This document shows positions 1-50,221 of a stretch of DNA of 50,221 nt, piece by piece. How positions within the stretch are numbered: the first letter of the stretch is position 1; the number at the start of each line of letters is the position of its first letter. The stretch is from Actinomycetospora sp. (lineage in GTDB: Bacteria; Actinomycetota; Actinomycetes; Mycobacteriales; Pseudonocardiaceae): the NCBI GenBank assembly GCA_029266415.1, contig JAQSWW010000019.1, positions 1 through 50,221 on the forward strand, read 5' to 3'. The translations under genes were made by a program, and so were the position numbers. The notes under the pieces are model-generated. The model was not told the origin of the DNA, did no database searches, and was given only the letters and a program-made list of their open reading frames with translations.

Positions 1-1
1 G

Positions 2-1234
2 CCCCTGGCGCAGCCGGGCACGGGCGACGCGGGCGGCATGAACGTCTACGTCGTCGAGACGGCGCGGCGCATGGCGCAGCGCGGCGTCGAGGTCGAGATC
101 TTCACGCGGGCGACGTCCTCGGATCTGCCGCCCGTGGCCGAGCTCGCGCCCGGCGTGCTCGTCCGTCACGTCACCGCCGGCCCGTACGGCGGGCTGGGCA
201 AGGAGGACCTGCCGAGTCAGCTGTGCGCGTTCACCGCCGGCGTGCTGCGCGACGAGGCCCGCCACGAACCCGGCTGGTACGACGTGGTGCACAGCCACTA
301 CTGGCTCTCGGGACAGGTCGGCTGGCTGGTGCGGGACCGGTGGGGCGTGCCGCTGGTGCACACCGCGCACACCCTGGCCAAGGTCAAGAACGCGTCGCTG
401 GCCGCCGGCGACCGCCCCGAGCCGCTGTCGCGCGTGGTCGGCGAGGAGCAGGTGGTGGCCGAGGCCGACCGCCTCGTCACCTCCACCCGCGCGGAGTCCG
501 ACGACCTCGTCACGGCGTACGGCGCCGATCCCGACCGCATCCGCACCATCGCCCCCGGCGTCGACCTGCGGACCTTCACCCCGGCGCCCGACCGCGACGC
601 GGCTCGCGCGGCCCTGGGCGTCGGGCCCGACGACGTCGCCCTGGCGTTCGTGGGTCGCATCCAGCCGCTCAAGGCCCCTGACGTGCTGCTGCGCGCCGCG
701 GCGGCGATCCTCGCCCGCCGGCCCGGTCTGCGCGGGCGCCTCGTCGTCCTCGTCGTCGGCGGTCCCTCCGGCTCCGGGCTGGCCGAGCCGCAGTCGCTGG
801 TGTCGCTGGCGCGCGAGCTGGGCATCGAGGACGACGTGCGCTTCCTCCCGCCCCGCGCCGGCGACGACCTGGCGCGGGTCTACCGCGCGGCCGACGCCGT
901 CGCGGTCCCCAGCTACTCGGAGTCCTTCGGGCTCGTCGCGCTCGAGGCCCAGGCCTGCGGGACGCCGGTGGTGGCGGCCGCCGTGGGCGGGCTGCCCACC
1001 GCCGTCGCCCACGACCGCTCCGGGCTCCTCGTGGACGGCCACGACCCCGAGCAGTGGGCCGAGGCGCTGCTGCGCGTGGTCGGCGACCCCGCCGAGCGAC
1101 AGCGTCTCGCGGCCGGCGCCGTCGAGCACGCGACGATGTTCTCCTGGGAGCGCACGGCCGACGAGCTGCTCGCGACCTACGCCGAGGCGTCGCGCGCGCA
1201 GGCCCGCGACCGGGCGCGGGGGGTGGCGGTGTGA
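2..1234 (+). CDS. mshA: D-inositol-3-phosphate glycosyltransferase MshA (5' truncated by window edge)
   Basis: GT-B fold, GT4-family glycosyltransferase that transfers GlcNAc from UDP-GlcNAc to 1D-myo-inositol-3-phosphate, the first step of mycothiol synthesis in the cytosol. The open frame runs in from the left edge: the residues before the first visible ATG (position 38) read [17 protein letters not shown], the conserved N-terminal loop of MshA, so ATG 38 is internal and only a few dozen N-terminal codons are missing. Seen: [33 protein letters not shown] (start of the donor-binding domain) and the [19 protein letters not shown] nucleotide-sugar motif with its E-x7-E spacing. The stop overlaps the GTG of the downstream YbjN gene by 4 nt. 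mshA followed by a YbjN gene is also the order in M. tuberculosis (Rv0486-Rv0487). Confidence 0.96.
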
Positions 1235-1737
1235 GCGACCTGGACGACCTCGAGCAGGTCCTGGTCGCCGCGCTCGACGAGCGCGAGCTGCACTACCTGC
1301 GCCGCGGGCCGGGACGGCTGTTCGTCACCCTGCCCGGCACCAAGAAGCTGGCCACGCACTGCTGGCTGGTGCTCACGCCGCACGCTCTGCTGGTGGAGGC
1401 GTTCGTCTGCCGCCACCCCGACGAGAACCTCGAGGAGGTCTACCGCTTCCTCCTGCAGCGCAACGCCCGTCTGTACGGGGTGCACTACACGATCGACCGC
1501 GCGGGCGACATCCACCTCGTGGGCCGGGTGCCGCTGCCGGCGGTGGTCGACGAGGAGATCGACCGCATCCTCGGCCAGGTGCTCGAGGCCGCCGACGGCG
1601 ACTTCAACACCCTGCTCGAGCTTGGGTTCGTCACCTCGATCCGCCGCGAGTGGGCCTGGCGGGAGTCGCGGGGCGAGTCGCTGGCGAACCTGTCGGCGTT
1701 CGCGCACCTGGTGGAGGGCGATCGCACGTCGCGCTGA
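1231..1737 (+). CDS. YbjN domain-containing protein
   Basis: A 168-residue YbjN-family protein. GTG at 1231 overlaps the mshA stop (GTGA), so translation is probably coupled; upstream in-frame starts would lie deep inside mshA. The protein shows the family pattern of an alpha/beta type III secretion chaperone-like fold: [21 protein letters not shown] strand pairs, then [12 protein letters not shown] and [11 protein letters not shown], then a long helix [24 protein letters not shown]. Family members are small cytosolic proteins of poorly defined function; in actinobacteria they sit next to mshA. No catalytic residues are evident. A strong hairpin lies 22 nt after the stop. Confidence 0.9.
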
Positions 1738-1759
1738 GGGGCGAGCGAGGTGTGGGCCG

Positions 1760-1800
1760 CGCCGCCGGCGTGGGACGGGGGGCATCCGACGCCGGCGGCG
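1760..1800 (+). terminator. Hairpin terminator after mshA-ybjN
   Basis: A perfect 12-bp inverted repeat, CGCCGCCGGCGT at 1760-1771 and ACGCCGGCGGCG at 1789-1800, with a 17-nt loop. It begins 22 nt downstream of the ybjN stop. It has no U-tract, which is common for actinobacterial hairpin terminators. Confidence 0.6.
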
Positions 1801-2055
1801 GGCGCTGAGGGGCGCTCACGGACGAGCGGCCAGAGACCGTCATCGCGCACAGACGTAGCGAACGGCCCCAGATTGCTTACTCTCCCACCACGCAAGAGCC
1901 TTAACAAGGGTTCCCTTTACTCCGAAAGAGTGGCCCCCGCGACCCGGACGTCGCTATCGATCACAGACAGATCGTACGGGGCCCCGCAACGCGGTACCGG
2001 CAGGTAGGTTTCTGCCCACCTGACCCGTTCCGTCCGGCTCGACGAGGAGTTCCGC
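1801..2055 (+). promoter_or_regulatory. Upstream region of the acyl-CoA synthetase gene
   Basis: About 255 nt without a gene. The stretch 1860-1935 is clearly less GC-rich than its surroundings and contains TTGCTT and TTAACA elements that could be -35 boxes. TAGGTT at 2005-2010 fits an actinobacterial -10 box, which would give a 5' UTR of about 40 nt. GAGGAG at 2044-2049 is a good ribosome binding site for ATG 2056. No ORF with coding bias was seen here. Confidence 0.4.
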
Positions 2056-3642
2056 ATGATCGTCCGCTCTCCCTACGACGACGTCGACATCCCGGACGTG
2101 GGGCTCCCGGAGTTCCTCTTCGGCGACCTGGGCGACGCCGCGGACCGCGTCGCGATCATCGACGGTCCGTCGGGACGGCAGACGACGTTCGGGGAGCTGG
2201 CCGGGGCCGTCGACCGCTTCGCCGCGGCGCTCGGCGAGCGCGGCCTCGGTCGCGGCGACGTCATCGCCCTGTTCGCGCCGAACAACCCGTACTACCCGGT
2301 GGTCTTCCACGGGGCCCTCGCCGCCGGGCTCGCGGTCACCACCATCAACTCGCTCTACACCCCCGACGAGCTCGCATTCCAGCTGCGCGACTCGGGCGCG
2401 AAGCTGCTCGTGACGGTGTCGCCCTTCCTCGACCGGGCCCGCGCGGCGCTGCGCGAGGAAGGGGTGGTCGTCGCCGAGACGATCCTCCTCGACGACGCTC
2501 GCGACGACGCCAGCACGCCGATGCCGGAGAGCACGCTGGCCGACGCCCTCTCGACCACGGCCGAGCGCCCGCAGGTGACGGTCACGGGCGACGACGTCGC
2601 CGCGCTGCCCTACTCGTCGGGCACCACCGGGCGGGCCAAGGGCGTCGTGCTGACCCACCGCAACCTGGTGGCGAACCTCGTCCAGTTCCAGGCGGTCAAC
2701 GCGAGCACCGGCCCCGACTCGAAGATCCTCGCGGTGCTGCCGTTCTTCCACATCTACGGCATGACCGTGATGATGAACCACGGCATCTACGTGCGGGCGA
2801 CGGTCGTGACGATGCCCAAGTTCGACCTCGCCGACTTCCTCCGGACCATCTCCGAGCACCGGGTCGACCGCGTCTACATCGCCCCGCCCATCGCCGTGGC
2901 GCTGGCCAAGCACCCCATGGTCGACCAGTACGACATCGACTGCGTCGACATCGTCTTCTCCGGTGCCGCCGCCCTCGACGCCGAGCTCGGCCACGCCGTC
3001 GGCAAGCGGCTGAACTGCACCGTGCTGCAGGGCTACGGGATGACCGAGCTGAGCCCGGTCAGCCACGCCATGCCGCAGGACCGTCCCGAGATGGACCTCA
3101 GCTCGATCGGCGTCGCGCTGCCCAACATCGAGTGCAAGCTCGTCGACCCGGAGACGGGCGAGGAGGGCACGCGCGGCGAGCTCTGGGTGCGCGGCCCGAA
3201 CGTCATGCGCGAGTACCTCAACAACCCCGAGGCCACCGCCGCGACGCTGGACGACGACGGCTTCCTGCACACCGGCGACGTCGCCACCGTCACCGACGAC
3301 GGTGTCTTTTACATCGTCGACCGGGTCAAGGAGCTCATCAAGTACAAGGGCTACCAGGTGCCGCCGGCCGAGCTCGAGGCCCTGCTGCTGACGAACGACG
3401 CCATCGCCGACGCCGCCGTCATCGGCGTCAAGGACGCCGAGGGCGAGGAGGTGCCCAAGGCGTTCATCGTGCTCCAGCAGGGCGCCGACCTCTCCGGCGA
3501 CGACGTGATGTCCTTCGTGGCCGAGCGCATCGCGCCGCACAAGAAGGTCCGCGTGGTCGAGTTCATCGACCAGATCCCCAAGTCGGCCTCGGGCAAGATC
3601 CTGCGCAAGGACCTCCGCGCCCGCGAGACCACGACCGCCTGA
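2056..3642 (+). CDS. AMP-binding acyl/4-coumarate-CoA ligase family enzyme
   Basis: A 528-residue adenylate-forming enzyme (ANL superfamily, 4-coumarate-CoA ligase branch) that activates a carboxylic acid with ATP and transfers it to CoA. Visible core motifs: YSSGTTGRAKGVVLTH from about residue 186 (phosphate-binding loop), GYGMTELSP from about 326, HTGD at about 405, YIVDRVKELIKYKGYQVPPAELE (hinge), and PKSASGKILRK with the C-terminal catalytic lysine at about 514. Length and motif order are complete. It has GAGGAG 6 nt before the ATG. The substrate cannot be read from sequence: aryl and medium-chain acyl acids are both possible. It appears monocistronic; the next gene starts 47 nt later with no clear Shine-Dalgarno. 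Confidence 0.93.
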   Translation: MIVRSPYDDVDIPDVGLPEFLFGDLGDAADRVAIIDGPSGRQTTFGELAGAVDRFAAALGERGLGRGDVIALFAPNNPYYPVVFHGALAAGLAVTTINSLYTPDELAFQLRDSGAKLLVTVSPFLDRARAALREEGVVVAETILLDDARDDASTPMPESTLADALSTTAERPQVTVTGDDVAALPYSSGTTGRAKGVVLTHRNLVANLVQFQAVNASTGPDSKILAVLPFFHIYGMTVMMNHGIYVRATVVTMPKFDLADFLRTISEHRVDRVYIAPPIAVALAKHPMVDQYDIDCVDIVFSGAAALDAELGHAVGKRLNCTVLQGYGMTELSPVSHAMPQDRPEMDLSSIGVALPNIECKLVDPETGEEGTRGELWVRGPNVMREYLNNPEATAATLDDDGFLHTGDVATVTDDGVFYIVDRVKELIKYKGYQVPPAELEALLLTNDAIADAAVIGVKDAEGEEVPKAFIVLQQGADLSGDDVMSFVAERIAPHKKVRVVEFIDQIPKSASGKILRKDLRARETTTA

Positions 3643-3688
3643 CCCTCCCGGTCGACGCCACGACGCCTCTGACCTGCACACTCGACGC

Positions 3689-4672
3689 ATGTCGGTGGGG
3701 AGGCGTCGTGGCGCCCAGGTCATCGCGTCGGTCATGGCGTGTCTCGTGCTGGCGGGGTGCGCGAGCGGACCACCACGATCACCGTCCGGTGGCGGGCCGA
3801 CCGGCGACAGGGCGCTCGCCGAACGTCTCGCCGACCAGAGCGTGGACTACCTGGCGGACACGCTGCGTCGTGCCGGCTTCCGGGTGGAGACCCCCACCGT
3901 CGCGGTCAGCAGCGAGAGCGGCGACGAGGACGAGGGCACGGTCGGATCCCGGACCACCCGCAACGTGATCGCCCAGACCGACAGCGGCCGGACCGATGAG
4001 GTGGTCCTGAGCGGAGCGCACCTCGACAGCGTCGCCGAGGGGCCGGGCATCAACGACGACGGCAGTGGTGTCGCCGCCAACCTCGAGATCGCGCTGCGGC
4101 TGGGTGCCGACGCGCCGGTGACGAACGCGGTGCGGTTCGTCTGGTTCGGGGCCGAGGAAGAGGGACTCGTCGGTTCGCAGGAGTACGTGCAGGGCCTGTC
4201 GGACGGCCAGCGGGGGGACATCGCCCTGATGCTGAACTCCGACATGATCGCGTCACCCAACGCCGGGTACTTCGTCTACGACGGCGACGGTTCGGACCCG
4301 GGCAGTACGGAGGAGGCCGCGGCCGGGTCGGGGACGATCGAGCGTCTGCTCGTCGATCGCCTCGCCTCGCTCGGCGTGCCGGCGCAGCCGACCCCCTTCA
4401 ACGGCGACTCCGACTACAGCCCGTTCGTCGACGCCGGGATCCCGACCGGTGGTGTCTTCACCGGCGACGCACCGAGCATGACGCCGGAGCAGGCGTCGCT
4501 CTGGGGTGGTCGGCCGGGCGTCCCCTTCGACGTCTGCTACCACCAGGCGTGCGACACCACGAGCAACATCGACCGTGTCGCCTACGAGCGCATGCTGAAC
4601 GCGCTGGCCTACGGCGTCGGGGCGTTCGCCGCCGACCTCAACGGCCTCCCTCCGCGAGCCGAGCGCAGTTGA
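3689..4672 (+). CDS. M28-family aminopeptidase, predicted lipoprotein
   Basis: A 327-residue secreted zinc exopeptidase of family M28. The N-terminus is a lipoprotein signal: basic start, hydrophobic core, and lipobox LAGC with Cys24. All five expected zinc ligands or catalytic residues can be seen: His111 (GAHLDS), Asp123 (INDDGSG), the Glu pair around 156-158 (GAEEEGLVGS), Asp185 (NSDMI) and His285 (CYHQACD). FNGDSDYSPFVDAGIPTGGVFTGD is a typical substrate-pocket segment. The product is probably anchored outside the membrane and releases amino acids from peptides. No good Shine-Dalgarno precedes ATG 3689, so a leaderless start or a later in-frame GTG is possible. Confidence 0.92.
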   Translation: MSVGRRRGAQVIASVMACLVLAGCASGPPRSPSGGGPTGDRALAERLADQSVDYLADTLRRAGFRVETPTVAVSSESGDEDEGTVGSRTTRNVIAQTDSGRTDEVVLSGAHLDSVAEGPGINDDGSGVAANLEIALRLGADAPVTNAVRFVWFGAEEEGLVGSQEYVQGLSDGQRGDIALMLNSDMIASPNAGYFVYDGDGSDPGSTEEAAAGSGTIERLLVDRLASLGVPAQPTPFNGDSDYSPFVDAGIPTGGVFTGDAPSMTPEQASLWGGRPGVPFDVCYHQACDTTSNIDRVAYERMLNALAYGVGAFAADLNGLPPRAERS

Positions 4673-4754
4673 CAGCCGGGGGCATGATGGCGACGGCCTC
4701 CACCACGGCGGGGTTCGACCCAGCACGAGCCCATCATCGCCGGGGAGACAGCCC

Positions 4755-5088
4755 ATGCGGACCGCGGAGACCACCAGCGCGCACGTCGCCCTCCGGGAAG
4801 CGACCCGTGCGCTCACCGTGCGCAGGGACGACACAGCCCAGGGCGAGCTGACCGTCCGCGGCGCCGACGCTCGCCGCCGATCTGGCCGCGAGCCTCGATG
4901 CCGTGGCCCGCCTCCTGCGCTCGGTCGGCGCCGGCGGACACCTCGGCGCGTCGACCCATCGGCTGCGCACCGTCGCGGAGCACGTGGACATCGGAGCGTT
5001 GATGGCCCGTGAGGCCGGCGGCGACCACGACCACGTCCCGCCGACGACACACCTCGAGCCCGAACGCTGTGCCACCACGGAGGACTGA
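4755..5088 (+). pseudogene. Small hypothetical gene broken by a frameshift
   Basis: ATG 4755 has a good ribosome binding site (GGGGAGA, 4742-4748) and opens a frame with strong GC3 bias: MRTAETTSAHVALREATRAL. Near 4860-4890 the bias jumps to the +1 frame, which is closed upstream by a TGA at 4849-4851 but continues as LAADLAASLDAVARLLRSVG and HRLRTVAEHVDIGALMAREA to a stop at 5086-5088. Joined by one frameshift it would be a roughly 110-residue helical protein. The continuation in the original frame is arginine/proline-rich noise. I do not recognise the family. It is either a real one-base insertion (decayed gene) or a sequence error. Confidence 0.5.
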
Positions 5089-5229
5089 CGGGGAGTCGGC
5101 CGTGGGTTCGTCGTCGCTCGGTCTCGACAGGCCGGCGCGCTCGCGGGACCGTGGTGACGGAGAGCGCCGACCCGGACCCTGTCGTCTGCCGCTCTCCACC
5201 AGGGTGAGAGCCCGGGCCGGCGAGGTCCG

Positions 5230-5559
5230 ATGGCGAACGCCGAGCTGAACCCCAGGGACTGGCGAGACATCCGGGTGCTGCGCGCCCAAGGAGTGCTCGC
5301 CGAGCTGCACACCGTCGACCTGGACGAGGCCGACCGCGGGTTGCGCGCGTACGCGGCGATGACCGGGGTGCCGCTGCACACCGTCGCGCGCCAGGTCGTC
5401 GACCGGGAGCTGACCATCAGCCGTGAGCTGTGCGTTCCGGCCCCGGCGCGCCGACGCCCGGAGCGGCGCCCGGACCGTTCCTCACGGGCCGGAGGCACCG
5501 AGTCGCGACGGGGGCGTCGGACCGGCGTCGACCGGGAGGCGGTGCGGGCGGATCTCTGA
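5230..5559 (+). CDS. ANTAR-domain-only RNA-binding protein
   Basis: A 109-residue protein. Residues about 15-58 (RVLRAQGVLAELHTVDLDEA, then RGLRAYAAMTGVPLHTVARQ) match the ANTAR fold: an A/Q-x-G-x-L start, an intermediate D-x-A segment, and the T-x-x-x-L-x-x-V-A-x-x-V helix. ANTAR proteins bind paired-hairpin leader RNAs and cause transcription antitermination. No GAF or receiver domain is present, so the N-terminus is only about 14 residues. The C-terminal 45 residues are Arg/Pro-rich and probably disordered. It is the first of four ANTAR genes in a row. A long gene-free leader with a strong hairpin follows it. Confidence 0.75.
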   Translation: MANAELNPRDWRDIRVLRAQGVLAELHTVDLDEADRGLRAYAAMTGVPLHTVARQVVDRELTISRELCVPAPARRRPERRPDRSSRAGGTESRRGRRTGVDREAVRADL

Positions 5560-5595
5560 GCGACACGCCGGGCGACCCGCCGGCTGTCAGGAACC

Positions 5596-5624
5596 TTGAC
5601 TCCGCGTGACCGACCGTGGAGCGT
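5596..5624 (+). promoter_or_regulatory. Possible promoter upstream of hairpin leader
   Basis: TTGACT (5596-5601), a 17-nt spacer and GAGCGT (5619-5624). The -35 matches five of six consensus bases; the -10 is weak. Transcription would start near 5632, about 60 nt before the hairpin at 5693. Confidence 0.35.
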
Positions 5625-5692
5625 GGCGGAGCTGGCTCTTCCTTCAGCCCCGACCGTCGCCCCCGCTCCGGTCGGTGCAGGAGCCGAGCAGG

Positions 5693-5737
5693 GACGGCCC
5701 AGACCCCGTTGTCCCCCCGGCGCTGGTCTGGGCCGTC
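5693..5737 (+). terminator. Strong hairpin, terminator or attenuator
   Basis: GACGGCCCAGACC (5693-5705) pairs perfectly with GGTCTGGGCCGTC (5725-5737) around a 19-nt loop, followed by TTCCCC. It lies 134 nt after the ANTAR-only gene and about 370 nt before the next start, so it could end the first transcript or act as an attenuator in the leader of the second. Confidence 0.6.
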
Positions 5738-6103
5738 TTCCCCTGCCCTCGTCACCCGGCGTGAGGGGGTGCCGCGCGCTGCGAACGGCGTAGTGCCGGC
5801 GTCCCGGAACACCGGGTGGCGGACCGCCCGGCGCGCCGGAGCCCCGAGGAATCGACAAGCCCCACGGAGGGGGGAACAGTCCCAGCACGACGCCCTGGTG
5901 GCCGTGCACGCCGTGCACGCCGGAGCGCCGCCGGAGCTGACGAGACCTCGAGGACCTCGCCCGACTCGGAACGGCCCCGGTACGCGGTAGTCCGCCCTGC
6001 CGATCGCACCGTGGCCTCCCCGCTCATGTCGTGGTGCCGGAACGACCTCGGTGCGTGAGCCGTACTCCGGCCTCCGGGCCGTCACGCATCGGTAGGTAGA
6101 CCC

Positions 6104-6817
6104 ATGGGCTCTGTGCCCACCCACGAGCAGCTCGCCGCCGCCGTCCGCACCCTGATCGACACCGTCAGCCCGGCGCCGGACGTGCCCGACCTGCTCCACT
6201 GCCTGGCCGCCGCCCACGTCGAGCTCGTGGACGTCGACACGGCCATCGTCCAGATCGCCGACGAGCGCGGGCGCCTCGACACCGTCGCCACCTGCGTCCG
6301 GCGCGCTGATCGCGGGTACCCGTTCGGCCGAGAGCTGCTCGACGGCCCCGGGGCCGAGAGCTTCCGGGGCAACGTCGTCGTGACCTCCGACGACCTGGAG
6401 CTCGAGAACGGTCGGTGGCCGACGTTCATCCCCAAGGCGCGGGATCTGGGCTTCCGCTCCCTGAGCACGCTCCCGATCACCGCCCGCGGCCGGACCCTGG
6501 GCAGCCTCACCCTGCTCCGGACCGAGCCCGGCGCCCTGCACAGGACTGCCCTCGACACGGCGGCCGCGCTGGTCGCCGTCAGCGCGATGACCCTGCTGCA
6601 GGTCCGCGCCGAGCGCTCGCACGCCCGGGTCCGCGATCAGCTCCAGGCGGCGCTCGACAGCCGCGTGATCATCGAGCAGGCCAAGGGATATCTCGCCCGC
6701 ACCCACGACGAGAGCCCCGACGAGTCCTTCCACCGTCTCCACCGCCACGCCCGCAGCCACCGCCGGCGCGTTGCCGACGTCGCGGCGGACGTCATCGCCC
6801 GACGACTCCGGTTGTGA
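6104..6817 (+). CDS. GAF-ANTAR domain transcription antitermination regulator
   Basis: A 237-residue two-domain protein. Residues about 8-175 form a GAF domain with the actinobacterial pattern (DTAIVQIADERGRLDTVATC, ENGRWPTFIPKARDLGFRSL, LGSLTLLRT). Residues about 180-232 form an ANTAR domain beginning LDSRVIIEQAKGYLA and ending VADVAADVIAR. The GAF domain presumably senses a small ligand or redox signal and the ANTAR domain binds RNA hairpins. It shares the RVIIEQAKGYLA segment with the next gene, indicating duplication. ATG 6104 follows GGTAGGTAG, a modest ribosome binding site. Confidence 0.88.
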   Translation: MGSVPTHEQLAAAVRTLIDTVSPAPDVPDLLHCLAAAHVELVDVDTAIVQIADERGRLDTVATCVRRADRGYPFGRELLDGPGAESFRGNVVVTSDDLELENGRWPTFIPKARDLGFRSLSTLPITARGRTLGSLTLLRTEPGALHRTALDTAAALVAVSAMTLLQVRAERSHARVRDQLQAALDSRVIIEQAKGYLARTHDESPDESFHRLHRHARSHRRRVADVAADVIARRLRL

Positions 6818-6923
6818 CCCGGGGGCGCCCTCGGATGGACGTCGGCGTCCGCTGCGGTCGCTCCTCGGACCCCGCATCGACGGACGAGGCATGGGCGCGG
6901 GCCGCTCGGGGTAGGAGCGATCG

Positions 6924-7637
6924 GTGGACGTGTCGCGGGAGCAGCGCCTGGTGGAGGCCGCGGTGGTGCTGGCCGACACCCTGGGCGAGGAGTTCGACCT
7001 CAGCGAGGTGCTGTACGACCTGACCGCCTCCTGCGTCGAACTGCTCGACGTGGACACCGCAGGGCTCCTGCTCGCCGACGAGGACGGCCGCCTCCACACC
7101 GTCTCCTCGTCCCACGAAGGGACCCGGCTGCTCGAGCTCTTCCAGCTCCAGACCGACGAGGGCCCGTGCGTGGACTGCTACCGCACCGCCGCCCCGGTCT
7201 CCTGTGAGGACGTGGCCGGCGCCGGCGGACGCTGGCCGAGCTTCACCCCCCAGGCCCGCGCCGAGGGGATCCGTTCCGTGCACGCGGTGCCGATGCGGGT
7301 GCGCGACGAGGTGGTCGGCGGCCTCAACCTGTTCCGGTGCCGACCCGGGTCCGTGCCCGCCACCGACCTGGCCGTCGCCCAGTCCTTCGCGACGGCCGCG
7401 ACCATCGGCATCCTGCAGACCCGCGCGAAGCGGTCGAGCGACCTGCTCAACGAGCAGCTCCAGCACGCCTTGAACAGCCGCGTGATCATCGAGCAGGCCA
7501 AGGGCTACCTCGCCGAGCGCCACCAGGAGAGCCTCACCGACGCGTTCGTGCGGCTGCGCAACCACGCCCGCAGCCACAACCAGCGCCTCACCACCGTCGC
7601 GCGCGAGGTCGTGGGAGGAACGCTCGACCTCACCTGA
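6924..7637 (+). CDS. GAF-ANTAR domain transcription antitermination regulator
   Basis: A 237-residue paralogue of the preceding gene. The N-terminal GAF domain shows DVDTAGLLLADEDGRLHTVSSS, then QTDEGPCVDCYRT (a conserved EGPC motif with a possible sensing cysteine) and GRWPSFTPQARAEGIRSVHA. The C-terminal ANTAR domain begins LNSRVIIEQAKGYLAERHQE and ends LTTVAREVVGGTL. GTG 6924 has TAGGAG upstream (6912-6917) at good spacing. It is separated from its upstream paralogue by 106 nt. Confidence 0.88.
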   Translation: MDVSREQRLVEAAVVLADTLGEEFDLSEVLYDLTASCVELLDVDTAGLLLADEDGRLHTVSSSHEGTRLLELFQLQTDEGPCVDCYRTAAPVSCEDVAGAGGRWPSFTPQARAEGIRSVHAVPMRVRDEVVGGLNLFRCRPGSVPATDLAVAQSFATAATIGILQTRAKRSSDLLNEQLQHALNSRVIIEQAKGYLAERHQESLTDAFVRLRNHARSHNQRLTTVAREVVGGTLDLT

Positions 7638-8082
7638 CGCGCTACCGGGCCGGTCGACCGCGACGGGGATCGCCGACCCGGCACCCGGGTGATCGTCGTC
7701 GACCGCCCGTCCGGGCGTCGGGCACACTGGACGGGTCGGTTCAGCAGCGCAGCTGACGGATCGGTTCACCAGCGAAGCTGATCACCAGGGTCCCGCCCGT
7801 CCGCCTGGTCCCCGCGGCGGCGGGCCCGCCACGACACGCACCGACGCGATGTGGCGGTACGGTGGCCCTTCGCGGTCGGAGCCACCGGCTGCGCCACGGA
7901 CGCGACGCGCACGCTCCTGGGCGTGCGTCGCCAGCGGCCCCGAAGCCCCATGTGCGTCCCAGCCCGCGAACGCGCGGTCGACGGCAGAGCGCAGCGCATG
8001 TCGCAGCGGCGCTGTCTCGTGCCCACACCCGTCGAGGTCGCGGCACCGGTCTCCACTCCAGGACACGGAAGCGGGACCCGCT
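7638..8082 (+). other. Gene-free 445-nt region upstream of third GAF-ANTAR gene
   Basis: Open frames on both strands here lack coding bias. It contains a tandem repeat (7736-7781), TACGGT at about 7857-7862 that could be a -10 box, and a GGAAG-type ribosome binding site just before GTG 8083. A long leader is again found in front of an ANTAR gene. Confidence 0.45.
7736..7781 (+). repeat. Two-copy tandem repeat, 21-nt unit at 25-nt period
   Basis: Units at 7736-7756 and 7761-7781 agree at 19 of 21 bases; both begin TCGGTTCA and end AGCTGA. Within each, TCAGC and GCTGA can pair. It could be a two-stem RNA element or a regulator site. Confidence 0.6.
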
Positions 8083-8814
8083 GTGCACCCCCACCAGAAC
8101 GATCAGCTCCTCGTCGCCCTGCGCCACGCCGCTCGTGCGCTCGCCGAGCGCCGCAGCATCCGGGACCTGGAGGAGACGCTGCGCGAGATCGTGGTCTCGG
8201 CCGTGCACACCGTCCCCGGGGTGGACGCGGGCAGCATCTCCACCACCGAGCACGGCCACATCGAGACCCGCCACCCCACGAGCGAGACCATCCGCAAGCT
8301 CGACGAGACGCAGAGCGAGCTGCACGAGGGCCCCTGCATCGAGGCGATCGACGACCCGCCCGAGAGCGGGGTCATCGTCGCCCAGGACCTCGCGGGCGCC
8401 GACGCCGAGCTGTGGCCGCGATTCGCGCCCCGGGCGGTGGACGCCGGCTACCGGGCCCTGCTGTCGACGCCGCTGTCCACGAACGGGGGCCCGCGGGCGG
8501 CGTTGAACCTGTACTCCCACGATGCCGATCCGTTCGACGAGCACAGCCGCACGATCGCCGGGCTGTTCGGGGTCCAGGCGGCGTTGCTGCTCTACGGCGC
8601 CGACCAGGCGACGCACCTGCAGCGCGCCGTGGACAGCCGCGACCTGATCGGGCAGGCCAAGGGCATCCTCATGGAACGCTTCTCCATCGCCGACGACGCC
8701 GCGTTCCAGATGCTGGTCCGCACCTCGCAGGACACCAACCTGAAGCTCACCGCGGTGGCGGCGTGGCTCACGAGCGAGAAGAGGCGCGCCGCCGGGATCG
8801 ACGACGGCGGCTGA
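8083..8814 (+). CDS. GAF-ANTAR domain transcription antitermination regulator
   Basis: A 243-residue GAF-ANTAR protein of a different subgroup from the two upstream. The GAF segment covers VPGVDAGSISTTEHGHIETR, LHEGPCIEAIDDPP (EGPC motif) and LLSTPLSTNGGPRAALNLYS. The ANTAR domain has the canonical start RDLIGQAKGILMERFSI and the helix FQMLVRTSQDTNLKLTAVAAW. GTG 8083 is chosen because the domain pattern begins soon after it and the codons upstream in frame (from 7849) are low-quality, Arg/Ser/Pro-rich sequence. GGAAG lies about 11 nt upstream. Confidence 0.88.
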   Translation: MHPHQNDQLLVALRHAARALAERRSIRDLEETLREIVVSAVHTVPGVDAGSISTTEHGHIETRHPTSETIRKLDETQSELHEGPCIEAIDDPPESGVIVAQDLAGADAELWPRFAPRAVDAGYRALLSTPLSTNGGPRAALNLYSHDADPFDEHSRTIAGLFGVQAALLLYGADQATHLQRAVDSRDLIGQAKGILMERFSIADDAAFQMLVRTSQDTNLKLTAVAAWLTSEKRRAAGIDDGG

Positions 8815-8992
8815 CGGCCGAGGCCCGTCCCGGCCGGTCGCGGCGCCGCGGCGGTCACGCGGCGTTGCACAGTGCGCGACCGGTCGACCTCACGGCCGTG
8901 ACCCGTCGACAGCGTCGGGTCGACGGCCGCGCGCGCCGGGGAGGACCCGGCCGGACCGGACGCCACCCCGCCGGACTGACCGACGGCCTGGC

Positions 8993-9541
8993 GTGGCGGA
9001 CACTGACACCGTGGCACCGTGGCTCAGCGACGGGACGGTCGAGCTCTCGGCGCTCGCCGGGGACGGCGACGTCGCCGCCCTGGTGGCGGGGGAGGACGAC
9101 GACATCGCCCACTGGCTCTCGGGCGCCCCGTCGACCCTCGGGACCGCGGCACGCCACATCGACCGCTGCGCCCTCGACTGGCGGGGCGACTGGTTCCGCC
9201 CGGGCGCGGCGCTGACCTGGGGGATCCGTGACACGGCGAGCGGGGCGCTGGCGGGCACCGCCGAGGTGCAGCTCAGCGCCGCGGACGTCGAGGCGGGCAC
9301 CGCGAACCTCGCGTACGGCGTGTTCCCGCCGTGGCGGGGACGGCGGTACGGCGCCCGGGCCGTGGGCCTGATGTGCGGGTGGCTCACGGCCACCACCGCG
9401 ACGCAGCTCGCCGTGGTCCGCGTCGAGCCGGGCAACGCCCCGTCGACCCGGGTCGCCGAGCAGGCGGGGTTCGTGCGCTCCGGGCGGAGCCGGGGCGTCG
9501 CGGGCGCGCCGATGCTGCGCTACGTCCGCGCCCTACGGTGA
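8993..9541 (+). CDS. GNAT family N-acetyltransferase (RimJ/RimL-like)
   Basis: A 182-residue single-domain acetyltransferase. The acetyl-CoA binding signature is visible as YGVFPPWRGRRYGARAVGLM (a variant of R/Q-x-x-G-x-G/A), followed by LAVVRVEPGNAPSTRVAEQA and GFVRSGRS, the end of the GNAT fold typical of the RimJ/RimL branch. The substrate is unknown. The start is uncertain: GTG 8993 lacks a ribosome binding site, while GTG 9011, 18 nt downstream and in frame, sits 6 nt after a -10-like GACACT (8999-9004) and could be a leaderless start. It ends 4 nt before the next ATG. Confidence 0.82.
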   Translation: MADTDTVAPWLSDGTVELSALAGDGDVAALVAGEDDDIAHWLSGAPSTLGTAARHIDRCALDWRGDWFRPGAALTWGIRDTASGALAGTAEVQLSAADVEAGTANLAYGVFPPWRGRRYGARAVGLMCGWLTATTATQLAVVRVEPGNAPSTRVAEQAGFVRSGRSRGVAGAPMLRYVRALR

Positions 9542-9545
9542 CCGC

Positions 9546-9746
9546 ATGGCCGAGGACGTCGACCACGACTTCCCGCGCAGCATCGGGCGCCCGGCCACCG
9601 GCGCCCTCGTCCACGCCGGCTACACGCGGCTGAGCGAGCTCGACGGGGTGCCGGCGCGCGACGTCCTCGCGCTGCACGGCGTCGGGCCGAAGGCCGTCCG
9701 GTTGCTGCAGGAGGCCCTCGCCGAGCAGGGCATGCGCATGCCCTGA
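9546..9746 (+). CDS. Small helix-hairpin-helix DNA-binding protein
   Basis: A 66-residue protein. The body (GRPATGALVHAGYTRLSELD, then VLALHGVGPKAVRLLQEALA) has two helix-hairpin-helix-like turns, with HGVGPKA matching the G-x-G-x-x-A phosphate-backbone motif. It resembles the small HhH proteins related to the RNA polymerase alpha C-terminal domain. ATG 9546 follows TACGGT (9534-9539) by 6 nt, a leaderless-type arrangement inside the tail of the GNAT gene. The specific role is unknown. Confidence 0.8.
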   Translation: MAEDVDHDFPRSIGRPATGALVHAGYTRLSELDGVPARDVLALHGVGPKAVRLLQEALAEQGMRMP

Positions 9747-9772
9747 GCGGGCCCGCTCGTACCGTGGAGGCC

Positions 9773-10168
9773 GTGCCCGGCCCTGATCGCACCGCTGTCC
9801 GGACGGGCGCGGCCGCGCTCGCCGCCGGGGGTGTGGCCGCGACGATGCTGCTCGCCGGCCCGGGCGGGATCACGGTCGTGGTCACCGTGCTGCTCGCCGC
9901 CGCGCAGGTCCTGCTGCTGCGGGGGACCGGCGGGGCGCGGCGCACGCGGCGGTTCCTGCTCGCGGCGTCGGGGCAGGCCGGCCTGACCTACGCGGTGGCC
10001 GGCGACGCGACCGTCGAGTCGGCGCTGGTGTACCTCGGTGTCGGCGTGGTGTTCGGGCTGGTGGTGGTCGTGGCGCTGGGGCTGCTGGACCGGGCGGGGG
10101 CGTGGGACGAGCCCGTCGACGAGCCGCGGACCGATACCCGGCCGCTGCCGGTGGTCGACGGGGACTGA
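9773..10168 (+). CDS. Small membrane protein, hypothetical
   Basis: A 131-residue protein with about three hydrophobic helices: TGAAALAAGGVAATMLLAGP, ITVVVTVLLAAAQVLLL, and LVYLGVGVVFGLVVVVALGL near the C-terminus, followed by a polar acidic tail ending in PVVDGD. I do not recognise the family. GTG 9773 is preferred over GTG 9764 because TACCGT (9760-9765) lies 7 nt upstream, a leaderless -10 arrangement that would place 9764 before the transcription start. It converges with the DUF899 gene, with only 7 nt between stops. Confidence 0.7.
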   Translation: MPGPDRTAVRTGAAALAAGGVAATMLLAGPGGITVVVTVLLAAAQVLLLRGTGGARRTRRFLLAASGQAGLTYAVAGDATVESALVYLGVGVVFGLVVVVALGLLDRAGAWDEPVDEPRTDTRPLPVVDGD

Positions 10169-10175
10169 GGGCGCC

Positions 10176-10856
10176 TCAGCGGGCCGCGTTCGCCGCGGTG
10201 GTCTCGTACTCGTCGTGGCGCCGCCACCAGAGGTAGGGGTCGGACCGCGGCGTGCCGGCCGGGGAGTCCTCCCAGGGCTCCTGGCGGCCGAACGGGGTGA
10301 TGTCGAGGAACGACCAGACGCTGCCCAGCTTGTCCACGCCCCGGCCGCTGATCATGTAGGTGCGGTAGACGTCGTCGCCGTCGCGCAGGAAGACGTCCAT
10401 CGCGAACCCGCCGTCGTGACCGAGGTCGGCGAACAGCTCGCTGCGTGCCGCCGAGTACCAGGGGACCGTCCAGCCCATGCGCTCGCGGTAGGGCTCCGTC
10501 TCGGCCAGCGGCCCCGAGCTGATGACCACCCGCGTCACGTCGCGGGCCTGCAGGTGCGCCGGGTGGCCGAACTGGTCGACCATCATCGAGCAGCCCTCGC
10601 ACGGCTCGGCGGGGTCGAGCCACATGAACTTGTAGGCGATCAGCTGGCTCCGCCCTTCGAAGACGTCCACCAGGCGCACCGGCCCGTCCACGCCGTCGAG
10701 GACGTAGTCCTTCTCCAGCCGGACCATCGGCATCCGCCGGCGCGCCGCGGCGAGGGCGTCGGTCGCGCGCGTCATCTCCTTCTCGCGCACGAGCAGCTCC
10801 TGGCGGGCCTGCTCCCACTCGGCGGCGGAGACGACGGGACGCGCGCTGATGTCCAT
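10176..10856 (-). CDS. DUF899 family thioredoxin-like protein
   Basis: A 226-residue DUF899 protein. Family hallmarks: EKDYVLDGVDGPVRLVDVFE, QLIAYKFMWLDPAEPCEGCS (a thioredoxin-fold strand with a C-x-x-C-like pair), FGHPAHLQARDVTRVVIS, ERMGWTVPWYSA, and a C-terminal YLWWRRHDEY. The fold is peroxiredoxin/thioredoxin-like and members are thought to be cytosolic; no defined reaction is established that I can name. ATG 10856 sits 6 nt after a TAGGAT -10 box, so the transcript is probably leaderless. Confidence 0.9.
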   Translation of the reverse strand: MDISARPVVSAAEWEQARQELLVREKEMTRATDALAAARRRMPMVRLEKDYVLDGVDGPVRLVDVFEGRSQLIAYKFMWLDPAEPCEGCSMMVDQFGHPAHLQARDVTRVVISSGPLAETEPYRERMGWTVPWYSAARSELFADLGHDGGFAMDVFLRDGDDVYRTYMISGRGVDKLGSVWSFLDITPFGRQEPWEDSPAGTPRSDPYLWWRRHDEYETTAANAAR

Positions 10857-10862
10857 GAGGCG

Positions 10863-10893
10863 ATCCTAGAACTGTACTGCGTAGTTGTGTCAA
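10863..10893 (-). promoter_or_regulatory. Promoter of the DUF899 gene (leaderless)
   Basis: On the minus strand, TTGACA (10893-10888), a 19-nt spacer and TAGGAT (10868-10863), then 6 nt to the ATG. A perfect -35 and a consensus-type -10 make this one of the clearest promoters in the window. The 206 nt between this gene and 11063 otherwise hold no gene. Confidence 0.7.
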
Positions 10894-11062
10894 GAGATCG
10901 TTCCTCGGAGATCCGGACGACGGCATCCGGGCAGTCCTGATCGCCCGTCCGGCCGACCAGGACGCTCAGCAGCGCCGGCGCCTGTCCACACCCCGGCCGT
11001 CCATCCACAGGCAGGAGATCCGTCCTCGCTGGTCAGGGCGCCGTCGCCCTCACGTCGAGGAC

Positions 11063-12922
11063 GTGACCGCGGTGGTGGAGAGCCCAGGGAGGACCGGTGC
11101 GCCGGCCCTCGCCGGGTCCTCGCCCGCGCTCGGGCACCTCACCGGTGCCGAGGTCGTCGTGGCGCTGCAGGAGGCCGCACGCGAGGCCAACCGCCAGGCG
11201 GCGCGGGTCCTGCGCCTGAGCCACGAGGCTGCCCGGAGCCTCGGCCCGGACCTCACCGCCCGGGCCGACGAGGCCGAGCAGTTCGGCGCCGACGAGGTCC
11301 GCGCTGCCCTGGTGCTCTCCCACGCCGGAGCCCGGCGGCGGGTCGAGCTGGCCGAGTGCCTCGTCGAGCGGTTGCCCGAGGTGCTCGAGCTGCTCGAGAC
11401 CGGGCTGATCGACGAACCGCGGGCGCGGGCGTTCGCCGACACCCTGCGCGACGCGGAGGACGACCTCGCCCACCTCGTCTGCGCGCGGGTGCTGCCCGAG
11501 GCGCCCGGCCTCGTGCTCGGGGCCCTGATCGCGCGTCTCGAGGAGGTCCTGCTCGCCCTCGACCCGGGCTGGGCGGCCAGGCGTGAGGCCGCAGCGCGGC
11601 GGCGTCGCCGTGTCCGGGCCTGGCGCAACCCCTCGGGCACGGGATCGCTGGGCAGCTACGACCACCCGCTCGACCGCGTCGTCGGTGGCGTGGCCCGGCT
11701 CGAGGCGCTGGCCGCGGCCGCGCGCCGTGCCGGGGCCCGGGCGGGCATCGACGCCCTCCGCGCCGACGCGCACATGGGGCTCATCGACGGCCTCTTCGCG
11801 GGCCTCGACGACGACCAGATCGTCCTCGCGCTCGTCGAGCAGCACTCCGGCGGCGACGGCGACCGGCTCGACGGGGGCGACCTGTCACGGCCGGCGGCGG
11901 CCTCGGGTCCGGGCACGACGCCGAGCCGGAGCAGGAACCCGAGCCCGGGCAGGACGCCGAGGATCCGGATGGCGGCGAGGTCTCCCCCGGAGCAGCGGCA
12001 TCGCCGCGGATGCGCACCGGCACGGTCGAGGTGCGGGGCCCGCTGACGACGTTGCTGGGCGCGGAGGCGTGCCCCGGTGTGATCGCGGGCTGGGGTCCGG
12101 TGACACCCGGTGCTCTCCGGGTGCTGGTCGCTTCCCGTCGACGGGCCGAGTGGCGGGTGGTCGTGGTGGACGAGGCCGGTCACCTGCTCTTCGTCGACCT
12201 CACGCGCCGACGACCCGAGCACTGCGTCGACGGTGGACGCCGCGGCGACATCGTCGAACTGTGGGTCTCGCTCGCGGAGCTCGCCGGTCTCGAGGAGCTG
12301 GCCCGCGAGCTGGCACCGACCTGGGAACCGGTGTGCCGCGACATCGTGACGCGCTTGCGGGCCTGGCAGGACGCCGGCCGCCCCATTCCGGGGAGCGACC
12401 CGGCGCGCCGGTTCCCGGGTGCGGCCCTCGCGCGGTGGGTCGCCGTGCGCGACCGCTCGTGTGTCGGTCCCGGCTGCACGCGCCCGGCGCACGGCGCCGA
12501 CCTCGACCACACCGTCGACCACGGGCTCGGGGGGCCGACCGCCGATACGAACCTCGGCCCGGTGTGCCGGCACGACCACCGGCTCAAGCACGAGGGCGGC
12601 TGGGCGCTGCGGCAGGAGGCACCGGGCCGGTTCGTGTGGGTCAGCCGGTGCGCCAGCGGATCGAGGTGCCGGCGCGACCGGTCCGTCGCGACCTGCCCTC
12701 ACCGAGCCCGCCTGAGGACGGCCGGTGGCGTGCGGCGGCCCTCGACCTCGAACCCCTGGCCGACGACGACGGCGACCCGACCGGGCGGACGTCGAGCGCA
12801 TGGCTCCACGGCACGGCTCCGCCGTGGACGCGGGACCCGGATCAGCCCGCGGACCCCGCTCCGGACGGTTCCCTGCCGACCCTCCCGCCACCGCCCGTGC
12901 GGACGAACCCCCACCGTTCTGA
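11063..12922 (+). pseudogene. DUF222/HNH endonuclease (13E12-repeat type), frameshifted at least twice
   Basis: The DUF222 N-terminal half reads in one frame from GTG 11063 (LTGAEVVVALQEAAREANRQ to HMGLIDGLFAGLDDDQIVLA). Around 11850-11885, near a run of five Gs, coding moves by -1 to a frame with an acidic linker and then VEVRGPLTTLLGAEACPG, LTRRRPEHC and a full HNH motif (CVGPGCTRPAHGADLDHTVD, then GPVCRHDHRLKHEGGW). After FVWVS at about 12645 it shifts again: the expected C-terminal tail (RIEVPARPVRRDLPSPSPPE, then DGRWRAAALDLEPL) is in the third frame. Both shifts are explained by one missing base. No stop follows in the last frame near the expected end; a TGA at 12920-12922 in another frame marks a plausible original end, perhaps a third lesion. 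No single intact product can be made. Confidence 0.8.
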
Positions 12923-12975
12923 CGCGGATCCCGCAGGCCGCGGGCGGTGTCGGACGGGATCGCTACCGTCGGGGT

Positions 12976-13374
12976 GTGACCGATCAGGGGGACGTGCCGG
13001 TGAGCGACGACGAGGGGCTGGGGCTCGACGAGGTGCTGCTCGCGCTGCGTCGCGACCTCGTCGCCGCGCGGGGGCGCCGCGGCGAGGGCTACGGGCTCGG
13101 CGTGCGCGAGGTGGAGATCGAGCTCGCGGTCGAGGTCCGCCGGCGCCGCGAGGCGGAGGGCTCGGTGGGCGCGAAATGGTTCGTGCTGTCGGGCGACGTG
13201 TCCGGCCGCGGCGAGCGCGAGCGCAGCGACACCCACCGCATCACGCTGACGCTCGGTCCGGTGCTGCCGGACGCGGGGGCCGACCCGCAGACCGCGGACG
13301 ACGACGGCGTGGAGACCGCAGCGGGCGTCGTCGGGCCGGCGATCGCCGGGGCGCTGCCCGACGACCCGCGCTGA
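12976..13374 (+). CDS. Trypco2 (trypsin-co-occurring domain 2) family protein
   Basis: A 132-residue protein whose body fits the Trypco2 pattern: an N-terminal helix LGLDEVLLALRRDLVAARGR, then VREVEIELAVEVRRRREAEG, AKWFVLSGDVSG, and THRITLTLGPVLP at the end of the domain, followed by an acidic tail. Trypco domains are known as effector-associated modules that accompany trypsin-like proteases and NTPases in bacterial conflict systems; the domain itself is non-catalytic. GTG 12976 follows TACCGT (12964-12969) by 6 nt (leaderless-type). GTG 13000, 7 nt after AGGGGGA, is an alternative start. It is convergent with the peptidase-like gene at 13444. Assignment is by pattern, not search. Confidence 0.7.
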   Translation: MTDQGDVPVSDDEGLGLDEVLLALRRDLVAARGRRGEGYGLGVREVEIELAVEVRRRREAEGSVGAKWFVLSGDVSGRGERERSDTHRITLTLGPVLPDAGADPQTADDDGVETAAGVVGPAIAGALPDDPR

Positions 13375-13443
13375 CGCACACGCCGCCGGGCGCACCCCGC
13401 CGGCGCATTCCCGCCGGCCCAGCCCATCGGCTCGGCCGCCGGC

Positions 13444-14952
13444 TCACCCCCGGCCCGGTCGCCCCGTGCGGTAGTGCCCGGGGTCGGCGAGGTGCAGGTC
13501 GCGCCGGGTGCCGTGGTCGGGACCGATCCGGTGGGCGAGGCGCCCGCCGTGCAGGGCGACCAGGCCCTCCTGCAGCGGCTCGTGGTGGGTCGACGAGGTG
13601 GCGTCCACCAGCGCCTCGCCCACGACGTCCGGCCGCCCGGCCCGGCGCTCGGCGCGGTCGACGGCCTCGACCACCCAGAGGTGCTCGGGCAGGGCGGCGA
13701 GGCGGTAGAGGTCGGCCAGCGCCGGATCGACCCCCCGGGCGGCGAGCCCCTCGAGGAACTGGTCGCTGCGCACCGCGTAGGTGCGGAACGTCAGCTCCCC
13801 GGCCGCGGCGGCGCGCGCCACGGGCTCGTCGTCGGCGGCCCCGCGCAGGTAGCCCGCGAACCACAGCCGGCCCGCGGCCTCGGCCCGCTCGGCGGTCACG
13901 TAGATCGCGGGCAGCAGCGGCAGGATCGCCGTCTGCCAGGGCCGGTGGGCGTCCTCGGCCTCGGCGAACGGGTCGTCCACCTCGAGGTACGGTCCGCGGG
14001 CGTCGTCGTGGCGCCACAGCGTCACCCGCCGGTCCTCGGCGGGGTCGCGGCGGTAGGCGACGACGACCCACGCGTGGCTCGACGAGATCACGAGCGGCGG
14101 GAGCTGGCTGTTGACGTAGCGGCAGAGCACCGCGCGCAGCGAGAGCCGCCCGGCCTGCGGGTCGGCCCGCCCCGCGGCGTCGACCGGGTCGGCGGTGGGG
14201 TCGGCCGCCGCGTCCGCGGCCGCGTCCTCCTCCCGCGTGGTGGGCAGGTGCATGAGGCCGGGGGAGAGCCCGAGCCGTGTGGCACCGGCGAGCATCTGCT
14301 GCACCGAGAGCCCCTCGCTGGGCACCTGACGCCCGACGATGACGCCGCCGAGCGCGGCGTCGTGCACCTCGGCGGTGAGGTGGCGCGGCAGCCCGTGGGC
14401 GAGGTGCGCGTGGCGCAGCACCATCCACAGCACGGCGTGCGCGCAGCGCAGGTACTCGGCGTCCTGGCTGAGGAAGGGCATGGCCGTGATCCACAGCGGG
14501 TGCCCGAACAGCGACAGGCGCTCGGTGGCCTCGCAGCGGACGGCGCCCTCGAGCCCCGGCGGCGGCGCGATCATGGTGCGCCCGACCGGCGTGGAGGGCA
14601 GCGGGCGCAGGACGACGTAGCCGCGGTAGGTCTCGGGCCGCAGCCGTGAGAGGTCGGCGGGCACGTCGTCGGTGAACAGGTGCCAGCGGTGGCACACCGA
14701 GGGCCGGCGGCGGAAGAGCCGGCCGTGGAAGGCGCCGTGCTCGCTGCGCCAGTCGGGATCGAGGTGGCGCTGTTCGACGACCACGCTGCGCACGCCGTGC
14801 TCGCGGGCGATGGCGACGATGCGCTCGAGCGGACGACTGCGGTCGCCGCCGGCGTAGAAGTCGTGCAGCTCCTCCCACACGCCCAGCACCGTCACGTCGT
14901 AGACCGCGCCCGCGGAGTCGTCGGGGGACCAGGCCAGGAACGACCAGGTCAT
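13444..14952 (-). CDS. Putative papain-like cysteine peptidase (C39-like), uncharacterised
   Basis: A 502-residue soluble protein. A candidate papain-type active site is visible: Gln163 and Cys170 in MPFLSQDAEYLRCAHAVLWM, His293 in VISSSHAWVVVAYRRD, and Asp326 or Asp327 in PYLEVDDPFAEAED, in the Q-C-H-D order expected for this fold. The N-terminal 150 residues (VWEELHDFYAGGDRSRPLER, VVVEQRHLDPDW) form a separate domain. Residues about 240-265 are an Ala/Asp-rich linker. There is no signal peptide, so it probably acts in the cytosol. It starts 9 nt after the stop of the 65-aa gene upstream, implying one operon. The exact family and substrate are unknown; a non-peptidase use of the fold is possible. 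Confidence 0.55.
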   Translation of the reverse strand: MTWSFLAWSPDDSAGAVYDVTVLGVWEELHDFYAGGDRSRPLERIVAIAREHGVRSVVVEQRHLDPDWRSEHGAFHGRLFRRRPSVCHRWHLFTDDVPADLSRLRPETYRGYVVLRPLPSTPVGRTMIAPPPGLEGAVRCEATERLSLFGHPLWITAMPFLSQDAEYLRCAHAVLWMVLRHAHLAHGLPRHLTAEVHDAALGGVIVGRQVPSEGLSVQQMLAGATRLGLSPGLMHLPTTREEDAAADAAADPTADPVDAAGRADPQAGRLSLRAVLCRYVNSQLPPLVISSSHAWVVVAYRRDPAEDRRVTLWRHDDARGPYLEVDDPFAEAEDAHRPWQTAILPLLPAIYVTAERAEAAGRLWFAGYLRGAADDEPVARAAAAGELTFRTYAVRSDQFLEGLAARGVDPALADLYRLAALPEHLWVVEAVDRAERRAGRPDVVGEALVDATSSTHHEPLQEGLVALHGGRLAHRIGPDHGTRRDLHLADPGHYRTGRPGRG

Positions 14953-14961
14953 CGCGACCCG

Positions 14962-15159
14962 CTAGTGGAGCCGCAGCCCCTCGGTGTCGACCTCCGCGCG
15001 CAGCTCGGCGTCGCGGACACGGTCGAGGTCGGCGCGGTAGCGGCGCTGGAGCGCCGGGTCGTCGAGGTGGAGCCGCGTGGCGAGGTCGCCCGCCGGCTCG
15101 CCGGGCTCGACGATGCGCCGGCGCGCGGTGCGGGCCGCGTGGGCTGGTCCGTCAGGCAT
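14962..15159 (-). CDS. Small hypothetical protein upstream of the peptidase-like gene
   Basis: A 65-residue charged protein: basic N-terminal third (HAARTARRRIVEPGEPA) and a helical acidic/basic C-terminal half (RRYRADLDRVRDAELRAEVD). ATG 15159 has GGGAGG at close to ideal spacing, and TACGAT at 15195-15190 (minus strand) could be a -10 box giving a short leader. Only 9 nt separate its stop from the ATG of the peptidase-like gene, so the two are surely co-transcribed. I do not recognise the family. A regulatory or inhibitor partner is possible but is inference only. Confidence 0.65.
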   Translation of the reverse strand: MPDGPAHAARTARRRIVEPGEPAGDLATRLHLDDPALQRRYRADLDRVRDAELRAEVDTEGLRLH

Positions 15160-15295
15160 GGCGCCTCCCGGGTCGTGCCGTGGGACACCATCGTACCGGC
15201 GTGAGGCACGGCCGGACCCCCGGTGACCAGCCTCGTCGGGGTCGGGGAGCGCAGCACGGCGTCACGGTAGCCGCGCCCCCCGACACCCGAGGGGC

Positions 15296-15736
15296 TCAGT
15301 CCGCGAGCGCGGCGTCCAGCGTGATCGTGGTCCCGGAGAGGGCCTTGGACACCGGACAGGTCTTCTCCGCGGTCGCGGCGAGCTCCTGGAAGCGGTCGGC
15401 GTCGACCCCGTCGACCTCGGCACGCAGGGTGACGGCGATGCCGCTGATCTCGAAGCCGCCGCCCTTCGCCGGGGACAGCGTCACCTCGGCGCTGACGTCG
15501 ATGGCGCGGGCGGTGAGGCCCTCGCCGCCGAGCACGCCCGAGAGGTTCATCGCCAGGCAGGAGGAGTGCGCCGCGGCGATGAGCTCCTCCGGGCTGGTCT
15601 GCCCGTTGGGGTCCTCGGCACGCGTCGGGAACGACACGGCGAACTGGCCCGCGTTGGACGAGTCGAGGGTGACCTGACCCGTCCCGTCCTGCAGGCCGCC
15701 CTCCCAGTGTGTGGTGGCGTCGCGGCTCGGCATCAT
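15296..15736 (-). CDS. OsmC/Ohr family organic hydroperoxide reductase
   Basis: A 146-residue OsmC-type peroxiredoxin. The two catalytic cysteines are in their usual context: Cys60 in AAAHSSCLAMNLSG and Cys127 in AEKTCPVSKAL. NGQTSPEELIAAAHS and GFEISGIAVTLRAEV match the two-domain dimeric fold. It reduces organic and lipid hydroperoxides with thiol reductants in the cytosol. It begins 30 nt after the ohrR stop, with CAGGGAG as ribosome binding site. Two ATGs occur back to back (15736 and 15733). Expression is probably controlled by the upstream MarR regulator. Confidence 0.93.
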   Translation of the reverse strand: MMPSRDATTHWEGGLQDGTGQVTLDSSNAGQFAVSFPTRAEDPNGQTSPEELIAAAHSSCLAMNLSGVLGGEGLTARAIDVSAEVTLSPAKGGGFEISGIAVTLRAEVDGVDADRFQELAATAEKTCPVSKALSGTTITLDAALAD

Positions 15737-15766
15737 CGGCTCCCTGTGGTGGATCGGTCGTGGCTG

Positions 15767-16246
15767 TCAGCTCGCGGGCGTCCCGTCCCCGACCTCGCGG
15801 AACGCGACGGTCGAGGCGGTGATCGTCCGCAGGAGCACGACGAGCTCGCGACGGGCCCGGTCGTCGAGACCGAGGGCACAGCCGATGGTGCGCGGCACCT
15901 CGGCGACGCGGGAACGCAGGGCGCGTCCCTCGTCGGTCAGGTGCACCGTCACCGTGCGCTCGTCGCGGGTGTCCCGGCGCCGTGCGACCCACCCGGCGGA
16001 TTCCAGCCGCTTGAGCAGCGGCGAGACCGTGCCGTAGTCGAGCGCGAGCGCGGCACCGACGTCCCGGACCGTCCGCGGCTCGGACTCCCAGAGGACCAGG
16101 AGCACGAGGTACTGCGGGTAGGTCAGCCCCAGCTCGGCGAGCAGGGGGCGATAGACGTCGGTGACCGCGCGGGACGCCGAGTAGAGCGCGAAGCAGGCCT
16201 GCTCCGAGAGGAGCAGGTCGTCCTCGACCCCCTCGTCCGTACTCAC
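15767..16246 (-). CDS. ohrR: MarR-family organic peroxide sensor OhrR
   Basis: A 159-residue winged-helix regulator. The N-terminus carries LLLSEQACFALYSASRAVTD with Cys18, the position and context of the peroxide-sensing cysteine of OhrR. YPQYLVLLVLWESEPRTVRD, LDYGTVSPLLKRLESAGWVA and the wing RRRDTRDERTVTVHLTDEGR follow. Reduced OhrR would repress ohrR-osmC and release DNA on oxidation by organic hydroperoxides. GTG 16246 is chosen over the longer TTG start because TAGGTT (16259-16254, minus strand) lies 7 nt before it, giving a leaderless transcript; a TTG start at 16255 would lie inside the -10 box. Confidence 0.9.
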   Translation of the reverse strand: MSTDEGVEDDLLLSEQACFALYSASRAVTDVYRPLLAELGLTYPQYLVLLVLWESEPRTVRDVGAALALDYGTVSPLLKRLESAGWVARRRDTRDERTVTVHLTDEGRALRSRVAEVPRTIGCALGLDDRARRELVVLLRTITASTVAFREVGDGTPAS

Positions 16247-16253
16247 GGGCGCC

Positions 16254-16282
16254 AACCTAGGGCACGATCACATCGTGCACAA
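16254..16282 (-). promoter_or_regulatory. ohrR promoter with palindromic operator
   Basis: On the minus strand, TTGTGC (16282-16277), 17 nt and TAGGTT (16259-16254). The spacer region contains a perfect inverted repeat GCACGAT-gtg-ATCGTGC (16278-16262), placed exactly where a repressor would block polymerase. A second, shorter element TGCA-CAA-TGCA overlaps just upstream. OhrR autoregulation is the natural reading. Confidence 0.6.
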
Positions 16283-16290
16283 TGCAACGA

Positions 16291-16563
16291 CTACCGTCGG
16301 ACCTTGCTGCGTCTTCCGACGATCACGCGGTAGATCGCCAGCAGGATGAGCGAACCGATGATCCCGAGCACCCAGGTGCGCAGGTCGAAGAAGCCGCCGA
16401 GGTTGACGCCGAAGATCGCGCTGCCGAGGAAACCGCCGAGCAGCGAGCCGACGATGCCGATCAGCGTCGTGACGATGATCCCGCCCGGATCGTCGCCCGG
16501 CATGATGAGCTTGGCCAGGGCGCCGATGATGAGCCCCAGGATGATCCAGCTGATGATTCCCAT
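16291..16563 (-). CDS. GlsB/YeaQ/YmgE family small membrane protein
   Basis: A 90-residue membrane protein of the family misleadingly called transglycosylase-associated. Helices: MGIISWIILGLIIGALAKLI, GIIVTTLIGIVGSLLGGFLG, then LRTWVLGIIGSLILLAIYRV. The GIIVTTLIGIVGSLLGGFLG stretch is the family signature and a basic tail (RRSKVRR) ends it. ATG 16563 is preferred over the longer upstream start because GGAGG stands 7 nt before it. Members are often stress-induced; function is not established. Confidence 0.88.
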   Translation of the reverse strand: MGIISWIILGLIIGALAKLIMPGDDPGGIIVTTLIGIVGSLLGGFLGSAIFGVNLGGFFDLRTWVLGIIGSLILLAIYRVIVGRRSKVRR

Positions 16564-16671
16564 GTCCACGCCTCCGTAGGGTGCTGCGCGGGGCCCGCGC
16601 ACGCCCAACGTGCCCCACTCGGCGGCGCATCATACGTACGCACTGTCACGATTCCGGTGTCACTGCGGACG

Positions 16672-17628
16672 TCAGCCCGCGGCGCCGGCACCCATGACGT
16701 CGAGGCCGGACCCGGACCCGGACGTGATGTCGACGAGGTCGTAGACGCGCATCGACGCGGCCCGGCCCGCGGAGCACGTCAGCGGTGTGGGCGAAGCGAC
16801 CCAGCGCTCGCGGACGGCCACCGTCACGGTCCCGCGCTCCGGGCCGCCGTCGAGCGCGACCTCGGTGACGTCCCGCTCGCGCACCTCGGCGCCCAGCACG
16901 CGGAGTGCGTCCACGCCGTGCTCGTCGTAGGCCAGGCGGGCATGGTGCTGGGCGGCCTGGGCGGGCGCGGAGAGGCCCGAACGCCCGCGCACCCACGTCG
17001 TGTGGACCTCGCCGGCGGCGTAGCGGTCGACCACCGCGAGGGCCTCGGTGGCCGGCACGCGCCCGAGCACCAGGCCGTGGGGCAGCAGCACCACGTTGGC
17101 GGCGAACCGGTCGCCGCCGGTGTGCGTGGTCTCCCAGGTGCGGTCGGGGTACTCCATGGCGAGCGCGGCGGCCACCGGGCGCCCGCGCATCGCGCAGCAC
17201 GCGTCGTGGCGCCCGTGGGCGCACACGAGGTAGATCGGCTCGGACGACGGCGTGGTCACGGCCTCGACGTCGGCGAGCGCGGCGGGCAGCTCGTCGGGCG
17301 AGCTCACCCGTCCCCAGCGCACGGACTCGGCGCCGGGGGTGGTGTCCACGATCGCGAACCGCCCGTAGTCGGCCGGGCCCTCGCCGCGGGCGCGCGAGCG
17401 GCGGATCAGCTGGAACCGCGCGCCGCGGGCCCGGCAGAACGCGTCGACCGCGTCGACGACCTCGGGCGCGTAGCCCGCGCCGCCGAGCGCCTGGCGGCCC
17501 CACGGACCGGGGTGCTCGACCAGAAGCCAGCACCGCGCCGGCGGAGCGGTCGCCACGAACGGGTCGTCACGATCGCGGGCGGCCTCCGAGCAGCGGAACA
17601 TGGCGGCGCCCGGCTCCGACGTGGTCAT
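16672..17628 (-). CDS. Sucrase/ferredoxin-like family protein
   Basis: A 318-residue member of the Suc_Fer-like family (thioredoxin-fold ferredoxin related). Signature segments: CWLLVEHPGPWGRQAL, YLVCAHGRHDACCAMRGRPV (cysteines suited to a 2Fe-2S cluster), WETTHTGGDRFAANVVLLPH and VRERWVASPTPLTCSAG (a C-terminal cysteine). It is presumably a cytosolic redox or iron-sulfur protein; partners are unknown. ATG 17628 is chosen because TATGAC (17640-17635) sits 6 nt upstream and earlier codons are poor. An IdeR/DtxR-like box lies 51-69 bp upstream. It follows the JmjC gene on the same strand after a 66-nt gap. Confidence 0.85.
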   Translation of the reverse strand: MTTSEPGAAMFRCSEAARDRDDPFVATAPPARCWLLVEHPGPWGRQALGGAGYAPEVVDAVDAFCRARGARFQLIRRSRARGEGPADYGRFAIVDTTPGAESVRWGRVSSPDELPAALADVEAVTTPSSEPIYLVCAHGRHDACCAMRGRPVAAALAMEYPDRTWETTHTGGDRFAANVVLLPHGLVLGRVPATEALAVVDRYAAGEVHTTWVRGRSGLSAPAQAAQHHARLAYDEHGVDALRVLGAEVRERDVTEVALDGGPERGTVTVAVRERWVASPTPLTCSAGRAASMRVYDLVDITSGSGSGLDVMGAGAAG

Positions 17629-17678
17629 CACTCCGTCATACCCCGCTCGCGGGACGGTGGACACCCGCAGCGCCAAAC

Positions 17679-17697
17679 TGAGGTGAGGCTGACCTCA
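17679..17697 (-). promoter_or_regulatory. IdeR/DtxR-like iron box upstream of sucrase/ferredoxin-like gene
   Basis: TGAGGTGAGGCTGACCTCA (read on the plus strand) matches 15 of 19 positions of the IdeR consensus TTAGGTTAGGCTAACCTAA, and all differences keep the dyad symmetry. It overlaps the TGA stop of the JmjC gene and lies about 16 bp upstream of the predicted -35 of the next gene. The same dyad (ACTGAGGT/ACCTCAGT) could instead be a weak terminator hairpin. Confidence 0.5.
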
Positions 17698-19017
17698 GTC
17701 CGGCACCAGCACGCCCTCCCGGAGCAGCCGGCGGACCACGACGATGCCGTCGTCGGGGGCGAGGCCCGGCAGCTCCGCGGCGGTGGCGGGGTGGCCGTCG
17801 AGCAGCCGTGCGACCGCCTCCCGCGTCCCGGCGGGGAGCGTGATCGTGCGGTCGGGCAGTTCCAGGACGACCGGGGCGTCGGCGGCGGGTCCGGCGGGCC
17901 GCAGCCGGTGGTGCAGGCCCCGGCGCAGGCGGACCGTCGTGGACGCGTCGGCCGCGGTGGCCGCGGCGGCCTGGGCCAGCGGTGCCACGGTCTCCGGCCG
18001 GTTGCCGTGCCACACGCGGCGCCGAAGGCTCCGGGCGACGCGCTCGGGGCGCTGCGGGTCGGGCGCGGCGAGCGTCTGGGCCAGGCGCGCGGCGATGGCC
18101 TCGACGTGCGGCGCGAGCGCGGCGGGGTCCGAGGCGTCGATGCCCAGCGGCAGGGAGCCGCGCAGCTCGGGGTCGGTGGTCAGTGCGTCGAGCAGCGCGT
18201 CGACCACCGCCCAGCGGGTGAGGACGTGTACGCCGATCGTCAGGTGGGCGCTGACCTCGCCCTGCGCGGTCGCCGAGTGCAGGTAGCCGCGCGGCAGGTA
18301 GAGCGCGTCGCCGGGCTCGAGGACCTCGTCGATCAGCGGGTCCTCGGCGGCCCGGGCGGCGACGGCGTCGGCGTGGTCGTTCCAGGGCTGGGAGCGCAGC
18401 GGATCGGGGTGCACGGGAGCGTGCACGTGCCAGCGTTTGGTGCCGGCGATCTGCAGGACGAAGACGTCGTGCACGTCGTAGTGGGCCGAGAAGCCCTGCG
18501 ACGACGCCGGGGTGATGTAGGCGTTGGTCTGGACGGGGTGGCCCAGCTCCGCGGCGAGGTCGGTGACGAGGTCGGTGACCGGGCCCCAGGTGCGGTGCAC
18601 GCCCTGGAGCACGACGGTGTGGCCCTCGGCGAACAGGGCGGCGACGCGGTCGTCGCGCACCTGGTCGGACACCTCGGCGCCGACGCCGCCCTCGCCGGTG
18701 AAGTGGCGGGAGTCGACGACCGTGCCCTGCTTGGCGACGCGCAGGAAGGGCGTTCGCAGGCCGCGACGGCTCAGCAGCTCGTCGACGGCGGCGAGGTCGA
18801 ACACATCGCCGAAGGCCGCGGGGGCGTCGCCGTCCGCGTGCTTGGCGAGGTCCGCGGCGCGGGAGAGCCGCGCCTCGCGGCCCCACGTCGCGGCGGCGAA
18901 GTCGTCGAGGTCGCCGGCGACGAGGCGCCGCAGCGCCGGGCGGTCGTGTGCCCGCCCGGCCCCGCGGGCCCGGCCGCGATCCGGGGACCGGTCGGCCCCG
19001 GGGGTCACGGTCGTCAT
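17695..19017 (-). CDS. JmjC/cupin 2-oxoglutarate-Fe(II) oxygenase, ROX-like, next to repeat peptide
   Basis: A 440-residue Cupin_4/JmjC oxygenase. Iron ligands are visible as His179-x-Asp181 (SAHYDVHDVFVLQI) and His247 (YLPRGYLHSATA); Lys194 in AGTKRWHVHAP fits the 2-oxoglutarate contact of the ribosomal-oxygenase (ROX) type. A dimerisation region follows, and the C-terminal 70 residues (VVLELPDRTITLPAGTREAV to VRRLLREGVLVP) look like the winged-helix domain of ROX proteins. Known ROX enzymes hydroxylate Arg or His in ribosomal proteins. Here the start codon is 6 nt after the stop of an Asp-Gly-Gly repeat peptide gene, so that peptide is the likely substrate (inference). There is no signal peptide. 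Activity would need Fe(II), O2 and 2-oxoglutarate. Confidence 0.85.
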   Translation of the reverse strand: MTTVTPGADRSPDRGRARGAGRAHDRPALRRLVAGDLDDFAAATWGREARLSRAADLAKHADGDAPAAFGDVFDLAAVDELLSRRGLRTPFLRVAKQGTVVDSRHFTGEGGVGAEVSDQVRDDRVAALFAEGHTVVLQGVHRTWGPVTDLVTDLAAELGHPVQTNAYITPASSQGFSAHYDVHDVFVLQIAGTKRWHVHAPVHPDPLRSQPWNDHADAVAARAAEDPLIDEVLEPGDALYLPRGYLHSATAQGEVSAHLTIGVHVLTRWAVVDALLDALTTDPELRGSLPLGIDASDPAALAPHVEAIAARLAQTLAAPDPQRPERVARSLRRRVWHGNRPETVAPLAQAAAATAADASTTVRLRRGLHHRLRPAGPAADAPVVLELPDRTITLPAGTREAVARLLDGHPATAAELPGLAPDDGIVVVRRLLREGVLVPD

Positions 19018-19023
19018 CGCTGC

Positions 19024-19356
19024 TCAGGCACCGCCGTCGGCGCCGCCGTCGGAGCCGCCGCCACGGGCGCCACCGTCGGCCGGGCCGTGGCCGGCCGCAC
19101 CGTCGGCACCACCGTCAGCGCCACCGTCGGCACCACCGTCGGCACCACCGTCGGCACCACCGTCGGCACCGCCGTCGGCACCGCCGTCGGCCCCGCCACC
19201 GGCCGCGCCACCGTCGGCCGGGCCGTGGCCGGCGCCGCCGTCGGCACCGCCGTCGGAGCCCTGGCCGCTGGCTCCGCCGTCCGCCGGGCCGTGCCCGCCG
19301 CTGCCGCTCGTGGTCATGTCGTCGTCGTTCACGTCGGACTCCTCCGTCGTCGTCAC
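19024..19356 (-). CDS. Asp-Gly-Gly repeat peptide, putative substrate/precursor of the JmjC oxygenase
   Basis: A 110-residue low-complexity protein made almost only of Ala, Asp and Gly. After a short acidic head (MTTTEESDVNDDDMTTSGSG) it has three GHGPADGGA blocks separated by (GADG)n arrays, the longest with about eight ADGG units, and ends SDGGADGGA. It contains no cysteine, no aromatic residue and no hydrophobic segment. It is co-transcribed with the JmjC gene (6 nt gap). It looks like a multi-core precursor of a ribosomally made, hydroxylated peptide, or a repetitive metal-binding protein; I know no assigned function. An alternative start, GTG 19332, follows GGAGGAG at ideal spacing and gives 102 residues. 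Confidence 0.7.
   Translation of the reverse strand: MTTTEESDVNDDDMTTSGSGGHGPADGGASGQGSDGGADGGAGHGPADGGAAGGGADGGADGGADGGADGGADGGADGGADGGADGAAGHGPADGGARGGGSDGGADGGA
19100..19193 (-). repeat. 12-bp coding tandem repeat, (Ala-Asp-Gly-Gly)n
   Basis: Near-perfect copies of a 12-bp unit (plus strand GGCACCACCGTC or GGCACCGCCGTC) lie in frame within the repeat peptide gene. The unit-to-unit identity suggests recent expansion or contraction, so copy number may vary between strains. Confidence 0.8.
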
Positions 19357-19532
19357 TGATGTCGGGACCCGCCCGCGGGTCGCACGTGGTGGTCGGCGCC
19401 GCGGATCCCCGAAGGTGGGGTCGGCAGTGTCCTCCGCCGATGCCGCCAGCCGTACCCCGCTCGACGTGATCTCACGCCAACGGTGGCCGATGCCGTGGCC
19501 CCCGCGCGGCGGCGCTGGCAGGGTCTCGCGTC

Positions 19533-20303
19533 ATGACCCCGGAGGGAACCGTCGGCACGCTCGTGCTCCTGCGCCACGGCCAGAGCGACTGGAACGAGAA
19601 GAACCTGTTCACCGGGTGGGTGGACGTCGCGCTCTCGCCGAAGGGCGAGCAGGAGGCCCGCCGCGGCGGGGAGCTCATGGCCGAGGCCGGTCTGCTGCCG
19701 GACGTCCTGCACACCTCCCTGCTGCGCCGCGCCATCTCGACGGCCAACATCGCCCTCGACGTCTGCGACCGGCACTGGATCCCCGTGCGGCGCGACTGGC
19801 GGCTGAACGAGCGGCACTACGGCGCCCTCCAGGGCAAGGACAAGAAGCAGACGATGGAGGAGTACGGCGAGGAGCAGTTCCAGATCTGGCGTCGCTCCTA
19901 CGACACCCCGCCGCCGCCCATCGACCCCGACGACGAGTACGCCCAGACCGGCGACCCGCGCTACGCCGACCTCGGCGACGCCATGCCGCGCACCGAGTGC
20001 CTCGCCGACGTGCTCGAGCGGATGCTGCCGTACTGGCAGGAGTCCATCGTCCCGGACCTGCTCGCGGGGCGGACCGTGCTCGTCGGTGCCCACGGCAACT
20101 CGCTGCGCGCGCTGGTCAAGCACCTCGACGGCGTCGACGAGCAGACGATCCCCGGGCTGAACATCCCCACCGGGATCCCGCTGCGCTACGACCTCGAACC
20201 CGCCGGCGACGGCGAGCTGCGGCCCACCAACCCGGGCGGCACCTACCTCGACCCGGACGCCGCGCAGGACGCGATCGCGGCGGTGGCGAACCAGGGTCGC
20301 TGA
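19533..20303 (+). CDS. gpmA: 2,3-bisphosphoglycerate-dependent phosphoglycerate mutase
   Basis: A 256-residue dPGM of the histidine phosphatase superfamily, interconverting 3- and 2-phosphoglycerate in glycolysis and gluconeogenesis. The catalytic motif [20 protein letters not shown] contains the phosphorylated His, followed by [33 protein letters not shown] and the second catalytic His in [19 protein letters not shown]. Length is normal for the family. It stands upstream of senX3-regX3, as gpm1 does in M. tuberculosis (Rv0489-Rv0491). It diverges from the repeat peptide operon; the 176 nt between them hold no further gene. Confidence 0.97.
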
Positions 20304-20356
20304 CCGTCGTGCGCCTCCGGCGCGGCAGCTCCGCTGCGCGGCGTGCCGCCTGGCGA

Positions 20357-20385
20357 GGTGAACGGGGGCCCAACATCGGGCCAAC
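20357..20385 (+). promoter_or_regulatory. PHO-box-like triple direct repeat upstream of senX3
   Basis: Three 7-bp units, GGTGAAC (20357), GCCCAAC (20368) and GGCCAAC (20379), are spaced exactly 11 bp apart; on the other strand they read GTTGGCC, GTTGGGC, GTTCACC. An 11-bp period of GTTCACC-like units is the known layout of PhoP PHO boxes, and RegX3 is a related OmpR-type regulator. The element lies about 60 bp before the predicted -10 box. Autoregulation by RegX3 is the likely role. Confidence 0.5.
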
Positions 20386-20445
20386 CCTTCCCCCGGACGC
20401 GTCGGACAGCTCACGCCGAGCAGGTCAGGGAGGTGTCCGCGGCCC

Positions 20446-20451
20446 TACCAT
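20446..20451 (+). promoter_or_regulatory. Predicted -10 box of senX3-regX3
   Basis: TACCAT, 8 nt before GTG 20460. This gives a 5' UTR close to zero (leaderless). No good -35 is evident, which would fit an activator-dependent promoter with the repeat units upstream. Confidence 0.45.
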
Positions 20452-20459
20452 CGACAGAT

Positions 20460-21737
20460 GTGACCGTCCCCGTGCTGGTGACCGTCGTCGTGGCCGTGCT
20501 GGCCGCGGCGCTCGGTGCCGTCGCCGGGTCCGGCGCCGTGCGGTGGCGCGCCCGCGACGAGGGCTCCCGGGAGCGTTCCCGCGGGCCGACGGTGGCCGAG
20601 CTGCTCGCGCGGCTGGTGCGCCGGTCGCAGTCGGGCATCGCGGTGGTCAACCGCTTCGGCGACGTGGTGCTGTCCAACGAGCGGGCCGAGGCCCTCGGCG
20701 CCGTGGTCGACGCCCGTCCGCACCCGCGCCTGGCCGCCGCGGCCGAGAAGGTCGCCGCGGGCGGCGAGCCCTGCGAGGTCGACCTGTCGCCCGCGTCGTT
20801 CCCGGCGGGCTCGACACCGCAGACCATCGTCGCGCACGTGCGGCCGCTCGGGGACGGGTTCGTGGTCGTCGACGCCACCGACACCTCGGCCGCCGTGCGC
20901 CTCGAGGCCGTGCGCCGCGACTTCGTCGCCAACGTGGGCCACGAGCTCAAGACGCCGGTGGGCGCCCTCGCCGTGCTCGCCGAGGCGGTGCTCGACGCCG
21001 ACGACCCCGAGGAGGTGGCGCACTTCGCCACCCGGATCCTCAACGAGTCCCACCGCCTCGGCGCGCTCGTCACCGAGCTCATCGCGCTGTCGCGGCTGCA
21101 GGGCGCCGACCGGCTGCCCGCGCTGGTGCGCGTCGACGTCGACGAGGTCCTCGCCGAGGCCCTCAACCGGGTCCGCGTGCCCGCCGAGGCGGCGGCGAGC
21201 GCCGGGGGCGACGACGCGGCGTCCTCACCCGGCGGGCGCTTCCTGCTCGACGCCCCCAGCGGTCTCGAGGTGGCGGGCGACCGCACCCTGCTCATCACCG
21301 CGCTGGCGAACCTGCTCGAGAACGCGGTGGCCTACTCGCCCGAGGGCACCCCGGTGTCGGTGCGCCGGCGCCGTCAGGGCGACCGCGTCGAGATCTCGGT
21401 GACCGACCGGGGCATCGGCATCGCCCCGGAGCACCAGCAGCGCGTCTTCGAGCGCTTCTTCCGCGTCGACCCCGCCCGCTCGCGCGCGACCGGCGGCACG
21501 GGGCTGGGGCTCGCGATCGTCAAGCACGTCGCGGCCAACCACGGCGGGGAGGTGCGGGTGTGGAGCGAGCCCGGGGTCGGGTCGACGTTCACGCTGCGCG
21601 TCCCGGCCGCCCCCGCCGACGAGCCCGACGCGCCCCTGCACGGCCTCGACGCCGACCTCGCGTTCAGCACCGCCCTCAGCACCGCGGGACCCGGCGCGGC
21701 CCCGGCGACACCGTCAGCCACCGGAGGTACCGCATGA
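20460..21737 (+). CDS. senX3: Sensor histidine kinase SenX3
   Basis: A 425-residue membrane-bound sensor kinase for phosphate limitation. One N-terminal helix (VPVLVTVVVAVLAAALGAVA) is followed by a PAS-like region (SGIAVVNRFGDVVLSNERAE). The DHp helix carries the phospho-accepting His161 in FVANVGHELKTPVGALAVLA. The ATPase domain has N-box NLLENAVAYSPEG, G1 DRGIGIAPEHQQRVFERFFR and G2 GGTGLGLAIVKHVAANHGG. Starting at GTG 20460 removes a long low-quality extension and places the membrane helix at the very N-terminus. The stop overlaps the regX3 ATG (ATGA), so the two are translationally coupled. Confidence 0.95.
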   Translation: MTVPVLVTVVVAVLAAALGAVAGSGAVRWRARDEGSRERSRGPTVAELLARLVRRSQSGIAVVNRFGDVVLSNERAEALGAVVDARPHPRLAAAAEKVAAGGEPCEVDLSPASFPAGSTPQTIVAHVRPLGDGFVVVDATDTSAAVRLEAVRRDFVANVGHELKTPVGALAVLAEAVLDADDPEEVAHFATRILNESHRLGALVTELIALSRLQGADRLPALVRVDVDEVLAEALNRVRVPAEAAASAGGDDAASSPGGRFLLDAPSGLEVAGDRTLLITALANLLENAVAYSPEGTPVSVRRRRQGDRVEISVTDRGIGIAPEHQQRVFERFFRVDPARSRATGGTGLGLAIVKHVAANHGGEVRVWSEPGVGSTFTLRVPAAPADEPDAPLHGLDADLAFSTALSTAGPGAAPATPSATGGTA

Positions 21738-22447
21738 CCCGCGTGCTCATCGTCGAGGACGAGGAGTCCTTCGCCGACCCGCTGGCGTACCTGCTGCGCA
21801 AGGAGGGCTTCGAGACCTCGGTCGCCGGCACCGGCGCCGCGGCCCTCGACGACTTCGAGCGCCACGGCGCGGACATCGTCCTGCTCGACCTCATGCTGCC
21901 GGGGATGAGCGGCACCGACGTGTGCAAGGCGCTGCGCCAGCGCTCCTCGGTCCCGGTGATCATGGTGACCGCCCGCGACGCGGAGATCGACAAGGTGGTC
22001 GGCCTGGAGCTGGGCGCCGACGACTACGTCACCAAGCCCTACTCGGCGCGCGAGCTGATCGCCCGCGTGCGCGCCGTGCTGCGTCGCGGCCAGGACAGCG
22101 AGGCCGACGGTGCCGCGCCCGGCGCCGGCGAGCGCCAGGTCCTCGAGGCCGGCCCGATCCGCATGGACGTCGACCGCCACGTCGTCTCGGTGGTCGGCGA
22201 CGCCGGGAGCACCGAGGTGCCGCTGCCGCTCAAGGAGTTCGACCTCCTCGAGTACCTCATGCGCAACGTCGGCCGCGTGCTCACCCGCGCCCAGCTCATC
22301 GACCGGGTGTGGGGCGCGGACTACGTCGGCGACACCAAGACCCTCGACGTCCACGTCAAGCGCCTGCGAGCCAAGCTGGAGCCCGAGCCCTCGGCCCCGC
22401 GCCACCTGGTCACCGTGCGGGGACTGGGCTACAAGCTCGACGCCTGA
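21734..22447 (+). CDS. regX3: OmpR-family response regulator RegX3
   Basis: A 237-residue response regulator. The receiver domain begins MTRVLIVEDEESFADPLAYL, has phospho-acceptor Asp52 in IVLLDLMLPG, Thr79 in IMVTARD and Lys101 in DDYVTKPYS. The C-terminal winged helix (PLPLKEFDLLEYLMRNVGRV, then TLDVHVKRLRAKLE and VRGLGYKLDA) is of OmpR/PhoB type. Phosphorylated by SenX3, it activates phosphate-starvation genes. A GGAGG 6 nt before the ATG lies within the senX3 tail. Between receiver and DNA-binding domain is a linker rich in Gly/Ala. Confidence 0.97.
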   Translation: MTRVLIVEDEESFADPLAYLLRKEGFETSVAGTGAAALDDFERHGADIVLLDLMLPGMSGTDVCKALRQRSSVPVIMVTARDAEIDKVVGLELGADDYVTKPYSARELIARVRAVLRRGQDSEADGAAPGAGERQVLEAGPIRMDVDRHVVSVVGDAGSTEVPLPLKEFDLLEYLMRNVGRVLTRAQLIDRVWGADYVGDTKTLDVHVKRLRAKLEPEPSAPRHLVTVRGLGYKLDA

Positions 22448-22540
22448 CGGTCGGGCCAGGCCGATCCGGCAGCCGACGCTCCTCCGTCGCGACGTCTACC
22501 GATCGTCGGCGCGCGGGAGCGGTCGGGCTAGACTGCGCGT

Positions 22541-23533
22541 GTGCGACTCGGTGTGCTCGACGTCGGATCGAACACCGTGCACCTGCTGGTGGTCGATGCC
22601 CATCGTGGTGGGCACCCGACGCCCACCCACTCCACCAAGACCGCCCTGCGGCTGGCCGAGCACGTCCGCGACGGCAGGCTCGACGACGAGGGCGCCGACG
22701 CGCTCGTCGCGGCCGTGACGCAGGCGCGGCTCCAGGCCCTCGAGCTGGGGTGCGAGGACCTGCTGGCGTTCGCGACGTCCGCGGTGCGCGACGCCTCCAA
22801 CGCCCCCGCCGTGCTCGAGCGGGTCCGCGACGAGTCCCAGGTCGACCTGCAGGTGCTCTCCGGGCCGGACGAGGCGGCGCTGACCTTCCTCGCCGTGCGG
22901 CGCTGGCTCGGCTGGTCCGCGGGCCACCTCATGGTCCTCGACATCGGCGGCGGCTCGCTGGAGATGGCGGTCGGGCGCGACGAGGCGCCGGTGCACGCGA
23001 TCTCGGTGCCGCTGGGCGCCGGGCGCCTGACGCGCGACTGGTTCACCACCGACCCGCCGCAGCGCCGCGAGCTCAAGGCGCTGGCGGAGTACGCCCACGA
23101 GGTGCTCGCGCCCGCGGCGACCACGCTGCTCGGCGAGGGCCAGCCCGACCGTGCCGTCGTCACCTCCAAGACGTTCCGGTCGCTCGCGCGCCTCACCGGC
23201 GCCGCGCCGCGCAGCGCCGGCCCGCGGGCGCGCCGCGTGCTCACCGCGACCGGCCTGCGCCAGATCGTCGCGTTCATCTCCCGCATGAGCTCCGCCGACC
23301 TCGCCGAGCTCGAAGGGGTCAGCGCGAGCCGCTCGCACCAGCTCGTCGCCGGGGCCGTCGTGGCCCACGAGGCGATGACCGCCCTGGGCCTGGAACAGGT
23401 CGAGGTGTGCCCCTGGGCACTGCGCGAGGGGATCATCCTCGGTCGCCTCGACCAGGTGCAGCCGAGCGGTGGGATGGCGTCGGTCGGCGGCCCCCTGGCG
23501 ACTGGACGACCGACACTGCGCGAGGCACGGTAG
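22541..23533 (+). CDS. Ppx/GppA family exopolyphosphatase
   Basis: A 330-residue ASKHA-fold phosphatase of the Ppx/GppA family that removes terminal phosphate from polyphosphate or acts on pppGpp. Visible: phosphate-1 motif MRLGVLDVGSNTVHLLVVDA, the catalytic-region AFATSAVRDASNA, and phosphate-2 motif LMVLDIGGGSLEMAVG. It is short for the family (no C-terminal HD domain), like the mycobacterial protein next to regX3. GTG 22541 follows TAGACT (22529-22534) by 6 nt, a leaderless-type promoter independent of senX3-regX3. The context fits phosphate storage. The next gene starts 5 nt after its stop. Confidence 0.92.
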   Translation: MRLGVLDVGSNTVHLLVVDAHRGGHPTPTHSTKTALRLAEHVRDGRLDDEGADALVAAVTQARLQALELGCEDLLAFATSAVRDASNAPAVLERVRDESQVDLQVLSGPDEAALTFLAVRRWLGWSAGHLMVLDIGGGSLEMAVGRDEAPVHAISVPLGAGRLTRDWFTTDPPQRRELKALAEYAHEVLAPAATTLLGEGQPDRAVVTSKTFRSLARLTGAAPRSAGPRARRVLTATGLRQIVAFISRMSSADLAELEGVSASRSHQLVAGAVVAHEAMTALGLEQVEVCPWALREGIILGRLDQVQPSGGMASVGGPLATGRPTLREAR

Positions 23534-23538
23534 GTGGC

Positions 23539-24945
23539 GTGAACAGGGACGACGGGCCCCGACCGGGAACCCAGCGCAGCGTGGCCGAGCTCCTGGCCGC
23601 GTACAGCGCGGAGCCCCAGCAGCCCCGCCGCCGGCGCGCCGTGGAGACCGACGACGAGCCCGCCGACGGCCACGGCGCCGCGGGTGGGTACGCGCCCCGC
23701 GCGCCCGAGGCCCCGCCCACCGCCGCCCAGCCCGCGGGCCACGACACCGGCTACGACACCGGCTACGACACCGGCTACGACACCGGCTACGACACCGGCT
23801 ACGACACCGGCTACGACACCGGTGGCTACGACGCCCGGGCTCACGCCGACGCGGGCTACGACTCCGGCTACGACACCGGGTACGACTCCGGCGGCGACGA
23901 CTCCGGCGGCTACGAGACCCTGCGCCACGACACCGGCTACGACACGGGGTACTACGCGACGGCGGGCCACGACCCGGAGCCCGGCTACGGCCGCCCGCAC
24001 GACGGTCACGACGCTGGGCGCGGACAGGGCTGGTCCCCGGGCTACGCCTCGCCCGAGGCCCCGACCCGTCACGACCCGTGGTCCGCCGGCCCGCCCCCGG
24101 GCGCGCGTCCCGGTCCCGGCCCGTTCCAGGGCCCGCCCCCCGGCCACGCACCCGGCCAGCCGGGCCCGCCACCCGGCAGTCGGCCGCCGTCCGGGCCGCC
24201 GCAGCCCCCGCCCGTCACGGGCACGCAGGCCTTCGGTGCCCCGCCCGCGCGTCCCGCCGGTCTCCCGGGAGGCCGGCGTGCGGTGCCCACCACCCACGGG
24301 CCCGCCGGCACCGCGGCCGTCCCCGCCGCCCGCGTCGGCGACGCCGGCCCGGCGACCGCCGCCTCGCCCGCCGCCCGCCCGCCGGGTGCCCCGCCGCAGC
24401 GCGGCGCCGACGATCACGGTGGCCCGGCCACCGCGGCCTCACCGATGGCGCGCCCGGACCTCGACGACGACGAGGATCTCGACGAGGACGAGGCCGGCTT
24501 CGACGAGCAGGTCGACGACCTCCACCACGACGACGAGCAGGACGACCCGCGCGCTGCGCCGGCGGGTCTCGGGCGCGCGCCGCGGCGCACGCTGCTCGAG
24601 GACCGCGACGAGCCTGACCGCGACGAGTACGAGGACGACGGGTACGACGAGGACATCGACGACGATCCCGGACGGCCCGCCTCGTCGGCGCGCGACTGGA
24701 TCGTCATGATCGTGCAGCTGGTCGTCGGTGCCCTGCTCGGCGCCGTGCTCTGGACCGTCTTCTCCTACCTGTGGAAGGAGCAGCCGGTCGTGGCGCTGGT
24801 GCTCGCGGCCGGCGCCACCACGGGGCTGGTGTTCGGCGTGCGGGCCCTGCGGCGCTCCGACGACCTGCAGACCACCGTGCTCGCGGTGGTCGTCGGGCTC
24901 GTCGTGACCGTGTCGCCGGCCGTGATCGTGCTGCTGAGCCGCTGA
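23539..24945 (+). CDS. Long repetitive, disordered protein with C-terminal membrane helices
   Basis: A 468-residue protein. The head NRDDGPRPGTQRSVAELLAA carries a short helical motif. Then come seven DTGY-type repeats and further DSGY/DTGY variants, a Pro/Gly-rich stretch (residues about 175-280), a very acidic segment (DLDDDEDLDEDEAGFDEQVD), and finally three hydrophobic helices (WIVMIVQLVVGALLGAVLWT, VVALVLAAGATTGLVFGV, TTVLAVVVGLVVTVSPAVIV). Position and architecture match the mycobacterial membrane protein Rv0497. The cytosolic part is probably intrinsically disordered. GTG 23539 has TAGGTGG just upstream. Function unknown. Confidence 0.8.
   Translation: MNRDDGPRPGTQRSVAELLAAYSAEPQQPRRRRAVETDDEPADGHGAAGGYAPRAPEAPPTAAQPAGHDTGYDTGYDTGYDTGYDTGYDTGYDTGGYDARAHADAGYDSGYDTGYDSGGDDSGGYETLRHDTGYDTGYYATAGHDPEPGYGRPHDGHDAGRGQGWSPGYASPEAPTRHDPWSAGPPPGARPGPGPFQGPPPGHAPGQPGPPPGSRPPSGPPQPPPVTGTQAFGAPPARPAGLPGGRRAVPTTHGPAGTAAVPAARVGDAGPATAASPAARPPGAPPQRGADDHGGPATAASPMARPDLDDDEDLDEDEAGFDEQVDDLHHDDEQDDPRAAPAGLGRAPRRTLLEDRDEPDRDEYEDDGYDEDIDDDPGRPASSARDWIVMIVQLVVGALLGAVLWTVFSYLWKEQPVVALVLAAGATTGLVFGVRALRRSDDLQTTVLAVVVGLVVTVSPAVIVLLSR
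23743..23823 (+). repeat. 12-bp in-frame tandem repeat encoding Asp-Thr-Gly-Tyr
   Basis: Six identical copies of GACACCGGCTAC and a partial seventh lie head to tail. Perfect identity at DNA level means recent slippage; copy number is likely variable and assembly errors are possible here. Confidence 0.9.
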
Positions 24946-24946
24946 C

Positions 24947-25771
24947 TTGACCCCGCTGCGCCCCCCGCACGGGGGACCCCCCGTCGCCATGTCGACCGCC
25001 TCGGTGTTCCCCGAGCCGATGGACTCGGCCTTCGAGGTCGCCGCGGAGCTCGGCTACGACGGTGTCGAGCTGATGGTGTGGACCGACCCCGAGAGCCAGC
25101 GCCTCGCGTCCGTCGCCCGGGCCTCGGAGCGCACCGGGATGCCGGTCCTCGCCGTCCACGCGCCCTGCCTGGCGATCACCCAGCGGGTCTGGAGCCCCGA
25201 CCCCGTCGAGCGGCTGCGGCGCAGCGCCGTCCTGGCCGCGAGCCTCGGCGCGCCCACGGTGGTGCTCCACCCGCCGTTCCGCTGGCAGCGCCGCTACGCC
25301 CACGGGCTCGCCCGCCAGGCCGACGAGGTCGAGCGGGCCCACGGGGTGCGGGTCGCGATGGAGAACATGTTCCCGCTGCGCCGCGGGCGCCTGCGGTGGT
25401 CGAGCTACACGCCGGGGCACGACCCGACGACGCCCGGGGCCCGCTGGTACACGCTCGACCTCTCGCACACCGCGACCGCGGGCGACGACGCGCTCGCGCT
25501 GCTCGACCGCATGGGCGACCGGCTGGTGCACCTGCACCTCGCCGACGGCACGGGCCTCTCGCGCGACGAGCACCTGGTGCCGGGACGGGGCACGCAGCCG
25601 TGCGCCGAGGTGTGCCGCCGGCTCGGCGCGTCCGGGTTCGCCGGCACGGTGGTCGTCGAGATCAGCACCCGCCGCGCCCGCTCGCGCAACGAGCGCCTCG
25701 ACATGCTGGCCGAGGCGCTGCTGTTCGCCCGCCTGCACCTGGGCACCGACCTGCCCCGCACGCCCGTCTAG
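24947..25771 (+). CDS. Sugar phosphate isomerase/epimerase (AP endonuclease 2 family TIM barrel)
   Basis: A 274-residue xylose-isomerase-like TIM barrel. Strand ends carry the usual metal-binding positions: GYDGVELMVWTD, LAVHAPCLAIT, PTVVLHPPFRWQ, VAMENMFPLR, WYTLDLSHTATAGDD, LVHLHLADGTG and GTVVVEISTR. It sits between the disordered membrane protein and proC, like Rv0498 in M. tuberculosis. The substrate is unknown. The start is not certain: TTG 24947 partly overlaps the upstream stop region, whereas ATG 24989 directly precedes the first barrel strand (STASVFPEPMDSAFEVA). Confidence 0.88.
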   Translation: MTPLRPPHGGPPVAMSTASVFPEPMDSAFEVAAELGYDGVELMVWTDPESQRLASVARASERTGMPVLAVHAPCLAITQRVWSPDPVERLRRSAVLAASLGAPTVVLHPPFRWQRRYAHGLARQADEVERAHGVRVAMENMFPLRRGRLRWSSYTPGHDPTTPGARWYTLDLSHTATAGDDALALLDRMGDRLVHLHLADGTGLSRDEHLVPGRGTQPCAEVCRRLGASGFAGTVVVEISTRRARSRNERLDMLAEALLFARLHLGTDLPRTPV

Positions 25772-25784
25772 CAGTATCGCGGGC

Positions 25785-26681
25785 ATGACGAGCGACGCGC
25801 AGCGCAGCGGAGCCGGCGCCGGGGGAACGGTCGCGGTGCTGGGTGGCGGGAAGATCGGCGAGGCGCTCTTGGGCGGGCTGGTCGCCGCCGGGCGCGACGC
25901 GGGGGCGCTGCTCGTGGTCGAGCCCGTCGCCGCTAGGGCCGAGGAGCTCACCGCGCGGCACGGGGTCCGCGTCGTCGACGCGCCCGAGGCCGCGCGCCGG
26001 GCCGACGTGCTGGTGATCGCGGTCAAGCCCGCCGACGTGCCCGGCGCCCTCGACGCGGTGCACGACGTGCTCGCCGGCCGCGCCCCGGGCGGCGTCGCGG
26101 GCGGGGACCGGCCCACCGTCGTCTCGCTGGCCGCGGGCATCCCCACGAGCGCGCTCGAGGCCCGCCTGCCCGCGGACACCGCGGTCGTGCGGGTCATGCC
26201 GAACACGCCGATGCTCGTGGGCCGGGCGATGTGCGTGCTCTCGCCGGGCTCGGCGGCGGGCGAGAGCGAGCTGGCCGCCGCGGAGGAGATGCTCGCCGCC
26301 GTCGGGCGCACGGTGCGCGTGCCCGAGGCCCAGCAGGACCTCGCGACCGCGCTCTCGGGCTCGGGGCCCGCCTACGTCTTCCTGCTCGCCGAGGCGATGA
26401 TCGACGCCGGCGTCGCGCTCGGCCTCGCGCGCCCCGTCGCGACGGAGCTGGTGACCGCCACCGTCGAGGGCGCGGGCGGGCTGCTGACCACCCCGGGCAG
26501 CGACGGCCGCGAGGGCGCCGCGCCGCACCCAGGCCTCCTGCGCGAGGCCGTCACGTCGCCCGGCGGCACCACCGCGGCCGCCCTCGCCGCGCTCGAGGCC
26601 GACGGCCTGCGCCCCGCCCTCGCGCGCGCCGTCGCCGCCGCGCGGGACCGTTCCGCCGCGCTCGGGCGCCAGTACGGCTGA
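25785..26681 (+). CDS. proC: Pyrroline-5-carboxylate reductase
   Basis: A 298-residue P5C reductase, the last step of proline synthesis (NADPH-dependent reduction of pyrroline-5-carboxylate). It has the Rossmann start VAVLGGGKIGEALLGGLVAA, VIAVKPADVPGAL, VVRVMPNTPMLVGRAMCVLS, and the C-terminal family signature VTSPGGTTAAALAALEADGL. ALSGSGPAYVFLLAEAMIDA forms the dimer interface. Residues 3-12 ([10 protein letters not shown]) are an insertion that also occurs at the end of hemA and is encoded by a nearly identical 30-bp DNA repeat. CAGTAT 7 nt before the ATG could be a leaderless -10. Confidence 0.96.
   Translation: MTSDAQRSGAGAGGTVAVLGGGKIGEALLGGLVAAGRDAGALLVVEPVAARAEELTARHGVRVVDAPEAARRADVLVIAVKPADVPGALDAVHDVLAGRAPGGVAGGDRPTVVSLAAGIPTSALEARLPADTAVVRVMPNTPMLVGRAMCVLSPGSAAGESELAAAEEMLAAVGRTVRVPEAQQDLATALSGSGPAYVFLLAEAMIDAGVALGLARPVATELVTATVEGAGGLLTTPGSDGREGAAPHPGLLREAVTSPGGTTAAALAALEADGLRPALARAVAAARDRSAALGRQYG
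25791..25820 (+). repeat. Copy A of a 30-bp dispersed repeat (also 37743-37772)
   Basis: Identical at 29 of 30 bases to 37743-37772. Both copies are read in the same frame as [10 protein letters not shown], here at the start of proC and there at the end of hemA. Confidence 0.85.
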
Positions 26682-26902
26682 CCTGCGCCGGGCGGGCCGA
26701 GGCGTCCGTTCGTCGTGACGGGATCGTGGCCTGGCGCTCCGGCGTGGACGCTTGACGCGTTCGCCTGCGCGGCCACCGCACGAGCGGGTGCTTTCGAACC
26801 AGACGTCACACGCGTCCCGCTACCCTCACGTGCACAGCACGGCGTGTCGAACCGTCGGGAGGGGAAGCCCGGCGGCACGGCCTGTGCGTTGGAGTGAGAC
26901 CG

Positions 26903-27139
26903 ATGTCCCAGAACAACCCGACAGGCGCCGGACCCCGGCGCACCGAGGGCGACAACCTGGCGCGGGTGCAGTTCCTGACCGTCGCCGAGGTGGCCGCCGC
27001 CATGCGCGTGTCGAAGATGACCGTCTACCGGTTGGTGCACAACGGAGAGCTGCCCGCGGTCCGCGTGGGCCGCAGCTTCCGCGTGCCCGAGGACGCGGTC
27101 CACGAGTACCTCCGGGGCTCGTACTTCGACGCCGGCTGA
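26903..27139 (+). CDS. Excisionase-type helix-turn-helix DNA-binding protein
   Basis: A 78-residue MerR/excisionase-like protein: [20 protein letters not shown] (helix-turn-helix), [20 protein letters not shown] (wing) and a short C-terminal helix [12 protein letters not shown]. This is the small conserved actinobacterial regulator found after proC (Rv0500A position). Despite the family name, there is no prophage context. ATG 26903 is preferred to 26894 because of the spacing to GGAG at 26891. The 221 nt between proC and this gene contain no ORF with coding bias. A hairpin follows 25 nt after the stop. Confidence 0.92.
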
Positions 27140-27163
27140 CCCGCCGGGTCGCGCACCCTGCAC

Positions 27164-27188
27164 ACCGGCCGTCCGGGAGGCGGCCGGT
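27164..27188 (+). terminator. Hairpin between HTH gene and bS22
   Basis: ACCGGCCG (27164-27171) and CGGCCGGT (27181-27188) form a perfect 8-bp stem with a 9-nt loop. It directly abuts TACGGT (27188-27193), a likely -10 box for bS22, so a terminator and a promoter overlap. Confidence 0.5.
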
Positions 27189-27246
27189 ACGGTGGTGTGT
27201 CCGCGACCCGTGCGGTCGCCCCCCAACTCTCACGGAAGGTCCGCCA

Positions 27247-27348
27247 GTGGGTTCGGTCATCAAGAAGCGTCGCAAGCGCATGTCGAAGAAGAAGCACCGT
27301 AAGCTGCTGCGCAAGACCCGCGTGCAGCGTCGCAAGCTCGGCAAGTAG
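27247..27348 (+). CDS. Mini ribosomal protein bS22 (AURKAIP1/COX24 domain, 33 aa)
   Basis: A 33-residue, extremely basic peptide beginning with [20 protein letters not shown] and ending RRKLGK. This is the actinobacterial small-subunit protein known from mycobacterial ribosome structures as bS22, with homology to the mitochondrial AURKAIP1/COX24 domain. GTG 27247 has GGAAGG at 27235-27240. It is separate from the longer open frame that starts upstream at 26752, which has no ribosome binding site. Its position after the HTH gene is conserved across actinobacteria. A terminator follows 6 nt after the stop. Confidence 0.95.
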
Positions 27349-27354
27349 GCCCGG

Positions 27355-27373
27355 GCTCCCCGTGCGGGAGCCG
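27355..27373 (+). terminator. Terminator of bS22
   Basis: GGCTCCC (27355-27361), loop CGTGC, GGGAGCC (27367-27373): a compact GC-rich hairpin 6 nt after the stop, without a T-run. Confidence 0.6.
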
Positions 27374-27439
27374 TCGGGGGTCCGGGGGGCCGGGCGGGTC
27401 GACCCGTCCGCGTGAGCAGACCGCAGGAGTGTCCAGGGC

Positions 27440-28492
27440 ATGTCCGAGGCGCCGTCCGTCGTCCTCGTCACCGGGGTGAGCCGCTTCCTGGGCGGCCACC
27501 TCGCGGCACGCCTGGCCTCCGACCCGTCGATCGAGCGCGTCCTCGGTGTCGACACCACGCCGCCGTCGCGCGAGATGCGGCGGCGCATGGGTCGCGCGGA
27601 ATTCGTGCGGGTGGACATCCGCAACCCGCTGATCGGCAAGGTCATCTCCACCGCGAAGGTCGACACGGTCGTCCACGCGTCGCTCTCGGGCAATCCCGGC
27701 CAGTCCGGGGGCCGCTCGATGATGATGGAGATGAACGTCATCGGGACGATGCAGCTGCTCGCGGCGTGCCAGCGTTCGGACACGGTGCGCCGGCTGGTGG
27801 TCAAGTCGACGTCCGCGGTCTACGGCGCGAGCTCGCGCGACCCGGCGACGTTCACCGAGCAGACCGAGCCGAAGGCGATCCCGCCCGGCGGGTACGCCAA
27901 GGACGCCGTCGAGATCGAGGGCTACGTCCGCAGCTTCTCGCGCCGGCGCCCCGACATCCCGGTGACCACCCTGCGGTTCGTCAACCTCATCGGACCGCGG
28001 ATCGACACGTCGTTCGTGCGGTACTTCTCGCTGCCGGTCGTGCCGGTGGTGCTCGGCTACGACGCCCGCGTGCAGCTGCTGCACGAGGAGGACGCGGTGG
28101 CCGTGCTCGAGCGCGCCGCGGCCAACGACCTGCCCGGCGTCTTCAACGTCGGCGGGGCCGGGGTGCTCATGCTCTCCCAGGCGATCCGCCGGGCCGGCCG
28201 GATCCCGCTGCCGATCCCGCAGCCCGCGGTGCCGCTGGTCGGCCGCTTCACCCGCCGCGCGCGGCTCGTCGACTTCTCGCCCGAGCAGATGCGCCTGCTG
28301 AACTTCGGGCGCGTGGTGGACACCACGAAGCTGCGCGGCGAGTTCGGCTTCACCCCGCGCTGGACCACGGTGCAGGCTTTCGACGACTTCGTGGCCGGGC
28401 GCGGACTGCGCCCGATGATCGACCCGGCCCGCCTGGGCCGGCTGCAGGACACGGCGCAGGCCGTGGCCCGAGCCCTGCCCTCCGGTGCCTGA
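27440..28492 (+). CDS. NAD-dependent epimerase/dehydratase (extended SDR)
   Basis: A 350-residue extended short-chain dehydrogenase/reductase. The N-terminal SVVLVTGVSRFLGGHLAARL has the G-x-x-x-x-x-G nucleotide motif in a slightly unusual form; VVKSTSAVYGAS and GGYAKDAVEIEGYVRSF hold the Ser and the Y-x-x-x-K-like positions (here Y-A-K-D). The mycobacterial counterpart at this position is annotated galE2 (Rv0501), but UDP-glucose epimerase activity cannot be confirmed. It is followed closely by an acyltransferase gene, suggesting a shared envelope or lipid pathway. The C-terminus has DTTKLRGEFGFTPRWTTVQA, a typical SDR end. Confidence 0.88.
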   Translation: MSEAPSVVLVTGVSRFLGGHLAARLASDPSIERVLGVDTTPPSREMRRRMGRAEFVRVDIRNPLIGKVISTAKVDTVVHASLSGNPGQSGGRSMMMEMNVIGTMQLLAACQRSDTVRRLVVKSTSAVYGASSRDPATFTEQTEPKAIPPGGYAKDAVEIEGYVRSFSRRRPDIPVTTLRFVNLIGPRIDTSFVRYFSLPVVPVVLGYDARVQLLHEEDAVAVLERAAANDLPGVFNVGGAGVLMLSQAIRRAGRIPLPIPQPAVPLVGRFTRRARLVDFSPEQMRLLNFGRVVDTTKLRGEFGFTPRWTTVQAFDDFVAGRGLRPMIDPARLGRLQDTAQAVARALPSGA

Positions 28493-28565
28493 GTCCGGGG
28501 CGCACGGGCCGGGCCGGACGAGAGCAGCCCCGTCCGGTGACCACCCCACGCGGAGAGGAGACGTC

Positions 28566-29636
<1,071 letters not shown>

Positions 29637-29640
29637 TCGC

Positions 29641-30723
29641 TCAGCCCACGAGCCGGCGTCGGTAGGCCAGCCCGCCGACCACGGCGCCGGCCACCGCGCC
29701 GGCGCCGAGCACCGAGGGCACGCCGATGCGGGCGGCCTTGCGCCCGGAGCGGAAGTCGCGGATCTCCCAGCCGCGCTCCCGTGCCATCTGCCGCAGGTCC
29801 GAGTCGGGGTTGACCGCCACCGCCGTGCCCACCACGGACAGCATGGGCGCGTCGTTGACGGAGTCGGAGTACGCCGCGCACCGGCGCAGGTCGAGCCCCT
29901 CGCGGGCGGCCAGGGCCCGCACGGCGTGCGCCTTGGCCGGCCCGTGCAGCAGCTCGCCGACCAGCCGCCCGGTGTAGACGCCGTCCTCGCTCTCGGCCAC
30001 GGTGCCCAGCGCGCCGGTGAGCCCGAGGCGGCGGGCGATGATGCGCGCGAGCTCGAGGGGCGTGGCGGTGACCAGCCAGACCCGCTGGCCCGCGTCCAGG
30101 TGCATCTGGGCCAGGGCGCGCGTCCCCTCCCAGATGCGGTCGGCCATGAGCTCGTCGTAGATCTCCTCGCCGAGCCGGACCAGGTCGGCCACCGACTGGC
30201 CCGCGACGAAGGAGAGCGCCTGCTCGCGGTGGGCGCGGACGTCGTCGGGGCTGCCCTCGCCGCCGAACCGGAACTTCAGCTGCTGCCAGACGAAGCCCCG
30301 CATGTCGGCACCGGAGAAGAAGTTGCGCGCGGCGAGGCCGCGGGCGAAGTGGAAGATCGACGCGCCCATCATCATGGTGTTGTCGACGTCGAAGAACGCG
30401 GCGGCCGTGAGGTCCGGCGGTACCCGCGACGACGGCGGCACCCGGTGGATGTCGGGGGCGTCCGCCGCCGCGGCGGCCGCCGCCGGGGCCCCGCCCGCCA
30501 GCTCGCCGTCCGGGGCGCCGCCGGCGAGTGCGGCGGCGTGCCCCGCGTCCCCTTCGGTCGTGGGGTCGGTGGTGGGCCCCGCGCTCTCGGGCACGGTCTC
30601 GAGCAGCTCGGAGGCGGTGGGAGCCACGTCCGGGTCGCTCAGGGCGGCCTCGGCCGACGCCTCGCCGGCACGTCGCGCGGCGTCGCGCTCCGCCTGCAAC
30701 CGGCCCTCGCGCCGTCGTCCCAC
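29641..30723 (-). CDS. HAD-IB family phosphatase (SerB1-like)
   Basis: A 360-residue HAD hydrolase. After a roughly 100-residue Ala/Pro/Glu-rich low-complexity N-terminus comes the catalytic motif [20 protein letters not shown] (nucleophile Asp and acid Asp), motif [22 protein letters not shown], and motif [22 protein letters not shown]. The C-terminus has a hydrophobic helix ([20 protein letters not shown]), so it may be membrane-attached. The M. tuberculosis counterpart is called serB1 (Rv0505c), but phosphoserine specificity is not shown. GTG 30723 has GGGAGG 7 nt upstream, better than the longer frame from 30774. Confidence 0.87.
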
Positions 30724-30862
30724 CGCCTGGCCTCCCGTCCCGTCCGTCCCGCGAACCGTGCCGCCGGGGCGCACGGAGGACCCCGGATCGGTGCGGACCC
30801 ACCCTAGTCGGCGCCCCCGACGGCAGGGGCCGTCGCGGCGCCCGCGGGCGCCGCGAGGGGCG

Positions 30863-32176
30863 TCACCCGAGGCTGAGACCGGGCAGGCCGGGCAGCAGCG
30901 GCGGGACGTCGACCTGGGGCAGCAGCGGCACCGGCAGCGGCACCTGGACCGGGTCCGGCTGCGACGTGCGCTCCTCGCGGGACTCCGACGGTGCCTCGCT
31001 CGAGTCCTCGTCGGGGCGAACGGAGGACTCCTCCGACCGCGTGGTCGCCGTCGTGGTCGTCGTCGTGGTGGTGCTCGAGGTGGTCGACGTGGCGGTCTCG
31101 GTGGGCGCGGCCGGGGCCGACGTCGCCGGGGACGAGCGCTCCTCGCACTCGCCGGAGGGCAGCGGGCCGAGGTCGTCGGACGCGCCGCCGGTGGCGCACG
31201 GCTCCGGGCCGTCGAGCACCGCGGCGCGCTGGGTGATGCGCTGGAGCATCTGCTGGGAGCCCGCGGCCGCGGTCCGGCCGCCCTCGTCCAGCGAGGGGCT
31301 CAGCTGGTCGAGGCGGGCCGACTGCGACCGCGCCCACTCGGCGAGCTCCGCGGGCGAGGGGCCGGTGGGCTGGGCGGCGAGCGGGAGGATCAGCCGCGAC
31401 CCGGTGCGGGCCTGGTCGTCGAAGCTGCGCAGGTTCTCGACCACCAGCGCGGTCTCGTCGGGGTCGAGCCCCGCGGCCACCGGGCCGGACCCCGCCGCGG
31501 TCGTGCCGCTGCGCTCGACGAGGCCGGAGACCTCCTCGAGGCGGATCGCGGCGAAGTCGAGGTGCTTGAGGCCCTTGGCCTCCTGGCCGCTGGTCAGGCC
31601 CAGCTCGGCGGACTCCGAGGCCCGCTTGATGCCGTAGAGCATCTCGCCGGGCAGCGCGCCGCGGCTGAGCAGGACGGTCAGGGCGCCGAGCAGGAGCACC
31701 GCGCAGGCGCCGGCGACGAAGGACGACAGCAGCCGCGTGGCGGGTCTACGGGCCGCGGCTCGGCCCCCGGCGCGGGCGGGACGCTCGTCGGCGGGACGGC
31801 TGCTGCCGCGACGAGCTGGGCGGCGTGTGCCCCCACCGGCTCGGCCGGGACCCTGGCTGGCCGTCGCGCCGTCGGCGGAGCGCAGCACGCGGGTGCGCTC
31901 CCGCGGGGCGTCGGTCGCGGTCTCGGCCGGGGTGTCGGTCGCGGTCCCGCCGGTGATCTCCGCGAGCACCGCGGCCCGCATGCGGGCGCTGGCGGCGGCG
32001 TCGGGGCCCGGGGTGGCCCGGCCCGCCGCGCGCAGGGCGTCGGCGACGCCGAGCACGCGGTCGAGCTCGGGATCGACACCGGCACCGGGACCGGGGCGCG
32101 CTGGACGACCCGCACCGTCCCGCTGCTCCCAGACGCGAGCGAACAGCTCGTCGTCCCCGTCGTGCCCGCTCGACAT
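30863..32176 (-). CDS. DUF5667 membrane protein, putative anti-sigma partner of BldN-like sigma
   Basis: A 437-residue protein. The N-terminal 140 residues are cytosolic ([33 protein letters not shown]). One membrane helix ([20 protein letters not shown]) is followed by the DUF5667 domain [20 protein letters not shown] and [20 protein letters not shown], then an extracellular Thr/Ser/Pro-rich tail with a long polythreonine stretch. It lies directly downstream of the BldN-like sigma factor, the position held by the anti-sigma RsbN in Streptomyces, so an anti-sigma role is likely (inference). ATG 32176 has GAGGA about 8 nt upstream. Confidence 0.8.
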
Positions 32177-32300
32177 GCTGCCCGTCCTCACCGTCTGCGC
32201 GTCACCGTGCGTGCGCGCCGTGCTCGTCGTTGGGGGAAACGACCGGACGGGCGACCGGTTACGTCGATGCGGTGTGCGGTTCGAACCACAACGTTGTGAC

Positions 32301-33398
32301 TCACCGCAGGCCCTCGGGCAACAGTTGAGCGAGACGCCGCACGGCCCGGTGCTGGAGGGCCTTCACGGCTCCCTCGTTGCGCCCCATGATGTCCGCCGTC
32401 TCGGCCACCGAGAGCCCCTGCAGGAAGCGCAGGGCGATGCACTCCTGCTGGTCGTCGCCCAGCTTGGCGACGCACTTCAGCAGCTCGGCGTGGGTGGTGT
32501 TGGCGATGACCTCGTTCTCCGGCCCCGGGCGCAGGGTGGCCGGCGCGACGTCGGCGACCTCGGCGTGCGAGCTCTCCAGCCGGTAGCGGCTGGACTTCAC
32601 GTGGTCGAGCACCAGGTTGCGCGCGATGGTGACGAACCACGCACCGATGTCGCGGCCCTGGTAGCTCACGGAGCCGATCCGGCGGTAGGCGCGGACGAAG
32701 GTCTCCTGCGTGAGGTCCTCGGCCGCGGGCCGGTCCCCGAGGCGGAAGAGCACGAAGCGGAAGACCGTGTCGTGGTAGCGGTCGAAGAGCTGCCCGAACG
32801 CGTCGGTGTCGCCGCCCTGCGCGGCACGCACGAGCGCCCAGCCCTCGGCGGTCGAGCCGTCGTCGGGGAGCTCCCCGGCGATCTCCTGGGGGAGGTCGTC
32901 GGGGGCGACCGTCTCCGACCCGTCCTCGGGCAGGTGGTGCTCACCGGCCGGGACGACGGGGACGGCCTCCGTCGGGGCGCCCGCGACGGCGTCGGCGGGC
33001 GGCACGAGAGGCGGCGCCGGGGAACCGGGCGGGGCCGGGGGTGCCGTCGGGGGCAGGAGCCCGGACCCGGTGCGCGGGGCGGGGGCGCCGACGCCGTGCC
33101 CGTCCCGGTGCAGCGGCACGCCCTGCGGGGGCGTGGGCCGGCCCCGGCGACCCCCGGGGGCGTCGACGGCCGGCATCGCGTCCGACGGCGTCGGCGGCCA
33201 GGTGTCCTCGCGCCGGCGCTGCGCCGGGTAGAGCGGGGCGGTCGGGGGCGCGGCGGCCGAGGGCGCGCGCCCGTCGAGCACCGGCTCCGGCGGGGTGTCG
33301 GTGCCGGTGGCGCCGTGGCGGGTGCCGCCGCGGCCGCCGCGACCGCCGGGGCGGCCGCGCCCCGGCTCGTCGGCGGGATCCGGTGCCGCGCGCCTCAC
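32301..33398 (-). CDS. ECF RNA polymerase sigma factor, BldN-like
   Basis: About 365 residues. The C-terminal 190 form a complete ECF sigma: region 2 FGQLFDRYHDTVFRFVLFRL and RPAAEDLTQETFVRAYRRIG, region 4 LGDDQQECIALRFLQGLSVA and EGAVKALQHRAVRRLAQLLP. The first roughly 170 residues are Pro/Ala/Gly-rich, like the N-terminal extension of Streptomyces BldN. Neighbours (DUF5667 anti-sigma candidate, rex-hemACD nearby) agree with the bldN locus. GTG 33398 overlaps the TGA of a 41-codon ORF upstream (GTGA) and is the most plausible start; open frame continues much further upstream but without coding character. Confidence 0.83.
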   Translation of the reverse strand: MRRAAPDPADEPGRGRPGGRGGRGGTRHGATGTDTPPEPVLDGRAPSAAAPPTAPLYPAQRRREDTWPPTPSDAMPAVDAPGGRRGRPTPPQGVPLHRDGHGVGAPAPRTGSGLLPPTAPPAPPGSPAPPLVPPADAVAGAPTEAVPVVPAGEHHLPEDGSETVAPDDLPQEIAGELPDDGSTAEGWALVRAAQGGDTDAFGQLFDRYHDTVFRFVLFRLGDRPAAEDLTQETFVRAYRRIGSVSYQGRDIGAWFVTIARNLVLDHVKSSRYRLESSHAEVADVAPATLRPGPENEVIANTTHAELLKCVAKLGDDQQECIALRFLQGLSVAETADIMGRNEGAVKALQHRAVRRLAQLLPEGLR

Positions 33399-33520
33399 GG
33401 CGCTCCGGGCGGGGTCGGGGCGGGCACGGGCCCGCGGCCGAGGAGGGACGGGGTCGTGGGGAGGGCGCTCGAGGCGTGCCGCACGCGGGCACGGTCGCCA
33501 CGACCGGCAGCGTCGGACAT
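33395..33520 (-). CDS. 41-aa ORF overlapping the start of the BldN-like sigma gene
   Basis: ATG 33520 follows a strong GGGAGAGGG ribosome binding site and opens a 41-codon frame (MSDAAGRGDRARVRHASSAL to PVPAPTPPGAP) whose TGA overlaps the GTG of the sigma gene by 4 nt. The codons have the GC3 bias of real genes. It is either a leader peptide coupling translation of the sigma factor, or the true N-terminus of the sigma protein separated by a frameshift. Confidence 0.5.
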   Translation of the reverse strand: MSDAAGRGDRARVRHASSALPTTPSLLGRGPVPAPTPPGAP

Positions 33521-33768
33521 GCCCTCTCCCTCGATCGACTCCCGCCCGTGCCCCCTGTCGGGAGGCGTCGTCGGGGGAGCATACGTGCGGCGTGAGGACC
33601 CCCGACACCGGCGCGGCCGGGAGGGGCCCCACCCTCTCCGACCTGCACGAACGGTGCGGCGAGCGGCTGTCCGGGGGCCGTCGACCACGCCGTCGGCGGG
33701 CCGCGCGCCCGTGGGAGACTGCCGCCGGACGGGGCAGGGACGCGACGTCGGAGGGGGCGGGACGGCCG

Positions 33769-34128
33769 GTGGCGGACGAGCGGTCCGACGAGCGGGCGAC
33801 GACGTCGGTGGACGGTGCGACGGGCGGTCGTCCGGGGGCCGAGACCCCGACGGGTGAACCCGAAAGGGACCCGCGTGTCGTCGTCCTCGTGCGGGCGCAC
33901 TGCCGGACCTGCGACCGGATGGAGGGCGTGGTGCGCGAGATCTGCGGGCTGGCCGGCGAGGAGCACCTCGTCGTCGACGTCGACGGCCCGGGGGTCGACC
34001 CGGAGTGGCGTGCGGAGTACGGCGACCGCATCCCCGTCACGCTGGTGGACGGCGTCGAGGTGGGGTCCTGGCGCCTCGAGCCGGACGACCTCGTGCGCGC
34101 GCTCGCGGCCGGCGGGGAGCAGCGGTGA
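33769..34128 (+). CDS. Glutaredoxin family protein (DUF836-like)
   Basis: A 119-residue thioredoxin-fold protein with VVVLVRAHCRTCDRMEGVVR, a C-x-x-C redox pair, then EEHLVVDVDGPGVDPEWRAE, GDRIPVTLVDGVEVGSWRLE (cis-Pro and GV-E motif) and DDLVRALAA. This matches the glutaredoxin-like protein that precedes hemA in actinobacteria (Rv0508 position). The first roughly 40 residues are a disordered Arg/Glu/Gly-rich extension. GTG 33769 lies 11 nt after GGAGGGGG. It overlaps the next gene (GTGA). The 240-nt region between 33521 and 33768, divergent to the sigma gene, holds no other gene. Confidence 0.87.
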   Translation: MADERSDERATTSVDGATGGRPGAETPTGEPERDPRVVVLVRAHCRTCDRMEGVVREICGLAGEEHLVVDVDGPGVDPEWRAEYGDRIPVTLVDGVEVGSWRLEPDDLVRALAAGGEQR

Positions 34129-34712
34129 CCGCGCCCGCCCCGGCCGACGTGCCGATCCTGCAGACCGCCTCCTCGCTGGTCGAGCTCACCGCCGACACCT
34201 ACGCGTCCCTGCAGGCGCTGCCCTTCGGCGGCGGGTCCTCGGCGCTCGCCCCCGTCCGCGACCTCCTGGCCTCCGGGGTCGAGGCCCTGGGTCGCGCGCG
34301 CACCGACCTGGCCGCGGCGACGCGGGACGCCGGCGGGCGCGTGCAGACGGCCCCGGACCCGAAGTACGCCCCCGTCGTCGAGCAGGCGCTGCCCACCGTC
34401 CGCGGCCCCGGTGACGTCGTCGGTCTCGCCCTGACCCTCGAGGACGTGCTCGCCCAGACGCTGGTCCGCGACGTCGTCGAGCTGTCCGTGCCCGAGGTGC
34501 GGCGCACCGTCGCCGGGCACGCCGCAAACTCGGCGCGGCGCAAGGCCCTGCTGCTGACCCTCCAGACGCTGCTCGCCACCGGGCGCGCCGAGCTGGTGGC
34601 CGTGCCCCCGGACCTGCTCGCGCTGCCCCCGGCAGCGGGCACCGTGGGGTTCCCGGACGTCCTCTTCCCCACGGAGAAGGCGTCGCCGGCCGACGAGGGG
34701 GCCGTGCGATGA
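34125..34712 (+). CDS. Ferritin-like domain protein, apparently without full metal site
   Basis: A 195-residue helical protein: LQTASSLVELTADTYASLQA, LPFGGGSSALAPVRDLLASG, RVQTAPDPKYAPVVEQALPT, VVGLALTLEDVLAQTLVRDV, and a C-terminal TVGFPDVLFPTEKASPADEG. This matches the ferritin-like (Ferritin_2 type) proteins of actinobacteria, but the helix that usually contributes a Glu/His metal ligand pair reads VRRTVAGHAANSARRKALLL, so diiron binding is doubtful. There is no signal peptide. It is translationally coupled on both sides (GTGA with the glutaredoxin, ATGA with the Tat lipoprotein). Function unknown. Confidence 0.6.
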   Translation: MTAPAPADVPILQTASSLVELTADTYASLQALPFGGGSSALAPVRDLLASGVEALGRARTDLAAATRDAGGRVQTAPDPKYAPVVEQALPTVRGPGDVVGLALTLEDVLAQTLVRDVVELSVPEVRRTVAGHAANSARRKALLLTLQTLLATGRAELVAVPPDLLALPPAAGTVGFPDVLFPTEKASPADEGAVR

Positions 34713-35221
34713 CCGACCGTGCGATGAGCAGGGGCCTGGCCCGGCGCCGCTTCCTCGCCGGGCTCGGGGCGCTCGCGGGTGCCGCCGCGCTGGCCGCGTG
34801 CAGCGACGCCGCCCCCGGATCCGCCCCGCCGCCCCCGGGCCCCGGCGCGCCGGGCGGGCCCGCGCCCACCACGACCACCACGCCCGCGGCCCCGGCCTAC
34901 ACCGGGGAGGCGGCGCTGCTCGCCCTGGGCGCCGCGGTGTCCGGGCTCGCGGGCGACCTGCTGCTGCAGCAGCGCCTCGACGCCGCGCTCGCGCCGGTCG
35001 ACCTCCTGGGGCTCGCCGCCGACGTCACCGCCACGGCCGCGGCCACCCTGATCGCCGTCACCGGCGGGCTCACGCAGCCGGCCGCGGTGACGCTCGCGGC
35101 GGGCGCCGCGCCCGTCGCGGCGATGCACGGCGCCACCGCCGGCTTCCTGCTCGGGCGGCCGCCCACCGCGCCGGCGGACCCCACCGCCGGAGCGCTGGGC
35201 ACCGACGCGCTCACGGTCTGA
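34709..35221 (+). CDS. Tat-exported lipoprotein with ferritin-like helices
   Basis: A 170-residue protein with a twin-arginine signal (LARRRFLAGLGALAGAAALA) ending in the lipobox LAAC, then a Pro/Thr-rich linker. The mature part is Ala/Leu-rich helices (EAALLALGAAVSGLAGDLLL, VDLLGLAADVTATAAATLIA) with almost no charged residues that could bind metal. It overlaps the preceding ferritin-like gene by 4 nt (ATGA) and the pair looks like a cytosolic/exported duplication. It may depend on Tat because it folds before export. Function unknown; downstream is rex. Confidence 0.7.
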   Translation: MTDRAMSRGLARRRFLAGLGALAGAAALAACSDAAPGSAPPPPGPGAPGGPAPTTTTTPAAPAYTGEAALLALGAAVSGLAGDLLLQQRLDAALAPVDLLGLAADVTATAAATLIAVTGGLTQPAAVTLAAGAAPVAAMHGATAGFLLGRPPTAPADPTAGALGTDALTV

Positions 35222-35416
35222 GGCGGTCGGACGGCCGGACGGCGCACCGGGGATGCCGGGTACCGCGTAGTGCTGCTCCGTCCGTGGCCGACGACGGCGG
35301 CCCGCCGCGCCGACTGGCAGACTGGGGGCCACCGCCGGTCGGGACACGATCCGGCGCGGTCCGTCCGCGGGTGCGTGGGGTGGTCGAGCCCACGGCCGGT
35401 GCGGTCCGCGGCGATT

Positions 35417-35444
35417 TTGTGCGTGCGTTCACGAGCGCTAGCGT
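35417..35444 (+). promoter_or_regulatory. Rex operator overlapping the rex-hemACD promoter
   Basis: TTGTGCGTGCGTTCACGA (35417-35434) matches 11 of the 14 fixed positions of the Rex operator TTGTGAAnnnnTTCACAA. TTGTGC in it also fits a -35 box, 16 nt before TAGCGT (35439-35444) as -10. Rex binding would therefore block the promoter, giving redox-controlled autoregulation. The rest of 35222-35571 is leader, about 120 nt, with no gene seen. Confidence 0.65.
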
Positions 35445-35571
35445 TGACCGGACCCGATCCAGGGACGTGCGCCGGTGGACGACTCCCGTGTCCCGGGCAC
35501 CCCTGGGTGCGCGGATGTCCACCACCAGGCCGCGTGGGCAGCGTGAGAGGCACGACAGGAGGCGCCGGGAA

Positions 35572-36378
35572 GTGACGGTCGATCGCGGCACCCGCCCCAC
35601 CCGGCGTGCGGTGCCCTCGACCCGGACGCCCGGGGAGCAGCTCGCGACCGCCGTCCCGGGTGAGGTGGGCGACACCGCGCGCCCCGTCCCCGCCGCCACC
35701 GTGGCCCGCCTGGCCGTCTACCTGCGCGTGCTCACGACGCTGCTCGGCGAGGGCCGGGGTGTGGTGTCCAGCGAGGAGCTCGCGGCCGCCGCGGGCGTGA
35801 ACTCGGCGAAGCTGCGCAAGGACCTCTCGCACATCGGCTCCTCCGGGGTGCGCGGGGTCGGCTACGACGTCTCCCGGCTCACCGCCGAGGTCGAGGCCAC
35901 CCTCGGGCTGACCCGGCCGCACGCCGTGGCGCTGGTCGGCGTCGGCAACCTCGGGCACGCGCTCGCGGGCTACGGCGGGTTCGCCCAGCGGGGCTTCCCC
36001 GTGGCCGCGCTCTTCGACGTCGACCCCGCGCTGGTCGGCACCGAGATCGACGGGGTCGAGGTGGAGCACGCCGCCGAGATCCCCCGGGTGTGCGCGGAGC
36101 GCGGGGTGACCATCGGCGTGGTGGCCACGCCCGCCGCGGCCGCCCAGGAGGTGTGCGACCACCTCGTCGCCGCCGGCGTCCGCAGCATCCTGAACTTCGC
36201 CCCCACGGTGCTGGCGGTGCCCGCCGGCGTGGAGGTGCGCAAGGTCGACCTGGCCGTGGAGATGCAGGTGCTCTCGTTCCACGTGGCCCGCCGGCACGGT
36301 TCGGTGCCGGCCGCGGGGCACGCCCCCGCCACCCCGGGGACGACCGCGACGACCCCGCGAGAGGCGGTCACCCGATGA
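35572..36378 (+). CDS. rex: Redox-sensing transcriptional repressor Rex
   Basis: A 268-residue Rex protein. After a roughly 40-residue disordered head, the winged helix is [40 protein letters not shown] and [19 protein letters not shown]. The Rossmann domain has [20 protein letters not shown] and [15 protein letters not shown], and the C-terminal domain-swapped helix is in [20 protein letters not shown]. Rex senses the NADH/NAD+ ratio and represses respiratory and heme genes. GTG 35572 is chosen because AGGAGG (35557-35562) precedes it; an ATG at 35515 is in frame but without a ribosome binding site. It overlaps hemA (ATGA). Confidence 0.95.
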
Positions 36379-37799
36379 GCCTGCTGCTGGTCGGCGTCTC
36401 GCACCGCACCGCCGAGGTGTCGGTGCTCGAGCGCGTCACCGTGTCCCCCGACGACACCCGCAAGGTCCTCGACGACCTGCTCACCGGCGAGCACGTCACC
36501 GAGGCGATGCTCGTCTCCACCTGCAACCGCGTCGAGATCTACGCGGTGGTCGAGACCTTCCACGGCGGGCTGACCGAGGTCACCGACGTCCTCGCGCGCC
36601 ACGCGCACGCCGAGGTCTCCGACCTCACCGACCACCTCTACGTGCACTACGCGGGTTCCGCGGTGGAGCACCTGTTCTCCGTGGCCGCGGGCCTGGACTC
36701 GATGGTGGTGGGCGAGGCCCAGATCCTCGGCCAGCTGCGCGCCGCCTACGCCGACGCCCGCGAGCTGGGCACGGCCGGTCGCGTGCTGCACGAGCTGGCC
36801 CAGCAGGCGCTGCGGGTCGGCAAGCGGGCGCACGCCGAGACCGGCATCGACGCCGCCGGCGCCTCGGTGGTCAGCGAGGCCCTCGCCGACGCCGAGCGGG
36901 CGCTGGGGGGCCTCGGCGGCCGCCGCGCCCTCGTGGTCGGCGCCGGGTCCATGGGCGCCCTGAGCGCCGCGCACCTGCGCCGCGGCGGCGTCGGCGAGAT
37001 CGTCCTGGCCAACCGTTCCGAGGAGAACGCGGAGCGCCTGGCCGTGGCCCTGCGCGCCGAGGGCGTCACCGCGCGCGCCGCGGGCCTCGAGGCCCTGCCC
37101 GCGGAGATCGCCGCCGCCGACGTGGTCGTCGCCTGCACGGGCGCGATCGGCACCGTGGTGGGGCTCGACGACGTGCGCGAGGGGCTCGCCGGGCGCGACA
37201 CCACCGCGAGCCCGCTCGTCGTGTGTGACCTGGGCCTGCCCCGCGACGTCGACGCCCGCGTCGGCGCCCTCGACGGCGTCACCGTCGTCGACCTCGCGGC
37301 CCTGGGCGAGCGGCTGGGCTCGGCGAGCGCCGGGCGCGCCGTCGAGGAGGCGCGCGCGGTCGTCGCCGAGGAGGTGCGCGCCTACTTCGCGGCGCAGCGC
37401 ACCGCCGAGGTCGCGCCCACCGTGACCGCGTTGCGCCGCCGAGCCGCCGAGGTGGTGGACGCCGAGCTGCTGCGCCTGGCCGGGCGCCTGCCCGACCTCG
37501 ACGAGCGGGCGCGCGACGAGGTCGCCCAGAGCGTGCGCCGCGTGGTCGACAAGCTGCTCCACACCCCGACCGTGCAGGTCAAGCGCCTGGCCCAGTCGCC
37601 CGGCGGCGATACCTACGCCGAGGCGCTGCGCGAGCTCTTCGAGCTCGACCCGCAGACCCCGGCCGTGCTGGCGGCCACCGAGACCATCGCCAGCGTCGAG
37701 CCCGGCGACCCGGTCGACCAGGCACTGGCCGTCGACACGCGCAGCGACGCGCAGCGGAGCGGAGCCGGCGCCCGGGGCACGGCCGGGGGACGGCGGTGA
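36375..37799 (+). CDS. hemA: Glutamyl-tRNA reductase
   Basis: A 474-residue GluTR, the first committed step of the C5 pathway: reduction of glutamyl-tRNA(Glu) to glutamate-1-semialdehyde with NADPH. Catalytic Cys50 is in [55 protein letters not shown] (nucleotide site) and the dimerisation domain ([20 protein letters not shown]) are all present. The last ten or so residues include [10 protein letters not shown], encoded by a dispersed 30-bp repeat shared with the start of proC. ATG 36375 overlaps the rex stop, and the stop overlaps hemC (GTGA), so rex-hemA-hemC are translationally coupled. Confidence 0.97.
37743..37772 (+). repeat. Copy B of a 30-bp dispersed repeat (also 25791-25820)
   Basis: 29 of 30 bases are the same as 25791-25820, in the same translational frame, at the very end of hemA. 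Shorter versions of its core (CGGAGCGGAGC) occur near the 3' end of hemC (about 38751) and the 5' end of the phosphatase gene at 44284. Confidence 0.85.
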
Positions 37800-38806
37800 C
37801 CGCCGTGGTGGGGAGCACCGGAGCGCTCACCGGGTCCGGCGCGCGCACCGTCCGCATCGGCACCCGGGCGAGCCTGCTCGCCCGGACCCAGACCGACATC
37901 GTGGCCTCGGCGCTCAGCGCGGCCGGGGCGACGGTCGAGATCGTCACGATCTCGACGTCGGGCGACCGCAGCCAGGCCGCGGGCACGCCGATCGCACAGA
38001 CCGGCGTGGGCGTCTTCGTCACCGCCCTGCGCGAAGCGCTGCTGGCCGACGAGATCGACGTCGCCGTGCACTCCTACAAGGACCTGCCGACCGCCGGCGT
38101 GCCCGGGCTCGTGCTCGCGGCCGTCCCGGCCCGGGAGGACCCGCGGGACGCGCTGGTCGCCCGCGACGGGATGGTGCTCGGCGAGCTGCCGCCCGGCGCG
38201 GTGCTGGGCACCGGGTCGCCGCGGCGCATCGCGCAGATCGGCGCGCTCGGGCTGGGCCTCGAGATCGTGCCGATCCGGGGCAACGTCGACACCCGCATCG
38301 GCAAGGTGACCCGCGGCGAGCTCGACGGGGTCGTGCTCGCCCGCGCCGGGCTGGCCCGCCTGGGCCGGGTCGGCGAGGTCACCGAGGTCCTCGACCCCCT
38401 GCAGGTGCTGCCCGCGCCGGCGCAGGGCGCGCTCGCCTGCGAGTGCCGCGCGGAGGACGAGCCGCTCGCGGCGCTCCTGCGCGAGACGCTGCACGACGCC
38501 GGCGTCGCGACGGCGGTGACCGCCGAGCGCGCCGTGCTCGCCGGCCTCGGCTCGCCGTGCAACGCGCCCGTCGGGGCGCTCGCGGAGATCGTCGAGGACC
38601 TGGACGACGACGGCCACGTCGTCGAACGGCTGTCGCTGCGCGCGATGGCCACCACCGCGGACGGCGCGCTGGTGCGCGCCTCCGCCACCGGAGAGACCGA
38701 GGACGCCGAGCGGATCGGCCGCGAGCTGGCCGACGAGCTGATCGCCGACGGAGCGGAGCCGAAGGGGACCGTCGCCGACGACGTCCCGCGCCCGCCCGCG
38801 CACTGA
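37796..38806 (+). CDS. hemC: Hydroxymethylbilane synthase (porphobilinogen deaminase)
   Basis: A 336-residue enzyme that joins four porphobilinogen units into hydroxymethylbilane. Visible: [40 protein letters not shown] (substrate-binding region), [40 protein letters not shown], and [20 protein letters not shown]. The dipyrromethane cofactor should attach to Cys255 in [16 protein letters not shown] 37796 overlaps the hemA stop. A 23-nt gap separates it from hemD. Confidence 0.97.
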
Positions 38807-38829
38807 ACACCACGATGGGAACGGAAGAC

Positions 38830-40476
38830 ATGACAGCACCCTCGACGACCGCCGGCCGGGTCGCCTTCGTCGGCAGCGGACCCGGGGACCCCGGCCTGCT
38901 GACCGTGCGTGCCCGCGACGCCCTCGCCGCCGCCACGCTCGTCGTGGCCGACCGCGGCGTCCCCGCGGACGTCCTCGGCCTGCTGCCGGCGTCGACGACG
39001 GTGCGCCCGGTCGGGCAGGCCGGCGACGACCCGGCGGCCGGTGGTCCCGCCACCGACGCCGTCGTCGCGCCCGGCTTCGCCGCCGACGACCCCACAGCGG
39101 CCGGTGCCGGCCCCGCGCCCGCGGACCCGGAGACCCTGGCCCGCACCGTGGTCGAGGAGGCCCGCAGCGGCGCCTCGGTGGTGCGCCTGTGCGTGGGCGA
39201 CCCGCTGGTGCGCCCCGACGTGGTCACCGAGGTCCGCGCCGTCGCCGCGGCCGGGGTGCCGTTCGACGTCGTGCCCGGTATGCCGGCCGACACCGCGGTG
39301 CCCACCTACGCCGGCGTCGCGCTCGGCCCGGCCCACACCGCGGTCGACCTCACCGCCGGCGAGGCCGTCGACTGGGCCGCGCTCTCCGTCGCCCCAGGAC
39401 CGCTGGTCCTGCAGGCCGCCGCCGCCGACCTCGCGGGTGCCTCGGCGCACCTCGTCGAGAACGGCTGGAAGCCCGGTACCCCCGCGCTCGTCACCGCCGG
39501 CGGCACGGGCTCGCGCCAGCGCACGGTCGAGACCAGCCTGGACAAGCTCGCCGCCGACTCCGGCGACCTCGAGGGCCCGCTCGTGGTGACCCTCGGCGAC
39601 GCCGTCACCGACCGCGCCACGCTCTCCTGGTGGGAGTCGCGCGCGCTCTACGGCTGGCGCGTGCTCGTGCCCCGCACCAAGGACCAGGCCGGCGCGATGA
39701 GCGACCGCCTGCGCGTCCACGGCGCGGTGCCCGAGGAGGTGCCGACCATCGCCGTCGAACCCCCGCGCTCGCCGGCCCAGATGGAGCGCGCGGTCAAGGG
39801 CCTGGTCGACGGGCGCTACCAGTGGGTCGTGTTCACCTCGGCCAACGCCGTGCGCGCGGTGTGGGAGAAGTTCGCCGAGTTCGGGCTCGACGCCCGCGCG
39901 TTCTCCGGCGTCAAGATCGCCTGCGTCGGCGAGGCCACCGCGGACACCGTGCGCGCCTTCGGCGTGCACCCCGAGCTCGTCCCCGGCGACGAGACCGAGC
40001 AGTCGTCCGAGGGCCTGCTCGAGGTCTTCCCGCCGCACGACGACGTCCTCGACCCCGTGGACCGCGTGCTCCTGCCGCGCGCCGACATCGCCACCGAGAC
40101 CCTCGCCGAGGGCCTGCAGCAGCGCGGCTGGGAGATCGACGACATCACCGCGTACCGCACGGTGCGCGCCGCCCCGCCGCCCGCGCCGGTGCGCGAGGCG
40201 ATCAAGACCGGCGGGTTCGACGCGGTCTGCTTCACCTCGTCGTCGACGGTGCGCAACCTCGTCGGGATCGCCGGCAAGCCGCACGCCCGCACGATCGTGG
40301 CCTGCATCGGCCCGAAGACGGCGGAGACCGCGGCGGAGTTCGGACTGCGCGTCGACGTCAAGCCCGACGTCGCCGAGGTGCCCGCGCTGGTCGAGGCCCT
40401 GGCGTCCCACGCGGCGAAGCTGCGTTCCGAGGGCGCCCTGCCCCCGCCGCGCAAGACGAAGGCCCGCAAGCGCTAG
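38830..40476 (+). CDS. hemD: Uroporphyrinogen-III synthase fused to a tetrapyrrole-methyltransferase-like domain
   Basis: A 548-residue two-domain protein. Residues about 10-250 resemble a SAM-dependent uroporphyrinogen methyltransferase ([60 protein letters not shown]). Residues about 270-530 form HemD ([74 protein letters not shown]). HemD closes hydroxymethylbilane to uroporphyrinogen III. The methyltransferase half deviates at several conserved spots, so siroheme activity is uncertain. ATG 38830 has GGGAA 8 nt upstream; ATG 38815, five codons earlier, is also possible. A perfect 18-bp hairpin follows the stop. Confidence 0.93.
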
Positions 40477-40492
40477 TTTGCGCTACGCGCTC

Positions 40493-40532
40493 GTGAGCGC
40501 TTTCCCGTGCCGGAGCACGGGAAAGCGCTCAC
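40493..40532 (+). terminator. Perfect 18-bp palindromic hairpin between hemD and hemB
   Basis: GTGAGCGCTTTCCCGTGC (40493-40510), loop CGGA, GCACGGGAAAGCGCTCAC (40515-40532). All 18 pairs are Watson-Crick. It starts 16 nt after the hemD stop and ends 6 nt before the hemB ribosome binding site. It would work as a terminator in either direction without a T-run, and could also affect access to the hemB ribosome binding site. Confidence 0.75.
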
Positions 40533-40552
40533 ACGTCCGGAGGACAAACGCC

Positions 40553-41527
40553 GTGTTCCCCACCGACCGTCCCCGCCGGCTCCGGGCCACGCCAGGCCTG
40601 CGCCGGCTCGTCGCCGAGACCGACGTGCGCCCGCGGCACCTGGTCCTGCCCGTGTTCGTCGCCGAGGGCCTGGACGCCCCGAAGCCGATCACGTCGATGC
40701 CCGGGGTCGTCCAGCACACCCGCGACTCCCTGCGCAAGGCGGCGGCCGAGGCCGCGGCGGCCGGGGTCGGCGGGATCATGCTGTTCGGCGTCCCGGCACG
40801 GCGCGACGCGGTCGGTTCCGGGGCCACCGACCCCGAGGGCATCCTCAACGTCGCGCTGCGCGACGTGCGCTCCGAGGTCGGCGACGCGCTGCCGGTCATG
40901 GCCGACACGTGCCTCGACGAGTTCACCGACCACGGCCACTGCGGCGTGCTCGACGACCACGGCGGCGTCGACAACGACGCGACGCTGCCGATCTACGGCG
41001 AGATGGCGGTGGCCCAGGCCGCGGCCGGCGCCCACGTCGTGGCCCCGAGCGGGATGATGGACGGCCAGGTCGGCGTCATCCGCCGCGCCCTCGACGAGGC
41101 CGGCCACCGCGACACCGCGATCCTCGCCTACTCGGCCAAGTACGCCAGCGCCTTCTACGGCCCGTTCCGCGAGGCCGTCGACTCGCAGCTGCAGGGTGAC
41201 CGCCGCACCTACCAGCAGGACCCCGGCAACGCCCGCGAGGCCGCGCGCGAGGTGGCCCTGGACCTCGACGAGGGCGCGGACATGGTGATGGTGAAGCCGG
41301 CCATGTCCTACCTGGACGTCCTGCGCCGTGTCGCCGACTCCGCCGACGTACCCGTCGCGGCGTACCAGGTGTCCGGGGAGTACGCGATGATCTCCACCGC
41401 GGTCGAGCGGGGCTGGCTCGACCGCGAGCGCACGATCCTCGAGTCGCTCACCGCGATCCGCCGGGCCGGCGCCGACGTCGTCCTCACCTACTGGGCCGCC
41501 GAGGCCACGGCCTGGCTGGACCGCTGA
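40553..41527 (+). CDS. hemB: Delta-aminolevulinic acid dehydratase (porphobilinogen synthase)
   Basis: A 324-residue ALAD that condenses two 5-aminolevulinate molecules to porphobilinogen. Motifs: [60 protein letters not shown] (a metal-binding region with only part of the zinc cysteine triad, so Mg-type or mixed), [37 protein letters not shown] (Schiff-base Lys) and [15 protein letters not shown] (second active-site Lys). GTG 40553 follows GGAGG (40539-40543) by 9 nt and is preferred to the longer frame from 40478, which would run through the hairpin. Confidence 0.96.
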
Positions 41528-41529
41528 CC

Positions 41530-41961
41530 GTGAGCGAGCGAGCCGGGGACCGCGCCACGGTCACGCCGCCGCGGGAGGAGCCGGGACGCCCGGGCGTCGT
41601 CACGGCCGCGGTCGTGCTGTGGACGGTCCTGGGCGTCCTCATGATCGGCACCGCGCTGCTGTTCGCCTTCGGGCTGCTGGTCGGCGTCCCCGACCCGGAG
41701 ACCAGCACGCTCGCGGTGGTCGCCGCGATGGTCGTGCTCGCGGCGGGCGGTGTCGGCACCGTGGTCTCGGCGCGCCGGCTCGCCGGCGGGTCGCGCGCCG
41801 CGCGGGCGGGCCTCACCGTGCTCGGCGCGGTGCTCGCCGTCGCCGGGCTCGTCCAGGTCACGTTCCTCGGGGTCGGCGGCGTCTGGTTCGTCGCGTTCGT
41901 CGTCGGGGCGGTGCTGTTGCACCTGCCCGCCGCGCGGGCGTGGTTCGGGCGGCGGGAGTGA
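41530..41961 (+). CDS. Four-helix membrane protein, hypothetical
   Basis: A 143-residue protein with about four transmembrane helices: VVTAAVVLWTVLGVLMIGTA, LLFAFGLLVG, TLAVVAAMVVLAAGGVGTVV, and GLTVLGAVLAVAGLVQVTFL followed by VWFVAFVVGAVLLHLPAARA. GTG 41530 is 3 nt after the hemB stop. The stop overlaps the next gene (GTGA). I do not recognise the family. It forms a run of three small coupled membrane genes between hemB and hemL. Confidence 0.75.
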   Translation: MSERAGDRATVTPPREEPGRPGVVTAAVVLWTVLGVLMIGTALLFAFGLLVGVPDPETSTLAVVAAMVVLAAGGVGTVVSARRLAGGSRAARAGLTVLGAVLAVAGLVQVTFLGVGGVWFVAFVVGAVLLHLPAARAWFGRRE

Positions 41962-42425
41962 GCGCGGAGCCCGTCGAGGCCGAGCCCGTCCTCTACGCCG
42001 AGTCCGGGTCGCGGCCCTGGGTGCTGCTGTTCGGCCCGCTGCTCGCCCTCGCCGGCATCGGTCTCGAGAGCCTGGCGCCGGGCGGGGCGTCGGTGCCCCT
42101 GTGGCTCGGGGTCGGCCTGCTGGTGTTCCTCTACACGCTCGTGCTCGTGCGCAGCCGCCGGCGCTTCCTGCGCGTGGAGCTCACCGCGTCGACGCTCGTC
42201 CAGGGCGGCACCCGGCTCCCGACGTCGCAGGTCAGCGGGCTGCGCCCCGCCGACGAGGACCACCACGGCATCCGCGTGCTGGGCGACGGCCCGGTGGTGC
42301 CGCGCCGGCACGGGCCGGTCGTGCTGCGCCTGAGCGACGGGACCCGGGCGGTGGCGTGGGCCCGCGACGCCGACGGGCTGCGCCGCGCGCTGGAGGACCT
42401 GCTGCGCACGCGGGCCACGTCGTGA
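41958..42425 (+). CDS. DUF3093-like small membrane protein
   Basis: A 155-residue protein. Two helices (WVLLFGPLLALAGIGLESLA and VPLWLGVGLLVFLYTLVLVR) lie after a short acidic head (VSAEPVEAEPVLYAESGSRP), then a soluble domain RRRFLRVELTASTLVQGGTR, VVLRLSDGTRAVAWARDADG and a final helix LRRALEDLLRT. This resembles actinobacterial DUF3093 proteins (head, paired helices, PH-like domain), though not with certainty. It overlaps both neighbours by 4 nt (GTGA), so the three genes form one translational unit. Confidence 0.65.
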   Translation: MSAEPVEAEPVLYAESGSRPWVLLFGPLLALAGIGLESLAPGGASVPLWLGVGLLVFLYTLVLVRSRRRFLRVELTASTLVQGGTRLPTSQVSGLRPADEDHHGIRVLGDGPVVPRRHGPVVLRLSDGTRAVAWARDADGLRRALEDLLRTRATS

Positions 42426-42778
42426 GCGATCGCCCCCGTCGCGCCGCCCTGCTGCTCGCGGCGGTGACGGTCCTGCTCGCCGTCGGCGCGGCGGTGCTGC
42501 TGGCGGCCGGTGTCGAGGTGCGCGAGACCACCGGGGGCCTGCTCGTCACGCCCTACCGCCAGCTGCACCTCGTCGGCGGGTACCTGGTCGCCGGCACGGT
42601 CGCGGGCGTCGCCGCGGTGCTCACGGGCATGAGCGCCGTGGCGGCCCTCCGGCGGGCCCGGCGCGCGCCGGCGGTGCGGCCCCCGGGCAGGGACGCCGCC
42701 CCACCGACGGTCGGGGCAGACCCCGGAGCCGACCCCGCCCACGCCGCGAGCTCGCCGGGGTCCGATCGCCGAGAGTGA
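42422..42778 (+). CDS. Two-helix membrane protein, hypothetical
   Basis: A 118-residue protein with helices AALLLAAVTVLLAVGAAVLL and LVGGYLVAGTVAGVAAVLTG separated by the extracytoplasmic segment VEVRETTGGLLVTPYRQLH, and a polar C-terminal tail of about 40 residues rich in Pro, Ala and Asp. GTG 42422 overlaps the upstream stop. It is the last gene of the small membrane trio; a hairpin begins 4 nt after its stop. Family not recognised. Confidence 0.7.
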   Translation: MSDRPRRAALLLAAVTVLLAVGAAVLLAAGVEVRETTGGLLVTPYRQLHLVGGYLVAGTVAGVAAVLTGMSAVAALRRARRAPAVRPPGRDAAPPTVGADPGADPAHAASSPGSDRRE

Positions 42779-42781
42779 TCG

Positions 42782-42802
42782 CCGGCCCGTCCTGCGGGCC
42801 GG
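42782..42802 (+). terminator. Terminator after the membrane-protein trio
   Basis: CCGGCCCG (42782-42789), loop TCCTG, CGGGCCGG (42795-42802), 4 nt after the stop. The remaining 150 nt up to hemL contain no gene. Confidence 0.6.
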
Positions 42803-42955
42803 TCGGGCCCACCGCCCCTGCATCGCGGCCCTCGGCCCGCCGCCGGCCGGGACGTTGCCGGGCTGACCAACACCGACACGGGGCGGGGCACGGGGAGGGG
42901 CGCGCCACGCGCCCGGCCACGGCGCGGTCGACGCGCGGCTGGGAGACTGGGCCCC

Positions 42956-44287
42956 GTGACGAGCACAGCGATGGCGAGTGCGGGCAGAGCGAGCGCCGAA
43001 CGCAGCGCCGAGCTCTTCGCCCGCGCCGAGCAGGTCGTCCCGGGCGGGGTCAACTCCCCGGTGCGCGCCTTCCGGTCGGTCGGCGGCACCCCGCGGTTCA
43101 TGGTGTCGGGGCAGGGCCCGTACCTCACCGACGCGGACGGTGACCGGTACGTGGACCTGGTCAGCTCCTGGGGCCCGATGATCCTCGGGCACGCGCACCC
43201 CGCGGTGGTGGAGGCCGTGCAGCAGGCGGCGTCGGCCGGCCTGTCGTTCGGCACCCCGACCGCCGGCGAGATCGACCTCGCCGAGGAGATCGTGCGCCGC
43301 GTCGAGCCGGTCGAGCAGGTGCGCCTCGTCAACTCCGGCACCGAGGCCACGATGAGCGCGATCCGCCTCGCCCGCGGGTTCACCGGGCGCAGCGTGGTCG
43401 TCAAGTTCGCCGGCTGCTACCACGGGCACGTCGACGCGCTGCTCGCCGAGGCGGGGTCGGGCGTCGCCACCTTCGGCCTGCCGTCCAGCCCGGGCATCAC
43501 CGGCGCCCAGGCCGGCGACACGGTCGTCCTGCCCTACAACGACCTCGACGCCGTCGCCGCCGCGTTCGCCGAGCGCGGCCAGGAGATCGCGTGCGTGATC
43601 ACCGAGGCGGCCGCGGGCAACATGGGCGCGGTCGCCCCCGACGACGGGTTCAACGCCGGCCTCAAGCGGCTCTGCCAGGCGCACGGCGCGCTGCTGGTGA
43701 TCGACGAGGTGATGACGGGCTTCCGCGTCTCGTCCGCCGGGTGGTACGGCCTCGAGGGCGTCCCCGGCGACCTGTACTGCTTCGGCAAGGTGATGTCCGG
43801 CGGCCTGCCCGCGGCGGCCTTCGGCGGCCGCGCCGACGTCATGGGCCACCTCGCGCCCGCCGGCCCCGTGTACCAGGCGGGCACGCTGGCCGGGAACCCC
43901 GTCGCGGTCGCCGCCGGGCTCACCACCCTGCGGCACGCGACGCCCGAGGTGTACGAGGCGCTGGACGCGCACGCCGACCGCCTGCACGGGCTGTTCGCGG
44001 ACGCCCTCACCGAGGCCGGGGTCGTCCACACGATCCAGCGGGCGGGCTCGCTGGTCTCGATCCGCTTCGCGGAGGGGGCCGGGCGGGACTACGCCGACAT
44101 GAAGGCCGCCGAAACCTGGCGCTTCCCGCCGTTCTTCCACGCCCTGCTCGACCGCGGCGTCTACATGCCGCCCAGCGTCTTCGAGGCGTGCTTCATCTCC
44201 GCGGCGCTCGACGACGACGCGTTCTCGGTGATCGCGGACGCGCTGCCCGCGGCGGCGCGCGCGGCGGCCGCGGCGACGGCGCCGTGA
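42956..44287 (+). CDS. hemL: Glutamate-1-semialdehyde 2,1-aminomutase
   Basis: A 443-residue PLP enzyme of aminotransferase class III that converts glutamate-1-semialdehyde to 5-aminolevulinate, the step after HemA. Motifs: [35 protein letters not shown]-like segment ([20 protein letters not shown]), [53 protein letters not shown], and the PLP-binding Lys278 in [21 protein letters not shown] 42956 has no strong ribosome binding site, so a short or absent leader is possible. The stop overlaps the next gene (GTGA). Confidence 0.97.
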
Positions 44288-44955
44288 GCCCGCCGGGAGA
44301 CGGAGCGGAGCGGAGCTCGACCCGACCGCTGCGCACCACGGTGCACCTGGTGCGCCACGGCGAGGTGCACAACCCCGAGAAGGTCCTCTACGGCCGCCTG
44401 CCCGGTTTCGGGCTGTCGGACGAGGGACGCTCGCAGGCGGACCGGGCGGCGAAGCACCTCGCCGGCGCCGACGTCACCGCCCTGCTCGTCTCGCCGATGC
44501 AGCGCGCGCAGGAGACGGCGGAGCCGATCGCCACCACGCTGGGCCTCGAGCCGGTGACCGAGGACCGGCTCATCGAGGCCGGCAACGCGTTCGAGGGCAA
44601 GCACGTGTCGGTCGGCGACGGGGCGCTGCGCAACCCGGAGTACTGGCCGCTGCTGCGCAACCCGTTCCGGCCGTCGTGGGGCGAGCCGTACCTCGAGATC
44701 GCGCACCGGATGCTGGGCGCGGCCCACCGGGCGCGGGCGCTCGCCGCGGGCCACGAGGCGGTGTGCGTCTCGCACCAGCTGCCGATCTGGACGCTGCGCC
44801 GCTTCCTCGCCGGCGAGCGGCTCTGGCACGACCCGCGCAAGCGGCAGTGCTCGCTGGGCTCGGTCACGAGCTTCGTGTTCGACGACGAGAGCCTCGTCGA
44901 CATCGCCTACGCCGAGCCCGGCGGCGCGAGCGACCCGGCGTCGACGGGGGCGTGA
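44284..44955 (+). CDS. Histidine phosphatase family protein
   Basis: A 223-residue phosphatase of the phosphoglycerate-mutase-like superfamily. The catalytic motif is [40 protein letters not shown] and the second catalytic His in [20 protein letters not shown] complete the site. It is not a glycolytic mutase (too short, different middle). Its place between hemL and the TlpA gene matches Rv0525. The first 15 residues contain an AGCGGAGCGGAGC repeat-like stretch at DNA level. GTG 44284 overlaps hemL; the next gene begins 1 nt after the stop. Confidence 0.9.
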
Positions 44956-44956
44956 C

Positions 44957-45532
44957 GTGCGGGCCGTGCTGCTCGCGCTCGCCGGGCTGCTGCTCGTCGC
45001 CGGGTGCTCGTCGGCGCCGTCGGAGGGGACGTTCGAGTTCGGGGGCACGGGCGGGCGCACGACCGTCGTCTACGACCCGCCCGAGGCGCGCGGGACGCTG
45101 CCCGCGGTGACGGGGGAGAGCCTGCTCGAGCCGGGCCGGCCGCTGTCGAGCCAGGACGTCCCCGGCCAGGTCGTCGTGCTCAACGTCTGGGGCTCGTGGT
45201 GCGGGCCGTGCCGCGCCGAGGCCGACGCGCTCGACCAGGTCGCCGTGGCGTCCGCGCCCCGGGGCGTGCGGTTCCTCGGCATCGACGTGCGCGACCAGCG
45301 CGAGGCCGCCGCCGACTTCGTCCGCGACCGGGGCGTCGTCTACCCCTCGATCTACGACCCGCCGGGACGCTCGCTGCTCGCCCTGCGCGGCTACCCGCGC
45401 AACGCGGTGCCGTCGACGATCGTGCTCGACCGGTCCCACCGCGTGGCCGCCGTGTTCCTCACCGCGGTGCTCGCGTCGGACCTGCAGCCCGTCGTCGACC
45501 GGATCGCCGCCGAGCCCGCGCCGGCGAGCTGA
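44957..45532 (+). CDS. TlpA/ResA-like thioredoxin lipoprotein for cytochrome c maturation
   Basis: A 191-residue extracytoplasmic thioredoxin. The N-terminus is a lipoprotein signal with lipobox VAGC (Cys17). The redox site is VLNVWGSWCGPCRAEADALD with Cys82 and Cys85; GVRFLGIDVRDQREAAADFV and GYPRNAVPSTIVLDRSHRVA (cis-Pro) follow. It should keep the CxxCH haem-binding cysteines of apocytochrome c reduced, receiving electrons from CcdA encoded nearby. GTG 44957 is 1 nt after the phosphatase stop, giving tight coupling. Rv0526 position. Confidence 0.93.
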   Translation: MRAVLLALAGLLLVAGCSSAPSEGTFEFGGTGGRTTVVYDPPEARGTLPAVTGESLLEPGRPLSSQDVPGQVVVLNVWGSWCGPCRAEADALDQVAVASAPRGVRFLGIDVRDQREAAADFVRDRGVVYPSIYDPPGRSLLALRGYPRNAVPSTIVLDRSHRVAAVFLTAVLASDLQPVVDRIAAEPAPAS

Positions 45533-45591
45533 GCGCCCCGACGATCACGGCCGTAGGCTCGCGCGCACCGACAGCGAGGGAGCGGCCCCAC

Positions 45592-45897
45592 ATGATCATC
45601 TTCGGGACCCGCCAGACGGTGGCGCAGCTGGCGATGGTGGTGCTGACCTGCGTGAACTGCCGCCGGACGGCCGCGAACGCCGTGCTCAGGACGGTCACGA
45701 AGTTCACGCTGTTCTTCGTCCCGCTCTTCCCGGTCCGGACCCGGTACGCCACCCAGTGCACGGCGTGCGGCTTCCACCAGTGGATCGACAAGGGCCAGGC
45801 CGAGCAGCTGCGGCAGGCGCCGGCCCTCTGGACGGGGCCGGCGGGCGGGACGAACGGGCACGCCGCTCCGGGTCGGTACCCGGGCGCCCGCGGCTGA
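45592..45897 (+). CDS. Zinc-ribbon family small protein
   Basis: A 101-residue protein. It begins MIIFGTRQTVAQLAMVVLTC, and two C-x-x-C pairs form a zinc ribbon: LTCVNCRRTAANAVL and TQCTACGFHQWIDKGQAEQL. A hydrophobic stretch VTKFTLFFVPLFPVRTRYAT lies between them. The C-terminus is Gly/Pro-rich and probably disordered. This is the widespread actinobacterial zinc-ribbon protein family; the function is unknown. ATG 45592 has a weak ribosome binding site (GAGGGAGCGG) upstream. A long hairpin starts at its stop codon. Confidence 0.85.
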   Translation: MIIFGTRQTVAQLAMVVLTCVNCRRTAANAVLRTVTKFTLFFVPLFPVRTRYATQCTACGFHQWIDKGQAEQLRQAPALWTGPAGGTNGHAAPGRYPGARG

Positions 45898-45942
45898 GGC
45901 CCCGCCCGGCCCGGCCTCGTCGGGCCGGACCGGGCGGGCCTC
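45896..45942 (+). terminator. Long imperfect hairpin, bidirectional terminator
   Basis: GAGGCCCCGCCCGGCCCGGCC pairs with the following GGGCCGGACCGGGCGGGCCTC with three bulges, giving a stem of about 17 bp. It lies between convergent genes (zinc ribbon on plus, small basic protein on minus, stops at 45897 and 45946) and can serve both. Confidence 0.7.
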
Positions 45943-45945
45943 GTG

Positions 45946-46134
45946 TCAGCCGGTGCGCCGCGCGGCGAAGTCCGTGCGGACGTGCACGGGCTTCGTGCGT
46001 TCGCGCGGACCCTGGGAGCGCGCCGGTGCGGGCTGGGCGTTGCCCACTGACCGGCCGCGGGCCGCGGCGCGGCGCTCGGCGCGGTTGGCCGGCGTGGACG
46101 GGGCGTGCGGGGCTTGCGTCGCGGTGGTTCGCAC
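45946..46134 (-). CDS. Small basic protein, hypothetical
   Basis: A 62-residue Arg/Ala-rich protein. The central ANRAERRAAARGRSVGN is an amphipathic basic helix and the C-terminus is RERTKPVHVRTDFAARRTG. GTG 46134 is chosen because AGGAGG stands 6 nt upstream; the longer open frame (to 46344) is Arg/Pro-rich and has no ribosome binding site. Similar small AERRAA-type proteins are common in actinobacteria; nucleic-acid binding is plausible but unproven. TACCGT at 46293-46288 (minus strand) is a possible -10 box with a long leader. Confidence 0.65.
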   Translation of the reverse strand: MRTTATQAPHAPSTPANRAERRAAARGRSVGNAQPAPARSQGPRERTKPVHVRTDFAARRTG

Positions 46135-46420
46135 GGAGGACCTCCTGGAGTGTGCGGGCGGACGCCGCCGGCGCGGGATCATCGCCCGGGGTGCACGAGC
46201 ACCGCGCCGGGCGGCGGGAGGGGCAGCGGAGGGGGCGCAGAGCGGAGCGGTCGCGGAGCGCCTCAGGAGTCGATGTCCACGGCGGAGACGGTAGGAGCCC
46301 CGTGCGGCACGGCGCCACCGAATTGCCGGCGCCCCGAACGGCACGATCTACGACACATCGTCGGAGATGGACGCCCGTGCCCACGCGCACGTGACCGGCG
46401 CGTCCTACCCTGGACGTCGT
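46135..46420. promoter_or_regulatory. Divergent region between small basic protein and ccdA
   Basis: 286 nt without a gene. It has GGAGG-A-CCTCC (46136-46146), a palindrome that contains the ribosome binding site of the minus-strand gene, a TACGAC-N5-GTCGGA dyad (46349-46365), and TACCCT (46406-46411), a likely -10 box 9 nt before the ccdA ATG. Confidence 0.5.
46349..46365 (+). promoter_or_regulatory. Operator-like dyad upstream of ccdA
   Basis: TACGAC-ACATC-GTCGGA, one mismatch from the perfect dyad TACGAC-N5-GTCGTA found at 48776-48792. It lies 40 bp before the predicted ccdA -10 box. Confidence 0.4.
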
Positions 46421-47260
46421 ATGAACCTGACCGAGGTGGCCACGTCCGGCCCCGTGCTGCTCGCCGTGCTGCTGTCCGTGGCGGCCGGCGTGGTCAGTTT
46501 CGCCTCGCCGTGCGTCGTGCCGCTGGTGCCGGGCTACCTCGCGTACCTCGCCGGGCTGGTCGGGGCGGACGCCCCGGCGGTCACCGAGGAGGAGCTCCGC
46601 ACCCGGACCGCCGAGCGCCGCGCGGCGGTCACCGGCGAGCTGCCCGTGGCCACGGCCACCCGCCGCCCGCCGCGTCGCCTGCGCCTCGCGGGCGCCGCGG
46701 TCCTGTTCGTCCTCGGGTTCACGGTGGTGTTCGTCGTCGGGCTGGGCTCGATCGTCTGGCTGGCCGACGCGCTGCTGGCCAACGAGGCGATCCTGCAGCG
46801 GGTCGGCGGGGTGGTCACGGTCGCCATGGGTCTGGTGTTCCTCGGGCTCGTGCCCGCGCTGCAGCGCGACACCCGCCCGCACCGCGTGCCGCAGGTCGGC
46901 CTGGCCGGGGCCCCGCTGCTCGGGGCGACGTTCGGGCTGGGCTGGACGCCGTGCCTCGGGCCCACGCTCGCCGGGGTCGTCGCCCTCGCCAGCGGCACGG
47001 ACTCCGGGGCCGCGGAGGTCCGGGGCATCGTCCTGCTGCTCGGCTACTGCGTCGGGCTCGGCGTGCCGTTCGTGCTCATCGCCCTCGGGGCCGGGCGCGC
47101 GGTGCGCGCCCAGGCCTGGCTGCGCGCGCACAGCCGGCGCATCCAGATCGTCGGCGGAGCCGCGCTCATCGTCGTCGGCCTGCTGCTCGCCACCGGCCTG
47201 TGGGCCGAGATCGTCGCCCTGCTGCGCGGCCCCGTCGCCGGCTTCACCACACCCCTCTAG
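46421..47260 (+). CDS. ccdA: Cytochrome c biogenesis protein CcdA (DsbD-like transmembrane)
   Basis: A 279-residue membrane protein carrying electrons from cytosolic thioredoxin to extracytoplasmic thioredoxins. The two redox cysteines are in the conserved helices: VVSFASPCVVPLVPGYLAYL and FGLGWTPCLGPTLAGVVALA. About six transmembrane segments are visible; a roughly 50-residue polar loop (residues 45-90, with RTRTAERRAAVTGELPVATA) is longer than usual. ATG 46421 follows TACCCT by 9 nt (near-leaderless). The next gene begins 10 nt after the stop. Partner of the TlpA-like protein at 44957. Confidence 0.95.
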   Translation: MNLTEVATSGPVLLAVLLSVAAGVVSFASPCVVPLVPGYLAYLAGLVGADAPAVTEEELRTRTAERRAAVTGELPVATATRRPPRRLRLAGAAVLFVLGFTVVFVVGLGSIVWLADALLANEAILQRVGGVVTVAMGLVFLGLVPALQRDTRPHRVPQVGLAGAPLLGATFGLGWTPCLGPTLAGVVALASGTDSGAAEVRGIVLLLGYCVGLGVPFVLIALGAGRAVRAQAWLRAHSRRIQIVGGAALIVVGLLLATGLWAEIVALLRGPVAGFTTPL

Positions 47261-47270
47261 GTCGCCGACG

Positions 47271-48953
47271 ATGACCACCACGCTGCCGCAGGCGCCTCCC
47301 GACGACGCCGGGCCGACGCCGCCTTCGCCCGGCCCCGCGCGCCGCCTGCTCGCGCTGGCCCGCAACACCTGGCGCGGGCTGACCAGCATGCGCACCGCGC
47401 TGATCCTGCTGTTCCTGCTCGCCGTCGCCGCGCTGCCGGGCGCCGTGCTGCCCCAGCGCACGCCCAGCCCCAACGCCGTCGACGACTACCTCACCGCGAA
47501 CCCCACCCTCGGCCCGCTGCTGGACGACCTCGGGTTCTTCGACGTCTTCGCCACCCCGTGGTTCGCGGCGATCTACCTGCTGCTGTTCGTGTCCCTCATC
47601 GGCTGCCTGGTCCCGCGCTCGTGGGAGCACCTGCGCGGGCTGCGCGTCGAGCCGGTGGCCGTGCCGCGCAACCTCGCCCGCCTGCCCCACCACGCGGAGA
47701 GCGCCGACGACGACGACCCCGACGCCGTCGTCGAGCGCGCCCGCCGGCGGCTGCGCGGCTGGCGGGTCGCGGTGCGCTCCGAGCCCGGCGGCGTCCGGAC
47801 GCTGTCGGCCGAGAAGGGCTCGCTGCGCGAGGTCGGCAACCTGGTCTTCCACCTCAGCCTCGTGGCGCTGCTCGGCGGCATCGCCGTCGGGGAGCTCTTC
47901 GGCTACGAGGGCCAGGTCATCGTCATGGCCGACGGCAGCGAGTTCTGCAACTCCGGCATCTACGCCTACGACTCGTTCCGCCCCGGCATGCAGGTGGACG
48001 GCACCGGCCTGGACCCGTTCTGCGTGACCGTCGACGGCTTCCGCGCGACGTTCCGGCCCGACGGCCAGCCCGACTCGTTCGACGCCGCCGTGCGCTACCA
48101 GGACGCCGAGGCCGTGCAGCGCGGCGACGGCGCGTGGCAGTCCCACGGGCTGGCCGTCAACGACCCGCTGCGGGTCGACGGCGAGCGCGTGTACCTGCTC
48201 GGGCACGGGTACGCGCCGCGCTTCACCGTGACGTTCCCCGACGGGCAGCAGCGCACCGGGCTGGTGCAGTGGCGCCCCGTCGACCAGGCGACGCTGCTCT
48301 CCGAGGGCGCCACGAAGATCGACCCGCCCGGGGTGACGGACGAGGCGCAGCGCCGCCGGTCCCAGCTCGCGATCACCGGGCTGTTCGCCCCGACCTCGTC
48401 GGGCGGCGGGCTCGTCACCTCGGTGTTCCCCGCGCTGAACAACCCGGAGGTGGCCGTGGACGTGATGCGCGGCGACCTCGGCCTCGACTCGGGGCGCGCG
48501 CAGTCGATCTTCAGTGTCGACCAGGGGATGGTCGACCAGGGCCGGCTCGTGCGGGTCGCGCGGGAGAACATGCGGCCCGGCGAGCAGATCACGCTCGACG
48601 ACGGCACCCTCGTGCGGTTCGACGACGTGCAGAACTGGGTGTCGCTGCAGGTGTCCCACGACCCCGCGCAGACCGCGGTCCTCCTCGCGGCGATCGCGCT
48701 GCTCGGGGGGCTGACGCTCTCGCTGACCGTGCGCCGTCGCCGCTTCTGGGTGCGCGCCGCCCCCGCCGAGCCGTCTACGACAGATCGTCGTACGGTGGTG
48801 TCGCTCGGGGGTCTGGCCCGCACCGACCGGGCGGGCTACGGCGAGGAGTTCGCTCGCCTGGCCGCGGACCTCGCGCCACCGCGGGACGAGGGGCCGCCCG
48901 CACCGTCCCGCCCGACGCGGGACGACGACGGAGAGGACGACGATGGTCGTTGA
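47271..48953 (+). CDS. resB: ResB-like cytochrome c biogenesis protein
   Basis: A 560-residue System II haem-lyase subunit (Ccs1/ResB). Features: first helix MRTALILLFLLAVAALPGAV, PWFAAIYLLLFVSLIGCLVP, LVFHLSLVALLGGIAVGELF, a large extracytoplasmic domain with GQVIVMADGSEFCNSGIYAY and FSVDQGMVDQGRLVRVAREN, the last helix AVLLAAIALLGGLTLSLTVR, and a cytosolic tail of about 70 residues that is acidic at its end. With CcsA it moves haem and attaches it to apocytochrome c. Within the tail the DNA contains a perfect palindrome next to a -10-like box. It overlaps the ccsA start by 11 nt. Confidence 0.95.
   Translation: MTTTLPQAPPDDAGPTPPSPGPARRLLALARNTWRGLTSMRTALILLFLLAVAALPGAVLPQRTPSPNAVDDYLTANPTLGPLLDDLGFFDVFATPWFAAIYLLLFVSLIGCLVPRSWEHLRGLRVEPVAVPRNLARLPHHAESADDDDPDAVVERARRRLRGWRVAVRSEPGGVRTLSAEKGSLREVGNLVFHLSLVALLGGIAVGELFGYEGQVIVMADGSEFCNSGIYAYDSFRPGMQVDGTGLDPFCVTVDGFRATFRPDGQPDSFDAAVRYQDAEAVQRGDGAWQSHGLAVNDPLRVDGERVYLLGHGYAPRFTVTFPDGQQRTGLVQWRPVDQATLLSEGATKIDPPGVTDEAQRRRSQLAITGLFAPTSSGGGLVTSVFPALNNPEVAVDVMRGDLGLDSGRAQSIFSVDQGMVDQGRLVRVARENMRPGEQITLDDGTLVRFDDVQNWVSLQVSHDPAQTAVLLAAIALLGGLTLSLTVRRRRFWVRAAPAEPSTTDRRTVVSLGGLARTDRAGYGEEFARLAADLAPPRDEGPPAPSRPTRDDDGEDDDGR
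48776..48796 (+). promoter_or_regulatory. Perfect operator-like dyad and -10 box inside resB
   Basis: TACGAC-AGATC-GTCGTA (48776-48792) is a perfect 6-5-6 dyad and overlaps TACGGT (48791-48796), which fits a -10 box. This is the layout of a repressed promoter, about 150 bp before the ccsA start. Confidence 0.4.
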
Positions 48954-49911
48954 CGCGGAGCTGGGCCGGTTCGGCGACCTGCTGTTCGGGTCGGCGCTGG
49001 CCGTCTACGTGCTCGCGATGATCCTGCACGCGGTGGAGCACGGTCTCCTGCGGCGCCCGTCGCCGGCGGCCGCGGAGGCCCGCGTCCCGGTCGGCGTGGG
49101 CGGCGGCACCGGCACCGACGAGGCCCCCGTCGCCCCCACCGACCGGACGCCCCGCAGCCGCGCCGAGCGCTTCGGGCGGATGGGCGTCTCGCTGACCGTC
49201 CTCGGGTTCGGCCTGCACGCCGCGATGCTGGTGGTGCGCGGGTTCGCCGCGCAGCGCGTGCCGTGGGGCAACATGTACGAGTTCACCGCGGCGATCTCCC
49301 TGGTCGCGGTGGCCGCCTGGCTGGTCGTGCTGCGCCGGCACCCCGACCTGCGCCGCCTGGGCGTGTTCGTGCTGCTGCCGGTGATCGTGCTGATGTTCCT
49401 CGCCGGCACCGTGCTCTACACCCAGACCGCGCCCGTGGTGCCCGCCCTGCGCTCGTACTGGCTGGTCGTCCACGTCTCCGCGGCCGTGGTCTCGTCCGGC
49501 ATCCTGCTGCTCGCGGGCGTGGCCAGCTGCCTCTACCTGCTGCGCGCGGCGCACGAGGCGAACCCCGGGCGGCTCGCGTGGACCTCGCGGCTGCCCGGCG
49601 CCGACGTGCTCGACCGCGTCGCCTACCGCGCCACGGCGCTGGCCTTCCCGATCTGGACGTTCGCCGTCATCACCGGTGCGATCTGGGCCGAGGCCGCCTG
49701 GGGCCGCTACTGGGGCTGGGACCCCAAGGAGACGACGGCCTTCATCGCGTGGGTCGTGTTCGCCTGCTACCTGCACGCCCGGTCGACCGCCGGCTGGCGC
49801 GGACGCCGCGCCGCGGTGATCAACGTGGTCGGCTTCGCGGTCATGGTGTTCAACCTCTTCTTCGTCAACCTCGTCGTCACCGGCCTGCACTCCTACGCCG
49901 GCGTCGGCTGA
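48943..49911 (+). CDS. ccsB: Cytochrome c biogenesis protein CcsA/CcsB
   Basis: A 322-residue haem-handling membrane protein, partner of ResB in System II. The tryptophan-rich haem motif is complete: WGRYWGWDPKETTAFIAWVV. Conserved haem-ligand histidines are in GFGLHAAMLVVRGFA, SYWLVVHVSAAVVSSGILLL and LHARSTAGWRG. About eight helices are visible. A Pro/Thr-rich polar loop (residues about 38-75) follows the first helix. ATG 48943 overlaps resB by 11 nt, implying coupled translation. Rv0529 position. Confidence 0.96.
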   Translation: MVVDAELGRFGDLLFGSALAVYVLAMILHAVEHGLLRRPSPAAAEARVPVGVGGGTGTDEAPVAPTDRTPRSRAERFGRMGVSLTVLGFGLHAAMLVVRGFAAQRVPWGNMYEFTAAISLVAVAAWLVVLRRHPDLRRLGVFVLLPVIVLMFLAGTVLYTQTAPVVPALRSYWLVVHVSAAVVSSGILLLAGVASCLYLLRAAHEANPGRLAWTSRLPGADVLDRVAYRATALAFPIWTFAVITGAIWAEAAWGRYWGWDPKETTAFIAWVVFACYLHARSTAGWRGRRAAVINVVGFAVMVFNLFFVNLVVTGLHSYAGVG

Positions 49912-49995
49912 GCGGTCCCCCTGGCCGTTCCGGTCGTTCGGATCTCCGCGAGGGGATACGGTCAGCCGCGCCAGCGACCAGGGAGGGGCCGTCAG

Positions 49996-50221
49996 ATGGA
50001 ATCCAGGGACGACGCCGGCGCGGAGCGCGAGGGCGGGCCGGCCCGTGCCGCCGACGCGGCCGGCGCCTCCCCGTCCGAGACGGAGCGCGCCGCCGACGAG
50101 CCGGTCGTCGAGGGCGCGTCCGGCACCGCGGTGACCGCTCCGTCGGGCCACGACGCCTCCGGGTCGTCCACCCTGGCCGGAACGAGCTCCGGCGGGACCG
50201 AGGCCCGGGGCGTCGCCGCGC
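49996..50221 (+). CDS. Start of an unidentified gene, cut by window end
   Basis: ATG 49996 follows GGGAGGGG (49980-49987 region) and opens a frame that runs to the window edge: MESRDDAGAEREGGPARAAD and then a Ser/Ala/Glu/Gly-rich sequence (about 75 residues, all apparently disordered). TACGGT at 49957-49962 may be its -10 box. No domain can be identified yet. Confidence 0.55.
   Translation, partial: MESRDDAGAEREGGPARAADAAGASPSETERAADEPVVEGASGTAVTAPSGHDASGSSTLAGTSSGGTEARGVAA

Follow-up and report, generated by a model that had tools for sequence, protein, structure and literature searches.

An actinobacterial operon pairing an Asp-rich repeat peptide with a JmjC oxygenase, a candidate route to ribosomal hydroxy-aspartate chains

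The locus raises the question of why a protein made almost only of Ala, Asp, and Gly is encoded directly before a JmjC oxygenase, and whether the one is the substrate of the other. The window (the whole stretch of DNA analyzed, 50,221 nucleotides from an Actinomycetospora sp. with a draft genome of 4.73 Mb) had led to an original prediction that the repeat protein is the dedicated substrate of its neighbor, with His or Asp as the modified residue. The pair is examined below together with two further elements of the operon, a junction hairpin and a third gene.

The repeat peptide and its neighboring oxygenase

The repeat frame lies at 19024-19356 (-), where Ala, Asp, and Gly make up 85 of the 110 residues, the GHGPADGGA block occurs three times, and the DGG triplet occurs 14 times, and its stop codon is followed after a 6-nt gap by the start of the JmjC gene (19017); composition, blocks, and spacing are all as first described. 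The open frame of 110 residues is also real, but its first codon is probably not the true start. The GTG at 19332 is probably the true start, giving a peptide of 102 aa at 19024-19332 (-), since the acidic leader VNDDDMTTSG found there (19303-19332 (-)), recognized by its likeness to the starts of relatives, matches the MNDDDITTSG with which genus relatives begin; other relatives contain VNDDDITTSG, and GAGGAG is located upstream of the GTG. A strict form of the acidic leader, defined by one regular expression, is present in 129 of 179 peptides and looser forms in many others, while it is nearly absent in some groups (L087, L205, L207, and L210). Among 16 members from the genus Actinomycetospora, the number of DGG triplets per peptide ranges from 11 to 23, so that the repeat copy number drifts while the gene itself is old; the earlier impression of freshly expanded repeats thus holds for the variable copy number but not for the gene. 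Another Asp-containing tandem array, coding for GYDTGYDTG, is found within a larger ORF of the window at 23749-23819 (+), with five overlapping matches compared with none in shuffles.

The oxygenase (440 aa; 17695-19017 (-)) belongs to JmjC_2 (PF08007), matching the Pfam family with an E-value of 7.6e-28 and 97 bits against a cut-off of 22. H179 (18481-18483 (-)), D181 (18475-18477 (-)), and H247 (18277-18279 (-)), which by analogy with the family are the first, second, and third iron ligands, are invariant in 41 of 41 relatives, as is K194, presumably the 2OG-binding residue; with the triad and K194 intact, the oxygenase should be active. The AlphaFold2 (AF2) model has a pLDDT of 92 and ends in a strand-helix domain (residues 346-440; 17698-17982 (-)), which the model and Foldseek place at the position of the winged helix of ribosomal oxygenases (ROX). 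Nearly the whole chain aligns by Foldseek to NO66, MINA53, and YcfD, the NO66 match having an E-value of 1.1e-24 and the identity being at most 22% among the matches listed; among solved structures, the His hydroxylases NO66 and MINA53 come closest. The full-length, ROX-like enzyme with an intact H-x-D...H site is therefore confirmed.

The same winged-helix-like domain had been proposed as the element that recognizes the peptide. A tethered AF2 model lent this no backing, as it gave no docking of oxygenase and peptide and left the whole peptide disordered (pLDDT below 50), making the model uninformative on this point. RRE-like folds are reported for a subset of PF08007 proteins from fish and algae, which leaves winged-helix recognition plausible only (PMC12710340).

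An imperfect DtxR/IdeR-like palindrome overlaps the oxygenase stop codon at 17679-17697, reaching 14 of 19 consensus positions in the window and in one close relative only. An IdeR/DtxR iron box as a general feature was rejected because a match of at least 14 of 19 positions was reached at only two of 209 loci, duplicates included, and none scored higher against the 19-position consensus.

Conservation and age of the pair

By a fixed criterion, an Asp-rich repeat ORF was found directly upstream at 169 of 176 distinct JmjC loci, counting that of the window, a figure that describes the orthologous group rather than JmjC_2 proteins at large, since the loci are the best-scoring matches per search and JmjC paralogues with weaker matches (E 1e-40 to 1e-60) fall outside it. 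The 176 loci were deduplicated such that no two have common DNA around the start, and the same rule picked out 23 of 1924 control ORFs (other ORFs of at least 200 aa in the same loci). Of the seven remaining loci, three are cut by a contig end (L107, L111, and L114), one has a masked stretch (L167), and the others (L041, L042, and L099) are remote paralogues. The ORF upstream of the L041 paralogue resembles, by eye, a nitroreductase or SagB-type enzyme, perhaps another RiPP-like context. Within the genus, the oxygenase is present in 17 of 18 genomes and the peptide lies directly upstream in 16 of these 17, the remaining one ending at a contig edge. The pairing is likewise present in the family, order, and class samples and in 80 named loci, where the fixed criterion identifies the ORF at 76. 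The pairing is thus kept across the sampled actinobacteria rather than being unique to this genome, and on this point the dedicated-substrate idea survives; the original interpretation as a whole is partly supported. At L095 and L098, the oxygenase frame seems shortened while the peptide is intact, reflecting either decay or a draft error.

The peptide dN/dS lies between 0.01 and 0.12 in 11 pairs; 17 had been chosen, and six of them had a member dropped as a duplicate. Synonymous changes far outnumber non-synonymous ones, so the ORF encodes a translated protein that is under purifying selection.

A DNA pattern for DGGADG was also searched in genomes with and without the enzyme. It formed a run at the JmjC locus in six of six JmjC-positive genomes, while seven of 34 JmjC-negative genomes had matches, six of them single or scattered and one a cluster (G020); JmjC-negative here means no match at E 1e-3 or 1e-40, which is established for 32 of these genomes and deduced for G068 and G072 from their absence among the listed positives. 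Stand-alone peptide genes without JmjC were considered and rejected at the three places that were read (G020, G181, and one of the two in G461), which proved to be other genes or chance; G040, G048, G051, G053, and the second G461 place lie outside that inspection. A different protein at L212:3376-4152 carries a DDGGADGG tail before LPVTG, so Asp-Gly repeats alone are not diagnostic.

The named hosts span approximately 20 actinobacterial genera, including Actinomycetospora, Pseudonocardia, Amycolatopsis, Saccharopolyspora, Actinokineospora, Kribbella, and Geodermatophilus, and further Blastococcus, Modestobacter, Klenkia, Cellulomonas, Dietzia, Curtobacterium, and Agromyces; some further operon-bearing genomes are taken by us for mycobacteria. 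The oxygenase or a paralogue was detected in 206 of 348 order genomes sampled (E 1e-20), 56 of 197 class genomes (E 1e-40), and 20 of 246 phylum genomes (E 1e-80). Two copies labeled Streptomyces and Bacillus (L138 and L146) look Kribbella-like and Geodermatophilaceae-like, respectively, and may be misnamed. A search for plasmid copies gave 16 records, all from Streptomyces, of which none reaches 80% of the query; coverage is 53% in the 15 listed.

The phylum search supplied 12 additional loci for reading, two of them within the class and ten beyond it. Ten of the 12 have the peptide, mostly as D-x-D arrays instead of ADGG; its leaders are of the type EDEDIVTTW or LSDEEIETV, and its cores (DADGTDGDGTDG, STDADADSTDADAD) are dense in Asp. 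Of the two others, L217 is without a clear peptide and L226 is truncated. When 63 oxygenases were placed in a tree, D-x-D cores occupied the early branches and ADGG cores formed one derived group; the tree was built by a quick method with a weak root, its rows were picked as peptide-positive save three paralogues, and the D-x-D label of L174 is an error of the automatic peptide picks.

The junction hairpin and the Suc_Fer-like gene

Two elements of the operon had been overlooked in the original prediction. The first is an RNA hairpin at the junction of peptide and enzyme, which in the window lies within the first oxygenase codons (18924-18970 (-); z -4.6), with its 3' arm in the RPALRR codons. 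Stability was scorable at 135 of 169 loci, where the RNA from the peptide stop to the first oxygenase codons has a median z of -3.6 against dinucleotide shuffles and lies below -2 at 71%, compared with a median of -0.2 and 6% below -2 for a within-gene control stretch. In an alignment of 14 of 16 Geodermatophilaceae-type sequences, pairing holds for 97.9% of the cells of a 17-bp stem, and sliding the partners lowers this to 36-54%. Twelve cells of the stem are changed on both sides, exceeding every one of 500 shuffles; these changes are confined to three of the 17 pairs, with 12 of 17 invariant, and a count of three pairs was reached by 148 of the 500 shuffles. A swap test gave only a modest difference, with 13.2 of 18 for own and 12.5 for swapped, own scoring higher in 71% of 138 cases. 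These data point to a covarying RNA hairpin at the junction, the covariation coming from the Geodermatophilaceae-type loci, and the hairpin probably tunes the peptide-to-enzyme ratio.

The second is the gene for a Suc_Fer-like protein (PF06999), the third member of the operon, located at 16672-17676 (-); its start is uncertain, with an ATG near 17628 being likely. It lies directly downstream on the same strand at 143 of the 163 peptide-positive loci where the available sequence reaches far enough and at ten of the 12 further phylum-search loci. C-X8-C and H-x-G-G are kept in 142 of 142 aligned sequences, and two further Cys, at fragment positions 120 and 261, are invariant. Where HxGGH has its last ligand, 117 of the 142 carry Asp, 22 Cys, and three Glu, and none carries His, so the C-X8-C...HxGGH motif of Apd1/Aim32 is altered at its last His throughout. 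By analogy with the family, we infer that the protein binds a [2Fe-2S] cluster. A search for solved structures resembling it returned none at E 0.01. A comparison with the defence library gave no match.

The pair also occurs without any Suc_Fer gene in the genome, as found in six of six genomes of one family (f15, which we take to be Micromonosporaceae) and two of two genomes of one genus (g80), which makes Suc_Fer a frequent accessory and not an essential component; in another family (f43), three of three genomes carry it elsewhere.

Target residue, proposed product, and known systems

The repeats offer two candidate residues to the oxygenase. His hydroxylation, as performed by NO66 and MINA53 on ribosomal proteins, would agree with the closest solved structures and with the many repeats that contain HGPADGG or HDGG; yet 23 of 164 peptides contain no His at all, L077, L204, and L209 among them (27 of 169 in an alternative peptide set), and in the deep branches the D-x-D cores, most of them free of His by eye, retain little but Asp among small residues. 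The 164 are the 166 automatic picks minus the wrong ORFs L041 and L099, and the picks missed L090, L116, L117, L205, and L210. Counts are approximate because a few cores were mis-trimmed (L092, L105, and L130): of 2446 core Asp residues, 1702 are followed by Gly-Gly and 237 are preceded by His. As the peptides were selected by Asp content, Asp in every core is partly by construction, and the argument draws its force from the disappearance of the other residues. Asp rather than His is therefore the likely modified residue, and His as the true target is very unlikely.

The repeat peptide is likely the substrate of the oxygenase. The peptide might instead remain an unmodified intracellular polyanion, buffering metal or binding calcium, while the enzyme acts elsewhere, for example, on a ribosomal protein. 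The enzyme is nearest the ROX group by both Foldseek and sequence, and the D-x-D cores may resemble calcium-binding acidic repeats, both of which speak for this alternative. However, the near-universal adjacency at the 169 loci and the way the cores change type across the tree of enzymes argue for a direct partnership that a housekeeping substrate would not need, and the polyanion alternative is rated as improbable.

Another possibility is a classical secreted RiPP, in which the leader is removed and the repeats are cut into small hydroxylated extracellular peptides acting as metallophore or signal. The short leader, where it occurs, and the variable repeated cores are in keeping with it, JmjC enzymes in RiPP clusters have already been published, and a short precursor gene stands beside a modifying enzyme at the same 169 of 176 loci, as in RiPP systems. 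Against it, no signal peptide was seen by eye, and the genera have no recurrent transporter or peptidase cluster in common within 6 kb: around the 80 named loci, the oxygenase and Suc_Fer alone among the 25 largest neighbor clusters occur in more than 21 loci, in a survey based on simple gene calling (ORFs of at least 90 aa within 6 kb, clusters unannotated). Two transporter-like ORFs are found nearby in Kribbella by eye. The product may thus not be a secreted RiPP, an alternative that we regard as unlikely, though not strikingly so.

The reading preferred here, held with somewhat better than even confidence, is that the peptide is a dedicated ribosomal substrate on which the adjacent JmjC enzyme hydroxylates Asp side chains, with Suc_Fer as redox partner and the hairpin in control of the ratio. 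The old actinobacterial operon would make an Asp-rich repeat peptide on the ribosome and then modify it; the JmjC 2OG/Fe(II) oxygenase would recognize the short acidic leader, the repeats, or both and would hydroxylate Asp side chains serially, probably at the beta carbon and many times per chain. Asp beta-hydroxylation is a plausible form of the modification. A flexible chain with closely spaced hydroxy-aspartates, suited to binding metal ions, would result, the Suc_Fer-like protein, of a [2Fe-2S] family, would serve as redox partner, and the junction hairpin would probably set the peptide:enzyme ratio. Metal binding by hydroxy-aspartate is familiar from siderophores, from which metal binding by the modified peptide would follow, although this step is speculative. 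A bolder version, entertained as a rather doubtful extension, is a new phylum-wide class of ribosomally encoded poly-hydroxyaspartates in which the JmjC enzyme modifies a dozen or more Asp of a D-G-G or D-x-D array to form an intracellular polymer that binds iron or calcium, the metal being loaded or released by a dedicated [2Fe-2S] protein with a new ligand type, at a ratio set by the hairpin.

The operon, recurring in approximately 20 named actinobacterial genera, is widespread and apparently undescribed. NCBIfam gave no match for the window peptide, the window enzyme, 41 enzymes, and seven of eight further peptides, the eighth having a weak match to Ser-Asp adhesins; a literature search, with partly narrow term combinations and few subscription journals, did not find the peptide or operon among the matches listed. 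As a candidate oxygenase with its repeat substrate built into the same operon, the system lends itself to direct testing, and it may point to polymers of hydroxy-aspartate being made by way of the ribosome.

The window oxygenase has the JmjC fold and domain layout in common with NO66, MINA53, and YcfD/RoxA, whereas those enzymes target His or Arg of ribosomal proteins and here the candidate substrate is a low-complexity peptide encoded next door. The Suc_Fer-like protein resembles the Apd1/Aim32 thioredoxin-like ferredoxins in family, C-X8-C, and H-x-G-G, as far as the available text of these sources goes (PMC11138216, PMC8482512), but has Asp, Cys, or Glu where theirs has the last His of HxGGH (PMC11138216). 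Other enzymes are described, in the accessible parts of two accounts, as beta-hydroxylating Asp in precursor peptides (PMC13060819, PMC13097080); among the MNIO and alphaKG-HExxH peptide hydroxylases, MNIO forms beta-hydroxy-Asp in a ribosomal peptide, but these are other enzyme families acting at a single site, while the present system combines JmjC with a repeat array (PMC13060819). The fish and algal PF08007 proteins with RRE-like folds have their closest bacterial homologues, at approximately 30% identity, in RiPP-like contexts, for which the available portion of the source names no Asp-repeat precursor or Suc_Fer partner (PMC12710340). The biphenomycin hydroxylases BipG and BpmG are likewise JmjC 2OG oxygenases beside a ribosomal precursor, on which BipG acts by hydroxylating Orn (PMC12707348, PMC12257519). 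By the descriptions available in these sources, they are set apart by ornithine as target, a short core, and many partner enzymes, in contrast to the long Asp-repeat chain and the Suc_Fer-like partner found here.
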